From positions 1-54,975 of the forward strand of contig JABLXL010000056.1 of the NCBI GenBank assembly GCA_013178005.1: a stretch of DNA of 54,975 nucleotides, given 5' to 3'. The notes beneath the pieces were generated by a model, which had not been told where the DNA came from, did no database searches, and was given only the letters and a program-made list of their open reading frames with translations. Both the position numbers and the translations under genes were made by a program. Shown here piece by piece: positions 1 through 54,975 of this stretch. The DNA is from Actinomycetota bacterium (GTDB lineage: Bacteria > Actinomycetota > Geothermincolia > Geothermincolales > RBG-13-55-18). Every line of letters begins with the position of its first letter. The stretch's first letter is position 1.

Positions 1-307
1 CGGGCACATCGAGGTTGATGGGGTCGGCCGAGGTGCCGGGCGGGAGCTGGAAGGAGAGGGTCACCTTGGCGTCCTCATCCCCTGGGTTCTGCACCAGCAC
101 CCAGGTGTCGAACTCGCCTCCGGTGTATCCCTCGGCGAGGTACCATACCTGGCCGGGTTGTACGTCTTCCTGATCTACTTGGGCCGCAAATGACTCGTGC
201 TTTGTCGGAAAACCAAGCGAACTTCCAAGCGGAAAAAAAGAAATCAATAGAACAAGGGAGACAAAATAGATGAAAGCGGATGAAAATGGTCTTCTACATG
301 CACACAT
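1..307 (-). CDS. Secreted protein with WYLAEG/VLVQNP repeat module, C-terminus outside window
   Basis: The reading frame opens at an ATG at 307 and runs leftward off the window, giving about 102 residues. The first ~40 residues look like a signal peptide: a basic start (MCACRRPF) is followed by a hydrophobic run (IYFVSLVLLISFF) and a small-residue end before FAA. From about residue 57 comes WYLAEGYTGGEFDTWVLVQ, the start of the ~106-residue module found 16 more times in this window. A GGGGGTGA tract lies just upstream of the ATG. The module resembles what I recall as actinobacterial DUF5719-type repeats, but that name is tentative. Its function is unknown; export and a surface role are inferred. 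Its 5' region is markedly AT-rich compared with its neighbours. Confidence 0.7.
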   Translation of the reverse strand, partial: MCACRRPFSSAFIYFVSLVLLISFFPLGSSLGFPTKHESFAAQVDQEDVQPGQVWYLAEGYTGGEFDTWVLVQNPGDEDAKVTLSFQLPPGTSADPINLDVP

Positions 308-383
308 AGCATCACCCCCATTGTTTCTTAATGTTGATAAAGATGATTGCTCTATCCCATAATTACCCATATGACTAACGGAA

Positions 384-412
384 AAGCTAACAAAAAGAAT
401 TGTATAAGTCAA
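384..412 (-). promoter_or_regulatory. Possible sigma70-type promoter for the left-edge gene
   Basis: Reading on the minus strand, TTGACT (412-407) is followed after 17 bases by TAGCTT (389-384), in an AT-rich stretch about 80 bases upstream of the ATG at 307. The -35 match is good and the -10 match weak. Confidence 0.3.
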
Positions 413-418
413 CAACCA

Positions 419-1495
419 TCAGCCTGCTATCGACTGGGATAACCTACGCAACGCTTCCTCGCGCTCGCGGATTCCACACTGCGAGCGCTTTATCGCGGCC
501 TCCATGATCTCGATGGAGCGATCGTAGGTTTCCTTGTCCACGGGGTAGGGATACCCGTCCTTCCCGCCATGGGCGAAGCTGAAACGAGCGGGGTCCTCCC
601 AGCTCAGGGAGGTGCCGTGCACCAGCTCGGAGATCAAGGCCAGGGCGCGCAGGGTCTTGGCGCCCACTCCGGGCATACCCAATAAGGTGGCGAAATCCTC
701 CGGCTGCCTCTCGTAGGTCTTGAGAAGGACTTTCTCAACCGAGGCAGGGCTAAGATGCTCCAGGAAGAGTTGGTGCCTGCGCGGCAGCTCCAGGTTCTTC
801 AGGCTTTGGAGTTGAGAGGCCATCTTATCCGGTTTTTCCCGGGAAAGCCCAACCATGGCTTCCCTGGTTTCCGCTGAACCGGTAGCAACAAGGTTCAGGG
901 CGACTCCCCGCCTCTCGGCGCAAATGGCGGCGTGCGGCTCCTCAACGAAGTCGCGCAGGCCTCTGGATACCCAGTGATATCGCCTCGCGTAACCGTTGCC
1001 CTCGTTCATCCCCTGCTGCACCACGGCCCATTCGCCCTTGTCGGTGAACAGGAAAAAATGATGGTATATCTGGTAGCCGTCCTGCAATGCGTTGTTGTCC
1101 ACCTTGGCCACCAAGCGGCTGGCGCGCACCAGGGTATCCGCGCCTTCCAGCCCGATGTTATACGCCTGCTCCTCTATCTCGCCGGGGGTACGCCGCGAGG
1201 CCGCGCCCTTGCCACCGGCAGCAAATATTCCCAGTTCGGACCGACCTTTCAATGCTTCCTTAACCGCCCCACAGGTGGTGGTGGTCACCCCCGAGCTGTG
1301 CCAGTCGAAACCCAAGACGCACCCGAAGGACTGGAACCAGAACGGGTCCGAGAACCGGTATACCGTCTCGTCCTGTCCCAACTCCTCGGCCATATAAGTT
1401 ATAATTGCGCCCGCGAGGCGCGTCATGCGCTCGAACAGCCACCTTGGCGCCCTGCCCCCATGCAGTGGGAGCGTAGCCGTACCCGTCCTGCGCAA
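419..1495 (-). CDS. DUF763 domain-containing protein
   Basis: This protein of 358 residues begins with the RRTGTATLPLHGGRAPRWLF block, which I recognise as the N-terminal hallmark of DUF763 proteins of archaea and thermophilic or anaerobic bacteria. A helix-hairpin-helix-like stretch near residues 255-275 (LLGMPGVGAKTLRALALI) suggests nucleic-acid binding, but the biochemical role of the family is not established. I chose the TTG at 1495 because GGAGGTGATC lies seven bases upstream. A TTG five codons further out (1510) overlaps that same Shine-Dalgarno and is less likely. The length fits the family. The gene is divergent from the downstream lipoprotein gene and is not in an obvious operon. 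Confidence 0.85.
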   Translation of the reverse strand: MRRTGTATLPLHGGRAPRWLFERMTRLAGAIITYMAEELGQDETVYRFSDPFWFQSFGCVLGFDWHSSGVTTTTCGAVKEALKGRSELGIFAAGGKGAASRRTPGEIEEQAYNIGLEGADTLVRASRLVAKVDNNALQDGYQIYHHFFLFTDKGEWAVVQQGMNEGNGYARRYHWVSRGLRDFVEEPHAAICAERRGVALNLVATGSAETREAMVGLSREKPDKMASQLQSLKNLELPRRHQLFLEHLSPASVEKVLLKTYERQPEDFATLLGMPGVGAKTLRALALISELVHGTSLSWEDPARFSFAHGGKDGYPYPVDKETYDRSIEIMEAAIKRSQCGIREREEALRRLSQSIAG

Positions 1496-1786
1496 AACGA
1501 TCACCTCCAATTCTTAAACTACCACGCCTTGACGACAGACATCGCACGACAGGGTCAACCGAAGACCCGACGACCTTCCCGCCGCGGCCGGGGTCAGCCG
1601 ATAACCCTTGAGTCCTTGCGTTAAGGGTTTGGCCTGTCATCGACGTTCTGGTATGAGGAGTTGGAGGTGGTCGTGGTGGTGCAGTAGTAGCAATAATAAT
1701 GATAAGCCCGACCACGGCACGAAACCAAATGGGCCCTGGGACAGAAGCGTTAAGAACGAAAAGCGAAGTGGAAAGAATGAATAAAT

Positions 1787-3148
1787 ATGGTAAGAGGAAC
1801 CCTTGATGCGCTTCGAAGACTCAAGGCGTCCCATATGCCTGTCACTTCGTCCTCGCGTTTAAATCTTTTCCCGGGCGGCCTTGAGAGAATTCCCTTGAGG
1901 GCGATCGGTGCCGCCCTGTCCTCCATCGCTCTATTGGCGCTTTTCGCGGGAGGATGCGGAAAAAGCGCGGCGCCATCATGGGAAGAGACCGACGGCAGTG
2001 AACCGTCAAGCCTTACCGCAATAGGGGAGGGCGCTTTTCCCAGGTTCTCTCCCGATGGCAACACCATCGCCTTCACGTTGTGCCTCGATGATCCCGAGGA
2101 TCCCTCCGGCGTTACCTACGAGATATTCACCATGAGGCCTGACGGCACCGACCTCAAGTGCCTGACCCGCGACAAGCCGGAACTCTCCGGCACGCGCTGG
2201 AAAGGCCAGCCATACTGGCACCCCAGCGGCGAATACATCGCCTTCACGGCGGAGAATGCTTCTTTGAATCGCGCTGGCACCGGCACGGCGTCAAGGCCCG
2301 GCCTGGGGCGCGGACACGATGTCTGGATTATGACCAGCGACGGAGGGAAATTCTGGCGGCTGACGGACTACCCTGAGAACTGGGGAGTGATCAGGCCTTG
2401 CTTTTCGCGTGACGGCGGACTGATCTGCTGGAACGAGGAGTACTCGATGGAGAAGTACCCCCAAGGCCTTCCGGGCGACCCTGACGACGACCCTCTCGCG
2501 CCCGGGCGGCAAGGCCATCCCGGTTCATACTGGAGCTTGGAGAGTTTCCGGTACCGTAAGGGCGAAGAGCTCGGGGCCTGGAGATTCAGGATAGCGGATT
2601 TCTCGTTGGAGGACGGGGAGCCGGTCTTGTCCAACTCAAGGACTGTCGAGCTTCCCCAAGGCTACACCCTTATCGAGGGAGCCGGCTTCGCTCCCTCGGG
2701 GAACCAGCTTATCTGCAGCTGCGCCGACCTCTCGGAAACGGGCGGCAGGGGCATATGGGGCGACATTTACGTGATCGACCTATCGGGCGATATATCGCAA
2801 CGATTGACCGACACCCCCTTCATCCACGACGAGAACCCCGAGTACTCTCCGGACGGATCCATGATATTGTGGAACGCCTCGCAGGGCGACCCCGGCGAGG
2901 GCGAGGATTTATGGATAATGGGGACCGATGGAGGGAACAAAACCAGGTTGACCCATTTCTCCGAGCCCGGATACGCGGAATACGATCCGAATGGTCGCCA
3001 GATAACCGAGTCCTCATGGAGTCCCGATGGGGAACGCGTCGTATTCGGGCACGTGAGCTCCCCGGAGAGGGCGGGCATCCGCCTCCCCTCCACCCTTTAC
3101 CTCCTCCAAATGGGGTCGTATCTTGAATTTTTCCTCGCTCCGCTTTAA
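1787..3148 (+). CDS. TolB/PD40-type beta-propeller lipoprotein
   Basis: This is a predicted exported lipoprotein: LLALFAGGC gives a lipobox with Cys near residue 57. The N-region before it is unusually long, so the true start may be an internal ATG (1835) or a TTG closer to the hydrophobic stretch. The rest is built of WD40-like PD40 strands (FPRFSPDGNTIAFT, YWHPSGEYIAFT, NPEYSPDGSMILWN, SSWSPDGERVVFGH), as in TolB and DPP-IV-type propellers. DxGNK- and DGGKFW-like blade ends are visible. The last ~13 codons (from MGSYLEFF) are encoded by a copy of the dispersed GGGGTCGTATCTTGA repeat, so the native C-terminus appears to have been replaced. Its role, perhaps binding of protein or glycan at the envelope, is inferred. 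Confidence 0.75.
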   Translation: MVRGTLDALRRLKASHMPVTSSSRLNLFPGGLERIPLRAIGAALSSIALLALFAGGCGKSAAPSWEETDGSEPSSLTAIGEGAFPRFSPDGNTIAFTLCLDDPEDPSGVTYEIFTMRPDGTDLKCLTRDKPELSGTRWKGQPYWHPSGEYIAFTAENASLNRAGTGTASRPGLGRGHDVWIMTSDGGKFWRLTDYPENWGVIRPCFSRDGGLICWNEEYSMEKYPQGLPGDPDDDPLAPGRQGHPGSYWSLESFRYRKGEELGAWRFRIADFSLEDGEPVLSNSRTVELPQGYTLIEGAGFAPSGNQLICSCADLSETGGRGIWGDIYVIDLSGDISQRLTDTPFIHDENPEYSPDGSMILWNASQGDPGEGEDLWIMGTDGGNKTRLTHFSEPGYAEYDPNGRQITESSWSPDGERVVFGHVSSPERAGIRLPSTLYLLQMGSYLEFFLAPL

Positions 3149-3466
3149 GTGCTTAGCGTTCTAATGTTGTCGAGCATTCCAATGGGGTTGTTTTTTGACT
3201 TTTCGCTCGTTTTTTCTTGAAACGATAGTGCATTGGCTGTTGGCCGTGGAGCATGGCCCTAATGCCCTTAACATAATGTAAACGGCGCCCGACCGCATTG
3301 GTACCCGGGGAAAATGAATCTCTCTTCATGCAACCAAAGCAAGGAAAAAATCAAGATACGACCCCATAGGGGAGCAAGATACGACCCCATGGGGCGACCC
3401 TATAGGGGAGCAAAGCGAGGAAAAATTCAAGATACGACCCCGTTAGGGGACGACCCCGTTAGGGGA
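3112..3466. repeat. Cluster of GGGGTCGTATCTTGA dispersed repeats between convergent genes
   Basis: The 15-mer GGGGTCGTATCTTGA lies on the plus strand at 3112-3126, and its reverse complement occurs at 3351-3365, 3374-3388 (one mismatch at the end) and 3427-3441. Most copies are followed on their own strand by a TTTTTCCTCGC-like tail, and CCCCTAACGGGG-type flanks recur at 3441-3466. The copies face each other across about 220 bp of unrecognised sequence. The outer copies overlap the stop codons of both convergent genes. No transposase lies inside. Confidence 0.75.
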
Positions 3467-6400
3467 TGAGGTGGGTGGTGCTGTTGGCGCCCACCGCGAG
3501 GGCGGACGCCCCCATGGGAGCAAGTCCATAGAGGTCGGCGTACGCATTCGCGAGGCGGGACCAGGTGCGCCCGCCGTCCACGGTACGCAATATCACGCCG
3601 CCGTCTCCCACCGCCCAGGCGGTCCTGGAACTGATGGCACAGACCGCGCGCAGGGAGGAAGAAACCAGGAAACGCCCGGGAAGCGTCGCTGTTTCAACGG
3701 TGAGTTCCGCGCCTTGGCCGTCCTCGCCCCGACCGGCAGGACCAGGTACGGCTCCGCTTGATCCGTCAGCACTCCGGCCGGTGCCTGATCCGCCCGTATT
3801 CGAACCGGAAGCGCTCTTCGCTCCGGCTGAATCACAAACGCTATCCGAGCCTTCTTCGCCATTGCTCCCGGGTCCAACAGCAGGTCCGATCCCCTCGCCG
3901 GTAAGCTCTCCCGATGAAGTCATGCCCCGTGCATTATGCAAGCCTGAAGCTCCTACCTCTCGTGAGACCTCGCCGCGCGGCGCCGCGTCATCGGAGGTAT
4001 CCTGCGTATCGCCGGTCTTTTCGCCACTTCCCCTAGCTTCCGCACCGTTTTGCGCCGCGCCTTCCTTGCCGTCATTCGTCCGATCGTCTTCAGGGCCTTT
4101 TTCCCCACCGGCACTCTCGCCGCCGGTAACGGACCCGCGTGAATGGTCTTGGGAGTCGCCGCCCTCGCCGAACCCGGTTTCATCCCCGGGCCGGACCACC
4201 GTCGCACCGGGAAGCAGTTCCCCCACGCCCAAGCCCGCGGGGCCTCCATCCGCGGCGCTCTCCAAACCGGCCTCGCCAACGCCGTCGGATAGCGCCTGGG
4301 GAATCCAGGTCAACCCCCCGTTGGTGGTGCCGAGAACCGTGCCGCCCTCGCCCACCGCCCAGGCGGTCGAGGCGTCCACGGCCGAAACCCCGAACAAATC
4401 CGCGCCCGTGCGCCCGTTCTGGCGCGTCCAGGTGGCGCCGCCATCGCCGGTCCTTAAAATCACGCCGCCCTCGCCCACCGCCCAGGCGTTCGATGCGTCC
4501 ACGGCCGAGACGCCGAAGAGGTCATTTCCGATTCCCGAACCCTGCCGGGTCCAGCTCTCGCCGCCGTCATCGGTGCGCATGATCGTCCCCTCGTCGCCCA
4601 CCGCCCAGGCTACTGAAGCCCCGGCGCAGGAGACCGCGCGCAGGGTGGCGGTGGCCCCGGTTGGATGTTGTTTCCAGTTCGCCCCCCCGTCCTCCGTCCA
4701 CAGGATGACCCCGCCCTCGCCCACCGCCCAGGCATGGCTCGCGTCCGCGGCCGCCACGCCGTACAGCCACAGCGATATCCCCGTTTCCTGCCGTTTCCAG
4801 GTCGCGCCGCCGTCCGTGGAGCGCAGCACCGTGCCCCCCTCGCCCACCGCCCAGGCGGTTCCCCCCGCTACCGCAACCGCTCGTAAGGTGTATTGTCGCA
4901 CCACGAACCTCACCGGTTCCGAATCCCCTACGGGTGTATGCACGATTAGCGCGACCGGTCCCGCGAGGTCTAACGGCACCCTCATGACGATCCGGGTGTC
5001 CGACCAGTAGTCATAGGTGGCCGGCTTCCTTCCCCCCAGGGAAACGTAGTTCTCGGGCCCCTCGCGTGCGCCGAACCCGGAGCCGGTTATCTCGATTTGA
5101 GCCCCCGGCGCGCCGTTGGGCGGATTTACGGAGAGCACAGATGGCGGGACCAGGACGGTTAAGTACACCGCGTTGGAGGCCGCCACCTGCGTGACCACCG
5201 AGACCTTGACCTTGCCCGCCGCCCCCCTCGGCACCTTGGCCACGATGAGCTCGTTGGACCAACTCACGTACTCCTGCGCCTTCACCGTTCCAAAGGAGAC
5301 AAAGGAGGCGCCGCGACCGGCCCCGAATCCCGAGCCGTAGATGGACACCTCCTCCCCGACTCTGGCCGTTTTCCGGTCGATTAAGTCGATGTTCGGCTTG
5401 ACCGCCACCGGCAGCGGGGGCGGGCTCTTGCTCACCTTCACGCTGACGGGGTTGGAGGTCCCGGAGGCGGTTACCACCTTCACCTCCGCGTTCTCCGGCG
5501 CGTTGCCGGGCACCGTCAACCTGATGAGGTTATTGGTCCAGAAATCGAAGGCGGTGACCTTGACCGTCCCGACCATCACGTAAGATTCCCCACGGCTGGC
5601 CCCAAAAGAGGCGCCCGATATAGTGAGCGGTTTGCCCGCCCTGCAATAGCGCGGGCTGGCTCCGTCAATTCTGGGAATTATCACCAGCTTGAGCGCGCGC
5701 GAAGAGCCGGTTGGCGTGATCACGGAGACCTCCTCCAGGGGCGGGGCCTCCGCGGGAACCTGCACCTTGATCAGCCTGTCCCCCCAGGACCGGTAATCCG
5801 TCGCCCTGGCCTTCCCGAAAAGGACACCGCTTGACGCGCCGTCGCCGAAGGCAAGCCCGCTGAGGGTTATGGTGCCCCCGGCGGTGACGGTGGTGGGGCT
5901 CAGGGCGTCGAGGCGCGGTATATCCCGGAAATGGAGCACGGTCCCCAGCGCGCCCACCGCCCAGGCGGTACCCGTTCGGGGAGCCGCCACCCCGCGCAAA
6001 GCGTTCGCGGTGCCGGTTTCCATGTATTTCCATGTCCTGCCGCCATCGTCGGTGCGGACCACCAACCCTCCCTTGCCCGTGATCCACGCGCCGTCCCCAC
6101 CCGTAGCGGCCACGCCGGTGAGGTCGGCAGTGATGCCCTTGGTCAATGCGCGCCAGGTGCGCCCCCCGTCGGTGGTGCGCAACACCGTCCCCTCCGCGCC
6201 CACCGCCCAGGCGGTGTCGGCGTCCACCCCGGAAACGGCGGTGAGGTCGGCGGAGGTCCCCGATTCCTGGAGTGTCCAGGATTCTCCCTTATCGCCGGTC
6301 TTGACGATAACCCCCCCGCGCCCCACCGCCCAGGCGGTGTCGCCGCTCGCGGCATAGACGCCGAGCAGGTCTCCGGCCTCGCCGCAGTCCCTGCGCAACC

Positions 6401-7853
6401 ATACCTGTCCCCCGTCGTCGCTGCGGATCACCGTGCCCTTGCGCCCTACCGCCCAGAGGACATCACCCGCGCAGGAGACGTCGTGGAGGTCATAGGACGC
6501 TCGCGAGGGCTGCTCTTCCCAGCTCCTGCCGGCGTCCCTGGTATGCAACACCAGGCCGTCCTTCCCCACTGCCCAGGCGTGGTCCTCGTCCGCCGCGGCT
6601 ATACCGAAGAGGTCCTTTGCCGTCCCGGCATAGAGGGCGTCCCATGTGAATCCGCCGTTTTGCGTCCTCAACACCGCGCCCGACTCCCCCGCCGCCCAGG
6701 CGTGGTCGGCCGAGGTGGCGCAAGCGTCATAAAGCCCACGCCCGTCCCCTATATACTGGGGGATCCAGGTGTCCCCGCCGTCGTAAGTGCGGAGCACGAC
6801 GCCGTTCTCCCCCACCGCCCAGGCGTTGTCCGCGTCGGCCGCGTAAATGGAAAGGAGGTTATTGCGGGTGCCGGATTCCTGGGGAGACCAGGTGGCTCCG
6901 CCATCGGTGGTGCGGCGTATGAAGCCGCCGCTCCCCGTCGCCCAGGCCCTGCCGGCGTCCACGGCGTAAACGCTCGAGAGCGGCGCTTTGACTCCTGCCT
7001 CCTGGGTGCGCCAGGTGGCGCCGCCGTCCTCGGTCTTGACGATCACCCCGGTCTCCCCCGCCGCCCAGGCGATTCCAGGGGCTGGCAGGTTGATGGCCTT
7101 GAGGTGGTCCCCGGTGCCGGTGGCCAGCAGGCGCCAGGTGGCGCCTCCGTCCTCCGTTACCACGACCGTGCCGTTCTCCCCCGCCGCCCAGGCGGTTTCC
7201 TCTCCCAGGGCCGCCACCGCGAAGAGGGCGCTTTTCACCCCGGGCTCGTAGCGCTCCCATGTCACCCCGCCGTCCAGGGTGCGCAATACCACCGGCCCCT
7301 CTCCCACTGCCCAGGCGGTGTTTTCGTCCACGGCCACGATGTCGAAAAGGTCCCTTCCCGTGCCTGCATCCAGCTTCTCCCAGGTGGCGCCGCCGTCCAC
7401 GGTGCGCAGCAACGCGCCTGAGCGGCCCGATGCCCACGCCACCCCGACTGAACCCGGAGGGGCGGACACGGCGAGCAGGTCATCCGTCACGCCGCTGGCC
7501 TGGGGAAGCCAGGTGGCGCCCCCGTCCACGGTGCGGAAGACGAAGCCGCCGTCGCACGCCACCCAGGCATGGTCGGGATCGGTACCGGAGACGTCATGGC
7601 AGGTGGTAGGCGAATATTCCCGCGTCTCGCTTTCCAATTGCGTGCGCAGTGCCTGCAGGGTGTGCGCCCGAGCTACCGCGTATCCGGAGGGAGGAAACAC
7701 CGAAAGGGCAGCGAGCAGAAACGCCGAGAGAAGGCACGCGAACACGGGGACAAGGGCGTGCCCCGCTGCCCGGCCCTTGGGCTTGGTATTTTTCGCCACC
7801 TTCACCGGCGCCGACCCTCTACGCTCTACCGCTTTTCCTCCCGCTTGCCGCAT
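3459..7853 (-). CDS. Large exported YCF48-like propeller protein with four TIG domains
   Basis: The 1464-residue product has a basic N-terminus and a hydrophobic segment (VFACLLSAFLLAALSVF, about residues 38-54) that fits a signal peptide. About 14 YCF48/BNR-like strands of the type AWAVGEGGTVLRTTDGGATW fill residues ~75-640. Four IPT/TIG-like domains follow (SPxxxxAGxxxxxxGxxFG at ~641-985), then five more YCF48-like strands to ~1190. Next come ~200 residues of Gly/Ser/Glu/Asp-rich low-complexity linker and a final strand. YCF48-like folds are propellers. Here the many repeats and TIG domains suggest a surface adhesin or scaffold; that is inference. The stop codon lies within a CCCCTAACGGGG unit of the neighbouring repeat cluster. 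No sortase motif or membrane anchor is visible at the C-terminus. Confidence 0.85.
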   Translation of the reverse strand: MRQAGGKAVERRGSAPVKVAKNTKPKGRAAGHALVPVFACLLSAFLLAALSVFPPSGYAVARAHTLQALRTQLESETREYSPTTCHDVSGTDPDHAWVACDGGFVFRTVDGGATWLPQASGVTDDLLAVSAPPGSVGVAWASGRSGALLRTVDGGATWEKLDAGTGRDLFDIVAVDENTAWAVGEGPVVLRTLDGGVTWERYEPGVKSALFAVAALGEETAWAAGENGTVVVTEDGGATWRLLATGTGDHLKAINLPAPGIAWAAGETGVIVKTEDGGATWRTQEAGVKAPLSSVYAVDAGRAWATGSGGFIRRTTDGGATWSPQESGTRNNLLSIYAADADNAWAVGENGVVLRTYDGGDTWIPQYIGDGRGLYDACATSADHAWAAGESGAVLRTQNGGFTWDALYAGTAKDLFGIAAADEDHAWAVGKDGLVLHTRDAGRSWEEQPSRASYDLHDVSCAGDVLWAVGRKGTVIRSDDGGQVWLRRDCGEAGDLLGVYAASGDTAWAVGRGGVIVKTGDKGESWTLQESGTSADLTAVSGVDADTAWAVGAEGTVLRTTDGGRTWRALTKGITADLTGVAATGGDGAWITGKGGLVVRTDDGGRTWKYMETGTANALRGVAAPRTGTAWAVGALGTVLHFRDIPRLDALSPTTVTAGGTITLSGLAFGDGASSGVLFGKARATDYRSWGDRLIKVQVPAEAPPLEEVSVITPTGSSRALKLVIIPRIDGASPRYCRAGKPLTISGASFGASRGESYVMVGTVKVTAFDFWTNNLIRLTVPGNAPENAEVKVVTASGTSNPVSVKVSKSPPPLPVAVKPNIDLIDRKTARVGEEVSIYGSGFGAGRGASFVSFGTVKAQEYVSWSNELIVAKVPRGAAGKVKVSVVTQVAASNAVYLTVLVPPSVLSVNPPNGAPGAQIEITGSGFGAREGPENYVSLGGRKPATYDYWSDTRIVMRVPLDLAGPVALIVHTPVGDSEPVRFVVRQYTLRAVAVAGGTAWAVGEGGTVLRSTDGGATWKRQETGISLWLYGVAAADASHAWAVGEGGVILWTEDGGANWKQHPTGATATLRAVSCAGASVAWAVGDEGTIMRTDDGGESWTRQGSGIGNDLFGVSAVDASNAWAVGEGGVILRTGDGGATWTRQNGRTGADLFGVSAVDASTAWAVGEGGTVLGTTNGGLTWIPQALSDGVGEAGLESAADGGPAGLGVGELLPGATVVRPGDETGFGEGGDSQDHSRGSVTGGESAGGEKGPEDDRTNDGKEGAAQNGAEARGSGEKTGDTQDTSDDAAPRGEVSREVGASGLHNARGMTSSGELTGEGIGPAVGPGSNGEEGSDSVCDSAGAKSASGSNTGGSGTGRSADGSSGAVPGPAGRGEDGQGAELTVETATLPGRFLVSSSLRAVCAISSRTAWAVGDGGVILRTVDGGRTWSRLANAYADLYGLAPMGASALAVGANSTTHLIP

Positions 7854-8545
7854 AGTTTATCCCAACGTTTTCCCCGTAAACCTTTTGCTAACCCATTATC
7901 TGGCTACTCGACCAACGGACCGCCATGATGGCCCACCCCGTATCGGCTCCTTCCCTGTTTTACCCGTATCGAACCCTTTATCCAACCGCCTTACGCCGCC
8001 AACAATAAGGATATTCTACAACACCCGCTACCGGCTTGACTTAGCTGGAAAAAGTCTGGTAGCATGCTCTGGGGTTGTTGGACGAGGGCACAAAACCACA
8101 ATGAGGCAGGTCGTCTGCAATTATTTGTGCCTTGAAGGTGCATTTGTAGGATTCGCTATGCGTGGAGGCGATTGAGCCGTTTATCATCGTCAAACAGCCA
8201 CCAAGGCAAGGGGGGGATGAACGTCATGGAACCCCTCAAAGAAGTATCAGGGATATGGAGTCATGGAACCCCTCCGGGAAGCATCGGGGATTCCAGGAGG
8301 CACCGGGGATTATAAATCGTGGAAATGCGTGGCGAGAAAGCGACCCCTCCGGATAAACGGAAAGGTGCGAGAAAAGACGCGGAAATGCTAGAAATAGAGA
8401 GATTCATGACGACCAGCGACATGGGCTTCGGGCTTTCTCCCACCCCCACCTCCAGCTGCGGGGCCGTGGACGGTGGCCTCATGGGAATGACGAGATTCCA
8501 TCGCATGGGAAGGAGTGGTTGAACCGGATAAGGCAAGGAGACGCG
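7854..8545. other. Intergenic region with one promoter-like site and a short tandem repeat
   Basis: This stretch lies between divergent genes. TTGACT at 8036-8041 and TAGCAT at 8060-8065 (18-base spacer) could drive the rightward lipoprotein with a long leader. From about 8222 to 8290 a degenerate repeat of roughly 36 bases occurs twice; the shared string is GTCATGGAACCCCTC. A 24-codon ORF at 8101-8175 has no RBS, and I do not call it. Confidence 0.4.
8036..8065 (+). promoter_or_regulatory. Possible sigma70-type promoter
   Basis: TTGACT and TAGCAT are separated by 18 bases. It points toward the lipoprotein gene at 8546, which would give a leader of about 470 bases. Confidence 0.35.
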
Positions 8546-9046
8546 ATGTCCAAACACCAGAAATCCGACAGGAACGCAAATAGGACCTACCGCATACACC
8601 TGGTTGCCTCCATTTTCGTGTTCTTGATGCTGCTTATATGCGTGGCCGCGATTTCCTGCGGGTCGAAAGACGCGAACGAGGCGAGCGAGGCCAACCCGCC
8701 CAGCCAGGAGGAGAACGCGCAGAGCCTGGGACGCATCATGGCGCACCGCAACCAGCTCGAGGGCGAGTTGAACGAACCGGTGGAGGCGGTGATCATGGGC
8801 GATATCGTGGCGGTGGCCGAGGCGGGTGAGGAGACCTGGGCGCTTGTCAAGGTGGCCGATTTCCGCACCACGAGCGTACCCCAGGGCACGCTTAAGGCGG
8901 CGCCCGGAAGCGAGCTCTCGGTCAGGCTGAGGATCAAGCAGGGCGAACAACCGCCGAGCGTGGGAGCCAAGGCGGAGATTAACGCCCTGGTTTCCAAGAG
9001 CATGGAGGGACCCGTGATCATTGGAAGGGCTTTCCGCTTGCTCTGA
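8546..9046 (+). CDS. Small putative lipoprotein of unknown function
   Basis: The product is 166 residues. After a basic N-terminus comes a hydrophobic stretch (HLVASIFVFLMLLICVAAISC) ending in an AISCGS lipobox-like site. An acidic linker (KDANEASEANPPSQEENAQ) follows, then a ~110-residue domain with alternating hydrophobic residues that could be a small beta-barrel. I do not recognise the family. The ATG at 8546 is preceded by AAGGAG five bases upstream; an earlier in-frame TTG at 8519 is possible but badly spaced. It stands alone between two large exported proteins. Confidence 0.6.
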   Translation: MSKHQKSDRNANRTYRIHLVASIFVFLMLLICVAAISCGSKDANEASEANPPSQEENAQSLGRIMAHRNQLEGELNEPVEAVIMGDIVAVAEAGEETWALVKVADFRTTSVPQGTLKAAPGSELSVRLRIKQGEQPPSVGAKAEINALVSKSMEGPVIIGRAFRLL

Positions 9047-9837
9047 GCGCGGAAGGCGTGCGCGAACTGGAGATGGGGCATAAGCGTGGCTTAGCCGGAT
9101 AGCGTATATCGGAAAGGCAACGTTGAAAAATATATGAAAATGCTGGGCAGGGAATGAATGAGTGAGCTATACGACGAGAGTTTGCACGCTGATGCTGCCA
9201 TCGCCCGACATCGAAGACAGGGTTTGGATGTAATAGCTACGGATATGGGAGATCGTAAGTAAACAGTTTAAGCTTGTTGTTTGTCTCCGCTTGGAATTCG
9301 GTAGGATTCCGGATGTGGGGAAAAGTCAGCCGACAAGGACCGTTGCTCTCCAGGTGGGGCGCGAAACGGACCTTGACATGGCCATAAAGGACAGGCGTAG
9401 GGCGAAAACGGGGTGCTGAGATAGGGCGTCTATCCCAAACTGTTGCGCTTTCTAGATCATGGCGCCGACGCCGGCATGCGTATCGGAAAGAAGCAACCGC
9501 CATACAACATTTTCCGACGGCGCGTCCTGGGCATCTCGATATGTCGCCCATGACGCAGAGATGAGAAAGGTCAGCCGGCATAGGTTTTGATTCAGTACCG
9601 GATCCCCGGCTTTACCCGTGTGGGATGAAGCCACGGGTATGGAAACGGTCTGGCTTCATGGCGATTTCGGGAGATAAGGAAAGGGCTTAGGTTCATGAGA
9701 GGGACGAATCCGGCGAAGTTTCAGGCTCACTCACGGACTTCCGGTAACGTTCGTGTGGGATGGATCCACGGGCATGGAAACGTTCTGCCTTCATGAAGAT
9801 CTCGGGGTATAAGGAAAGGACGCGGGGGTGTGAAGTG
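9047..9837. other. Long intergenic/leader region upstream of the giant repeat protein
   Basis: About 790 bases carry no convincing gene. A 34-codon ORF from 9157 has only a weak RBS. The right part holds two diverged copies of a ~74-base leader element, described separately. Confidence 0.5.
9615..9823 (+). repeat. Duplicated leader element upstream of the giant repeat protein
   Basis: Two copies, 9615-9688 and 9750-9823, are offset by 135 bases and agree at roughly four of five positions. Shared landmarks are GTGTGGGATG, CCACGGG, ATGGAAACG, CTTCATG and TAAGGAAAGG. The first copy can form ACCCGTG/CACGGGT, and its loop ATGAAGC can pair with GCTTCAT downstream, which would be a pseudoknot-like arrangement. 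The second copy ends 14 bases before the chosen start codon. I do not recognise it as a known riboswitch class. Confidence 0.55.
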
Positions 9838-12800
9838 ATGAGGACTAAAACAAGGATCTTGGGTTGGAAACCGGCGCTCGTCGCCATCGTCGCGCTATTG
9901 ATGCTCGCGGGAGGGTTCCTGCCCGCCTTCCCGCCCTTGTTCGAGACCAAAGAGGCGAGAGCCCAGGGGGGAGCCTCCATCTCGGGCACGGTGACCAACG
10001 CGAGCGACGAGCCCGTCGAGAACGTGGAAGTACAGGCGTATGTCTGGGATTCGGAATGGGATGGTTGGAACTACGCCGGGAACGACTACACTGCCCCTGA
10101 CGGAACCTACGAGATCACGGGCCTTGAGCCCGGGCACTACATCGTCGAGTTCGTGCCCCCCGACGACAGCTACTATCTCGATCGGTATTACGACGACCAG
10201 AGCATGGGTTACCTGGGAGAGCCGGGGACCAACGCCTTTGAGCTGGCCGAATCGGAGCATATCACGGGCATAGACGCCGTGCTGGAGGAGGGCGGGAGGA
10301 TCTCGGGCCAAGTGACCTCCGCCTCCGAGCAGGACGGCGTGGATTACGTGGATATCTACGTCTACGCAGCGGACGGGAGCTATATAGCTGACGACGAATC
10401 CACCGGATGGGGAAACAACGGCTTTTTCGAGACCGACGCGGTTCCCGCCGGCCAGTACAAGCTCTGGATCGACCCGCCCTGGGACAGCGAGTACGTCTCG
10501 CAGTGGTACGACAGGAAGGCCGACTTCTCCTCCGCCGACACGGTCACGGTGATCGTGGGACAGACCACCGAGGGCACCGACGTCATCCTCCAGGAGGGCG
10601 GGAGGATCTCGGGCACGGTGACCAACGCGAGCGACGAGCCCGTCGAGAACGTGCAAGTGCGGGCGATTCCCCTTGATTGGTATGACGACTACTCGGACTA
10701 TTACACCTACACCGCGTCGGACGGGACCTACACCATAAGCGGCCTGCCCGCCGGGCAGTACAGGGTAAGATTCGACCCTCCGTACGGAAGCGCCTACGTC
10801 TGGGAGTATTTCGAAAACACGCGGGAGAGGTCGTCCGCAACCCCTGTGGAAGTGCAGTTGGAAGAACTGCAAGAAAACATCGACGCCGTCCTCGAGGAGG
10901 GCGGGAGGATCTCGGGAAGGGTGACCAACGCCTCCGACGAGCCTGTCGAGAACGTGCAAGTGCGGGCGTATGTCTGGGATTCGGAATGGGATGATTGGAA
11001 CTCCGCCGGGAACGACTACACCGCTTCCGACGGAACCTACGAGATCACCGGCCTCGAGCCCGGGCACTATATCGTCGAGTTCATACCCCCCTACGATAGC
11101 TACTATCTCAGGCGGTATTACGATGACCAGAGCACGGGTTACCTGGGAGAGCCGGGGACCAACGCCTTTGAGCTGGGCGAATCGGAGCATATGACGGGCA
11201 TAGATGCCGTGCTGGAGATGGGCGGAAAGATCTCCGGCCGGGTGACCTCCGCCTCCGAGCCGGACGGCGTGGATGATGTGGAAGTTGTTGTTTACGACCT
11301 GGAGTTTAATGACGTGTGCTTCACGTACACGGACTGGGGAAACAACGGTTATTACGAGACCTTCACGCTTCCCGCCGGCCAGTACAAGGTCCAATTCCAG
11401 CCTCAAATGGGCGAATATGTCATTGAGTGGTTCAACAACCAGCGTTCCTTCGAGGACGCCGACCCCGTGACCGTCAACGCCGGCGAAACCATCACCGGCA
11501 TCGACGCGTTCCTGGAGGTGGGAGGAAAGATAAAGGGAAGGGTCACCTCCGCCTCCGAGCCGGACGGCGTGGATAACGTGTATGTCGGAGTATATGACCT
11601 GAACTGGAATTACGTCAGGGGAACATGGACGGGAGAGGGAAACGAGGGCAACTACGAGGTGGTGGGCCTGCAGCCCGGCCAGTACAAGGTGTTCTTCGAT
11701 CCGGAAGGGAGTAGCGGATACATCTCCGAGTGGTACGACAACCGGCATTCCTTCGAGGACGCCGTCCCCGTGACCGTCAACGTCGGCGAGACCATCACCG
11801 GCATTGATGCGTTCCTGGAGAAACCGGGCTCCATATCGGGGCGCGTGACCAGCGCATCGCAGCCCGGGGGGGTAAGCGAAGTGGAGGTGGCACTCTTCCC
11901 CGCCGATGACCCCGAGCACCAAGTCGCCGATGCCTGGACGGCTTGGAGCAACGGCACTTACAGCATATCGAACATCCCTCCCGGCGATTACAAGGTGCTC
12001 TTCACCCCACAATACTGGAGCGGAGACTACGAAAGGGAGTGGTACGACGACAAGCGTTCCTTTGATGACGCCGACGTCATCACCATAGGAGATGGCCAGA
12101 ACCTCACCGGCATAAACGCGGTGCTGGAGAGGAACGGATACATATCCGGCAGGGTGACCGGGGAGCTCGACCCCGACGGCCTCTACGGGGTGCAGGTTAT
12201 GGCCTACGACCTGGACCACAACTACTGCGGAAGCGGCTGGAGCGACTCCGAGGGCCGGTACTACATATATGGCCTCGACCAGGGGTCGTATAAGATATAC
12301 TTCGCTCCCTACTACAATCCCGCCTACGGCTCCCAGTGGTACGACGGCAAGCCGGACTTCGACGCCGCCGATCCCGTCGAGGTGTTCATGGAACAGGAGA
12401 CCTCGCGGATCGACGCCCACCTGGTAACCGGATCCATATCCGGCACCGTCACCAGCCCCGAAGAGCTTGAGGGAGTCTCCAGGGTCGATGTCTATGCCTA
12501 CGACACCAACGGGGACTACCGGGGTAGCGCCGTCACGGACGAAAACGGCGGCTATACCATCAACAACCTACCGAGCGGCGATTATTTCCTCTACGTCTAT
12601 CCCTGGTGGCCCAACGCCAACGACGGCCGCAGCTACGCCTTCGAGTGGTACGAGGACAAGGGGGCCATCGAGGAAGCCATCCCTGTTTCGGTGACGGCGG
12701 GATCGGAAACCGGAGGCATCGATTTCTCCCTGGAAAGCGGCTCCATCTCCGGAGCGGTGACGGGATGGGATGGGCCCGCCCTCGGAGGAGTGGACGTCTA

Positions 12801-15800
12801 TGTCCACGATGGCTACTTCCACCTGGTGGGCTCGACGGCCACGGGTGAGGACGGCTCCTATACCGTGAAGGGCATACGCCCGGGCGACTACAAGGTCTAT
12901 TTCGACCCCACCTGGATAAGGGAGAACCAGGGCCGGGACTACACCGGCGAATACCACCTGGATAAGCTGAGCTTCTACGAGGCAGACACCGTCACCGTGG
13001 CCAGCGACGTGACCGGCGTCAACGCCGTCCTGGAGGCGGGCTCCTACATCTCGGGCACGGTGACCTCGGGCGGATCGCCCGCGGAGGGCGTTTTCGTCCA
13101 CGCCTACAAGGCGGGCGACTCATCCTACTGGGTCTCCTACGCCGAGACGGCATCCGACGGGATCTACCGTATCGGGGGCCTGCCGCCCGGAGACTACAAA
13201 CTCTCCTTCAACCACGCCTCGGGGCAGAACTACCTGGACGAGTGGTATAACGACGCGCCGGATTTCCCTTCCGCCACGACGGTCAGCGTGGCCAAGGGCG
13301 GGGGCGCCACGGGCATCGACGCAGACCTGGCCACCGGCGGCTCCGTCTCCGGGAGGGTGACGGGCAGCGACGCCCCCGGCGGCCTGGAGGGCGTGCAGGT
13401 GCGCGTCCTGGACGGCGATTACGGGTTCATCGGCGGAACGCTCACCGGAGCGGATGGCTCCTACGCCGTGGGCGGCCTCGCCACGGGGACCTATTACGTG
13501 GAGTTTTTCACCGGCGAGGCCTGGTCGGAGGACGCCCTCAACTACCGCGGCGAGTTCTACAACGACGAGCGGGAATGGGAGGACGCCGACCCGGTATCCG
13601 TCACGGCAGGCGCAGATACCCCCTTGGGCGAGGCCGAACTGCAGCGCTACGCCACCATCTCCGGACGCGTAACCGGCTCCGGGCATCCTGGAGGCATGGA
13701 GGGCGTGTGGGTGGAACTCTTCGACGCCTCCGGCTGGTACAAGGACTCGGCCCAGACCGATGCCTCGGGCAACTACGTCATCGACCGCGTGGAGGGCGGC
13801 GATTACAAGGTCCTCTTCGGCACGGAAGGTTTCAATTACGAAAACGGAACCGATTACGCCTCGGAGTGGCACAACGACAAGGTCAGCCAATCCTCGGCTA
13901 ACATCTTGACCGTCACCTGGGGCGAGGACCGCGCCGGCGTTGACGCCGTCCTGCAGCGCAACGGGCGCATCACGGGCCGGGTCACCAGCGCCTCCAGTCC
14001 CCAGGGCGTTGAGAACGCTAATGTATATATTTACGATCTGGATGAAAACCTCCTCAGATGGATTGATACCGAGAGCGACGGATACTACTCCGTGGCGGTC
14101 ACGCCTGGGAATTACAAAGTCTGCTGCAGTACCTGGTATACCAGTAACTGGTATGACAACAAATCCTCCTTCGAAGAGGCCGATCCCTTGGCCGTAGCCG
14201 AGGGCCAAACGGTCACCGGTATCGACTTTTATTTCCCAGGCTCCGGCTCCATATCGGGGAGGGTGACCAGCGATGCCTTCCCAGATGGCGTTGAATGGTC
14301 AGACGTTTATCTCTACCGAGCGGATAATCCCACTTGGTATTGGTCGTGGATGGAGACGGACAGTGAAGGCAGGTACTCTTTCCAGGACGTACCAGCGGGT
14401 GAGTACAAGGTGCTGTTCGAATACTACAGAGATGGTGGCACTGTATATAAGTGGTATGACGACAGGGGGGGCTTCGAAGCAGCGAACGTCGTAACCGTAA
14501 CCGAAGGCATGGAGACCCAGAACGTGGACGCACACTTCTCGAACGAGGTCTCCATCTCCGGGCGGGTGACAGGCGCCGCAGATCCGGGAGGCATATACGA
14601 CACATACGTGAGGGTCTATGACTCCAGCCATACCTACATGGGATACACCTGGACTGACGGCGATGGCTACTACTCCATAAGAGGCCTCGCGCCCGGCGAT
14701 TACAGGGTGTCCTTCAACGAATCGTGGTGGGGTTCAGGAGGATACCTCGAGGAGTGGTACGACAACAAGCGCGACTTCGAGTCCGCGGACCCGGTCACGG
14801 TGGCCGAGGGAGCGCCCGCCACCGGAATCGACGCGATGCTTGACCCCGGCGGGTCCATCTCCGGGAAGGTCACCGGGGACGGCGCGTCGGGCGGCCTCCC
14901 CGATGTCGAGGTGGTTGTCTACGATGAAAACTGGAATGCATACGGTTACGATTACACCGCATCCGACGGCACCTACGAGGTGAGAGGACTCCCTACAGGC
15001 CAGTACCGCGTCGCGTTCTACCCAGAGAGCGGCGAATACATCGGGGAATGGTTCGACGACAAACCCGACTTCTGGTCTGCGGACCCGGTCACGGTGACCG
15101 AGGGCGAGCCGACAACCGGCGTGGACGCCCACCTGGCAAAGTACGCATCCATCTCGGGCCAGGCCAAAAGCGCCGCGGAGCCTGATGGCGTACCGGGGCT
15201 GCACGTCTACCTCTACGAAGCCGGCGATCCGGACCACTGGCTCGATTACCGCGTCACCGACTCCGGCGGCCGTTATTCCTTCGGCCAACTGCGCGCGGGA
15301 GACTACAAGGTGGCCTTCTCACCCATCTCGGGCATGGACTACGCCGAGGAATGGTTCGACGGTGCGCCCGATTTCGCGAGCGCTGAGGTCATCTCCCTCT
15401 CCTCCGGCGAGGCGCGCACGGACATCGACGCCTTCATGGACCCCGGGGGCTCCATCAGCGGACGCGTCACCTCCGGGTCCATGCCCGGCGGCATAGAGGG
15501 CGTGGGAGTCACCGCCTACACCACGGACGGAAAGTACGCTCGCGCATGCAACACCGAGGCCGACGGCACTTACTACCTGGGTGGCCTCGCCACCGGAGAG
15601 TACCTGGTGAGGTTCGATCCCGGCCGCATGCCCTACAAGGGAGAGTGGTACGACAACCGTTTCGACGAGGCCACGGCTACCCCGGTGCCCGTCACCGCGG
15701 GATCGGAAACCACGGGGATCGACGCCGTGCTTTCGGACAGCGGCTCCATCTCCGGCCGGGTGACCAGCGACGCCCAGCCCGACGGGGTCGGCGATGTCTA

Positions 15801-18351
15801 TGTGCACGCCTATCCCATGAGCGACGAGTGGAACTGGTCCGGGTACGCCGTCACCCGCGGCGACGGCACCTACGTGATCGAGAACCTGCTGCCGGGACAG
15901 TACAAGGTGATCTTCAACTCCTCTTCGGGACAGAACTACAAGTCCCTGTGGTATGACGGCGCCGGTTCCTTCCAGGAGGCACAGCCGGTCGTGGTCAACG
16001 AGCGCGTGAACACCGGACATATCGACGGCCACCTCAGCGAGTTCGGCTCCATATCCGGCCGGGTGACCGACGGGACGGGCGGCGGCATCCCCGACGTGCT
16101 GGTCCGCTTCTTCGAGGAGGGCACCGGGGAGATCGCCAGCGTGCTCACCGACTCCGAGGGCAACTACGAGCTCTACCACCTCAACGAAGGGACCTACCGC
16201 GTGAAATTCGAGCCGCCCTTCGCGTCTCCCTTCAAGGCGGAGTGGTACGACGACAAGCCCGACCAGGCGTCCTCAACCCCGGTGGAGCTGTCTCCGGGTG
16301 AGAAAAAGACCGGCGTGGACGCGGTTCTGAGCGCGGAGGGCGCGCCCCAGGTGCTGTGGGTGAATCCGGATACCGGAATGGACACCCAGTCCCTGGATAA
16401 CGTGTTCATCTACGGGTCCGGCTTCACGCAGGACGGCTACAGCCTCCCCAGGGTGCTCCTCATGCGCGAAGGCCAGACCGGCAACGAGGCGCGGGACGTC
16501 ACGCTCATCGACTCCAACTCCCTCACCTGCGACCTCAACCTCATCGGCGAAGCGGCGGGCCCATGGGACGTGGTGGTTGTCAACCCCAACGGCCAGGGCG
16601 GCAGGATGGAGGACGGCTTCACCGTGGTGCACAAGCCCCAGCCTCCTACCCTGGAGGGGCCGCCCGCGGCCTTCAAGGGGGACGTCGGCCTGCACGGCAC
16701 CGCCGAGGCCTATTCCACGATCAAGCTCTACCGACGCCTCCAGGGGGACGCGGAATGGACACACGTGGGCGACGTGGAGACCAACCAGTACGGCAACTGG
16801 AGCGGGGCCGTGAACTGCCCGGTCGAGGGCGTCTTCGAATTCCAAGCCACGGCGACCAACGGCGGGGTGACCAGCGATCCATCCGACATCCTCACCGTGG
16901 TGATCGGCGGCGAGGACCTGGCGGTGCTCACGGATCATTACGCTGAGCTGCACGGCTCGAGATACGACCCCGATCCCGATACGGGCATCGTTTACCTCTC
17001 CACCTTCTCGGGGGCGGAGATCAAGGTCAAGATGAGGTTCTCCTCCGCGCCCGATACCATCTCCTTCCAGTTCAAGGGCGCCACGTACCCGGTGACGGGT
17101 CCGGACGCCTCCGGATGGTATACCGCGACCATCTCCGGATGGACCTGGTCACAGGGGACGCAGAGGGGCAAGGTCCTATACCGTGACAACGGCTCGGATT
17201 TCGAGCAGACCCTGCTCGAGGTGGTGCTCATCGACCCCTCCGGATACGTCTACGACCTCGGCACTGGGCAGAGGGTGCAGGGAGCCAAGGCAACCCTGCA
17301 GTACTGGTTCGAAGGCGCCTGGCAGGACTGGCCGGCGGACGAGTACGAACAGGCCAACCCCCAGTACACCGACGCCGAGGGCAAGTACGGCTGGGACGTG
17401 CACCCGGGCAAGTACCGCGTGCTGGTGGAAAAGGCCACCTACCGGAACGCCACCAGCGACGAGGTGACGGTACCCCCCGAGGTCACCGACTTGAACATCG
17501 GCCTGTTGAGGAACGCCCCTTCCATCACCTCCATATCGCCCAGCAGCGGAAAAGCCGGCGACCGGGTGACCATCGCGGGCACCTGCTTCGGCGCCGTTCA
17601 GGCGGGAAGCAAGGTCACCTTCGCGGGCGGCAAGAACGCCGCTATCGTGTCATGGTCCGACACCTCCATCACCTGCTCCGTTCCCGCCGGGGCGGTGAGC
17701 GGCGATGTGGTGGTGGTGACCGCGGGCGGCACCAGCAACGGGATGCGCTTCACCATCCAGACGCCCCAGCCTCCCGCGCCGGCGATAACCTCCATCAACC
17801 CCGCCTCGGGAAAGATAGGCGATACGGTGGTCATCGCCGGGGAGAACTTCGGCGCGACCCAGGGCACGAGCTCGGTGATCTTCGCGGGCGACAGGAAGGC
17901 TAACATAGTCTCCTGGTCCGACACCTCCATCACCTGCAACGTGCCCGCCGGGGCGGTGAGCGGCGATGTGGTGGTGGTGACCGCGGGCGGCACCAGCAAC
18001 GGGGTGCGCTTCACGGTCGAGGAGGAGTTCAAGCCGGCGCAGGGAACCACCTGGTACCTCGCCGAGGGGTACACCGGGGGCGACTTCGACACCTGGGTGC
18101 TGGTGCAGAACCCGGGAAGCGAGGACGCCAGGGTGACCCTCTCCTTCCAGCTCCCGCCGGGAAAGAGCGCTCCCGACAAGGAGATCGTGCTGCCGGCGGC
18201 ACGCGCCAGTCTATCCACCTGGACGAGCTGGAAGGCCTTTCCGACACCGACGTCTCCACCAAGGTCACCTCGGACAAGCCGGTGGTGGCGGAGCGCGCGG
18301 TGTACTTCAACTACAACGGCAAGGAAGGAGGGCACGACTCCATCGGGGTGA
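9838..18351 (+). CDS. Giant exported protein with 21 carboxypeptidase-regulatory-like repeats, frameshifted near the C-terminus
   Basis: I start at the ATG at 9838, behind GGGGGTGTGAAGTG; the in-frame ATG at 9760 sits inside the duplicated leader. A signal peptide (PALVAIVALLMLAGGF...ARAQ) is followed by 21 repeats of ~100 residues. Each opens with ISGRVT-type sequence and contains DGTYxIxGLxPGxYKVxF and a YxxEWYD motif, as in CarboxypepD_reg/Cna-B-like beta-sandwiches (to residue ~2160). An Ig-like and a further CnaB-like region follow, then two IPT/TIG domains and, from residue ~2738, the WYLAEGYTGGD module. In the first module one G is missing near 18198 compared with the next copy, so from there the frame is wrong and stops at 18351. 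The intended gene would continue to 19315. Elastic surface stalk or matrix protein is inferred. Confidence 0.8.
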   Translation: MRTKTRILGWKPALVAIVALLMLAGGFLPAFPPLFETKEARAQGGASISGTVTNASDEPVENVEVQAYVWDSEWDGWNYAGNDYTAPDGTYEITGLEPGHYIVEFVPPDDSYYLDRYYDDQSMGYLGEPGTNAFELAESEHITGIDAVLEEGGRISGQVTSASEQDGVDYVDIYVYAADGSYIADDESTGWGNNGFFETDAVPAGQYKLWIDPPWDSEYVSQWYDRKADFSSADTVTVIVGQTTEGTDVILQEGGRISGTVTNASDEPVENVQVRAIPLDWYDDYSDYYTYTASDGTYTISGLPAGQYRVRFDPPYGSAYVWEYFENTRERSSATPVEVQLEELQENIDAVLEEGGRISGRVTNASDEPVENVQVRAYVWDSEWDDWNSAGNDYTASDGTYEITGLEPGHYIVEFIPPYDSYYLRRYYDDQSTGYLGEPGTNAFELGESEHMTGIDAVLEMGGKISGRVTSASEPDGVDDVEVVVYDLEFNDVCFTYTDWGNNGYYETFTLPAGQYKVQFQPQMGEYVIEWFNNQRSFEDADPVTVNAGETITGIDAFLEVGGKIKGRVTSASEPDGVDNVYVGVYDLNWNYVRGTWTGEGNEGNYEVVGLQPGQYKVFFDPEGSSGYISEWYDNRHSFEDAVPVTVNVGETITGIDAFLEKPGSISGRVTSASQPGGVSEVEVALFPADDPEHQVADAWTAWSNGTYSISNIPPGDYKVLFTPQYWSGDYEREWYDDKRSFDDADVITIGDGQNLTGINAVLERNGYISGRVTGELDPDGLYGVQVMAYDLDHNYCGSGWSDSEGRYYIYGLDQGSYKIYFAPYYNPAYGSQWYDGKPDFDAADPVEVFMEQETSRIDAHLVTGSISGTVTSPEELEGVSRVDVYAYDTNGDYRGSAVTDENGGYTINNLPSGDYFLYVYPWWPNANDGRSYAFEWYEDKGAIEEAIPVSVTAGSETGGIDFSLESGSISGAVTGWDGPALGGVDVYVHDGYFHLVGSTATGEDGSYTVKGIRPGDYKVYFDPTWIRENQGRDYTGEYHLDKLSFYEADTVTVASDVTGVNAVLEAGSYISGTVTSGGSPAEGVFVHAYKAGDSSYWVSYAETASDGIYRIGGLPPGDYKLSFNHASGQNYLDEWYNDAPDFPSATTVSVAKGGGATGIDADLATGGSVSGRVTGSDAPGGLEGVQVRVLDGDYGFIGGTLTGADGSYAVGGLATGTYYVEFFTGEAWSEDALNYRGEFYNDEREWEDADPVSVTAGADTPLGEAELQRYATISGRVTGSGHPGGMEGVWVELFDASGWYKDSAQTDASGNYVIDRVEGGDYKVLFGTEGFNYENGTDYASEWHNDKVSQSSANILTVTWGEDRAGVDAVLQRNGRITGRVTSASSPQGVENANVYIYDLDENLLRWIDTESDGYYSVAVTPGNYKVCCSTWYTSNWYDNKSSFEEADPLAVAEGQTVTGIDFYFPGSGSISGRVTSDAFPDGVEWSDVYLYRADNPTWYWSWMETDSEGRYSFQDVPAGEYKVLFEYYRDGGTVYKWYDDRGGFEAANVVTVTEGMETQNVDAHFSNEVSISGRVTGAADPGGIYDTYVRVYDSSHTYMGYTWTDGDGYYSIRGLAPGDYRVSFNESWWGSGGYLEEWYDNKRDFESADPVTVAEGAPATGIDAMLDPGGSISGKVTGDGASGGLPDVEVVVYDENWNAYGYDYTASDGTYEVRGLPTGQYRVAFYPESGEYIGEWFDDKPDFWSADPVTVTEGEPTTGVDAHLAKYASISGQAKSAAEPDGVPGLHVYLYEAGDPDHWLDYRVTDSGGRYSFGQLRAGDYKVAFSPISGMDYAEEWFDGAPDFASAEVISLSSGEARTDIDAFMDPGGSISGRVTSGSMPGGIEGVGVTAYTTDGKYARACNTEADGTYYLGGLATGEYLVRFDPGRMPYKGEWYDNRFDEATATPVPVTAGSETTGIDAVLSDSGSISGRVTSDAQPDGVGDVYVHAYPMSDEWNWSGYAVTRGDGTYVIENLLPGQYKVIFNSSSGQNYKSLWYDGAGSFQEAQPVVVNERVNTGHIDGHLSEFGSISGRVTDGTGGGIPDVLVRFFEEGTGEIASVLTDSEGNYELYHLNEGTYRVKFEPPFASPFKAEWYDDKPDQASSTPVELSPGEKKTGVDAVLSAEGAPQVLWVNPDTGMDTQSLDNVFIYGSGFTQDGYSLPRVLLMREGQTGNEARDVTLIDSNSLTCDLNLIGEAAGPWDVVVVNPNGQGGRMEDGFTVVHKPQPPTLEGPPAAFKGDVGLHGTAEAYSTIKLYRRLQGDAEWTHVGDVETNQYGNWSGAVNCPVEGVFEFQATATNGGVTSDPSDILTVVIGGEDLAVLTDHYAELHGSRYDPDPDTGIVYLSTFSGAEIKVKMRFSSAPDTISFQFKGATYPVTGPDASGWYTATISGWTWSQGTQRGKVLYRDNGSDFEQTLLEVVLIDPSGYVYDLGTGQRVQGAKATLQYWFEGAWQDWPADEYEQANPQYTDAEGKYGWDVHPGKYRVLVEKATYRNATSDEVTVPPEVTDLNIGLLRNAPSITSISPSSGKAGDRVTIAGTCFGAVQAGSKVTFAGGKNAAIVSWSDTSITCSVPAGAVSGDVVVVTAGGTSNGMRFTIQTPQPPAPAITSINPASGKIGDTVVIAGENFGATQGTSSVIFAGDRKANIVSWSDTSITCNVPAGAVSGDVVVVTAGGTSNGVRFTVEEEFKPAQGTTWYLAEGYTGGDFDTWVLVQNPGSEDARVTLSFQLPPGKSAPDKEIVLPAARASLSTWTSWKAFPTPTSPPRSPRTSRWWRSARCTSTTTARKEGTTPSG

Positions 18352-19313
18352 CCGAGCCCGCAAATACCTGGTACCTGGCTGAGGGTTATACCGGGGGCGA
18401 CTTCGACACCTGGGTGCTGGTGCAGAACCCGGGAAGCGAGGACGCCAGGGTGACCCTCTCCTTCCAGCTCCCGCCGGGAAAGAGCGCTCCCGACAAGGAG
18501 ATCGTGCTGCCGGCGGGCACGCGCCAGTCTATCCACCTGGACGAGCTGGAAGGCCTTTCCGACACCGACGTCTCCACCAAGGTCACCTCGGACAAGCCGG
18601 TGGTGGCGGAGCGCGCGGTGTACTTCAACTACAACGGCAAGGAAGGAGGGCACGACTCCATCGGGGTGACCGAGCCCGCAAATACCTGGTACCTGGCTGA
18701 GGGTTATACCGGGGGCGACTTCGACACCTGGGTGCTGGTGCAGAACCCGGGAAGCGAGGACGCCAGGGTGACCCTCTCCTTCCAGCTCCCGCCGGGAAAG
18801 AGCGCTCCCGACAAGGAGATCGTGCTGCCGGCGGGCACGCGCCAGTCTATCCACCTGGACGAGCTGGAAGGCCTTTCCGACACCGACGTCTCCACCAAGG
18901 TCACCTCGGACAAGCCGGTGGTGGCGGAGCGCGCGGTGTACTTCAACTACAACGGCAAGGAAGGAGGGCACGACTCCATCGGGGTGACCGAGCCCGCAAA
19001 TACCTGGTACCTGGCTGAGGGTTATACCGGGGGCGACTTCGACACCTGGGTGCTGGTGCAGAACCCGGGAAGCGAGGACGCCAGGGTGACCCTCTCCTTC
19101 CAGCTCCCGCCGGGAAAGAGCGCTCCCGACAAGGAGATCGTGCTGCCGGCGGGCACGCGCCAGTCTATCCACCGGACGAGCTGGAAGGCCTTTCCGACAC
19201 CGACGTCTCCACCAAGGTCACCTCGGACAAGCCGGTGGTGGCGGAGCGCGCGGTGTACTTCAACTACAACGGCAAGGAAGGAGGGCACGACTCCATCGGC
19301 TTCCCGGAACGAT
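18052..19313 (+). repeat. Four tandem 318-bp coding repeats (WYLAEG module)
   Basis: Copies begin at the TGG codons at 18052, 18369, 18687 and 19005. Copies 2 and 3 look identical by eye, and copies 1 and 4 are nearly so. Each encodes 106 residues. Compared with copies 2 and 3, copy 1 lacks one G near 18198 and copy 4 lacks one T near 19173, so both outer copies carry a one-base deletion. Confidence 0.9.
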
Positions 19314-19412
19314 AGCGGATGGCCGGCCCCGGGCGGAAACGCTGATTCCGCCCGGGGTTTACCCACACACGCAAGGCGAAATGGTTTGCGTTTCCAGCCC
19401 GGGGGTATATAA
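18282..19412 (+). CDS. Frameshifted C-terminal continuation of the giant repeat protein
   Basis: This frame is not an independent gene. It resumes the WYLAEGYTGGD...HDSIG modules lost at the first frameshift (near 18198), and reads correctly through copies 2 and 3 and into copy 4. A second missing base near 19173 throws it out again, so its last ~80 codons are nonsense. Restoring both bases gives one gene ending HDSIGFPER at 19313-19315. There is no RBS at its apparent start. Either the sequence has consensus errors at the edges of a repeat array, or the gene truly ends early and this part is decaying. Confidence 0.6.
   Translation: MVAERAVYFNYNGKEGGHDSIGVTEPANTWYLAEGYTGGDFDTWVLVQNPGSEDARVTLSFQLPPGKSAPDKEIVLPAGTRQSIHLDELEGLSDTDVSTKVTSDKPVVAERAVYFNYNGKEGGHDSIGVTEPANTWYLAEGYTGGDFDTWVLVQNPGSEDARVTLSFQLPPGKSAPDKEIVLPAGTRQSIHLDELEGLSDTDVSTKVTSDKPVVAERAVYFNYNGKEGGHDSIGVTEPANTWYLAEGYTGGDFDTWVLVQNPGSEDARVTLSFQLPPGKSAPDKEIVLPAGTRQSIHRTSWKAFPTPTSPPRSPRTSRWWRSARCTSTTTARKEGTTPSASRNDSGWPAPGGNADSARGLPTHARRNGLRFQPGGI
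19327..19360 (+). terminator. Rho-independent terminator after the giant repeat gene
   Basis: CCCCGGGCGGAA (19327-19338) and TTCCGCCCGGGG (19346-19357) form a perfect 12-bp stem with a 7-base loop, followed by TTT. It starts 12 bases after the restored stop codon at 19315, which supports that end of the gene. Confidence 0.7.
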
Positions 19413-19413
19413 T
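19386..19413 (+). promoter_or_regulatory. Possible promoter of the membrane/surface protein operon
   Basis: TTGCGT (19386-19391) and TATAAT (19408-19413) are separated by 16 bases, just behind the terminator and about 180 bases before the operon. A 19-base repeat unit (GAATTCGCAGGTGGGTCAG type) occurs twice between them and the gene. Confidence 0.4.
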
Positions 19414-19595
19414 GGTGGAGGCTTTCGTGTATGGGAGCGGTACTGTCGAGGATATACCTGTTGACTTTTAACTGTAACTGTTCTCCCATGCGCTTGCTGT
19501 TGGATGGGGCGATAGAAACCGCCGCGAATTCGCAGGTGGGTCAGGAATTCGCGGGCGGGTCAGGAAATACCGTCGGTATCGAGTAACAGGGAGAG

Positions 19596-20378
19596 GTGAG
19601 GGATGTGCGAAGAGTTCTAATCATCGTCTTGATTGCCGTATTCGCCTCCACCACCCTGGCCCTTGCCGCGTGGAAGATCGCGGACATGGTGCGGGGCGAA
19701 GAACGGGGATCGCCGCCTGAGGGCGAATCCGCCGTAGTAGGGGCGGAAAACGGGGAAGGCGAAGCGGAGGCGGGATCAGCCGTGGCCGCGGACGGCTCTA
19801 CGGAGCCCGGCGCCGAGGCGGCGGCACTGCCCTCGGGCGAGGACTCGTCCTACGACGACCCCGACCAGCGCTACGTCACCGAGACGCAGCGCCACCAGAA
19901 CTTCTTCATCGCCCTGGCCGAGGGAGAGGTGAAGAGGCTCGACGCCGTGGCCACCGACGTGGCCCCTGGCGGCGACGCAAACACCTCATACCTTTATTTC
20001 ACCCTTACCACGACCGACGGCGCCAAGCACGACGGCACCATGGTGCTCAAGAAATCGGGCGGGATGTGGCGTATAGCGGCCATCCGCCAGCTCGGGGGCT
20101 CACTGAGCGGCGGCACCAATTACGTGGTGCCCGCCAGCTTCGAGGAGGACCTGGCCCGCGAGATCAACGAGCTGCAGGAATTCCTCACCAAGGTGGCCGA
20201 GGGGCGCCTCGATTACATGATCGTGGACACCGTGGACAAGGTCTCCGATACCGAGACGGTGCTCACCGGCAAGGTAGTGGGCGTGGGCGGACGCATCGAG
20301 AGCACGCGCATGACCTTGCGCAAGGACTACAACATCTGGCACCTGACGAGCATCGTCAGCTTGGGACGCCTGCAGTAG
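19596..20378 (+). CDS. Single-pass membrane protein, first gene of a duplicated surface operon
   Basis: The 260-residue product has one N-terminal transmembrane segment (VLIIVLIAVFASTTLALAAW). An acidic Gly/Ala-rich linker follows, then a ~170-residue extracytoplasmic domain starting at DPDQRYVTETQRHQNFF and ending KDYNIWHLTSIVSL. I do not recognise the domain, but it is clearly homologous to the protein at 44500-45291: DQRYVTETQRHQNFF, GMWRIAA, GGTNYxVP and IWHLT are shared. The start is GTG at 19596 or GTG at 19605, both near GAGAGGTGAGG. The next gene starts 17 bases downstream, so the two are cotranscribed. It may assist export or anchoring of that partner; this is inferred from the conserved pairing. 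Confidence 0.7.
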   Translation: MRDVRRVLIIVLIAVFASTTLALAAWKIADMVRGEERGSPPEGESAVVGAENGEGEAEAGSAVAADGSTEPGAEAAALPSGEDSSYDDPDQRYVTETQRHQNFFIALAEGEVKRLDAVATDVAPGGDANTSYLYFTLTTTDGAKHDGTMVLKKSGGMWRIAAIRQLGGSLSGGTNYVVPASFEEDLAREINELQEFLTKVAEGRLDYMIVDTVDKVSDTETVLTGKVVGVGGRIESTRMTLRKDYNIWHLTSIVSLGRLQ

Positions 20379-20395
20379 CGGAGGAGGTGAAGGAA

Positions 20396-22894
20396 ATGAT
20401 TCAACTGAGAAGAAGCTTCGGGGTTCACATCCTCTGCGCCGTGCTGGTGATCGCCTTCCTGGTGGCCGTGCCCATCATGGCCTCGGCCTTCGGAGGCGAA
20501 ACGGAGCCCGCGAGCTCCGCGGGCGCGATTTCGGATCCCCTTGACAGGCTCCCCTCCTCGCCCGCCGAGGCCCACGAGAGGCTGGCCGAGCGCGAGATCG
20601 CCTGGCCCGAAGCCGAGGTCGATTACGGCGCGGCGGCCATCATCGAGGGGGTTCAGGAGGGGGTGCGGGTGTCCATCCCCTTTGATACCGTTACCGGTTC
20701 CGTCACCAATGGCCCCAACGTGAAGGTGGAACTGTGGCGCCTCGGGATCAAGCAGGGCGAAGTGCAGGTAGCGGTGGAAGCCGATAAGTCCTTCAAGGCG
20801 GACCTCTCCTCGGCGGGGCTGGATATCCAATCCGGCGACGAGGTGAAGGTGACCGACCTTGGGGGCGGCGCCACTATCAACATCAACTGTACCCTCACCG
20901 CGGTCATCGACTTCAACAACAACCGCGTGAACGGCATCGCGGCGGGCAACATCCCCGTCGAAACTTACATCGTCTCACCTTCGACTTACTACGAAGACGT
21001 GCCGCCCGGCGCGGCGCACGTCCACACCACATCCCAGGCGGGAGGCGCCTATTCCGCCAACTTCGCGGGCATCCTCGACCTGAGGACGGGCGACGCGGCT
21101 TACGTCTTCTCCATCAACGCCGGCGGCCACATGGTCATGAACGTGGCCACGGGATCCGGAGCGGGCCTGGCGGTGTATCCCCAGTACGACGACGTCCTGG
21201 GTTATTACATCCCCGGCACTGCTCTTTCGGTGAAGGCGGGATCGGTGACCCAGAACACCACCACCCTTGGTGACGGCTTCTTCGAGGCATGGTTCCAGAA
21301 CTTCGACATCAAGGACGGCACCAAGGTCACCTGCAACATGGGCGGCGCGCGCGAGGTCATCGTGCGCGACGTCACCGCCACCTGCGATCCAGGCGCAAAC
21401 AGGGTCGAGGGCACCTGCCCCGCCAGCGTGCCGGTGCGCGTGACCATGAACCCGCACGGAGACCCTGTGATCTACGAGACCACCAGCAACTCCTCGGGGG
21501 TTTTCGCCGTGGACCTGGGAGGCGACTACACCGCCAGCGGCACCGATGTCTACAACGTCACCTGGTACGACACGGACGGCGACGCGGTGGTGTACGAGTT
21601 CCAGACCTTCTCCTGGTACCTCGCCGAGGGGTATACCGGCGGCGACTTCGACACCTGGGTGCTGGTGCAGAACCCTGGCCCGGACGACGCCAAGGTGACC
21701 ATGTCCTTCCAGCTGGTCACAGGCACTGCGCCACCCTACTCCTTCGACCTGGCGGCGGGGACGCGCAAGTCGGTGCACCTGGACGAGCTTCCCGGCCTCG
21801 CGGACGCCGAGGTGAGCACCAAGGTCACCTCCACCGCGGGCAACTGGATAGTGGCGGAGCGCGCGGTGTACTTCACCTACGAGGGCAAGCAGGGCGGGCA
21901 CGATTCCATCGGAGCCCTGACCCCCTCCAACGACTGGTATCTCGCGGAAGGGTATACCGGCGGCGACTTCGATACCTGGGTGCTGGTGCAGAACCCGGGC
22001 ACCGAGACCGCCACCGTGACCCTCTCTTTCCAGCTCGTAAAGGGGACGGCGCCCGATCACACCTTCGAACTGCCCGGGGGCATGCGCAAATCGGTGCACC
22101 TTGACGAGCTGACCAACCTGGCGGACGCCGAGGTCAGCACCAAGGTTAGCGCCAACGTGCCCGTGGTGGCGGAGCGCGCGGTGTACTTCGATTACAACGG
22201 GAAGAAGGGGGGGCACGACTCCATCGGGGTCAGCGCCCCCGCGACTTCGTGGTATCTCGCGGAAGGGTATACCGGCGGCGACTTCGACACCTGGGTGCTG
22301 GTGCAGAACCCGGGCACGGAGACGGCCAGTGTCACTATGGAGTTCCAGCTCGTGGAGGGGACGGCTCCCGCCTACAGTTTTGAGCTAGAGGGCGGCATGC
22401 GCAAGTCGGTGCACCTGGACGAGCTGACCAACCTGGCGGACGCGCAGGTGTCCACCAAGGTCACCTCAAACGTGCCCGTGGTGGCGGAGCGCGCTATGTA
22501 CTTCACATACGATGGCAAGCAGGGCGGACACGATTCCATCGGCACCAACGCGCCCGGCCCCAAGTGGTATCTCGCGGAAGGGTACACCGGCGGCGACTTC
22601 GACACCTGGGTGCTGGTGCAGAACCCGGGCCTGGAGACAGCCAGGGTGACCCTCTCCTTCCAGCTCGTGGAAGGAACGGCGCCAGATTACTCCTTCGACC
22701 TTCCCGCGGGCAAGAGGATGTCGGTGCACCTGGACGAGCTGACCAACCTCACAGATGCGCAGGTGTCCACCCTGGTGACGGCCACTGACCAGCACGGAAA
22801 CCCGTTGAATGTGGTGGCGGAGCGCGCTATGTACTTCACCTACGATGGCAAGCAGGGCGGCCACGCTTCCATCGGCGTTCCCGCAGTGCTCTGA
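20396..22894 (+). CDS. Exported surface protein with four WYLAEG modules, second gene of the operon
   Basis: The ATG at 20396 follows GGAGGTGAAGGAA, giving 832 residues. A signal peptide (ILCAVLVIAFLVAVPIMASAF) precedes a ~360-residue region. That region begins DPLDRLPSSPAEAHERL and is made of repeated beta-rich units (SVTNGPNVKVELWR, IPVETYIVSPSTYY, VRVTMNPHGDPVIYE). From residue ~407 come four ~107-residue modules of the form WYLAEGYTGGDFDTWVLVQ...HLDEL...VSTKVT...ERAVYF...GGHDSIG. It is homologous over its full length to the protein at 41916-44465. It follows the membrane protein in one operon and is closed by a hairpin at 22944. Surface or matrix location is inferred from the signal peptide and modules. 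Confidence 0.8.
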   Translation: MIQLRRSFGVHILCAVLVIAFLVAVPIMASAFGGETEPASSAGAISDPLDRLPSSPAEAHERLAEREIAWPEAEVDYGAAAIIEGVQEGVRVSIPFDTVTGSVTNGPNVKVELWRLGIKQGEVQVAVEADKSFKADLSSAGLDIQSGDEVKVTDLGGGATININCTLTAVIDFNNNRVNGIAAGNIPVETYIVSPSTYYEDVPPGAAHVHTTSQAGGAYSANFAGILDLRTGDAAYVFSINAGGHMVMNVATGSGAGLAVYPQYDDVLGYYIPGTALSVKAGSVTQNTTTLGDGFFEAWFQNFDIKDGTKVTCNMGGAREVIVRDVTATCDPGANRVEGTCPASVPVRVTMNPHGDPVIYETTSNSSGVFAVDLGGDYTASGTDVYNVTWYDTDGDAVVYEFQTFSWYLAEGYTGGDFDTWVLVQNPGPDDAKVTMSFQLVTGTAPPYSFDLAAGTRKSVHLDELPGLADAEVSTKVTSTAGNWIVAERAVYFTYEGKQGGHDSIGALTPSNDWYLAEGYTGGDFDTWVLVQNPGTETATVTLSFQLVKGTAPDHTFELPGGMRKSVHLDELTNLADAEVSTKVSANVPVVAERAVYFDYNGKKGGHDSIGVSAPATSWYLAEGYTGGDFDTWVLVQNPGTETASVTMEFQLVEGTAPAYSFELEGGMRKSVHLDELTNLADAQVSTKVTSNVPVVAERAMYFTYDGKQGGHDSIGTNAPGPKWYLAEGYTGGDFDTWVLVQNPGLETARVTLSFQLVEGTAPDYSFDLPAGKRMSVHLDELTNLTDAQVSTLVTATDQHGNPLNVVAERAMYFTYDGKQGGHASIGVPAVL

Positions 22895-22943
22895 CCGCAC
22901 ATCCTCAAGGGAAAGGAACGGGTATAGGCCATAGAGAAGAGCA

Positions 22944-22970
22944 GGGGTGCCCCCGCAAGGGGCACCCCTT
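22944..22970 (+). terminator. Hairpin terminator of the surface operon
   Basis: GGGGTGCCCC (22944-22953) pairs with GGGGCACCCC (22959-22968) around a 5-base loop. Only two T residues follow, so it is a weak intrinsic terminator. It lies 50 bases after the stop codon. Confidence 0.55.
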
Positions 22971-23193
22971 CACCATGGCGTAACGTGCATGGATATTCCC
23001 CGAAACCCCCTGCAGGGCAAGCCGGCAAAGCCGATGAAAAGCGGAGTATCTGCGCTATTGCTTGCAGGAAATGCCTGGAAGGAGTTCTTGTATGACCGTT
23101 GCGGCGTATGAGTGCGGACACCCATCGCATGCTTATGGTAATCAGGCAAACGATCTTGAGGATCGCGCTTCCCTCCCGAATGAGGATAGCATG

Positions 23194-23199
23194 TATAAT
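23194..23199 (+). promoter_or_regulatory. -10 element (TATAAT) immediately before the first BY-kinase gene
   Basis: A perfect TATAAT ends only nine bases before the ATG at 23209, with no good -35 at normal spacing. If used, the transcript would be nearly leaderless; the AGGAAG next to the ATG is too close for a standard RBS. Confidence 0.35.
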
Positions 23200-23208
23200 T
23201 AGGAAGCA

Positions 23209-24882
23209 ATGGAACTGAAAGACTACATCAACGTCGTTCTCGCGCGCAAGTGGGTGATCGTGGGAGCCACCGCCCTGGTGATCTTCGCGGCGCTTCTTTT
23301 CTCCCTCTTGCAGACCCCCATGTACGAGTCCCGGGTGATGATCCTTGCGGACATCAACCGCGCCGGGGAATCCGCATCCGACAGCCTCATCTCCTTCGCC
23401 TTCAACGACCCCGACCTTTTCATCCAGACCCAGGCTGAGATCATCGGCACCAAGACCATGGCGCAAGCCGTGTACGACCGCCTGGAGTACGATTACGAGG
23501 AGGCGCGCTACGACCGCGAGGAGGGCAAGGAAGTATACATACCGCAGTCAATCCCATCGGTGGAGGAGCTCAAGGACGGCGTGAAGGTGGAACGCGCCCA
23601 GAACACCAACGCCTTCGAGATCGCCGTGAGCAATAAGGACCCGTTGCTGGCGCGGGATATCGCCCAGGCTTACGCGGAGGAATACATCCTCAATCGCCAG
23701 CTCTCCGCCATCAAACAGATAAGCGACGCGCGCAAGGAGGTATGGAACCGCATCACGGAGCTGGAGACCCAGATCGCGGACATCGCCCAGGAAGCCAAGC
23801 AATATACGCGGGAGAACATCCCTCCTGAGCTGGAAGCGGAAGCGAGCCAGGCGGTTAGCCTGTGGGCGACCCTCTACGAAAAATACATGAGCCTGCGCAT
23901 AGCCGAGGCCCTGCAGCAGCGCGGCCTGGAGATAATCGAGCCTGCCGAGGCGGGGATAAAGGTAAGCCCCCGCACCACGCGCAACGGCATCCTGGCTCTT
24001 TTCCTGGGACTGATCCTGGGAGTGGGCCTGGCTTTCCTGGTGGACTACCTCGACGACACCTTAAAGACGCGAGAGGACTTCGAGCGCGGCTACGGGGTTT
24101 CCATCATCGGGGAGATCGCCAAGGCAACCTTCGCCGGCGACGAGGAGCGCGAGGTGGTCTATTTCACCCAGCCCGACAGCACGGCGGCGGAGGGCTACCG
24201 CAACCTGCGCACCAACCTGCAGTTCCTGAACCTGGACGGGACCACGCGCCTGATCATGGTAACCTCGGCGAGCCCCGAGGAGGGAAAGACCTCGGTGTCC
24301 GCCAACCTGGGCGCCGCCCTTTCGGAGATGGGGCGCAAGGTGCTGGTGGTGGAGGCTGACCTGCGCCGCCCGGTGCTGAGCAAGTTCCTGGTGGAAAAAC
24401 AGCCCAAGGGACTCACCAGCGTGATCATGGGCGCGGCGGAGCTGGGCGAGGCGATCGTCACCACCGGAAACGACAACTTCCACGTGCTCATGTCGGGGCC
24501 CAAACCCCCCAACCCGGCGGAGCTGGTCTCCTCCCAGGCCATGCAGGAGCTGCTGCGCCGCCTGCGCGAGGAATACGATTACGTCATCGTGGACGCGCCC
24601 CCCGTGCTGGCGGTGAGCGACGCCATCGCCATGGCCCCGATGATGGATGGGGTGCTGGTGGTGGCGAGCCACGGCATCGCCAACCGCGACGGCGCCCGCC
24701 ACACCATGGAGCTACTCTCCAAGGTGGAGACGCGGGTGCTGGGCGTGGTCATCAACAACGTCGAGATGACCGGCCGTTACGGGTACGGCTATTACGCGCC
24801 CTACTACTATTATTCCTACGGCGGCGAGACGGAGGGCGACCGCAAGCGCGTCTCCTTCAAACGCAGGGCCCGCCGGAAGTGA
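23209..24882 (+). CDS. Wzc-like polysaccharide copolymerase / bacterial tyrosine autokinase (BY-kinase), copy 1
   Basis: The 557-residue protein has a Wzz-type N-terminus (MELKDYINVVLARKW), two membrane segments (~residues 16-38 and ~263-285, the latter LFLGLILGVGLAFLVDYL) and a coiled-coil-rich periplasmic part between them. A cytoplasmic kinase domain follows: Walker A SPEEGKTSVSANLG (~355), Walker A' VVEADLRRP (~378), Walker B YVIVDAPP (~458). The tail carries a Tyr cluster (YGYGYYAPYYYYSY) for autophosphorylation. Such proteins control export and chain length of capsular or exopolysaccharide. Fusion of both parts in one chain is the Wzc type rather than the split Firmicute type. A paralogue lies at 31295-32947. 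No glycosyltransferases or Wzy genes are in the window. Confidence 0.9.
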   Translation: MELKDYINVVLARKWVIVGATALVIFAALLFSLLQTPMYESRVMILADINRAGESASDSLISFAFNDPDLFIQTQAEIIGTKTMAQAVYDRLEYDYEEARYDREEGKEVYIPQSIPSVEELKDGVKVERAQNTNAFEIAVSNKDPLLARDIAQAYAEEYILNRQLSAIKQISDARKEVWNRITELETQIADIAQEAKQYTRENIPPELEAEASQAVSLWATLYEKYMSLRIAEALQQRGLEIIEPAEAGIKVSPRTTRNGILALFLGLILGVGLAFLVDYLDDTLKTREDFERGYGVSIIGEIAKATFAGDEEREVVYFTQPDSTAAEGYRNLRTNLQFLNLDGTTRLIMVTSASPEEGKTSVSANLGAALSEMGRKVLVVEADLRRPVLSKFLVEKQPKGLTSVIMGAAELGEAIVTTGNDNFHVLMSGPKPPNPAELVSSQAMQELLRRLREEYDYVIVDAPPVLAVSDAIAMAPMMDGVLVVASHGIANRDGARHTMELLSKVETRVLGVVINNVEMTGRYGYGYYAPYYYYSYGGETEGDRKRVSFKRRARRK

Positions 24883-24955
24883 ACGTCGTCGCCTTTCAAA
24901 TCGACAGGACAGCGCAGTCTATCCTTCGCATTGCCGCCACGTCAACCCCGATGAT

Positions 24956-25145
24956 GTATCGTTTCGGCGGGCGCTTTCCGGGTTGAAAAAGGTTGATGGC
25001 GCCTTTTATCCTGGCAAATCAAGCAATTCTTATAAAAGAGAGGTAACGTTGTATCGTTTCTGCGGGCGCTCTCCGGGTTGAAATCGGTTGAGAGACCACC
25101 CTATCTCCTGGCAAAACAAGCGAATTCGACAAGAGGAAAGGAGTG
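24956..25145 (+). repeat. Tandem leader duplication upstream of the Ig/lectin-like protein
   Basis: Two diverged copies start with GTATCGTTTC at 24956 and 25051 (offset 95). Both contain GCGGGCGCT, TCCGGGTTGAAA and CCTGGCAAA, and end with a purine-rich tract; the second ends GAGGAAAGG. Identity is roughly three in four positions. It fills most of the 441-base gap before the next gene, and nothing else is visible there. Confidence 0.55.
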
Positions 25146-25323
25146 ATCTCCCAAATCATTATTCCAGGCGATATGCTGTTCCCTCTGGCCTCCTGATCTC
25201 GCTGGATAAGGCCCATCGCGGATGTTAAAATATGTTTCGTGAGCGATTGAAGCGCGAGGGCGGGGATTGATGAACGCGTCGCTTGCCTAGGAACGAAAGC
25301 AAAAGGACGCAAAGGAGCGGAGC

Positions 25324-26970
25324 ATGTCGAGGGCAACGAAAATAGCCGTCACGGGTGTCGCGGTCGCCATCCTGCTGCTTTCCCTCCCCGGGGCGATCAC
25401 CGCTGTGGGAGCCTCCGCCTACAAGGTGCCCACCGCCAACCCATCTTTTTCCATGGGCTCCATAGTCTCGGGGAATTACACCAACGTACAGTCGGCGGAC
25501 AACACATACATGAGAGTGCGGGAGGGTACGTTCCTGTTCATTTTCCGCTATCTCGAATCGAACTGGGAAGGATGGCAGGCCTTCAGCGAGGCCCCGAGGG
25601 AGAAGGTGCTCGATATCCGGGTGGAGATGGAGGGACGCCAGTCAGACTCGGGAGAGAGTTGGCGCGTGCAGTTCTACGACCACGACGCCTCGGCCTGGGA
25701 TACCACCTGGTACAATCTGGGAAGTTTTCCCATCGCCGGGGACGGATCGCTGTCGGTGGCGGTAGGGGATGCCGCGCGCGCGCGGAGATTCGTGAGCGCC
25801 ACCGGGGCCATCCGCGTAAGGCTTGCCAGCAACTGGGACCTCACCCGCACCGACCTCTACATAGACCTCTTCAGGGCACGCATCATCTATGACACCACGC
25901 CTCCCTCTTCCAGCGTCTCGTCGCCTGCGAACGGCGAGCTCACCGCCGCCCATTCATACCTTGTCACCGGCACCGCATATGACCCCGCGCCCGACGCCTC
26001 CGGGGTTTCCGCCGTGGAGGTTTCCCTCGACGGCGGGGCAAGCTGGGTTCCCGCGACACCCGGCGCTCCCGGCGACTTCTCCACCTGGTCCTACACGTGG
26101 AATCCCATCCCCGCGGAGGGGACATACACCATCCGGAGCCGCGCCCGGGACGCCGCGGGCAACGTCGAGACCCCCGGTCCGGGAGCTGCCCTGGTGGTGG
26201 ACTGGACGCCGCCGGCGGTGACGGGGACCTCTCCCGCGAACGGGGCGAATCCGGTTGCCGTGACCGCCTCGCTTTCGGCGGTCGTATATGACGCCAACGG
26301 CGTGGACCCGGCAAGCGTGAACGGCTCCACCTTCACCCTCGTGGACGATGAGGGCATGCCGGTGATGGGCAATGTCTCCTATGACCCGGGAACCTTCACC
26401 GCCACCTTCGACCCCGAAAGCGAATTGTCCTACGGGACCACCTACACCGCCACCTTGACCACGGGCATAGCCGACCTGGCGGGGAACCACCTGGCTGGGA
26501 ATCACAACTGGTCCTTCAGCATGGCTCCACAGCCCCCGGAATACGTCCTCGCCGACGATCCGGGATGGTCCACGCAGGGAGAATGGTATATCGAGCCTTA
26601 TACCCAGCTCCCCGAACCCCTCACGGGAGAGGCGGACCTCCTTGTGGCCAACGACGAAGGCGCAACCGCGAGCTATGTCATCCCCCCAGGCTACACCAGG
26701 GCGCGGCTTGCCTCCGCCAAGTACTGGCAATGCGGCGTAGCCGAGGTGTACCTGGATGGCGTGCCGGTGGCGGCCGTCGATCTCAACAGCGATGATTACA
26801 TCTGGGGAGTTCCCATATACACGACCCTCGACCTCAACCCCTCCACGGCTCATGTCATCACGCTGAGGGCGACGGGCACGGGAGGCCCCGGCTGGGTGGA
26901 GATAGACGGGGTGCTATACGACCTCACCTGGATGCACTTCGTGAACGTCCAGTGGCTCCGCTACTGGTGA
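25324..26970 (+). CDS. Exported Ig-like protein with C-terminal lectin-like module
   Basis: The 548-residue protein starts at an ATG preceded by AAAGGAGCGGAGC. A signal peptide (IAVTGVAVAILLLSLPGAITAVGA) is followed by a ~160-residue beta-rich region (TYMRVREGTFLFIF...) that I cannot name. An Ig-like domain (~195-295, DTTPPSSSVSSPANG) and an SbsA-like Ig domain (~296-400, PPAVTGTSPANGANPV) come next. A C-terminal domain (~405-548) contains ARLASAKYWQCGVAEVYLDG. That last block is shared with the proteins at 33055 and 35296 and looks like a jelly-roll carbohydrate-binding module. Surface glycan binding is inferred. It lies 49 bases upstream of the next gene on the same strand, so the two may be cotranscribed. 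Confidence 0.75.
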   Translation: MSRATKIAVTGVAVAILLLSLPGAITAVGASAYKVPTANPSFSMGSIVSGNYTNVQSADNTYMRVREGTFLFIFRYLESNWEGWQAFSEAPREKVLDIRVEMEGRQSDSGESWRVQFYDHDASAWDTTWYNLGSFPIAGDGSLSVAVGDAARARRFVSATGAIRVRLASNWDLTRTDLYIDLFRARIIYDTTPPSSSVSSPANGELTAAHSYLVTGTAYDPAPDASGVSAVEVSLDGGASWVPATPGAPGDFSTWSYTWNPIPAEGTYTIRSRARDAAGNVETPGPGAALVVDWTPPAVTGTSPANGANPVAVTASLSAVVYDANGVDPASVNGSTFTLVDDEGMPVMGNVSYDPGTFTATFDPESELSYGTTYTATLTTGIADLAGNHLAGNHNWSFSMAPQPPEYVLADDPGWSTQGEWYIEPYTQLPEPLTGEADLLVANDEGATASYVIPPGYTRARLASAKYWQCGVAEVYLDGVPVAAVDLNSDDYIWGVPIYTTLDLNPSTAHVITLRATGTGGPGWVEIDGVLYDLTWMHFVNVQWLRYW

Positions 26971-27019
26971 GGCACAGAGCTCTATAAGGCTTGGGGCGAG
27001 AGCCAAACCCCATGCCTGG

Positions 27020-30000
27020 ATGGGAACAGTGATAATGCGCTCGAGGCTTTTCCTATCGCTGGCGGCTGGCGCGCTGGGGGTCGCGCCCCTCATGCCAGTG
27101 TCCTTCCCGGCTCGAGCCGGTGTTGACTTTGTCATCGTTGCGTACCCAGGGGAGCGCGTTGTTTCTCAACCTTTTCCATCGGGCCCGGGCTCCGCGGGCA
27201 CGGCCGAAAAGGACGCCGCCCATGGCGACGCGGATTCCTACCTCTACGGCGCCAACGCGGATGAGGTGTCATTATTCGCCGACACCGCCACGGGGGACGT
27301 CAACGGCGACGGCATAGCAGACCTGGTCATGGGGCACGACCAGGGAGGCACCGCGCCTCCTTATTTCTACACCGGCAAGGTCTATGTCTATTACGGGCGC
27401 GCGGAACCTGCAGCCGACGTCGACCTCGGAACGGGCGCGGACCTCACTATCAGCGGATACACCTTTTCCTTCAGCACGGGGTGCAGCGTGGCCTGCGGGG
27501 ACGTCAACGGCGACGGCATCGACGACATCCTCATCGGGGCCTACCTCGACACGCCGGAAGGGCTGGGAACGGGGCCCTCGTACGCGGGCTCGGTTTCCGT
27601 GATCTTCGGGAGCGCCTCGCTCCCCACGTCCTGGAACTTCGACACCGACCCACCCGACCTCTACATCTCAAGCGCCAACGGGGGCGAGATGTGCGGCATG
27701 AGCGTGGCGGCCGGGGATATCGACGGGGACGGCTACGACGATATCCTGTTCGGCGCCCACCTGGGGAACGGCGGGGTCCACTTCGGGGACGGTTCGACCT
27801 GGGCCGCGCAGGGGTACGCCAACCCGGACTCCCTCTACGACGTCTCCATGATCGACACCACGCGCGGCTGGGCGGTGGGACGCTACATCAGCGCCTACGA
27901 CACCATCTACCGCTATGACGGCGCCTCCTGGAGCGTCGATTCCACTTTTCACCAGTTCAAGCGCGGCCTCTTCGGGGTGGCGTCGCTGGACGCCTCGCAT
28001 ACGTGGGCGGTGGGGGCGGGAGGGCTGATCATCTTCAACAACAACTACAACGATAGCAAAGCGTGGGCAGCGCAGGGAGGCGGGGTGACCTCCTCCAACC
28101 TGCGCGACGTGGTCGCCCTTTCCGCCTCCAACGTATGGGCGGTGGGGGACGGCGGCACCATACTGCACTACGACGGCTCAAGCTGGTCTCCCCAGACGAG
28201 CGGAACCGCCGTCGCGCTGCGGGGGGTGGCGGCGGCGGATGCCTCCAACGTGTGGGCGGTGGGGGACGGCGGCACCATACTGCACTACGACGGCTCAAGC
28301 TGGTCTCCCCAGGCGAGCGGAACCGCCGTCGCGCTGCGGGGGGTGGCGGCGGCGGATGCCTCCAACGTGTGGGCGGTGGGGGACGGCGGCACCATACTGG
28401 AGACCAACGACGGCGGTACCGGTTGGAGCAAACAGCTGGTTTTGTTCACCCAGGGCAAGAACGCGGTGGACGCAGTGGACGCCTCCCACGCCTGGGCTGT
28501 GGGAGAGGCGGGCACCGGCCGCGCCTATATCGTCTGGGGCCGCGCGGGCGGTTGGCCGGCATGGGACTACGCCAACCCCATCCCTCCCAACAAGGTGATC
28601 AACGGCGTGGACAGCCTGGATTCATGCGGATTCCCGGTGAGCGTGGGCGACCTGAACGGCGACCCCATGGCGGACATGCTCATCGGCGCAGCCGAGGCGA
28701 ACGGCCCCGGCAACGCGCGCAACGGCGCCGGCGAAGTCTACGCGGTGTACGGAAGGCCCAAGGGGGCTTTTCCCTATTTCGTCGACCTCGCCACCCAGGC
28801 CGACTGCACCATATACGGCGCCTCGCCCCTGGACCGCATCCCCACCTCGATGTCGAGGCCCCTGGCGCGGGTGGATGGCGACCGCTATGACGATATCGTC
28901 CTCACCTCCATCTGGGCCGACGGCCCGGGGGATGCGCGCGGCGGGTGCGGCGAGGTCATGGTCATCCGTGGCGGCACGCTTCCCGGAACCGTGGACCTCG
29001 CGTCCATGCCTCCCGACATCACCCTGTACGGGCCTTATGAGGGGGCGGCGGCGGGGCGTTCCGTGGCGGTGCTCGACTTCGACGCCGACGGGCACCCCGA
29101 TATCGCGACGGGAAGCACGGGCGCCGGAAAGGGCGCCGAGAGGCCGAACTGCGGCGCGGCATGGCTGGTGCGCGGGGTTTCTCCCTGGCCTTCCCAAGTG
29201 GACCTCGCCTCCCATGCCTCGATGACCTTCTACGGCGCCAGGAGCGGGGACGCCTTCGGCTTCTGCCTCTCGGGGGCGAACCTCGATGGAGACCCGCATG
29301 GCTTCGACGACCTGGTGATAAGCGACGTCAACGGCGACGGGCCGGGGGAAACGCGAAAGAATTGCGGAGAGCACTTCCTCTTCCTGGGGCACGATTTCAC
29401 TCCCCCTTCCTGTTCGATCGTCAACGTCGCGAATGGCGTGGTGGTAGCGGGAACGGTTGGCGTGGAGGTTGAGGCATCCGATGAGCGCGGCGTAGAACAG
29501 GTGGAGTTCAGGGTGGACGGCGAGTTGAAGTTCACCGACCGCACCGCCCCCTACCGCTGGGATTGGGACACGCGGGAATACCCGGACGGGGCGCGCTACC
29601 TGCTGGAGGCGCGCGCCTACGACACCTCCGGCTTGAGCGCCGCGGACGCGCGCGAAGTCACGACCAACAACACCATCCCTCCCCTTTCCAGGACCTGGTA
29701 CCTGGCGGAGGGCACCACCGCCTGGGGTTTCGACACCTACGTGCTGGTGCAGAACCCCAACCCGGAGCCCACAGAAGTGACCTTTACCTTCATGAAACCG
29801 GGCGGGGAGGTGAGGGAGGACGCCTTCACCGTGCCCGAGAACTCGCGTTTCACCATCCTCGTCAACTCCTTCGTGACGGAAAGCGACGTCTCCACCAGGG
29901 TGGACGGGGACTTGCCCATCATATGTGAGCGCGCCATGTACTGGAACGGGCGCGCGGGAGGGCACGCCTCCATCGGGGTTTCCGAGCCCTCCCCCACCTG

Positions 30001-30913
30001 GTACCTGGCCGAGGGCACCACCGCCTGGGGGTTCGAGACCTACGTGCTGGTGCAGAACCCCAATCTTGATCCGATTAAGGTGACTATGACCTTCATGAAG
30101 CCGGGCGGAGAGACCCACGCCATGGGCTTCGAAGTCCCCGGCCGGGCCAGGCATACCGTCAATGTCAACCAGGTGATCACGGAAAGCGACGTCTCCACCA
30201 TGGTAGAGGCGAGCGCGCCGGTGATCTGCGAGCGCGCCATGTACCGCTACGGCAAGGACCTGGGTCATGATTCCATCGGAACCCCCTCCCCCAGCCGGGA
30301 ATGGTACCTGGCCGAGGGCACCACCGCCTGGGGTTTCGACACCTACGTGATGGTGCAGAACCCCAACCAGGAGCAGGCGGCGGTGGGCATGCAGTTCATG
30401 CTCCCCGGCGGAGGCACCGTGCCCTACGGCGTGCTGGTGCCGGGACGTTCCCGCTATACCGTGCATTTGAACGAAGTCCCGGGGTGCGAGGACACCGACC
30501 TTTCCACTTTCGTCACCTCCGACGTCCCCGTTATCTGCGAGCGCGCCATGTACTGGCGAGGCGCCTCGTCCTTCGGGGGCCACGACACCATCGGCACTCC
30601 CCTCCCCTCAAAAAACTGGTACCTGGCCGAGGGCACCACCGCCTGGGGGTTCGAGGAATACGTGCTGGTGCAGAACCCCAACCCCGAGGAAGCGGTGGTT
30701 TCCTTCACCTTCATGAAGTCGGACGCGAGCACGGATTTCGTATCCTTTCCCGTCCCGGGGTACGCGCGCTTTTCGCTGCGCGTGAACGACGTGGTCCCGG
30801 AGAGCGACGTCTCGGTATCGGTGCTTGCGGACAGGCCGGTGATCTGCGAGCGCGCCATGTACTGGGGGGAACGCAACATGGGCCACGCCACCATCGGCGT
30901 GCGCGGCCCGTGA
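27020..30913 (+). CDS. Large exported FG-GAP/YCF48-like protein with four WYLAEG modules
   Basis: The 1297-residue protein has a signal peptide (LFLSLAAGALGVAPLMPVSF). FG-GAP propeller blades with Ca-binding loops follow (DVNGDGIADLVMG, DVNGDGIDDILIG, DIDGDGYDDILFG). They are interrupted at ~265-500 by YCF48-like strands (NVWAVGDGGTILHYDGSSW), resume at ~530-790 and lead into an Ig-like domain (~795-885). Four modules of the WYLAEGTTAWGFDTYVLVQ type make up residues 892-1297. This module subtype differs from the TGGDFDTW subtype of the giant protein. FG-GAP repeats occur in integrin-like adhesins, and adhesion is inferred. The start may be ATG 27020 or ATG 27035; neither has a clear RBS. Confidence 0.8.
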   Translation: MGTVIMRSRLFLSLAAGALGVAPLMPVSFPARAGVDFVIVAYPGERVVSQPFPSGPGSAGTAEKDAAHGDADSYLYGANADEVSLFADTATGDVNGDGIADLVMGHDQGGTAPPYFYTGKVYVYYGRAEPAADVDLGTGADLTISGYTFSFSTGCSVACGDVNGDGIDDILIGAYLDTPEGLGTGPSYAGSVSVIFGSASLPTSWNFDTDPPDLYISSANGGEMCGMSVAAGDIDGDGYDDILFGAHLGNGGVHFGDGSTWAAQGYANPDSLYDVSMIDTTRGWAVGRYISAYDTIYRYDGASWSVDSTFHQFKRGLFGVASLDASHTWAVGAGGLIIFNNNYNDSKAWAAQGGGVTSSNLRDVVALSASNVWAVGDGGTILHYDGSSWSPQTSGTAVALRGVAAADASNVWAVGDGGTILHYDGSSWSPQASGTAVALRGVAAADASNVWAVGDGGTILETNDGGTGWSKQLVLFTQGKNAVDAVDASHAWAVGEAGTGRAYIVWGRAGGWPAWDYANPIPPNKVINGVDSLDSCGFPVSVGDLNGDPMADMLIGAAEANGPGNARNGAGEVYAVYGRPKGAFPYFVDLATQADCTIYGASPLDRIPTSMSRPLARVDGDRYDDIVLTSIWADGPGDARGGCGEVMVIRGGTLPGTVDLASMPPDITLYGPYEGAAAGRSVAVLDFDADGHPDIATGSTGAGKGAERPNCGAAWLVRGVSPWPSQVDLASHASMTFYGARSGDAFGFCLSGANLDGDPHGFDDLVISDVNGDGPGETRKNCGEHFLFLGHDFTPPSCSIVNVANGVVVAGTVGVEVEASDERGVEQVEFRVDGELKFTDRTAPYRWDWDTREYPDGARYLLEARAYDTSGLSAADAREVTTNNTIPPLSRTWYLAEGTTAWGFDTYVLVQNPNPEPTEVTFTFMKPGGEVREDAFTVPENSRFTILVNSFVTESDVSTRVDGDLPIICERAMYWNGRAGGHASIGVSEPSPTWYLAEGTTAWGFETYVLVQNPNLDPIKVTMTFMKPGGETHAMGFEVPGRARHTVNVNQVITESDVSTMVEASAPVICERAMYRYGKDLGHDSIGTPSPSREWYLAEGTTAWGFDTYVMVQNPNQEQAAVGMQFMLPGGGTVPYGVLVPGRSRYTVHLNEVPGCEDTDLSTFVTSDVPVICERAMYWRGASSFGGHDTIGTPLPSKNWYLAEGTTAWGFEEYVLVQNPNPEEAVVSFTFMKSDASTDFVSFPVPGYARFSLRVNDVVPESDVSVSVLADRPVICERAMYWGERNMGHATIGVRGP
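28130..28400 (+). repeat. 117-bp tandem repeat inside the FG-GAP/YCF48-like gene
   Basis: The string AACGT(A/G)TGGGCGGTGGGGGA recurs at 28130, 28247 and 28364, exactly 117 bases (39 codons) apart. The first two full copies are almost identical and the third is partial. It encodes YCF48-like strands. Confidence 0.8.
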
Positions 30914-30981
30914 GTCGCCTGCATGGGTCCGACTTTGATCGCATTGTGAAAAAGGGCGGCTGCTATTACCATTAAATAGAA

Positions 30982-31183
30982 CGAGGCGGGGACCGGCGGC
31001 CACTCGCATGATATGGAAGCGGGTTCCAGGTTGGGAGGTTTAGCTCGAGGCGCACGTTCGATACGGCGCCCGGAGGGGAAGGCGAGGCGGGGACCGGCGG
31101 CCACCCGCATGATATGGAAGCGGGTTCCAGGTTGGGAAGCTTAGCTCAATGCGCACGTTCGATACGGAGCCCGGAGGGAAAGG
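30982..31183 (+). repeat. 101-bp tandem leader duplication upstream of the second BY-kinase
   Basis: Copies at 30982-31082 and 31083-31183 are about 90% identical by eye. Shared blocks are CGAGGCGGGGACCGGCGGCC, GATATGGAAGCGGGTTCCAG and GCGCACGTTCGATACGG, and each copy ends in GGAGGGG/GGAGGGAAAGG. It lies in the 381-base gap between the FG-GAP gene and the kinase gene. No ORF or known RNA motif is recognised. Confidence 0.8.
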
Positions 31184-31294
31184 AGCCGTTGCTGAAGGCA
31201 AGAATTAACCACGGGATACCGGGGGACCTGCTTTTCCATCTTTGCGAACACGGCGTTAAGGTAACGGACGAAGCGGGCCGGGGAAGGTGAGTTC

Positions 31295-32947
31295 TTGGAG
31301 TTAAGGGATTACCTGAACGTCCTCCTCCACCGCAGGTGGATCATCGCCGGGACGGTGGCGGCGATAATCGCCCTCACCTTGATCTTCACCTTCATCCAGC
31401 CTCCCGTTTACCAGTCCAAGGTGGAGATACTAAGCGAGGTGAGCTCGGCAAGCGAGTCGGTCCTGGGGAGCTTTTTCACCTCGGCCCTTTTCGACCCCGA
31501 CCGCTATATCCAGACCCAGACGGAGATCATCAAGACCGACACCATGGCCCAGGCCGTGGAGGCCGCCCTGAAGATCAAGTACGAGGAGAACCAGAAGCTG
31601 CGCGAGGCCGGCGAGGACGTGTACATCCCCGAAAGCATCCCCGCCGCCTCCGAGCTTGCGTCCATGGTCGGCGTGGAGCAGGTCCAGCGCACCAACATCT
31701 TCGACATCGTCATCAACTGCGGCGACCCCCTCCTCTCCCGCGACGTGGCCCAGACCTATGCGGAGGAATATATTGCCAGCCGCCAGCTCGCGGCCATCCG
31801 CCAGATAAGCGAGGCCAGGCGAGAGGTCTGGAACCGTATCCAGGAGGTCGAGGAAGAGATCAGGCAGGTCGCAGAGGAGGCCAAGAAGTATTCGAACAAC
31901 GTGCCTGCCGAGCTGCAGAACGAGGCGGCCCGGGCTGTCAACCTGTGGGTATCCCTCTACGAAAAATACATCACCCTGCGCATCGCGGAGTCCCTCGAGC
32001 AGAGGGGCCTGGAGATCGTACAACCCGCCAAGCCGGGGGTAAAGACCAGCCCGCGACCCACCCGCAACGGCATCCTCGCCCTTTTCCTGGGGCTGATCCT
32101 GGGGGTGGGCCTGGCATTCCTGGTCGATTACCTCGACGACACCCTGCGCACCCGCGAGGACTTCGAGAGGCACTATGAGGCCGCCATCATCGGAGAGATA
32201 CCGCACCTCCCCCTGGAGGACCTTCCGCGCAACGCCATCCCCTATTTCGAGAGGTCGCAGCACCCCGCTATGGAGGGATACCGCACCTTGCGCACCAACC
32301 TGCAGTTCCTGGACCTGGAGGATGAGGGCAAGACCTTGCTCTTCACCTCCTCGGGACCGGAGGAGGGAAAATCCACGGTGATGCTCAACCTGGGAGCCGC
32401 CATCTCGGAGATGGGGAAAAAAGTCCTGCTGGTGGAGGCGGACTTACGCAAACCGGTGCTGGACAAGTATTTCAAGGTTTCCCCGGGCAAGGGCATCAGT
32501 GGGGTGCTGGCGGGCGCCGCGACCCTGGAGGAGGCGGTTCAGCCCACGCAATACCCCAACCTCTACGTCCTGCTGGCGGGGATAAAGCCCCCCAATCCTG
32601 CCGAGCTGGTGGCCTCGGAGGCGATGCGTGAGGCGCTGGAACGGGTGAAGCGCTTCGCGGACTTCGTCCTGATCGACGCGCCGCCGGTGCTGGTCGCCTC
32701 GGACGCCATGGCCCTGGCCACCAGGGTCGGGGGAGTGGTGCTGGTGGCGGGATACGGCAAGGCGGACCGGCAGGGCGCGAAGCACGCGGTGGAGCTGCTG
32801 CGCAAGGTAAACGCTAAAGTGGCGGGACTGGTTATTAACAACATCTCGCCATCCACGCGTTACGGTTACTACCACTATTACTATTACGCCCCTCCCCCCG
32901 AGGAAGAATCGCCTCGCCGCAGGTTCCTCCGCCGCTATCCAGGTTAG
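31295..32947 (+). CDS. Wzc-like polysaccharide copolymerase / BY-kinase, copy 2
   Basis: This is a 550-residue paralogue of the protein at 23209, with the same architecture. It has an N-terminal membrane segment (WIIAGTVAAIIALTLIFTFI), a coiled-coil periplasmic region, a second membrane segment (ILALFLGLILGVGLAFLVDY) and a kinase domain. That domain shows Walker A GPEEGKSTVMLNLG (~353), A' LVEADLRKP (~378) and Walker B VLIDAPP (~457), followed by a Tyr-rich tail (YGYYHYYYYAPP). The start is a TTG at 31295 with GGGGAAGGTGAG upstream. Its role would be control of polysaccharide polymerisation and export by cyclic autophosphorylation. The cognate phosphatase and the transporter are not in the window. 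Confidence 0.88.
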   Translation: MELRDYLNVLLHRRWIIAGTVAAIIALTLIFTFIQPPVYQSKVEILSEVSSASESVLGSFFTSALFDPDRYIQTQTEIIKTDTMAQAVEAALKIKYEENQKLREAGEDVYIPESIPAASELASMVGVEQVQRTNIFDIVINCGDPLLSRDVAQTYAEEYIASRQLAAIRQISEARREVWNRIQEVEEEIRQVAEEAKKYSNNVPAELQNEAARAVNLWVSLYEKYITLRIAESLEQRGLEIVQPAKPGVKTSPRPTRNGILALFLGLILGVGLAFLVDYLDDTLRTREDFERHYEAAIIGEIPHLPLEDLPRNAIPYFERSQHPAMEGYRTLRTNLQFLDLEDEGKTLLFTSSGPEEGKSTVMLNLGAAISEMGKKVLLVEADLRKPVLDKYFKVSPGKGISGVLAGAATLEEAVQPTQYPNLYVLLAGIKPPNPAELVASEAMREALERVKRFADFVLIDAPPVLVASDAMALATRVGGVVLVAGYGKADRQGAKHAVELLRKVNAKVAGLVINNISPSTRYGYYHYYYYAPPPEEESPRRRFLRRYPG

Positions 32948-33054
32948 TTCCCCATCCGTAGCCGCACCAAAACCATGATGGCTATGAAACACACATTAAT
33001 GCAATATACCTGTTGGCATGTTGAGCCCTGCAAATCCCCCTGGACTGCCTGTTT

Positions 33055-33993
33055 TCAGCGGACCTGGAGGGCTTCCAGGTTGATGAAGGTGAAGTTGGCG
33101 TCGGCGTTCTTCCGCCCCGAGCATAGCAGTTTGATGGTATGGGCCCCGGGCCCCAGGCCGGAAGCGGAGAAGACGGTGTCGCTGACCTTGAGCTGGCTGG
33201 AATAGAGGTCCACCTCGGCCCTCAGCTCCCCGTCGATGTAGACCTGCATGATGCCGTAGTTCCAGTGTCGGGTGCTCACCACCGCCACGTAATCGCCGGC
33301 GAAGGTATAGGTGCAGTAATCCCCCCCGTACGGGGTGGCCATGATCACGCCGCCGGTGACCTCCGCGTAATGTTCCTTGTACCATACCCCCTGGTAGGTC
33401 ATTCCCTCGGCAACGCAGCTGACCAGGGTGGGCGGGAGGCTTTTCTCGGGGGGCGTGGTTATGGTGGTGTCCTCGATAACCTCCGGCTCTTGGGTCGGGG
33501 TGAGCCCGGTAAGGGATATCGGCTCCACCTCCCCCGCCACGGGGATGGAGACCTCCCCTTCCCTGCCGTTGGTGTCCACCGGCGCCACGGCATAGGTGTT
33601 GAACATGGTCCCCTCGTCGTCATGGTAGACGTTATCGGAGACGATGGCGGGGTTGACCCTGGTGCCCGGGTCGTCGCTTGCCTTATAGCGATACACGTTG
33701 TAACCGATGATCCGGATGTCGTCCTTGGCGTCCCAGCGCACGGTCGCGCCTTTTCCCACCGTCACCCTTACGTTATCGGGGGCGGAGAGCGCCTCCATCT
33801 CGTGCGAGAAGGTGTCCTCGCGGGTCGAGCCTCCCCCGGCGCTTGACGTGCCGGAGACCCTCGACACATAGAGGACGAAGCTTGCCGCCACCAGTACGCC
33901 GAGGGCGGCGTAGACTATGGTGAAGACTGCCCTGAAGCCCGTTCTACCGGCGCCGTTGCGTTCCCGTTTCAACCTGCGCCTGAGGCCTGACAT
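33055..33993 (-). CDS. Exported FN3-like/lectin-like protein
   Basis: From the ATG at 33993 the product has 312 residues. A basic N-terminus (LRRRLKRERNG) and one membrane segment (AVFTIVYAALGVLVAASFVLYV) are followed by an FN3-like domain (APDNVRVTVGKGATVRWDA...GYNVYR). A Thr/Pro linker then leads to a C-terminal module with VAVVSTRHWNYGIMQVYIDG, shared with the proteins at 25324 and 35296. A -10-like TATACT at 34047-34042 makes the 33993 start more likely than an upstream in-frame start at 34125. It probably displays a carbohydrate-binding module on the outer face of the membrane (inferred). It is convergent with the BY-kinase gene and 107 bases from it. Confidence 0.7.
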   Translation of the reverse strand: MSGLRRRLKRERNGAGRTGFRAVFTIVYAALGVLVAASFVLYVSRVSGTSSAGGGSTREDTFSHEMEALSAPDNVRVTVGKGATVRWDAKDDIRIIGYNVYRYKASDDPGTRVNPAIVSDNVYHDDEGTMFNTYAVAPVDTNGREGEVSIPVAGEVEPISLTGLTPTQEPEVIEDTTITTPPEKSLPPTLVSCVAEGMTYQGVWYKEHYAEVTGGVIMATPYGGDYCTYTFAGDYVAVVSTRHWNYGIMQVYIDGELRAEVDLYSSQLKVSDTVFSASGLGPGAHTIKLLCSGRKNADANFTFINLEALQVR

Positions 33994-34041
33994 CGCTCCA
34001 TCGCCGCCTTTATCCACGCATTTACCCTTTCCACGCGCGAT

Positions 34042-34047
34042 AGTATA
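34042..34047 (-). promoter_or_regulatory. -10-like element (TATACT) for the FN3/lectin-like gene
   Basis: On the minus strand TATACT lies 49 bases upstream of the chosen ATG at 33993, in a short AT-rich patch. No convincing -35 is visible. Confidence 0.3.
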
Positions 34048-34263
34048 TATTGATTCTCCGTCCACCGCGATGACGGAAGGCGCTCCTCGCCTTGGGGACC
34101 GCGAGACACCTCTTTTTGCCGCCACAACGGGGGGCGGCCATCTCTTAAAGTGCTGCGAGAAGACCGGTCTCCCAGCAGTATCCTACACCGAGAGCCCCCT
34201 TTCCGCTTCCATATAAATCATCGGGGATCGCCCGGAAAACTTGACCATCCATGGTGAAACCGG

Positions 34264-34478
34264 ACCCACGCTTGATAAGCCGGCATGCGCAAGAGGTCCA
34301 TCGACGGTGCCGGTGACGTAATGCGCTGCGAGAAAAGGCTCGGGCATGAAGCAAGGTCGTCTCTGTGTGCCCGGGACTCACGTTTGGTAGGCCGGCATGC
34401 GCAAGGCATCCGTTGACTGTGCCGGTGACGCTATGGCCAGCGAAATATGGGCGGGTCAGCTATGGGGCAAGGACCGTC
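34264..34478. repeat. Diverged tandem repeat in the 34.0-35.3 kb intergenic region
   Basis: Two copies, 34264-34361 and 34376-34478 (offset 112), share GCCGGCATGCGCAAG, GTGCCGGTGACG and GCAAGG..CGTC. Fragments recur outside them: CTGCGAGAA near 34151, and GGCAAGGTCCGTC near 34572. The 1300-base gap has no supported gene. Confidence 0.6.
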
Positions 34479-34612
34479 CCCCACGTCTATATCCCTATAC
34501 AAGAGACAAGCCTTGCTCCGGACAGAGCAGGAGCTAACTTAAAAGGAGGATGACTTTGATCAAGTCATAGGGCAAGGTCCGTCTCCATTGCGCTGCGGTG
34601 GATGGTTGAAAG

Positions 34613-34643
34613 CAAAGCGAGGAAAGAATCAAGATACGACCCC
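34613..34643 (-). repeat. Solitary copy of the GGGGTCGTATCTTGA repeat
   Basis: The reverse complement TCAAGATACGACCCC occupies 34629-34643, preceded by GCGAGGAAAGAA, the tail seen with other copies. It lies in a gene-free stretch, about 20 bases before a GC-rich hairpin. Confidence 0.7.
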
Positions 34644-34665
34644 TATCTCTCTCCACCAAATAGGC

Positions 34666-34692
34666 GAGGCCGCCCTCGACGGGCGGCCCCTC
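34666..34692. terminator. GC-rich hairpin, terminator-like
   Basis: GGCCGCCC (34668-34675) pairs with GGGCGGCC (34681-34688) around TCGAC. CCTCTTC follows rather than a clean T run. Which transcript it would end is unclear. Confidence 0.35.
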
Positions 34693-35145
34693 TTCGTCGG
34701 CTACGCTTTTGCAGGCTTCTTGTAGGCTACGCTTTTGTCTGCCTTTCCTCGCCTCCTACGTTATCGCGAGAAATTCTATTTCCTTACTGTCGCCGCCTGC
34801 TCTTCTCTGCCGGTTCTTTCTTTCCCTTACAATCGTTATAACGGCATCCTGGCCCCCTTTTTTCACGAATACCCGGGATTAGGAGCATACGGGGAGCCTG
34901 CGGCGCTATTTCAGGGGTGAACGGGATGTCAGTTGACATCTCCCTCCAATAATGGCGAGGACACCTCTCCCGGCCGAAGGGTCAGGCCTTGTAATCGGCT
35001 ACAGGTTGAGCGGTTAGAGCAATCGGGCCCTGGGATGGGTAGAAGTCTTGCCTACCCCCAACCTCGAGGAGCGAGGGTTTCAATTCAGGTATTGGGCAAG
35101 GGCTGTACCTTTGTTGCCACGGGGATTGACAAGACGCTAGATAAA

Positions 35146-35291
35146 AGCAAGGCGAGGAAAAAATCAAGATACGACCCCAATTCACACAATTCAAGATACG
35201 ACCCCAATATTAAGACGCTGGATAAAAGCAAGGCGAGAAAAAAATCAAGATACGACCCCAATTCACAATTCACAATTCAAGATACGACCCC
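35146..35291 (-). repeat. Four tandem GGGGTCGTATCTTGA repeat copies after the 529-aa surface protein gene
   Basis: Reverse complements of the 15-mer lie at 35164-35178, 35191-35205, 35245-35259 and 35277-35291. Two are followed on their own strand by TTTTTTC(C/T)TCGCCTTGCTTTTATC and AGCGTCTT. The array begins five bases past the stop codon of the gene at 35296. Confidence 0.8.
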
Positions 35292-35295
35292 AAGG

Positions 35296-36885
35296 TTAGC
35301 GGACTTCGGCGTAGTCGAAGTTGACGAAGTCGAGGCCTTCGGCGCCCGGTATGCCCGAGGCCTCGATGACCAGGGTGTGCTGTCCCTTGGAAAGCCCCGT
35401 CACCTGGAAGGTCATCTGCCGCCAGAGGGCGGGGATGCGGGGGCTTTGCTCGTCCGGGGTGTAGCCGCCGTCGTAGTAGAGGTTGAAACTCCCCGCGAGC
35501 TTGCCGTCGATGTAGTAGTTCACGGTGCCGCAGCTCCAGTAGCGGGCGGAATACACCCTCACCCTGCGGCCGGTGAAGGTGAGGCTCGCCCGCGAGCCCT
35601 TTCCGCTTCCCACCCTGAGCACCCTTCCGCCCACCTCCAGCTGGGTGTAGTTCTCCCTCACCCAGGTGCCCGCGGGGTAAAGCCACGCCGGGCTGTCGGC
35701 GTCATATATGGTGGCGGGGGCCAGCACCGCGGTGGCGCCGGCGGGATTGCTGCGCTGTCCGGTTATGTTAACCGCCACCACCTGGTACGTCTCGCCCTCC
35801 AAGCCGTTCGCGTTGAAGAACTCCGTCCCCCTGGCGATGAGCTCCTGGTTCAGCTTCACCGGCGTGGAGCCCTGCAAGAGGTAAACGTCGTATCCGGCCA
35901 GGTCGGACTCGGTGTTGCGGCTCCACTCCAGCGCCACCCCCGGGTCGTAGGCGATGGCGGTGAAGCCGGTGGGCGCGGCGGGAGGCAGGTAGGTATAGAG
36001 ATAGGCGCACATGGCCACGCTGTTGGAGGGGGCGCTGCTCTCGCCGGTGCTGTACATGGCAACCACCACGTAGAGGTAGTAGGCATCGGCCTTGAGCTTC
36101 ATGTCCTTGACATAGGTCTTTTTCGTCCGGAAGCTGTCGGCCAGGGAGAGCAGTTTCTCCCAGAGGTCCGTGGCCTTGGGATTCGCGGCAATGAGGCCGT
36201 TGAGGACGTCCATATCCTTGCGCATGGCGGCCAGGACGTCCTCGCGCTCCGCCTGGGTCAAACCTTGCGTGCCCAGCAAATCTACCTGGTAGGCGAAATC
36301 CTTGGCGTAAGGAGCGGCTTGGGGATCGATCTCGGACAGGTGGGCGTATACCTCGGCCATGGAGTTAAGATCATCCCCCTCCCACCCCTCGACCTCGTAT
36401 GCAACGAACCCAGGCGCGCTGACGCCCCTCCACGAGAGGTCCATCCTGGGGTTGCCGGGGGTGTAAGTGTACCTTGCCGCGAGGTTCGACGGCGCGGGCA
36501 GGTCGGGGTTGATGGCGCTCACCGCGGGCGCGTCCGGCTCGACGTCGGGGGCGGGTGGGTCGGAGGGCGCCGGCTGCGCCGGCTCCGGGAGCGGGTTTGC
36601 CGCTGTTTGCCCTCCACCGGGCGCGGTCGTCGCGGGGTTCGTCCGCGCCGCGGTCGAGGTTTGAGGCGCTGGGGCCACGTCCTTGGAAGCAGCCTCCCGC
36701 GGAACGGCCGCGACCATTTCCCTCACCATGCCGGCGAAGGAACGCGCGAACGAGGCCGCCCCAGGCTCTCGCGCCGCCACCACGGAGGGCGTTGCTGCCG
36801 GCATGAGGGAGACCGCCAGCGCGCTGACCAGGAAAACGGCGGTGATGGAAGCGCTTGCCGCCAGGTGCTTCCAGAATCCCCTCAT
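35296..36885 (-). CDS. Exported protein with FN3-like domains and lectin-like C-terminal module
   Basis: The 529-residue product has a signal peptide (ITAVFLVSALAVSLMPAATP...VVAA) and a ~90-residue Pro/Ala/Thr-rich linker. Two FN3-like units follow (LPAPSNLAARYTYTPGNPRM... and PPAAPTGFTAIAYDPGVALE). The first is interrupted by a helical insertion of about 110 residues (AEVYAHLSEIDPQAAPYAKD...). The C-terminal ~150 residues carry VRVYSARYWSCGTVNYYIDG and end DFVNFDYAEVR. They match the C-termini of the proteins at 25324 and 33055 and probably form a carbohydrate-binding jelly-roll. The stop codon is immediately followed by the tandem 15-mer repeat array. Confidence 0.75.
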   Translation of the reverse strand: MRGFWKHLAASASITAVFLVSALAVSLMPAATPSVVAAREPGAASFARSFAGMVREMVAAVPREAASKDVAPAPQTSTAARTNPATTAPGGGQTAANPLPEPAQPAPSDPPAPDVEPDAPAVSAINPDLPAPSNLAARYTYTPGNPRMDLSWRGVSAPGFVAYEVEGWEGDDLNSMAEVYAHLSEIDPQAAPYAKDFAYQVDLLGTQGLTQAEREDVLAAMRKDMDVLNGLIAANPKATDLWEKLLSLADSFRTKKTYVKDMKLKADAYYLYVVVAMYSTGESSAPSNSVAMCAYLYTYLPPAAPTGFTAIAYDPGVALEWSRNTESDLAGYDVYLLQGSTPVKLNQELIARGTEFFNANGLEGETYQVVAVNITGQRSNPAGATAVLAPATIYDADSPAWLYPAGTWVRENYTQLEVGGRVLRVGSGKGSRASLTFTGRRVRVYSARYWSCGTVNYYIDGKLAGSFNLYYDGGYTPDEQSPRIPALWRQMTFQVTGLSKGQHTLVIEASGIPGAEGLDFVNFDYAEVR

Positions 36886-37198
36886 CGTGTTCCTCCGCCC
36901 CTTTCCAACAGGTCCTCTTTTTTTAAAACAGACCCACTTCTCCTTTTCTCTCTATATAAACGACCACAACAGGGCGAGCGGTCTTTCTTATCCGGTATGC
37001 GGCGCGACGAGAAGGGGGAACGGTAGAAACACGGGGTTCAACGGCCCGCTCTGCTTAGAAGCCCGTTTGCGGCACTGTGGCGTTTTTCAGGCATCCGCGA
37101 GGGCGAGGAGGACCAATGGATGCGGACTGCAGGAGACCGCGGATGGAGGTTTCGTGGGCTTATGCTTTTCCCTACGCGAAAAGGGCGCCGGGTCTTTA

Positions 37199-37306
37199 TC
37201 AGCGGCAGCGTGCGGAACCGGGAACGAAGAGGTACATGGAATAGCAGTTGGGCCAGACGACCTGGCACCCGCCGAAGAAAAAGCGGTTGATGCGCATGAC
37301 CTTCAT
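37199..37306 (-). CDS. Candidate RiPP precursor peptide (35 aa)
   Basis: An ATG 25 bases after the radical-SAM stop codon opens a 35-codon frame, MKVMRINRFFFGGCQVVW then PNCYSMYLF and a tail ending SARCR. A second ATG (37297) would begin at MRIN. The MRIx(R/K) start and the GG close to Cys resemble the well-supported 21-aa peptide at 54739, which also lies behind a radical SAM/SPASM gene. Three Cys, one Trp and two Tyr would be plausible modification sites. There is no good RBS: only AAGG two to three bases before the second ATG. Expression would have to rely on coupling to the upstream gene. It may be a chance ORF. Confidence 0.35.
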   Translation of the reverse strand: MKVMRINRFFFGGCQVVWPNCYSMYLFVPGSARCR

Positions 37307-37331
37307 GCGAGGCTTTTCGTAGGTTCTTTTG

Positions 37332-38486
37332 TCAGCTTCGCGCCTCTTCATGCTCCAACACCTTGAGTAATGTCCGCGTCTGCCTGCACCTCTCCCTGCT
37401 CAAACCGGCGGTGTCTCCCGCCTCGAGGTAGGAGAGCGCCCGGCAGATCGCGCACTTCTCCAGCAGATCACACTCCTCGCATTCCGCCGCCAATTCGTCC
37501 TCTCTCTCCCTTAATCGTATGATCGGCGGTGAATCTTTCCATATTCGGGCGAAATTATCCTTTATAAGGTTTCCTAACACAAGGGGCAAGGCCACGCAAG
37601 GATACACGTCACCGTAGGGGTTGACGGCGAAAACGGTGCGCCCCGCACCGCAGTAACGGCGGTTCTCGCTCTCCAGGCGTGCGGGATCGACGGCGCACTT
37701 CCGCACGTAACCCGCGAGATCCTCATAGGTGAGCGTCTTTCCCTCCACGCCCAACATCTCGGCGAGGTTCTCCAGCATGTAGGCGGTCTCGAAGCGGATG
37801 AACCGCTCCAGCCCGGCATCGTCGAGCCTCAGGGAGACAGGAGCCGGGTCACGGTCGTTGCGCGGGAAGATGAGAGAAGAAAATATGGCTTTTATTCCCA
37901 GGGAATCGGCGAGGGACGCGATGCCCTCCACCTCGTCCAGGTTGAAAGCGCCGACCGTCACCTTGAGCAGCAGGGGAACCCCCTCCTCCAGGAGCAGCTC
38001 CATGCCGCGCCGCGCCGCGGCGAAGGAGCCCCCCACCCCCGTCAAGGCGTCATGGGTGGCAGGCCTGGAGCCATATACGCTCACGTCCACCCGCAGGGTG
38101 GGATAGCCGCCCAGCAAGCGCGCCGTACGCTTGTCGATGAGGGTGCCGTTGGTCTGCACGGTGATCGCGTAGTCCATGCCCGCCGCCGCCTCCAGGAGGC
38201 GCGGCAGATCCGGGCGCAGCAGGGGCTCCCCGCCGGTGAAGGAAACGAAAAGGCACCCGAGGGAGGCCAGCTCCTCCAGCAGGGCTATCCAGCTCCCCGC
38301 TTCCATCTCCCCATCTCGCGCTGCGAACTGGTAACAGTGGCGGCAGGAAAGGTTGCAGCGGTGCGTCAGCTCCAGGCTGCCGGAGTAGGGCACGTTGCCC
38401 CCGAATATCCGGTCGATGAACTCACGTTCCGGCGAGTCCAGCGCTCCCACCTTCCTTTTAAGTTCTCTCCATCTTCCGTCCATCAT
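37332..38486 (-). CDS. Radical SAM/SPASM peptide-modifying enzyme (RiPP-like cluster)
   Basis: From the ATG at 38486 (384 residues), the radical-SAM motif CNLSCRHC (CxxxCxxC) lies near residue 40, followed by FTGGEPLLRPD and QTNGTLID. The C-terminal SPASM region has YCGAGRTVFAVNPYGDVYPC and ECEECDLLEKCAIC for auxiliary clusters. Such enzymes make C-C, thioether or epimerised residues in peptides. The frame is also open upstream to 38714 through a duplicated piece of the kinase gene, ending ...HPEAWRRCS before the two Met. Removing the duplication would fuse this enzyme in frame to the kinase. It is last in a minus-strand series after nucleotidyltransferase, B2 protease, PqqD and kinase. The start is therefore uncertain; the only RBS-like GGAG is 10 bases from the ATG. 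Confidence 0.85.
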   Translation of the reverse strand: MMDGRWRELKRKVGALDSPEREFIDRIFGGNVPYSGSLELTHRCNLSCRHCYQFAARDGEMEAGSWIALLEELASLGCLFVSFTGGEPLLRPDLPRLLEAAAGMDYAITVQTNGTLIDKRTARLLGGYPTLRVDVSVYGSRPATHDALTGVGGSFAAARRGMELLLEEGVPLLLKVTVGAFNLDEVEGIASLADSLGIKAIFSSLIFPRNDRDPAPVSLRLDDAGLERFIRFETAYMLENLAEMLGVEGKTLTYEDLAGYVRKCAVDPARLESENRRYCGAGRTVFAVNPYGDVYPCVALPLVLGNLIKDNFARIWKDSPPIIRLREREDELAAECEECDLLEKCAICRALSYLEAGDTAGLSRERCRQTRTLLKVLEHEEARS

Positions 38487-38538
38487 TGAACACCGTCTCC
38501 AGGCCTCTGGGTGCCGTCGGGCCCGACGCCCTCGGCTT

Positions 38539-38954
38539 TCGTTTTCCGCCAACGCCCGGTCGAAAAAAGGCAGGGCGTCTTCGCCGAGCCCGAGGCTCAA
38601 CTCGTATATCGGTACCCGCTCAACCAGGCTTGAAAAAATATCCAGGAGCTTGCTCTCCTCGCCCGGATGTCCCAGGCGCGGCGCGTTCGCCGCAAGCTCG
38701 GCGAGGGAATCCATGGAATCCCAGCCGCAACCGCATCACCACAGGGGCTCGTGGCGAACCTGGATCCTACACCCTCAATTCTCGTTTTCCGCCAACGCCC
38801 GGTCGAAAAAGGCAGGGCGTCTTCGCCGAGCCCGAGGCTCAACTCGTATATCGGTACCCGCTCAACCAGGCTTGAAAAAATATCCAGGAGCTTGCTCTCC
38901 TCGCCCGGATGTCCCAGGCGCGGCGCGTTCGCCGCCAGCTCGGCGAGGGAATCC
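38539..38954. repeat. Near-identical tandem duplication of the HprK-like gene 3' end
   Basis: Copy 1 is 38539-38712 and copy 2 is 38782-38954, separated by 69 bases. By eye they differ only by A6 versus A5 in one run (38563-38568 versus 38806-38810) and a single A/C. Copy 2 is inside the kinase gene; copy 1 forms the 5' extension of the radical-SAM frame. Confidence 0.9.
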
Positions 38955-39688
38955 CCGGAGCCCCGGCGGCGCATCCCGGGCGCTCCCTCGGGGTGCAGCA
39001 GGAAGACCGCCCGCAACGGAACGCCGCCGTAGGAAACGGCCCCACCTTCCCTCCCCGGCCATGGGGTGCCGTGGAGGTGAAAAAGGCCGCGCCGGGCGCT
39101 GACCGCCACCAGGTCGTCCCCCAACACGTTGTCGCGGGGAAACTGCCTGCTCAGGGTGGTCTTTCCGGCGCGGGTGTGCCCGGCGAGGACGAATCCGGCA
39201 CCCCCGTGGACGACGCCCGCGGCATGCACCATGGTGCCGCCCGACGCGAGCAGGCGCAACTGTAAACACGCTTTGACGAATGCCTGCATCGCCTCGCGCA
39301 CCGCCTCCTCCTCCTCGGGGATCCTCCAGGCACGATCCAGGGGAGGAAGCCCCATCCTCCCGGAGCCGCTTTGCCCTATCACCCCCAAGGGCCTGGGGCC
39401 ATGCACTCCTCCGGGAGCATCCCCTCCGGCCGGCTCGCTTCCGCCCTGGCTTACGCAAAATAGCAGGCCTTCCGGGCCATGGACCAGGGTGAAGCGAGGG
39501 GGGAAAAAGCGCCGCAGCGGATCGGCATGGGCCTCTTCGTCCTCGTGGAAATCCACGGTGAGGTCAGGGGTGCCGTCACGGACGAACCCGCGCATCTGCT
39601 CCGGGAGGTATGGCGTCGGGTCGCCGACCTCCGACCTTATCTCCAGGAAAAGGTCCGCGACCCGGTAAACCTCATTCCAGCGCCACAA
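38597..39688 (-). CDS. HprK-related kinase of a peptide-modification cluster, 3' end frameshifted
   Basis: I start at a TTG at 39688, which has GGAG nine bases upstream and overlaps the end of pqqD-like gene by 17 bases. The product has an N-terminal ~110-residue region, then a P-loop FVLAGHTRAGKTTLSRQF and an acidic motif NVLGDDLVAVS, typical of HPr-kinase-like domains in RiPP and polysaccharide loci. Such kinases phosphorylate peptides or unknown partners; the target here is unknown. As read, the frame ends at 38597 in nonsense (STGRWRKTR...). One extra T in the T5 run at 38806-38810 would give LPFFDRALAENEN and a stop at 38775, 304 residues. See the duplication entry: the gene may instead be naturally fused to the radical-SAM gene. 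Confidence 0.75.
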   Translation of the reverse strand: MWRWNEVYRVADLFLEIRSEVGDPTPYLPEQMRGFVRDGTPDLTVDFHEDEEAHADPLRRFFPPRFTLVHGPEGLLFCVSQGGSEPAGGDAPGGVHGPRPLGVIGQSGSGRMGLPPLDRAWRIPEEEEAVREAMQAFVKACLQLRLLASGGTMVHAAGVVHGGAGFVLAGHTRAGKTTLSRQFPRDNVLGDDLVAVSARRGLFHLHGTPWPGREGGAVSYGGVPLRAVFLLHPEGAPGMRRRGSGDSLAELAANAPRLGHPGEESKLLDIFSSLVERVPIYELSLGLGEDALPFSTGRWRKTRIEGVGSRFATSPCGDAVAAGIPWIPSPSLRRTRRAWDIRARRASSWIFFQAWLSGYRYTS

Positions 39689-39983
39689 TCTCGACCGCTC
39701 CCCGCTCGAGAAGCTCGCCCGCGAAACACACCGCGTCTTCCTCCGCGGTTTCCGCGTCCACCTCGAACTCACCGGTTATCTCCCGGGCGACCTCCCCGAG
39801 TGTTTTCTCGCCATCCAGGCAGGACCAGAGGAAAGCCGCCACCGCGTTGAGATGCATGACTTCATCCCGCCGCACGTTCACCAGGACCGCTTCCCCGTCG
39901 ATCTCCCGCCAGGCTATGCCCTCCACGCGCCTCAACCTGGCACCGGGACCGAGATCGGCGCCCTTTCGGCCTTCCCTATCCAT
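39672..39983 (-). CDS. PqqD family protein (RiPP recognition element)
   Basis: This protein of 103 residues has the PqqD winged-helix pattern: GIAWREIDGEAVLVN, DEVMHLNAVAAFLWSCLDG, KTLGEVAREITGEFEV, a DAETAEEDAVCFAGELLERG helix, and a terminal VEIVALE. PqqD-like proteins bind leader peptides and hand them to the maturase. The ATG at 39983 overlaps the stop codon of the B2-like gene (ATGGATAG), and the kinase gene starts within its 3' end, so translational coupling is likely. In this locus it would be the docking partner of the radical-SAM enzyme and kinase. Confidence 0.85.
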   Translation of the reverse strand: MDREGRKGADLGPGARLRRVEGIAWREIDGEAVLVNVRRDEVMHLNAVAAFLWSCLDGEKTLGEVAREITGEFEVDAETAEEDAVCFAGELLERGAVEIVALE

Positions 39984-40398
39984 TCCCGAGCTCCCGGTAG
40001 TCCGCGGGCACCTCCATCACCGGCCTTCCTTCCACCGCCACCCAACAGTGCCCCTCCACGCTTCCGTTGTCCGAGCGCACCCCGAAGACCAGGCGCGCGT
40101 CGTGGCCCTCTTCCCGCAGCACCCTCGCGAGGGCGATGGAGCGCACCAGGCAGCTCGGCCGCAGGCCGATCCTGTCAAGCGTGGCGAACCACTTCCCCGC
40201 AAGGCGCAGAACCTCCTGCTCCCCCGCCGCGCGCGGCTTCGCGAGACGTCGCTGCAGGGCGCGTATCTCGGCCGCGGTGAAGATCCTGGCTCGCAAGAGC
40301 GCGCAAGCGGTACGGGCATGGATGCGCGACGCGTCCCGCATGTTCCTTGCCTTTAATTTCCACATCTCCAGCAGCCAGTTCTGTATCTTCCTGTCCAT
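39976..40398 (-). CDS. Lasso-peptide B2-like (transglutaminase-fold) leader peptidase
   Basis: From the ATG at 40398 the protein is 140 residues; earlier in-frame ATGs at 40416 and 40458 are possible and no start has a strong RBS. The motif CLVRSIALARVLREEGHDAR contains the expected catalytic Cys, and EGHCWVAVEGRPV provides the His, as in the B2/transglutaminase-like family that removes leader peptides. The final residues (EVPADYRELG) could supply the acidic residue. The stop codon overlaps the PqqD-like start. No asparagine-synthetase-like cyclase is present, so a classical lasso peptide is not expected. Confidence 0.8.
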   Translation of the reverse strand: MDRKIQNWLLEMWKLKARNMRDASRIHARTACALLRARIFTAAEIRALQRRLAKPRAAGEQEVLRLAGKWFATLDRIGLRPSCLVRSIALARVLREEGHDARLVFGVRSDNGSVEGHCWVAVEGRPVMEVPADYRELGNG

Positions 40399-40645
40399 GC
40401 CAATAGTATAAACCATGGCTTCCGGGGCAATGGCTTCAACCAATAACGCGGGGCCCAAGAAGAGTGGTCCTTTGGGATGAGCGTCGGAAAGGCAAGGTGT
40501 TGGTTTCCGCGGGCGTCCTCAGCCCACTCGGCCGGGAAGTCGACCATCTCCGCGTCACAGGAGGCGTTGTCCCGGTCCCACGACGCCGCGCGCCCTTTAT
40601 GTGCCCACCGGCGCCCCGTCGGCTCGACTCGGGAATTGACCCGGC
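40399..40645 (-). other. Spacer between nucleotidyltransferase and B2-like gene with an unexplained open frame
   Basis: On the minus strand a frame stays open beyond the nucleotidyltransferase stop. It reads GRRWAHKGRAASWDRDN, then MVDFPAEWAEDARGNQHLAF and TLIPKDHSSW, and continues to 40353. An ATG at 40547 has GGAG directly in front with no spacing. I do not recognise it: it may be a decayed gene, a precursor or chance. Confidence 0.25.
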
Positions 40646-41761
40646 CTAGAAGCGGTGGAGGCCCTTCAGCAGGTGCTTGGGAATGTATGCCAAACCACGG
40701 TACCGCTCGCGCCTGTCGTCGGCGAGCAAGAAAAAGAGCAGGTTGGCGGGGGAGAACGAGCGCGAACGGTGAGAGGGAAGGGCCTCGGCCGGCAGGGCGC
40801 GGAGGAAGGCGCGCATAAAGGCGTAAGAGGGCAGGAGCGAGTCAACCACACCGCTGGGAACGGGGCAGGAAGGGTCCATGCGGCACAGGTAAAGGAGCCC
40901 CGGGGCTACGAAGCTTCTCACCCCCCAGCGTCGCGTATCCTCCACCAGCTTGTTCCAATCAAGATCGCGCGAGCGCAAGGTCTCTATCACGTCGCGGAAT
41001 TTCACCAGCCGCGCATAGCGGTGGTTAACGGCCACGTCCAGCAGGGTGGTGATGACCAGGTGTTCCGGGCGCATGGCCAGGAAAGCCATGCCCTCCACCC
41101 GCTCCGCTACGGCTTCATCCCATATGTCCGAAGCCCGAAACGAGGTGCGACGCTCGTACTCCGCCGGCCAGTGCATCCCGACATGGATATCTATCTCCAT
41201 GGCCATGCCGCTTTCCGCCAAGGGAAGGGAATAAACGGTGCAGGCGGGGGCGGGAACGAAAGAAGGACGCTCGGGCGCGGGTTGGAAACCGGCGTCCAGC
41301 AGGGATCGGTGCAATCCCCCAAGGTCCTCCTCCCGCACCAGAAGATCGAGGTCCCTGAATCCGCGCGCGCTTTTTCTCTCATAGCAGCGCGCCGCGAGGT
41401 AAAACCCCTTGAGTGGTATGGCCCCAATCCCCGCTTCCTCCAGGGCTTTCAGCGCCTTCGCCGCGCCGAATTGAATCACGGCTGTCCGGGCGCTTTCACG
41501 CGCGCTCGCCTCCTCCCAGGCGTCAAGGAGGTCTTGCGGCAGGCCCGGGTCGTGTCCCGATCTCATGCAGTCCACGACAACGGCGTGCAAGAGCGGCTCC
41601 AACTCATGGTAGGAGGCGTTTCGGAGAAGGTCCCTCGCCAGGGCTGGCTCGTTCAGGCGCTCCGCCGAGCGGGCGAGCTCCCTCGCGCTTTCCCCGTCAC
41701 CGAAGCGGTGCGCGGTAGCCCGGAACAGAAAATCCGTGGCAGGGTTTTCCATGCGACGCAT
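40646..41761 (-). CDS. Nucleotidyltransferase family protein of the RiPP/EPS cluster
   Basis: This protein of 371 residues begins at an ATG (41761) with AGGAG seven bases upstream; two outer ATG or GTG codons are less well placed. The core motif IPLKGFYLAARCYERKSARG followed by FRDLDLLVREEDL gives the DxD metal-binding pair of the nucleotidyltransferase fold. MEIDIHVGMHW adds a third acidic residue. This matches the uncharacterised family (PF14907 type) found next to PqqD, B2 and HprK-like genes in RiPP and polysaccharide loci. The substrate is unknown. It is first of the minus-strand series and is separated from the next gene by about 250 bases, so it may be a separate transcript. Confidence 0.8.
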   Translation of the reverse strand: MRRMENPATDFLFRATAHRFGDGESARELARSAERLNEPALARDLLRNASYHELEPLLHAVVVDCMRSGHDPGLPQDLLDAWEEASARESARTAVIQFGAAKALKALEEAGIGAIPLKGFYLAARCYERKSARGFRDLDLLVREEDLGGLHRSLLDAGFQPAPERPSFVPAPACTVYSLPLAESGMAMEIDIHVGMHWPAEYERRTSFRASDIWDEAVAERVEGMAFLAMRPEHLVITTLLDVAVNHRYARLVKFRDVIETLRSRDLDWNKLVEDTRRWGVRSFVAPGLLYLCRMDPSCPVPSGVVDSLLPSYAFMRAFLRALPAEALPSHRSRSFSPANLLFFLLADDRRERYRGLAYIPKHLLKGLHRF

Positions 41762-41915
41762 CCAGCCTCTCCTTTTGGTTCGAACCACTACATTTTACCT
41801 TAACGGCGGGAACGCGGTACGGGGGGACGGACCGAGGCGCCACCCACTCAGGAGTTGACGTTTTCCCGTCCGGATACAGGCGAGGGATATGGCCTAACGG
41901 TTCGAGATGACCCGT

Positions 41916-44465
41916 TCAGAAGGTGGGAATGCCTATGGAACAGTGGGCGCCCTGCTTGTAATCTGCGGTCCACATGTACATGGCGCGCTCCGCGAGGATG
42001 CCCACGGGGTTGATACCCACGGATTCCACCACGGTGGACACGTCGAGGTCGTTCACGAACTCGTTGACGTGCACCGAGAATCGACTGAACGGCTGCATGG
42101 TGAAGACGATGCGGTTGACCTCCCCCTCCGGCCCCAGGAATATCACCCTCACCTCAGCCGCGGTGTCGTTGGGGTTCTGCACCAATACCCATTCGTCGAA
42201 GCCCGCGCGAGTGGTGCCCTCGGGAAGGTACCAGAAGACGTCGGTCCGGGAAGATCCGATGGAGCAGTGCGCTCCGCGCTTTCCGTCAGGCGCATGTATG
42301 TACATGGCGCGCTCCGCGAGGATATCCGCGCCGTCAAGGGAGGTCACCACCGTGGACACGTCCTTGTCCTTGACGAAATCGTTGACGTGTATGGAAAAAC
42401 GCGAGTTCGCTTCCATGTGGAAATCGTAGGTGTTCCCGACTCCATCCGGGGTGAGGAAAGTGGCGCGCACGTCGGTGCCCGTGTCGCTGGGGTTCATCAC
42501 CAACACCCATACGTCGAAGCCCGCGCGAGTGGTGCCCTCGGGAAGGTACCACTCCGGCGCCGGCGTTGACAACCCGATGGAGTCGTGGGCACCACGCTTG
42601 CCGTCCAGGGTGGCCATGTACATGGCGCGCTCCGCGAAAACGGGAAGGGTCTCACCTCCCTCAACGGTGAGAGATTCCACCCGGGTAGCGATCTCGGTAT
42701 CCGGGACATGCTGGTTCACGTGCACGGAATAGCGCCTGCCCGCGCCAACCTCGGTGACGAACTCCTTGACCACCCCGCCTCGCCCCAGGAACTGCACCCG
42801 CGTCTTCACGGGGGCGCTGTTGGGGTTCTGGATGAGCACCCACTCGTCGAAGCCGTAATAGGTGGCGCCCTCCGGGAGATACCAGACCGGGCTGGGGGTC
42901 ATGATGCCGATGGAATCGTGCGCGCCCCACTTCCCATCGGGGGTTCCGTACATGTACATGGCGCGCTCGGCCATGATCTTCCCCCCATCGATGGCGGTGA
43001 CCATGGTGGAAACGTGCTTGTCGGGAACCCACTCGTTGACGTGAACGGTCACGCGGGATCCCGGCTGAGCCGCGAGCAAGGGCCCTTCCACCTGCTCCTC
43101 CAGGGTCTGGAAGGTTACGCGCACCTGGACGGCCTTGTCGCTGGGATTCATTACCAGCACCCACTCGTCGAACCCGATCCCCGTGTAACCCTCGGGCAGG
43201 AACCAGCTGTAGGTGAAGAACTCGTAGACCACGCAGTCTCCCATGTCCCCGTACCAGGCCACGTTGTACACCTCCATGCCCGTGATGTCGTAGAGCCCGC
43301 TGAAATCCACGCTGAAGGCGCCTGATGCGTCGCTTGAGATCTCCACCACCACCGGGTCGCGGTAGGTGTTCATGGTCACGCGCAGGGAACGGCCGGGGAC
43401 CGTGTAGCCGCTCACCGTGTCGCTCACGGGATCGGCGCTCGAGGCGACGTCGGCCACGGTTATGGAATGGTCGGATCCCAGGTTGCACACCACCGCCTCC
43501 CCGGGAGCGATGTTGTGGTGGGAGAACCAGGCGTCGAAGAATCCGTCTGCTCCCGTGCCCACGTTCTTGGTGGCGGTGCCCGCCTTGATGGTCAAGTTGG
43601 ATCCGGGACTGTAAAACCCCATGACCTCGTCGTACTGGGGATAGACGACCAGGGCGGCGCCCGTCCTGGCGATGTTCATCACCACGTGGCCGGCGGCGTC
43701 GGTGGAATAGACATACGCCACGTCGCCGTTGCGGATGTTGAAGCCGGCGAAGGAAACGGCGTAGCCGCCGCCCGAGGAGGTGGTCTCGCGGTGTACCGCG
43801 CCCGGCGGGATGTCCCCGTAATAGGTGGACGGGGTCTTTATGTAGACGTCGACGGCGTTGCCTGTGGGAGCGCTGCCGGAAACCCTCTCGCTGGTCACGT
43901 TTACCGCCCCGGTGAGGGTGCAATTCACCGACACCTGGGCGCCCCCCGCGAGATCCGACACCTTCACGGTGTCGCCGGAGAGGAGATCCGCGCCTGTTTC
44001 ATCGAAGTCGGCATAGAACCATCCGGACTGGTTGGCGGTGGTGTCGACGGTCGATAGTTGCGACCCTCCACGCCACAGCTCAATCCTCACCCCGGCTCCG
44101 GTATGGGTGATATATCCCTCAACCGTGTTGAAAGGTATGGAGATGTTCATGCCCGGCTTCACCGAGGAAGCCTCCATCCCCCCGCCGTCATCTCCGCGCC
44201 GGGAGGAAGGCCAACCCACCTCGCTTTGCTCGAGCTTGCGGTGCGCCTCCTCGGGAGTGGCCGGCAGGCGCCCAAGGGGATCCGCGGGCGCGTTCCCCGG
44301 GTCTTCCCCTGCCGCCACGGCGGCATCCCGCAAGGCGCACCCCGGCGGGAAAGGAAGCGCCCCGCCTGCGGAAAAAGCAACAGCTGACATTAAAACAAAA
44401 GCCAGGAGCGACGCCGCAAGCACTGTGCGCTTCCCGGCTTTTCTCTTTTCCGCGCTTCTCGTCAT
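41916..44465 (-). CDS. Exported surface protein with four W(Y/F)LPEG modules, paralogue of the 20396 gene
   Basis: From the ATG at 44465 (GGAGGGGG just upstream) the product is 849 residues. A signal peptide (VLAASLLAFVLMSAVAFSAG) leads into DPLGRLPATPEEAHRKLEQS, the same opening as in the protein at 20396. The ~390-residue beta-rich region follows the same order (KTPSTYYGDIPPGAVH, VVYPQYDEVMGFYSPG, RVTMNTYRDPVVVE). Four C-terminal modules read WYLPEGTTRAGFDEWVLVQ...VHVNEFV...DVSTVV...ERAMYM...GAHDSIG. The Pro in LPEG and GAH instead of GGH mark a distinct subtype. It is cotranscribed with the membrane protein gene 35 bases upstream, as in the other operon. The function is unknown. Confidence 0.8.
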   Translation of the reverse strand: MTRSAEKRKAGKRTVLAASLLAFVLMSAVAFSAGGALPFPPGCALRDAAVAAGEDPGNAPADPLGRLPATPEEAHRKLEQSEVGWPSSRRGDDGGGMEASSVKPGMNISIPFNTVEGYITHTGAGVRIELWRGGSQLSTVDTTANQSGWFYADFDETGADLLSGDTVKVSDLAGGAQVSVNCTLTGAVNVTSERVSGSAPTGNAVDVYIKTPSTYYGDIPPGAVHRETTSSGGGYAVSFAGFNIRNGDVAYVYSTDAAGHVVMNIARTGAALVVYPQYDEVMGFYSPGSNLTIKAGTATKNVGTGADGFFDAWFSHHNIAPGEAVVCNLGSDHSITVADVASSADPVSDTVSGYTVPGRSLRVTMNTYRDPVVVEISSDASGAFSVDFSGLYDITGMEVYNVAWYGDMGDCVVYEFFTYSWFLPEGYTGIGFDEWVLVMNPSDKAVQVRVTFQTLEEQVEGPLLAAQPGSRVTVHVNEWVPDKHVSTMVTAIDGGKIMAERAMYMYGTPDGKWGAHDSIGIMTPSPVWYLPEGATYYGFDEWVLIQNPNSAPVKTRVQFLGRGGVVKEFVTEVGAGRRYSVHVNQHVPDTEIATRVESLTVEGGETLPVFAERAMYMATLDGKRGAHDSIGLSTPAPEWYLPEGTTRAGFDVWVLVMNPSDTGTDVRATFLTPDGVGNTYDFHMEANSRFSIHVNDFVKDKDVSTVVTSLDGADILAERAMYIHAPDGKRGAHCSIGSSRTDVFWYLPEGTTRAGFDEWVLVQNPNDTAAEVRVIFLGPEGEVNRIVFTMQPFSRFSVHVNEFVNDLDVSTVVESVGINPVGILAERAMYMWTADYKQGAHCSIGIPTF

Positions 44466-44499
44466 TCCCCCTCCACGGGCGCGTCGGCGCAAGAAAGGA

Positions 44500-45291
44500 T
44501 CACGGCGGATTGGTGATGTAGGTCAGGTGCCAGATGCCGTAATCCCTGCGCAAGCGCATCTCCGCGGGTACGGTCTTCCCGCTCTTTCCCGCCACTACCC
44601 CCGTGAGCACGGTTTCATTCTCGCTAGGCCTGTTTACCCCGTGCACCTCCATGTAGGCGAACCTGCCCTCGGCGATCCTTGTAAGGAAGGGCTGAAGCTC
44701 GGCGATCTCGCGCGCCAGCACGTCCTCGAAGCTCCTGGGTACCTGGTAATTAGTTCCTCCCTGGAGGTCGCCCGTTAGCTGGCTGAAGGCCGCTATCCTC
44801 CACATGCCCGCGTCGTATTTCATGACCATGGTGCCGGTCGCCGAACCCCCGTCGGAAGTGGTGAGGACGAACTTTATATAGGAGGTGTCCGGGTCGCCCA
44901 CGGGGCGCACGTCGGCGCTAACCACCTCCAGGCGCAACACCCTCCCCTCTCCCACGGCGCGGAAAAAGTTCTGGTGCCTCTGGGTCTCGGTGACGTAGCG
45001 CTGGTCTGGAGTGGTGTAGGCGAAATCCTCACCGGTCATGCCCTCGGTCGCCGCGCCCTCGAGGTCGGAAGCCCCAGCCATTGACTCCTCTCCCAGCGCT
45101 TCGGCTGAGCCGGGATCGCCCTCGGGCGACTCCGTCGCCGCCAGTTCCTGCCGGAAGGTCCCCCGCGCCGCGGTTTCCGCCGACGCGGCCGCCTCCCCTC
45201 CCGCGTCGTCCCCGGAGATCCTCCAGGCGGCCACCACCACCCCGCCCGCACAGAGCAGTGATACGAGCACGATGGCTAAGATCTTCTTCAA
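44500..45291 (-). CDS. Single-pass membrane protein, paralogue of the 19596 gene
   Basis: This protein of 263 residues starts at a TTG (45291) with GAGGAG about 11 bases upstream. A transmembrane segment (ILAIVLVSLLCAGGVVVAAW) is followed by an acidic Ala/Gly/Glu linker and a soluble domain. That domain begins TPDQRYVTETQRHQNFF and ends RRDYGIWHLTYITNP. It aligns along the whole domain with the protein at 19596. Like that copy it directly precedes a large exported protein gene, so the gene pair was duplicated as a unit and ended up in opposite orientation. I do not recognise the fold. Confidence 0.7.
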   Translation of the reverse strand: MKKILAIVLVSLLCAGGVVVAAWRISGDDAGGEAAASAETAARGTFRQELAATESPEGDPGSAEALGEESMAGASDLEGAATEGMTGEDFAYTTPDQRYVTETQRHQNFFRAVGEGRVLRLEVVSADVRPVGDPDTSYIKFVLTTSDGGSATGTMVMKYDAGMWRIAAFSQLTGDLQGGTNYQVPRSFEDVLAREIAELQPFLTRIAEGRFAYMEVHGVNRPSENETVLTGVVAGKSGKTVPAEMRLRRDYGIWHLTYITNPP

Positions 45292-45448
45292 GATGCGCGC
45301 TTCTCCTCTTTCCTCGTGTCCCTCCGGTTCGCGCCTCGCGCTTTACCAGGAATATACCACAGCCGCCCATGCGGGATGCTGACACACTTCATCAAAACGT
45401 ATATCGTCAGAAACCCGGCTGGAGATTACTTCTTTCTTTCCTCCCCAC

Positions 45449-45727
45449 TTATTCGCTCTCCTCCCCGGCGCCTGCATCGCCCATCTCCTCGAGGGACGCC
45501 AGGAGGGACCTGGCGGCGTCGGCTTCGCCCTGCGGGACGACGATGCGCGCCATGCCGATGGGGCCGGCGTAAGCGGAAGCGGGCGCATCCGCCCATTCCA
45601 GGGGATGAAAGCCCTCCTTTTCAAGGATGCGCATGACCAGCTCGGCCTCCATCCTGCTCCCGGTGAAGACCACGGAGGCGCAGCAACGGCCGCGCAGGAG
45701 TTTTTGCCATAGCTTTCCTGGCAACAT
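45449..45727 (-). CDS. DUF2007-like small protein
   Basis: From the ATG at 45727 (GGGAGAG eight bases upstream) the product is 92 residues. It has the pattern VVFTGSRMEAELVMRILEKE, then GPIGMARIVVPQGEADAARS and LLASLEE. That resembles DUF2007, a ferredoxin-like 'putative signal transducing' domain of unknown function. The tail is acidic (EEMGDAGAGEESE). It lies downstream of the suf genes on the same strand, beyond the duplicated 3' end of the sufB/D-like gene. Confidence 0.6.
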   Translation of the reverse strand: MLPGKLWQKLLRGRCCASVVFTGSRMEAELVMRILEKEGFHPLEWADAPASAYAGPIGMARIVVPQGEADAARSLLASLEEMGDAGAGEESE

Positions 45728-45788
45728 TTTTCGGCTCTCCCGCAGACGGAGATATGGCAACGGGACTATCGAGTCCACGTGCGGGAGC

Positions 45789-46003
45789 GCGGCGGATCTG
45801 CGCCTGCAGGGCTTTGCTCTCGGAGAGCTCCATCATCCTGCGCATCTCGCGCTCCAGCAGGGGCGGCAGTCCCTCTATCGGCGAAAGGACAATAGAGCCC
45901 CCGGCCGATAATGCGGCGGATCCGTACCTACAGGGCTTTGCTCTCGGAGAGCTCCATCATCCTGCGCATCTCGCGCTCCAGCAGGGGCGGCAGTCCCTCT
46001 ATC
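45789..46003. repeat. Tandem duplication of the sufB/D-like gene 3' end
   Basis: Copies are 45789-45879 and 45913-46003 (offset 124). They are identical over about 73 bases, with four mismatches in the first 20. The inner copy contains the last 25 codons of the gene and its TAG. In the outer copy the TAG is CAG, so that copy is an untranslated or decayed tail. Confidence 0.85.
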
Positions 46004-47151
46004 TTCACGTTGAGGAATCCCCGAACGATTACCGCCGTGGCCTCCTCCTCGCTCAAGCCGCGGGCCATGAGGTACTCCACCTCTTCCTGGGCGATCTTCC
46101 CCACCGCCGCCTCGTGGGACATATCCACGTCCGGATGGTTGCCCTCCAGCTCAGGCACGGCGTAGATGAGGCCCCCCTCCTCCAGGATGAGGCCATGGCA
46201 TTCCAGGTGGGCCTTGATCCCCGCCGTCTCCCCCTTGAGGTGTCCCCGGGCCACGATCCTGCCCCCCTTGGTGACGGCGCGGGAGATTATCTCCGCGCTG
46301 CACCCCGGGGCCCCCAGCACCACCCGGGACCCCAGGTCGATATCGCTCCCCGGCTGCCCCACGACGATGGAGTTGAAACGAGCCGTGGCCCCCGGTCCGG
46401 TGAGGCGCGCCGTGGGATATGCCTGCAGGCTGCGCACCGCCTCCATGCAGATGTAGTTGGACATGAACAAACCGCCCTCCTCGACCACGACGCCGGTGCG
46501 TGGCCTCACGTCCATGCCCTCCGCCCAGTTATGCACCATGGTGAAGGTGACGCGGGCCCCTTTCTTCACGTAGAACTCGGACACCCCGAGGTGGAGGCCC
46601 ATCTCGATCTCGTGCCGGCTGGCGCAACCGGTGATGATGTGCAGCTCCGAGCCCTCCTCGGCGATGATGATGTTGTGCACCCGCTGCACGAAACGCGGTT
46701 GGCGTATGTAAAGGCAAGCCTGGAGGGGATAGATGGTGCGCGATCCGGGCATGGCGCGCATGAAATAGCCTTCGAAGGGGTTGAGCTCCACGTCGGCGGT
46801 GTACTTGTCGGAGTCCACCGCCACCGCCTTCCAGTAATAGTCCCACAACCAGTCATATTTTTCCAGCGCCTCCCGGGTGCCCAGTATCTCCAGGCCCTTC
46901 TCCAGCGCCTTGCGGTGGACGACCGTCCCGTCGATCTGCACGAAGGACCCCGACCTCTCCCTGCCGCTTTTTTCCACCCCGGCGCGGGCAAGCTCCTCCT
47001 CTCCCAGCTCCTCCAGGTCCTGGAGCGACTCCACATATGCGCATTCGCCCGGTTGGGCGGTGTATTCGCAGAGGTCCAGGTCGCCGCCGTAGGCGGCGGG
47101 TTTACCGGCCGCCGCCCTCGCCTTTTCCTTGATCTCGTCTATCGCGTGCAT
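45928..47151 (-). CDS. SufB/SufD family Fe-S cluster assembly protein
   Basis: From the ATG at 47151, which overlaps the end of sufC by 13 bases, the product is 407 residues. The beta-helix core and C-terminal motifs of the SufBD family are visible: AYPTARLTGPGATARFNSIV, GSRVVLGAPGCSAEIISRAV, KAHLECHGLILEEG, VPELEGNHPDVDMSHEAAVG and IAQEEVEYLMARGLSEEEA, then RGFLN. It would form the SufBCD-type scaffold with the adjacent ATPase. Only one B/D paralogue accompanies sufC, as in minimal two-gene systems; no SufS or SufU is in the window. The CxxH-like E-C-H near residue 305 could matter for cluster binding. Its last 25 codons are duplicated just downstream. Confidence 0.85.
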   Translation of the reverse strand: MHAIDEIKEKARAAAGKPAAYGGDLDLCEYTAQPGECAYVESLQDLEELGEEELARAGVEKSGRERSGSFVQIDGTVVHRKALEKGLEILGTREALEKYDWLWDYYWKAVAVDSDKYTADVELNPFEGYFMRAMPGSRTIYPLQACLYIRQPRFVQRVHNIIIAEEGSELHIITGCASRHEIEMGLHLGVSEFYVKKGARVTFTMVHNWAEGMDVRPRTGVVVEEGGLFMSNYICMEAVRSLQAYPTARLTGPGATARFNSIVVGQPGSDIDLGSRVVLGAPGCSAEIISRAVTKGGRIVARGHLKGETAGIKAHLECHGLILEEGGLIYAVPELEGNHPDVDMSHEAAVGKIAQEEVEYLMARGLSEEEATAVIVRGFLNVKIEGLPPLLEREMRRMMELSESKAL

Positions 47152-47891
47152 TTCGCGCACTCCTCGAAACCGTACCTGCGTATGCCCTCGAGTTGCTCCC
47201 TGGGGTTGCCGGAGCAGACGATAACGCCATCGCAGAGGACGTGCCCCTGGTCCGCCTCCACGTAGTCCAGGATGTAACCGGTATGGGTGATGATAAGGCC
47301 GCATTTTTTCCGCTTCCTGCGCAGGTCCTTCTGCAGAAGGATGCGAATGGCCTTCCCGACGAGCTGGAGGTTCTCCATGTCCACCCCTGACTCCGGCTCA
47401 TCCAGCAGTACCACGTCAGGGTTCTGCGCCATCAGCTGGAGCAATTCTGAGCGCTTTATCTCTCCACCGGAGAAACCGTGGTTCACGTCGCGCGTAAGGA
47501 AATCCGCCAGGTTCAGTTCTCCGGCCACCTCCCGCACGTCGAGTTCGTCCCGGGAGCAGATAGACGCCATCTGCTCCAGGGAAACGCCGCGCACCGTGGG
47601 CGGCCTCTGGAACATCATGCCGATGCCGCGTCGCGCCCTCTCGTGCGGCGGGAGAGCGGTCACGTCCTCGCCCGCCAGGATGACGCTGCCCGCGGTCACC
47701 CGGTAACGAGGGAATCCCATGACCGCCATGAGCAGGGTGGTCTTCCCCGAACCGTTGGGCCCGAAAAGAACGTGGGTCTCTCCGCTCCTGATGGACAGGT
47801 TAACCCCGCGAAGGATTTCTTTCCCCTCCACCTCCACGTGGAGATCGCGCAATTCCAGGGCCGGCATGCCGTCTTGATGGGATCCGCTCAA
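47139..47891 (-). CDS. sufC: SufC family Fe-S assembly ABC ATPase
   Basis: I chose the TTG at 47891, which has GGAGGTG five bases upstream; the ATG at 47867 lacks an RBS. The 250-residue product shows Walker A GPNGSGKTT, Q-loop MMFQRPPTV, signature SGGEIKRSELLQL, Walker B VVLLDEPESGVD and the H-loop ITHTG. Many SufC proteins have the same LDEPxSGxD pattern. The C-terminus (GFEECAKCTR) is Cys-containing. It is the first gene of a two-gene sufC-sufB/D operon with overlapping stop and start. The ATPase drives conformational change of the SufB/D scaffold during Fe-S cluster formation in the cytoplasm. Confidence 0.85.
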   Translation of the reverse strand: MSGSHQDGMPALELRDLHVEVEGKEILRGVNLSIRSGETHVLFGPNGSGKTTLLMAVMGFPRYRVTAGSVILAGEDVTALPPHERARRGIGMMFQRPPTVRGVSLEQMASICSRDELDVREVAGELNLADFLTRDVNHGFSGGEIKRSELLQLMAQNPDVVLLDEPESGVDMENLQLVGKAIRILLQKDLRRKRKKCGLIITHTGYILDYVEADQGHVLCDGVIVCSGNPREQLEGIRRYGFEECAKCTR

Positions 47892-48397
47892 TCCGTCACC
47901 TCCATGGTTCTGGAAACGCAAACCGCTGCGGCCGCGCGCCGCCGCTAACCTCCTTAAAGATTCTACCCCCGGGAAGGCCGCGTAAACGACACTCGTGCGT
48001 GTGGGCCTTGGGCGCCTGCTCCCTCCCGCCGTGGGATTCCGGGATTCGCCCAAGGCTGGTCGTGGAGGCGGATTTCATTGCGTGATCCAGGCCTATGCGA
48101 TCTTTCAGGTGAAGAAGCGTTGAGAGCATACATCGACACGGGATTTGCCCCTTTACTCAGAGGCTACCCCAAGAACGGAGATTAGGTTCTTGTCTTGGTT
48201 TTTCATTTCACCATTTCATCAGCTGGATGCGTGGCGTCTACTCGGAACATAATGCGATGGCATGGCTCATTCCGACTCCGGGCATACACGATATGTCGAC
48301 CGTAGCCAAACAAAGGGCTTTTTCTATGCGTACAACAACCACGTGCGGGAACAGGATCAACCGCAACGGAACGGCCATCCGTTATCATGCCGACCCG
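47892..48397. other. Intergenic region, nothing recognised
   Basis: About 500 bases upstream of sufC. No convincing gene, promoter or RNA is visible. Confidence 0.4.
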
Positions 48398-48550
48398 TCA
48401 GGATGCGGCCCTCCTCCCTGCGGCCTTTTCCCCCGCTACGTCTCCGCGCCTGCGGCTGGCGCATTCCCTGGCGAGGTAGAAGAACGGATGGTTGTTGCAG
48501 GTGACGTAGGGACAACTTTCGCAGAGCAGGTCATCCCCCATGAGGCACAT
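48398..48550 (-). CDS. Small Cys-rich protein (50 aa)
   Basis: An ATG at 48550 follows AAGGGGGGTTCGCC, a good RBS. The peptide reads MCLMGDDLLCESCPYVTCNN, then HPFFYLARECASRRRG and a basic Ala/Gly tail. It has five Cys including CxxCPYxxxC, suggesting a metal or Fe-S site. A similar LCxxCP(F/Y) motif occurs in the 77-residue protein at 52856, on the other side of the histidine kinase gene. I do not recognise a family. The gene is short, and coding status rests on the RBS and the Cys pattern. Confidence 0.45.
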   Translation of the reverse strand: MCLMGDDLLCESCPYVTCNNHPFFYLARECASRRRGDVAGEKAAGRRAAS

Positions 48551-48938
48551 GGCGAACCCCCCTTCACTGATCACGCCACGATTTTTACTTCCACACCTCA
48601 GGTCCATTTCCCTTCCGCGCGACAAGCCTTGAACGCGCGAGCTTCTCCGGGAAAGCACGGGAGTGCTTGGGAATCAAGGGCGGGCGGAAGCATCTCGGCA
48701 CCGGGGAAACGGGGAGGCGTGGAATCCGATCCGACATCCGGCGGGACGGACGAGAGAGGCGTGGGAACACCTCAGGAAAGCTCGCGGAATTCGACGACAA
48801 GATCGGCGTACACGCCTGAGCGGCCATGGACAGCGTCCTGAAAAACGCATAAAAGCGGCCCACGCGTTGGAATATGTGGCTTCTACGCTTGCGATAATCG
48901 CTGTTTAAGCGTCGCCGATATCCACGAAACGGAATGGC
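48551..48938. other. Intergenic region, nothing recognised
   Basis: Roughly 390 bases between the Cys-rich small gene and the 3' end of the histidine kinase gene. Open frames here lack RBS and recognisable sequence. Confidence 0.4.
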
Positions 48939-51900
48939 TCACGAGCGCTCGGGCAAAAGGGGGATAGCGAAGCGGAAAACTGAGCCGCCGCCCTCGCGAG
49001 GCTCATGCCATATTCTCCCGCCGTGGGCAGCCACTATGCGCCTCGCTATGTAGAGTCCTAGCCCAAGCCCGGGCCCGCTGTGATGAAGGACGTCCCCCAC
49101 CTGCACGAAGCGCTCGAAGATACTTTCGCGCTTATCCTCCGGCACGCCCGCCCCGCGATCCAGGACGGCGAACTCGAGCTCGTCCCCGACGCGTTTCGCG
49201 CTCAGTTCCACCGCCTCGCCCGCGGGCGAGTACTTCACGGCGTTGTCCAGCAGGATGATGAGCAGGCGGGCGAGCCGGTCGTGATCCAGCCGCGCCGTCC
49301 CCAGGTCCCCTTCCGCCGTGACCGCGATCTCCCTATTCTTGGCTCGAGCCCGCATCTCCCGGGCCGCCATGTCCACGGCCTCCATCACCGGGGCTTCCTT
49401 CTCGTTCAGGGTGAACATCCCCCGCTGCAGGCGCGACACGTCCAGCAGCTCCTCCACCACGTACACCAGGCGGTCCGCGCCGGCCTCGATGGCCTCGAGG
49501 GACTCCAACCAGGCGCCACGGTCGATACGGTCCCCGTGGCGGCGGATGGTCATGGCGTAGCCCTTGAGCAGGGTGGCGGGGTGCCGCAGCTCGTGGGCGG
49601 CGATGTCCAGGAAATCCCTGAGCTGCTCGGCGCGCTGCTCCAGCTCGCGCTCGTATATCTTCTTGTCGGTGATGTCCATGAGGGAGATGACGCTGCGCTC
49701 GATCTCGGGGAGCATGTTCACGCTGATAAGGGCCTCGATGGCCCTGCCGCTCTTGTGCCTGGCCTTGATCTCAAACTGGGCGGGACCTTTTATCTCCCCT
49801 TTGAGCAGGAGGCGCGAGTAGCGCTTCACCCTCTCGACGTCCTCGGGCATGAGCAGCTCCATGTAGCGCTTCACGCCCACCACCTCGTCGCGGGAGTAAC
49901 CGAACACGTTCTCCATCTCGCGGTTTGCGTCTACGATGAGGGCGTTCCTGTCCACCAGGAACATGGCCGTGCCCGTGGCCTCGAAGGTCGCGCGGTACCA
50001 CTCCTCGCTCTCCCGCAGCGCCTGCTCCATGCGTTTCCTTTCCGTGATCTCGCGCACTATGGCTAGGACGCGCTCGTTCCCCGCGATGGTTCCGCGCTTG
50101 AGGTTGACCTCAACCCAGAAAAGCTCTCCGTCCTTACGCTTAGCGTGCCATTCGAAGAGCTGGGGCTCCCCCGCCGACGCCTTCCTCACCAGCTCCACCG
50201 CGCGCTCCTGGGTGTACGGATGAACGCCGGAACTGATATCTACGACTCGCAGCGATCGCGCCTCCTCCCGCGTGAAACCGTACATCTCCGTCATCCTGCG
50301 GTTGACGTCCAGTATGGCGCCCGTCTCCAGGTCGTGTACGAAGATGGCGTCGTTGGCGGCGTCGAAGATCTCCCGGTAGGTGGCCTCGGAACGCTTGAGC
50401 TCCTCCTCCACCCTCTTCATCTCCGAGATGTCCCGGGCCACCCCGATGAATCCCCTCGGGTTACCCCTCTCGTCGCGGAAAACGGTGGTGCTCATCATGG
50501 TGGGGAACACGGATCCGTCCCTGCGCTTGTGCCCCACCTCCCCGCTTGCCGCCCCTTTCTCCAGCGCCTCCCGGTTGAAGGGCGTCACCTCATCGCGCAC
50601 CTGCTCGGGGGTATGGAAAACCTCCAAGCCCTTTCCAATGAGCTCCCCGCCGATCTCCTCACGGCCGTACCCGTGCATCTCCGCCCAGGCGCCGTTGACG
50701 AAGATGACCCTTCCCTCCAGGTCGGCGACGGCGATGCCGTCCACGGACTGCTCCACCGCCTGCATAAGGCGCTTTAACTCCTCCTCGGCGCGCCTCTGCC
50801 CGGTCACGTCCAAGGCCAGGTTGGTGACCGCCACAACCTCGCCCGAGGGCCCGAAGATATCGGCAGAGGTCACGTCGACGAGCAATTCCGCGCCGTCTTT
50901 GCGTATGAAACGCAGCTCGTCGCGCACTGGGCTTTCGCCCGAGAAAAGCCTGTCCAGGTTCCTCGCCACCTTCTCGAAATCATCGGGATGGAGAATGCCC
51001 AGCTCTAGCACGTTCTTCCCCAAAAGCTCCTCCGCCTCGTACCCCACCTTCTCGCACGCTATGCGGTTGACGTTGATCATCACGAGGTCGCGGTCGTAGG
51101 TGAAGATGGCCTCACCGGCATGGTCGACGAGCAGCCGGTAACGCTCCTCCGACTCCTTGAGCCTTTCGACCAGCCGGGCTCGCGCCATGGCCTGGCTGAT
51201 GTGCCCGAGCATGGCGGCGACGGCGCGCCGGGAGACGTCCGGGACCTCCTCCAGGCGGTGCGAGGCCAGGTTGAGACACCCCACCACCTTCCCCTCGTGC
51301 GTTATGGGCAGGAAAGCCACCGCTTTCAACCCCTCCGCGAGGTGCGCGGGAGTGAGGGAAAGGTCAGTCTCGTCGTACCTGGCGTACACCGGCTTGCCTT
51401 CGTCGACCAGGCGCGCCTCGGGGGTGGCCGGTCCGAAGGAGAGCACAAGATCCACGAATTCCCGCGAAAGCCCCGCGTGAACCGCCAGGCGCAGCTCGCC
51501 GCTGCCCTCATCCAGGAGGTAGATGCCGCCGCTGTCCATGCCCGCGGCCTCCATGGCCGTGCGCAGGGCTATGTCGCATATCTCCCCGATGTCGTCGGTG
51601 GCGCCCAGCCTCATCCCCAATTCGCCCTGCAGTCGCATGATCCTCTCGGATTCCCGGCGCTCGGTTATGTCGCGTGAATTGACCACCATGCCGCGCACCA
51701 GGGGATGCTCCAGTAGGTTGTAGGAGTCGGCCTCGTGCACGCGCCATGAGCCGTCGGCGTGGCGCACGCGCAGCTCGACGGAGCCGGTGACTCCGGGACG
51801 GGAGAACGCGAACTCCAAGGCCGCCTTCGCGCCCTCCACGTCCTCGGGGTGCACGATGGAGAAGACGCTCCTTCCGGTGATCTCATCCGGGCGGTATCCG

Positions 51901-52400
51901 AGCAACCTTTTCACCGAGGGACCCACGAAGAGGATGGTTCCTTCTCGATCGAGGACAGACACCAAATCTAGGGCGTTTTCGATGAGCAGGCGGTAGAACT
52001 CCTCGCCGCGCCGCAGCCGCTCCTCGCTCTCAAAGCGTTCCGTAAGGTCCAACCCCAATCCCAGGGCACCAGTGGGGTTTCCCTCGCCGTCGCGCAACAC
52101 CGCCGTCCTCCAGGCGGTATGGATGGTGCGGCCGTCCCTGGTGCGCATGGGGTACTCCAGCCCGCCCGGGTCCCTGCCGGACCGGCAATCCTCCAGCATC
52201 TCCTCGACCCGCGGCCCGTAACCCCCGGAGACCACGAAATCGAGGACGTGACGCCCCAGCACCTCCTCCGCCCTGTAGCCGCTGGCCTTCTCCAGGGCGG
52301 GGTTGAAGAGCGTTATCCTCCCCTCGGCATCGACCCCGATGACGAACAGGCCGGAATGCCGGAAGATGGCCTCGAATAGCTTTTCCTCGCCTCGATCCAT
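48939..52400 (-). CDS. Soluble multi-PAS/GAF sensor histidine kinase
   Basis: The ATG at 52400 has GGAGGAACGG upstream; the longer frame to 52778 reads through the promoter region and is rejected. The 1153-residue protein has PAS domains at about 10-125 and 135-250 and a GAF domain at ~265-410 (IGEICDIALRTAMEAAGMDS). Four more PAS/PAC units begin near 425, 550, 680 and 810. The HisKA segment has DIAAHELRHPATLLKGY (phospho-acceptor His ~945), and the HATPase shows N box LLDNAVKYSPAG, G1 DRGAGVPEDKRE and G2 GLGLGLYIARRI. No transmembrane segment is seen, so it senses cytoplasmic signals such as redox state, light or ligands (unknown). No response regulator is adjacent. Confidence 0.9.
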   Translation of the reverse strand: MDRGEEKLFEAIFRHSGLFVIGVDAEGRITLFNPALEKASGYRAEEVLGRHVLDFVVSGGYGPRVEEMLEDCRSGRDPGGLEYPMRTRDGRTIHTAWRTAVLRDGEGNPTGALGLGLDLTERFESEERLRRGEEFYRLLIENALDLVSVLDREGTILFVGPSVKRLLGYRPDEITGRSVFSIVHPEDVEGAKAALEFAFSRPGVTGSVELRVRHADGSWRVHEADSYNLLEHPLVRGMVVNSRDITERRESERIMRLQGELGMRLGATDDIGEICDIALRTAMEAAGMDSGGIYLLDEGSGELRLAVHAGLSREFVDLVLSFGPATPEARLVDEGKPVYARYDETDLSLTPAHLAEGLKAVAFLPITHEGKVVGCLNLASHRLEEVPDVSRRAVAAMLGHISQAMARARLVERLKESEERYRLLVDHAGEAIFTYDRDLVMINVNRIACEKVGYEAEELLGKNVLELGILHPDDFEKVARNLDRLFSGESPVRDELRFIRKDGAELLVDVTSADIFGPSGEVVAVTNLALDVTGQRRAEEELKRLMQAVEQSVDGIAVADLEGRVIFVNGAWAEMHGYGREEIGGELIGKGLEVFHTPEQVRDEVTPFNREALEKGAASGEVGHKRRDGSVFPTMMSTTVFRDERGNPRGFIGVARDISEMKRVEEELKRSEATYREIFDAANDAIFVHDLETGAILDVNRRMTEMYGFTREEARSLRVVDISSGVHPYTQERAVELVRKASAGEPQLFEWHAKRKDGELFWVEVNLKRGTIAGNERVLAIVREITERKRMEQALRESEEWYRATFEATGTAMFLVDRNALIVDANREMENVFGYSRDEVVGVKRYMELLMPEDVERVKRYSRLLLKGEIKGPAQFEIKARHKSGRAIEALISVNMLPEIERSVISLMDITDKKIYERELEQRAEQLRDFLDIAAHELRHPATLLKGYAMTIRRHGDRIDRGAWLESLEAIEAGADRLVYVVEELLDVSRLQRGMFTLNEKEAPVMEAVDMAAREMRARAKNREIAVTAEGDLGTARLDHDRLARLLIILLDNAVKYSPAGEAVELSAKRVGDELEFAVLDRGAGVPEDKRESIFERFVQVGDVLHHSGPGLGLGLYIARRIVAAHGGRIWHEPREGGGSVFRFAIPLLPERS

Positions 52401-52458
52401 TCCGTTCCTCCGCCCTCTCCCCGACGCCGGGGAGATCGAAAACGCCGCAACGCCGTAC

Positions 52459-52493
52459 TGCCACGTATGGGAATTCCCACCATAAACGTGGCA
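52459..52493. promoter_or_regulatory. Inverted repeat upstream of the histidine kinase gene
   Basis: TGCCACGT (52459-52466) and ACGTGGCA (52486-52493) are perfect inverted 8-mers flanking a near-palindromic ATGGGAATTCCCA core. It starts 59 bases upstream of the ATG at 52400. A second small palindrome, GTAGGT...ACCTAC, lies near 52543-52560. It could be an operator or a 5'-UTR hairpin. Confidence 0.4.
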
Positions 52494-52855
52494 TGACGCC
52501 GCTTCAGCGCTAAGCGCCGGGAGGCCGTCCGGTAGTAGGTAGTAAAACCTACCATATGTGCGATTTACTGCCACATCATGCGCATATGACCAAAGGCCGA
52601 CCTGCCACCGCAAAGCGCCACGCCTTAATTCTAACACCTGGCCAGGGCATGGAAACCGAGGTATGGGCATCCTCGGCCCGGTGGCGATCCCGCCAGCTCC
52701 CGGAGGAGGTGGCATCCAGAAAGATGTAGCAGCCCTTCTTGCGAGGCTTGCGGGACGGCGATCCCGCCTGCTCATCAAGGAGGTGGCATGGAAGGCGATT
52801 TAAGGGAATAATGGACACGGGCGAAAGGCGGCGGATTTATCGTCGGGAGGTTCAA

Positions 52856-53089
52856 ATGGCAACGGATTTTCCCGCCTTTGAAAAAAAGGCGCGCGAGATA
52901 CTGGAGGGCGCCTCGGGCCTTAACGGGATCGAGGACTACCGGGAGCTGCTGTGCGGCGACTGCCCCTTCTACCACCACGGAGAGGAGGAAAACGAGGAGT
53001 GCGGCAGTTTCCGGCTGCTCAAGGCGTTGCTGGAGAGGGGCGCCTTCGACCTGGAGGGAGCCCTGCGCGAACTCGGGAAGGGCCGTTGA
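52856..53089 (+). CDS. Small CxxCP protein (77 aa) upstream of the radical-SAM fusion gene
   Basis: The ATG at 52856 follows GGGAGG with five bases of spacing. The peptide reads MATDFPAFEKKAREILEGAS, then LNGIEDYRELLCGDCPFYHH, EENEECGSFRLLKALLERG and a short acidic-basic end. Three Cys (CxxC plus one) and two His could bind a metal or an Fe-S cluster. It precedes the radical-SAM/SPASM gene by about 190 bases on the same strand and may be part of that system, but the family is not recognised. A related motif occurs in the peptide at 48398-48550. Confidence 0.6.
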   Translation: MATDFPAFEKKAREILEGASGLNGIEDYRELLCGDCPFYHHGEEENEECGSFRLLKALLERGAFDLEGALRELGKGR

Positions 53090-53279
53090 TCGGACCCCAC
53101 GCGGTTGATAAACGGCGGCACTTATGCGGGCTATCCGCGAGCCAGGTCGAATCCGGATCACATAAAGGTACCCCTGCGCTCGCCGAGGGATCGGGGCGCG
53201 CGGACACGCGTGACCGGCCGAGGTCAAGGGGTTGGGAGCGAAGTCCATCGGGAAGGTGAGATAACGGGGGAGGCAGGCT

Positions 53280-54434
53280 TTGGACAGCAAGTTCCTGAGG
53301 CTCGCGGAGGGATGTCACCTCAAGCGCCTGGAGGAGCCCTGCGCGTACCACGTCCCGCGCGACGAGTTGTACGAGCTTTCCGAGGAAGCCCTCGACTTCC
53401 TGGCCCGCTGCGATGGCGCCCGCACGGTCGCCGAACTACGCCCCGAGGAGGAGTTCCTGTCCTACTGCCTCGAGGAGGCCGTGCTGGAGGTCTCGGACCA
53501 TCCCCATCCCCGGGAGATCAGGATAGGGGTTAACGAGATCCCCTCCCTGCGCTACCTGATGGTGGAGGTCACCGATCGCTGCAACTTGCGCTGCCGGCAC
53601 TGTTACCTCGGAGACGCCGGCTCCACGGACCTGGACCCTGGAATCCTCCAGACGTTGCTGGACGACTTCGACGACATGGGAGGCCTCAGGCTGATGATCA
53701 CGGGCGGGGAACCCCTTCTTTACCCTGGATTCCCCGCGTTGAACGAGTCGCTTGCCGGACGCTCCTTCCGCCCCGTCCTCATCACAAACGGCACCTTGCT
53801 GCGCGGGGAGGATATGGAGAGCCTGAACTTCACGGAGATCCAGTTCTCGGTGGACGGTCTCGAGGATGGGCATGACTACCTTCGCGGCAGGGGTTCCTTC
53901 ACCAAGGTCATGGAATCCCTGCAAGCCGCGCTCTCCGCCGGCATTGACGTCTCGGTGGCCACGGTGATACACGCTCGCAACCTGGGCGAACTAGAGGGAC
54001 TGGGGGCTATGCTTTCGGAGATGGGCGTGTCGGCCTGGAACCTGGAATACCCGGTGGTGAGCGGCCGCCTGGAGGAAAACCCGGACCTGGTGCTGAAGCC
54101 CGAGGTGGCCGCTCCCTATTTCGAGCTGGAGTGGGGTTGGGGAGCGCACGAGGGAGCGCCCGGGTACGCGTGCGGAGCGCACCTGGCGGCGGTGGGGCCC
54201 GGCGGCTATCTGGTAAAATGTGGTTACTACCGCGACATCAGCGGCGGCCACCTGGGCAAGGGGTTGCGGCAGGCGTGGCGCGATCTGCCCAAGATGAAGC
54301 TGGAGGGGGAGTGCGCCTCGTGCGAACTGCTGGCGGAATGCGGGGGAGGTTGCCGCTTCCGCGCCCAGACCACCACCGGCGCCGCGGGGCCCGACCCCCT
54401 GATGTGCGCGCGCATGGGTCGCCACCTCAGGTAG
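53280..54434 (+). CDS. PqqD-like domain fused to radical SAM/SPASM peptide maturase
   Basis: The TTG at 53280 follows GGGGGAGG and gives 384 residues. Residues ~1-85 (HLKRLEEPCAYHVPRDELYE, LSEEALDFLARCDGARTVAE) fit a PqqD-like winged helix, that is a built-in leader-peptide recognition domain. The radical-SAM core follows, with CNLRCRHC at ~105-112, ITGGEPLLYPGF and ITNGTLLRGED. The SPASM end has ACGAHLAAVGPGGYLVKCGYY and CASCELLAECGGGC, with a further MCARM. These are the auxiliary cluster ligands of peptide-modifying SPASM enzymes. A 21-codon Cys-rich peptide gene with a strong RBS lies 304 bases downstream and is the likely substrate. No protease or transporter is present before the window ends. 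Confidence 0.85.
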   Translation: MDSKFLRLAEGCHLKRLEEPCAYHVPRDELYELSEEALDFLARCDGARTVAELRPEEEFLSYCLEEAVLEVSDHPHPREIRIGVNEIPSLRYLMVEVTDRCNLRCRHCYLGDAGSTDLDPGILQTLLDDFDDMGGLRLMITGGEPLLYPGFPALNESLAGRSFRPVLITNGTLLRGEDMESLNFTEIQFSVDGLEDGHDYLRGRGSFTKVMESLQAALSAGIDVSVATVIHARNLGELEGLGAMLSEMGVSAWNLEYPVVSGRLEENPDLVLKPEVAAPYFELEWGWGAHEGAPGYACGAHLAAVGPGGYLVKCGYYRDISGGHLGKGLRQAWRDLPKMKLEGECASCELLAECGGGCRFRAQTTTGAAGPDPLMCARMGRHLR

Positions 54435-54699
54435 AACCCGCGCGCATCACGCGGCGTTCGCGCCCACCTCGCTCGCGGCGTTCCCGACTAAAGGAACGGG
54501 TTGGTTATCATCACGCCGTGGATGGCCCGGTCATGGGATAGGTCCTCCGTGAGAAGGATGCCACATCGTTCAGGCGGGAGGCTTCCGCGCCGCTAGACCC
54601 GCAACACAAACCCTCTTCCGGTAAAACATGCATATTCCGCAGGGAGAAACGAGTGATCTACCGGTTGACGGTCGTGGTTTATCCCTTGCGGCGCGGGTG

Positions 54700-54705
54700 T
54701 ATAAT
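54700..54705 (+). promoter_or_regulatory. -10 element (TATAAT) before the 21-aa peptide gene
   Basis: A perfect TATAAT lies 34 bases before the ATG at 54739. A TTGACG at 54665-54670 is too far away (29 bases), so the -35 is uncertain. It suggests the peptide has its own transcript, separate from the maturase. Confidence 0.5.
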
Positions 54706-54738
54706 TTAATCAGGATCCACTACCAAGGAGGTGGTGAA

Positions 54739-54804
54739 ATGAGGATCACGAAGATCCCCAGACGGAAGGGCGGCACTTGCAAGTGCAATAAGAGCTGCGG
54801 TTAG
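54739..54804 (+). CDS. Candidate radical-SAM-modified precursor peptide (21 aa, Cys-rich)
   Basis: The ATG at 54739 is preceded by AAGGAGGTG with ideal spacing. The peptide starts MRITKIPRRK and continues GGTCKCNKSCG to a TAG, with three Cys spaced C-x-C-x3-C behind a basic leader-like part and a GG. A TATAAT lies 34 bases upstream and an intrinsic terminator follows 15 bases after the stop, so it forms a complete tiny transcription unit. It lies 304 bases behind a PqqD-like/radical-SAM/SPASM gene. The setting fits a RiPP precursor of the short Cys-rich, thioether-forming type. I cannot assign it to a named family. Cleavage after GG would leave a core of nine residues. Confidence 0.65.
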   Translation: MRITKIPRRKGGTCKCNKSCG

Positions 54805-54818
54805 CACGCCCTAACCGG

Positions 54819-54848
54819 GAGGGGGGCCTGCGGGCTCCCCTCTTTCTT
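54819..54848 (+). terminator. Intrinsic terminator of the 21-aa peptide gene, target of the group II intron
   Basis: GAGGGGGGCC (54819-54828) pairs with GGCTCCCCTC (54833-54842) in a 10-bp stem with one G-U and a 4-base loop. TTTCTT follows. The next base begins the intron. Confidence 0.8.
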
Positions 54849-54975
54849 GTGTGCCGGGCATGGCCGGCAGCTCGGGGGTGAAAGTCCCCTGTCCAACCTG
54901 ACGGAGGTGAAGGACTAGCGAAGCGCAAGGGCTCAATCGCGAGGTTGAGTCTGAAGGAAGCGCAGGAGCAAAACC
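54849..54975 (+). mobile_element. 5' end of a group II intron (bacterial class C-like), truncated by the window edge
   Basis: The segment begins GTGTGCCGGGCATGG, matching the GUGYG 5' end of group II introns. It continues with domain I hallmarks: the GGGGTGAAAGTCCCC hairpin, GGAGGTGAAGGACTAGCG, and GAAGCGCAAGG near the end. It starts immediately after the T-tract of an intrinsic terminator, the known insertion preference of bacterial class C (IIC) introns. The intron-encoded reverse transcriptase would lie beyond 54975. Confidence 0.75.

Follow-up and report, generated by a model that had tools for sequence, protein, structure and literature searches.

In a bacterium of a hot-spring lineage, a 21-residue peptide is encoded near a radical SAM/SPASM enzyme (hereafter the maturase) and a small cysteine protein. 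The question raised by this locus is whether so short a reading frame is a genuine gene and, if so, whether its product is the substrate of the enzyme. The window analyzed here, a stretch of 54,975 nucleotides, comprises one entire contig (G000:C52). The original prediction for this DNA described a compact RiPP system, in which a peptide with its own ribosome-binding site, TATAAT box and terminator lies behind the radical SAM/SPASM enzyme. These sequence features are correct, and the RiPP reading is well supported by the recurrence of the peptide beside maturases and by its conservation above that of the flanking DNA; the third conserved gene of the system, coding for the small cysteine protein, had been missed (Table 1).

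Gene organization and protein features of the cassette

Table 1. Positions of the cassette genes, protein motifs and expression signals in the window
Feature	Position	Strand	Evidence and remarks
Small cysteine protein, 77 aa	52856..53089	+	...LLCGDCPFYHHGEEENEECGSFRLLKALL...; invariant C33, C36, F38, C49, L55
Maturase (predicted N-terminal RRE/PqqD-like domain, radical SAM, SPASM), 384 aa	53280..54434	+	TTG start at 53280, stop at 54434; Pfam, AF2, Foldseek, orthologues
Predicted RRE/PqqD-like N-terminal domain of the maturase	53280..53510	+	AF2 secondary structure; weak Pfam PqqD; LKxLExPcVYxxxxDELYELS conserved
Radical SAM motif C101-x3-C105-x2-C108	53580..53603	+	Invariant in 30-member alignment
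SPASM cysteines C298, C314, C345, C348, C354, C358, C376	54171..54407	+	Sequence; alignment
-10 box TATAAT of the peptide gene	54700..54705	+	TATAAT/CATAAT in family-1 members shown
RBS hairpin CACTACC-AAGGA-GGTGGTG, containing the Shine-Dalgarno sequence	54718..54736	+	7 bp, one G-U
Putative precursor peptide MRITKIPRRKGGTCKCNKSCG, 21 aa	54739..54804	+	ATG at 54739, stop at 54804
Intrinsic terminator of the peptide gene	54817..54844	+	12-bp stem, then TCTT

The maturase contains the radical SAM motif CNLRCRHC, scores 68 bits against Pfam Radical_SAM and carries the full seven-cysteine SPASM pattern (C298-x10-G-x4-C314, C345-x2-C348-x5-C354-x3-C358, C376). Six of the seven SPASM cysteines are invariant (alignment A6), and C345 is displaced by one position (CxC) in some maturases. 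In the AF2 model (pLDDT 94.3, and 96–98 for residues 1–80), the N-terminal domain consists of four strands, followed by a helix, a strand, two helices and a strand. The best Foldseek matches in the PDB were SuiB (TM 0.70), SkfB and CteB, followed by BlsE, PqqE, and anSME; SkfB, second by fold, ranks first in the PDB when sequence profiles are compared. The predicted secondary structure and the full-length fold matches to the RRE-bearing SuiB, SkfB, and CteB support the presence of a PqqD-like RRE domain at the N terminus. The earlier assignment of such a domain thus holds at the level of the predicted fold, but sequence support is weak, with Pfam PqqD matching only two of 30 maturases (best E 0.04). 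No Pfam or NCBIfam family covers the maturase at its family cut-off, and the named maturase families were rejected as its identity because every NCBIfam model scored far below the cut-off (best, 100 of 525 bits). Genome G351 encodes a further maturase-like ORF of greater divergence (G351:C218:3797-4840, E 5.6e-44), possibly a paralogue with another substrate.

In all 28 cassette genomes among the 396 drawn, the gene just upstream of the maturase encodes a homologue of the small cysteine protein, and it frequently runs into the maturase start codon. These homologues are roughly 74–97 aa long, share the pattern C-x2-C-x-F...E-C and belong to no family in Pfam or NCBIfam. The AF2 model (pLDDT 89) comprises four helices, with the cysteines placed around the loop that joins helices 2 and 3, and Foldseek found no fold match for it in the PDB. 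A HiPIP or other known Fe-S fold is not claimed, since the only indications were a Pfam match with E 0.07 and a PDB match with E 0.2, with no Foldseek match. The metal site of this protein is inferred solely from its conserved cysteines. We know of no described RiPP system that includes an obligate small cysteine protein.

The peptide gene is preceded by AAGGAGG 7 nt upstream of its ATG, and in the family-1 members shown TATAAT or CATAAT is located about 30–40 nt upstream of the ATG. A consensus scan revealed no full sigma-70 promoter at the peptide gene, indicating that a good -35 element is absent. The 20 nt preceding the ATG are 94% identical in family 1, and in most relatives a GC-rich stem-loop follows the stop codon. 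The hairpin that encloses the Shine-Dalgarno sequence is kept in family 1, where local folding energies are about -9 to -13 kcal/mol, and synonymous changes are absent from the first 20 nt of the ORF. Together, these two features could serve in translational control or as a 5' mRNA stabilizer.

At 54849-54975 the contig stops within the 5'-terminal part of a group II intron (GTGTGCC...), matched by Rfam group-II-D1D4-3 at positions 54933-54975 (30.8 bits, just under the gathering score of 32). The intron lies immediately 3' of the peptide terminator, at a site that is empty in the sister genomes; class C group II introns are placed directly after terminators.

Conservation and distribution of the peptide and its partners

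The two closest relatives, ranked by maturase, belong to the same genus as the window. Across the genus and family the maturase is only 54–80% identical to that of the window, whereas the peptide is 90–100% identical; the peptides of family 1 are the same as that of the window or differ in one or two residues. In 13 family-1 copies the numbers of variable sites at codon positions 1, 2, and 3 are 1, 4, and 12 of 21, and pairwise differences comprise 330 synonymous versus 130 non-synonymous changes. Identity to the window in these copies is 0.91 within the peptide ORF versus 0.31–0.44 upstream of the ribosome-binding site and 0.58 after the stop codon. The codon-position pattern and the elevated identity of the ORF relative to its flanks indicate selection on the protein. 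According to the original prediction, the idea would have failed if the peptide were no better conserved than the flanking DNA or if homologous maturases lacked such an ORF nearby. Neither is the case: the ORF is present wherever the contig leaves room, except in G012 and G015, where it is found on another contig. The 90–100% identity within the family and the recurrence beside maturase homologues in about 30 genomes exclude a chance ORF; the peptide is encoded by a conserved protein-coding gene.

A comparison of 23 distinct peptides, each 20–21 residues long with three cysteines, showed that M1, I3, K5, C14, K15, C16, S19, and C20 are all invariant, including the complete C-K-C-x-x-S-C stretch. 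T13 is kept in 22 of the 23, and most of the peptides have R or K at positions 8 and 9. The CKCxxSC motif at the C terminus is likely the core, and the basic, beta-prone N terminus is compatible with a leader for the RRE. The GG preceding the core, pointed out in the original prediction, is kept only in the nearest families and is replaced elsewhere by SS, GS, SA, or SN. A double-glycine cleavage site is therefore unsupported, and GG was ruled out as a conserved cleavage site; no recognizable leader-cleavage motif was found in the peptide. No Pfam or NCBIfam family matches the peptide.

Co-occurrence was evaluated in 396 genomes of the phylum with thresholds of E <= 1e-40 for the maturase and E <= 1e-3 for the small protein. 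Both proteins occur in exactly the same 28 genomes, 27 of which also encode the peptide. In the sole exception, G029, the maturase lies about 400 bases from the contig end, on the side on which its relatives have a divergent peptide gene. Maturase orthologues are present in 22 of the 31 genomes of the class that were analyzed. A search of the 396 genomes with a peptide-only profile recovered four genomes outside the class, belonging to two other families, and in all four the maturase and small protein homologues are encoded directly upstream of the peptide. The weak peptide matches in G394, G042, and G022 (E about 0.007–0.009) were judged to be chance, since the first two are fragments of other reading frames and G022 has neither the maturase nor the small protein.

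A second draw from one of the outside classes yielded 12 genomes with the peptide, all of one family. Eight of its ten loci contain the maturase, small protein and peptide together; the ninth is truncated, with the maturase and peptide present, and the tenth starts immediately ahead of the peptide, where its contig ends. In G058 the coordinates place the peptide and the maturase side by side. Among 224 genomes drawn from the phylum to which a Peptococcaceae-labelled MAG belongs, there was a single match, G917 (Bacillota), with a complete cassette in the same order of small protein, maturase and peptide (MKIKKVSKRQSNLCKCHASC); its maturase is 45% identical to that of the window. No cassette was found in 301 genomes of the phylum that includes a Chloroflexi-labelled MAG, the Bacillota maturase had no match in plasmid records, and no such peptide accompanies distant radical SAM loci of other phyla (L081–L142, <=37% identity). 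The genome draws represent a fraction of each phylum, and the whole-collection scan relied on two patterns fitted to the class, so that relatives such as that of G917 would have been missed by it. Overall, the three genes travel together in single copy in at least three classes of Actinomycetota and in one Bacillota genome. The maturase tree largely matches the family grouping and is consistent with mainly vertical descent.

Most peptide genes follow the maturase on its 3' side in the same orientation, separated from it by -4 to 377 nt. Those of families 4 and 5 are divergent and lie 361–579 nt upstream of the maturase, and in G012 the gene resides on another contig together with its promoter, identical in sequence. 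A transposase-like ORF (L024 13529-14242; REP/Y1 type by eye) is found 3' of the maturase in G012. This varied placement indicates that the peptide gene is a unit of its own that is retained together with the enzyme. It also bears on the possibility that the short ORF is a Cys-codon attenuator, i.e., that it encodes a leader peptide regulating some downstream gene, with its own product being irrelevant. Three Cys codons followed by an intrinsic terminator, the hairpin over the Shine-Dalgarno sequence and the invariant first 20 nt would all suit such a role. However, no conserved same-strand gene lies downstream of the peptide, the next gene being often on the opposite strand, and the ORF tracks the maturase, persisting even when it is divergent or on another contig. 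The non-cysteine residues I3, K5, K15, and S19 are, moreover, invariant over two phyla, and we regard attenuation as a very remote prospect.

Gene neighbourhood and proposed function

In the loci compared, no exporter, peptidase or immunity gene is conserved beside the cassette. In the Bacillota locus (L173 3464-5911, 11034-13778) a heavy-metal P-type ATPase with HMA domains precedes the cassette, and FeoB and an iron-dependent repressor are encoded on its other side, a hint of a link to metals that comes from one genome only. In families 4 and 5 (L029, L030, L031, and L032) the cassette is located directly before mraZ and the division and cell-wall cluster; MraZ was confirmed by Pfam in L029 and assigned in the others via shared clusters. 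Four family-1 genomes encode near the cassette a secreted-looking X-Pro dipeptidyl-peptidase-like hydrolase, assigned by eye (L013 10812-13082, L014 13328-15244, L019 4955-6943, and L024 10062-11909), which could be a processing enzyme or a coincidence. In two genomes of family f27 (L145 9939-10928 and L148 2616-3602), the cassette is flanked by genes for multihaem cytochromes.

The best explanation, in which we have good though not complete confidence, is that the locus is a three-gene RiPP cassette of a family outside the libraries searched, operating by the following inferred mechanism. Transcription from its own promoter would provide the peptide in excess over the enzyme. The basic N terminus, M-(R/K)-I-x-K-x-x-(R/K)-(R/K), would dock on the RRE domain of the maturase. 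The C-terminal core would then enter the barrel, where one cysteine would bind an auxiliary SPASM cluster, and the 5'-deoxyadenosyl radical would abstract hydrogen from a residue nearby, giving rise to a Cys thioether or a different Cys-centred link within CKCxxSC. In CteB the leader forms a beta-strand on the RRE and a substrate cysteine reaches an open auxiliary cluster (PMC8326336). By this precedent a Cys-centred link within CKCxxSC would be expected, probably a thioether; such chemistry, already suggested in the original prediction, remains a plausible inference that was not tested here. By analogy with SCIFF, T13 could be the natural thioether acceptor, yet this residue is L in the Bacillota member, and a T13–C16 thioether was rejected as the universal link for this reason. 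The small cysteine protein may bind a metal or an Fe-S cluster and either help the maturase or carry the product. The product itself would serve, in or at the cell, as a conserved signal, a cofactor or a metal ligand and not as an antibiotic. No modification has been observed, and both the modification and the function of the peptide are inferred.

A signal, cofactor or metal ligand is favoured over an antibiotic by the fixed sequence, the absence of export and immunity genes and the mainly vertical descent. An enzyme of the same kind could nevertheless produce a sactipeptide- or bacteriocin-like antimicrobial: the sactisynthase SkfB ranks high among the structural and profile matches, and the peptide is cationic and Cys-rich. 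Antimicrobials usually diversify in sequence, while this peptide hardly varies, is encoded in single copy and lacks conserved exporter, immunity and peptidase genes, which leaves an antimicrobial role unlikely. There is likewise only a small chance that the peptide is an unmodified metal-binding peptide, such as a copper or Fe-S carrier, the target of the enzyme being elsewhere, for example in the small cysteine protein. The three invariant cysteines and Lys-rich ends agree with metal binding, as do the metal-related genes near the Bacillota cassette, but this context is limited to one genome, the small protein has no leader-like part, and a short gene beside an RRE-bearing enzyme is how RiPP substrates are typically arranged (PMC7470986).

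Under the preferred reading of a modified RiPP, the near-fixed sequence, single copy and largely vertical descent resemble PQQ, mycofactocin and SCIFF more closely than antimicrobials. The cassette looks like an undescribed family of enzyme-made peptides with a housekeeping role rather than one in warfare. A more specific proposal, tentative and with less than even support, sees in the mature CKCxxSC peptide a new cofactor or metal ligand of ribosomal origin and housekeeping function, which the small CxxC...C protein loads, carries or reduces. If this is true, the peptide would parallel PQQ and mycofactocin in function, with Cys and Lys in place of Tyr as its basis, and the small protein would be a new kind of partner.

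Comparison with known RiPP systems

By its kind the cassette is an RRE-dependent radical SAM/SPASM RiPP system, with peptide modification inferred. The best reading is that the RiPP family is new, being absent from the libraries and open-access literature searched, where no text contains both TCKC and radical SAM; the cluster may be included, unnamed, in the sequence-similarity network of PMC9062424. The peptide is too short for gene callers, the family spans at least two phyla, and the third protein of the cassette cannot be placed in any described family. With the consensus M(R/K)IxK...CKCxxSC located beside the maturase, other genomes can easily be searched for the family, and a 20-residue substrate makes in vitro chemistry straightforward.

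The SuiB (streptide) maturase is the best fold match, with the same arrangement of RRE, barrel and SPASM, but is only 15% identical, and its Lys-Trp crosslink is impossible in a peptide without Trp. The sactisynthases SkfB, StsB, and AlbA also act on Cys-rich substrates, and SkfB is the closest by sequence profile; unlike their systems, the cassette has no exporter or immunity genes and its peptide is invariant. The NCBIfam models of StsB (85 of 625 bits) and AlbA (59 of 850 bits) did not reach their cut-offs with the maturase.

The SCIFF/ranthipeptide systems (CteA-CteB, Tte1186) likewise pair a maturase composed of an N-terminal RRE, a radical SAM and a SPASM domain with a small, conserved Cys-rich peptide widely spread within its group. 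SCIFF cores also contain a CxCxxSC stretch. They differ in having about 45 aa and six cysteines versus 20–21 aa and three cysteines here, and to our knowledge SCIFF has no counterpart of the small cysteine protein. The SCIFF peptide model TIGR03973 did not match the peptide, its highest score at other sites being 14 bits versus a cut-off of 50, and TIGR03974, which we take to be the SCIFF maturase model, did not figure among the top 25 NCBIfam matches to the maturase. Membership in SCIFF was rejected on the lack of a TIGR03973 match and of six cysteines in about 45 residues. The wide spread of SCIFFs was taken as an argument against an antimicrobial role (PMC8326336), and a link to quorum sensing is cited there.

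PQQ and mycofactocin (PqqA/PqqD/PqqE; MftA/B/C) share with the cassette a very short, strongly conserved precursor, a SPASM maturase and a PqqD-type recognition domain. Their RRE is, however, a separate protein, whereas here it is predicted to be fused; the Glu/Tyr or Val-Tyr core is absent from a peptide without aromatics, and downstream cofactor enzymes are missing. The maturase remained far below the NCBIfam cut-offs of PqqE (57 of 381 bits) and mycofactocin (73 of 265 bits). RiPP families with nearly invariant precursors are few, and PQQ, mycofactocin and SCIFF are proven or suspected cofactors or signals.
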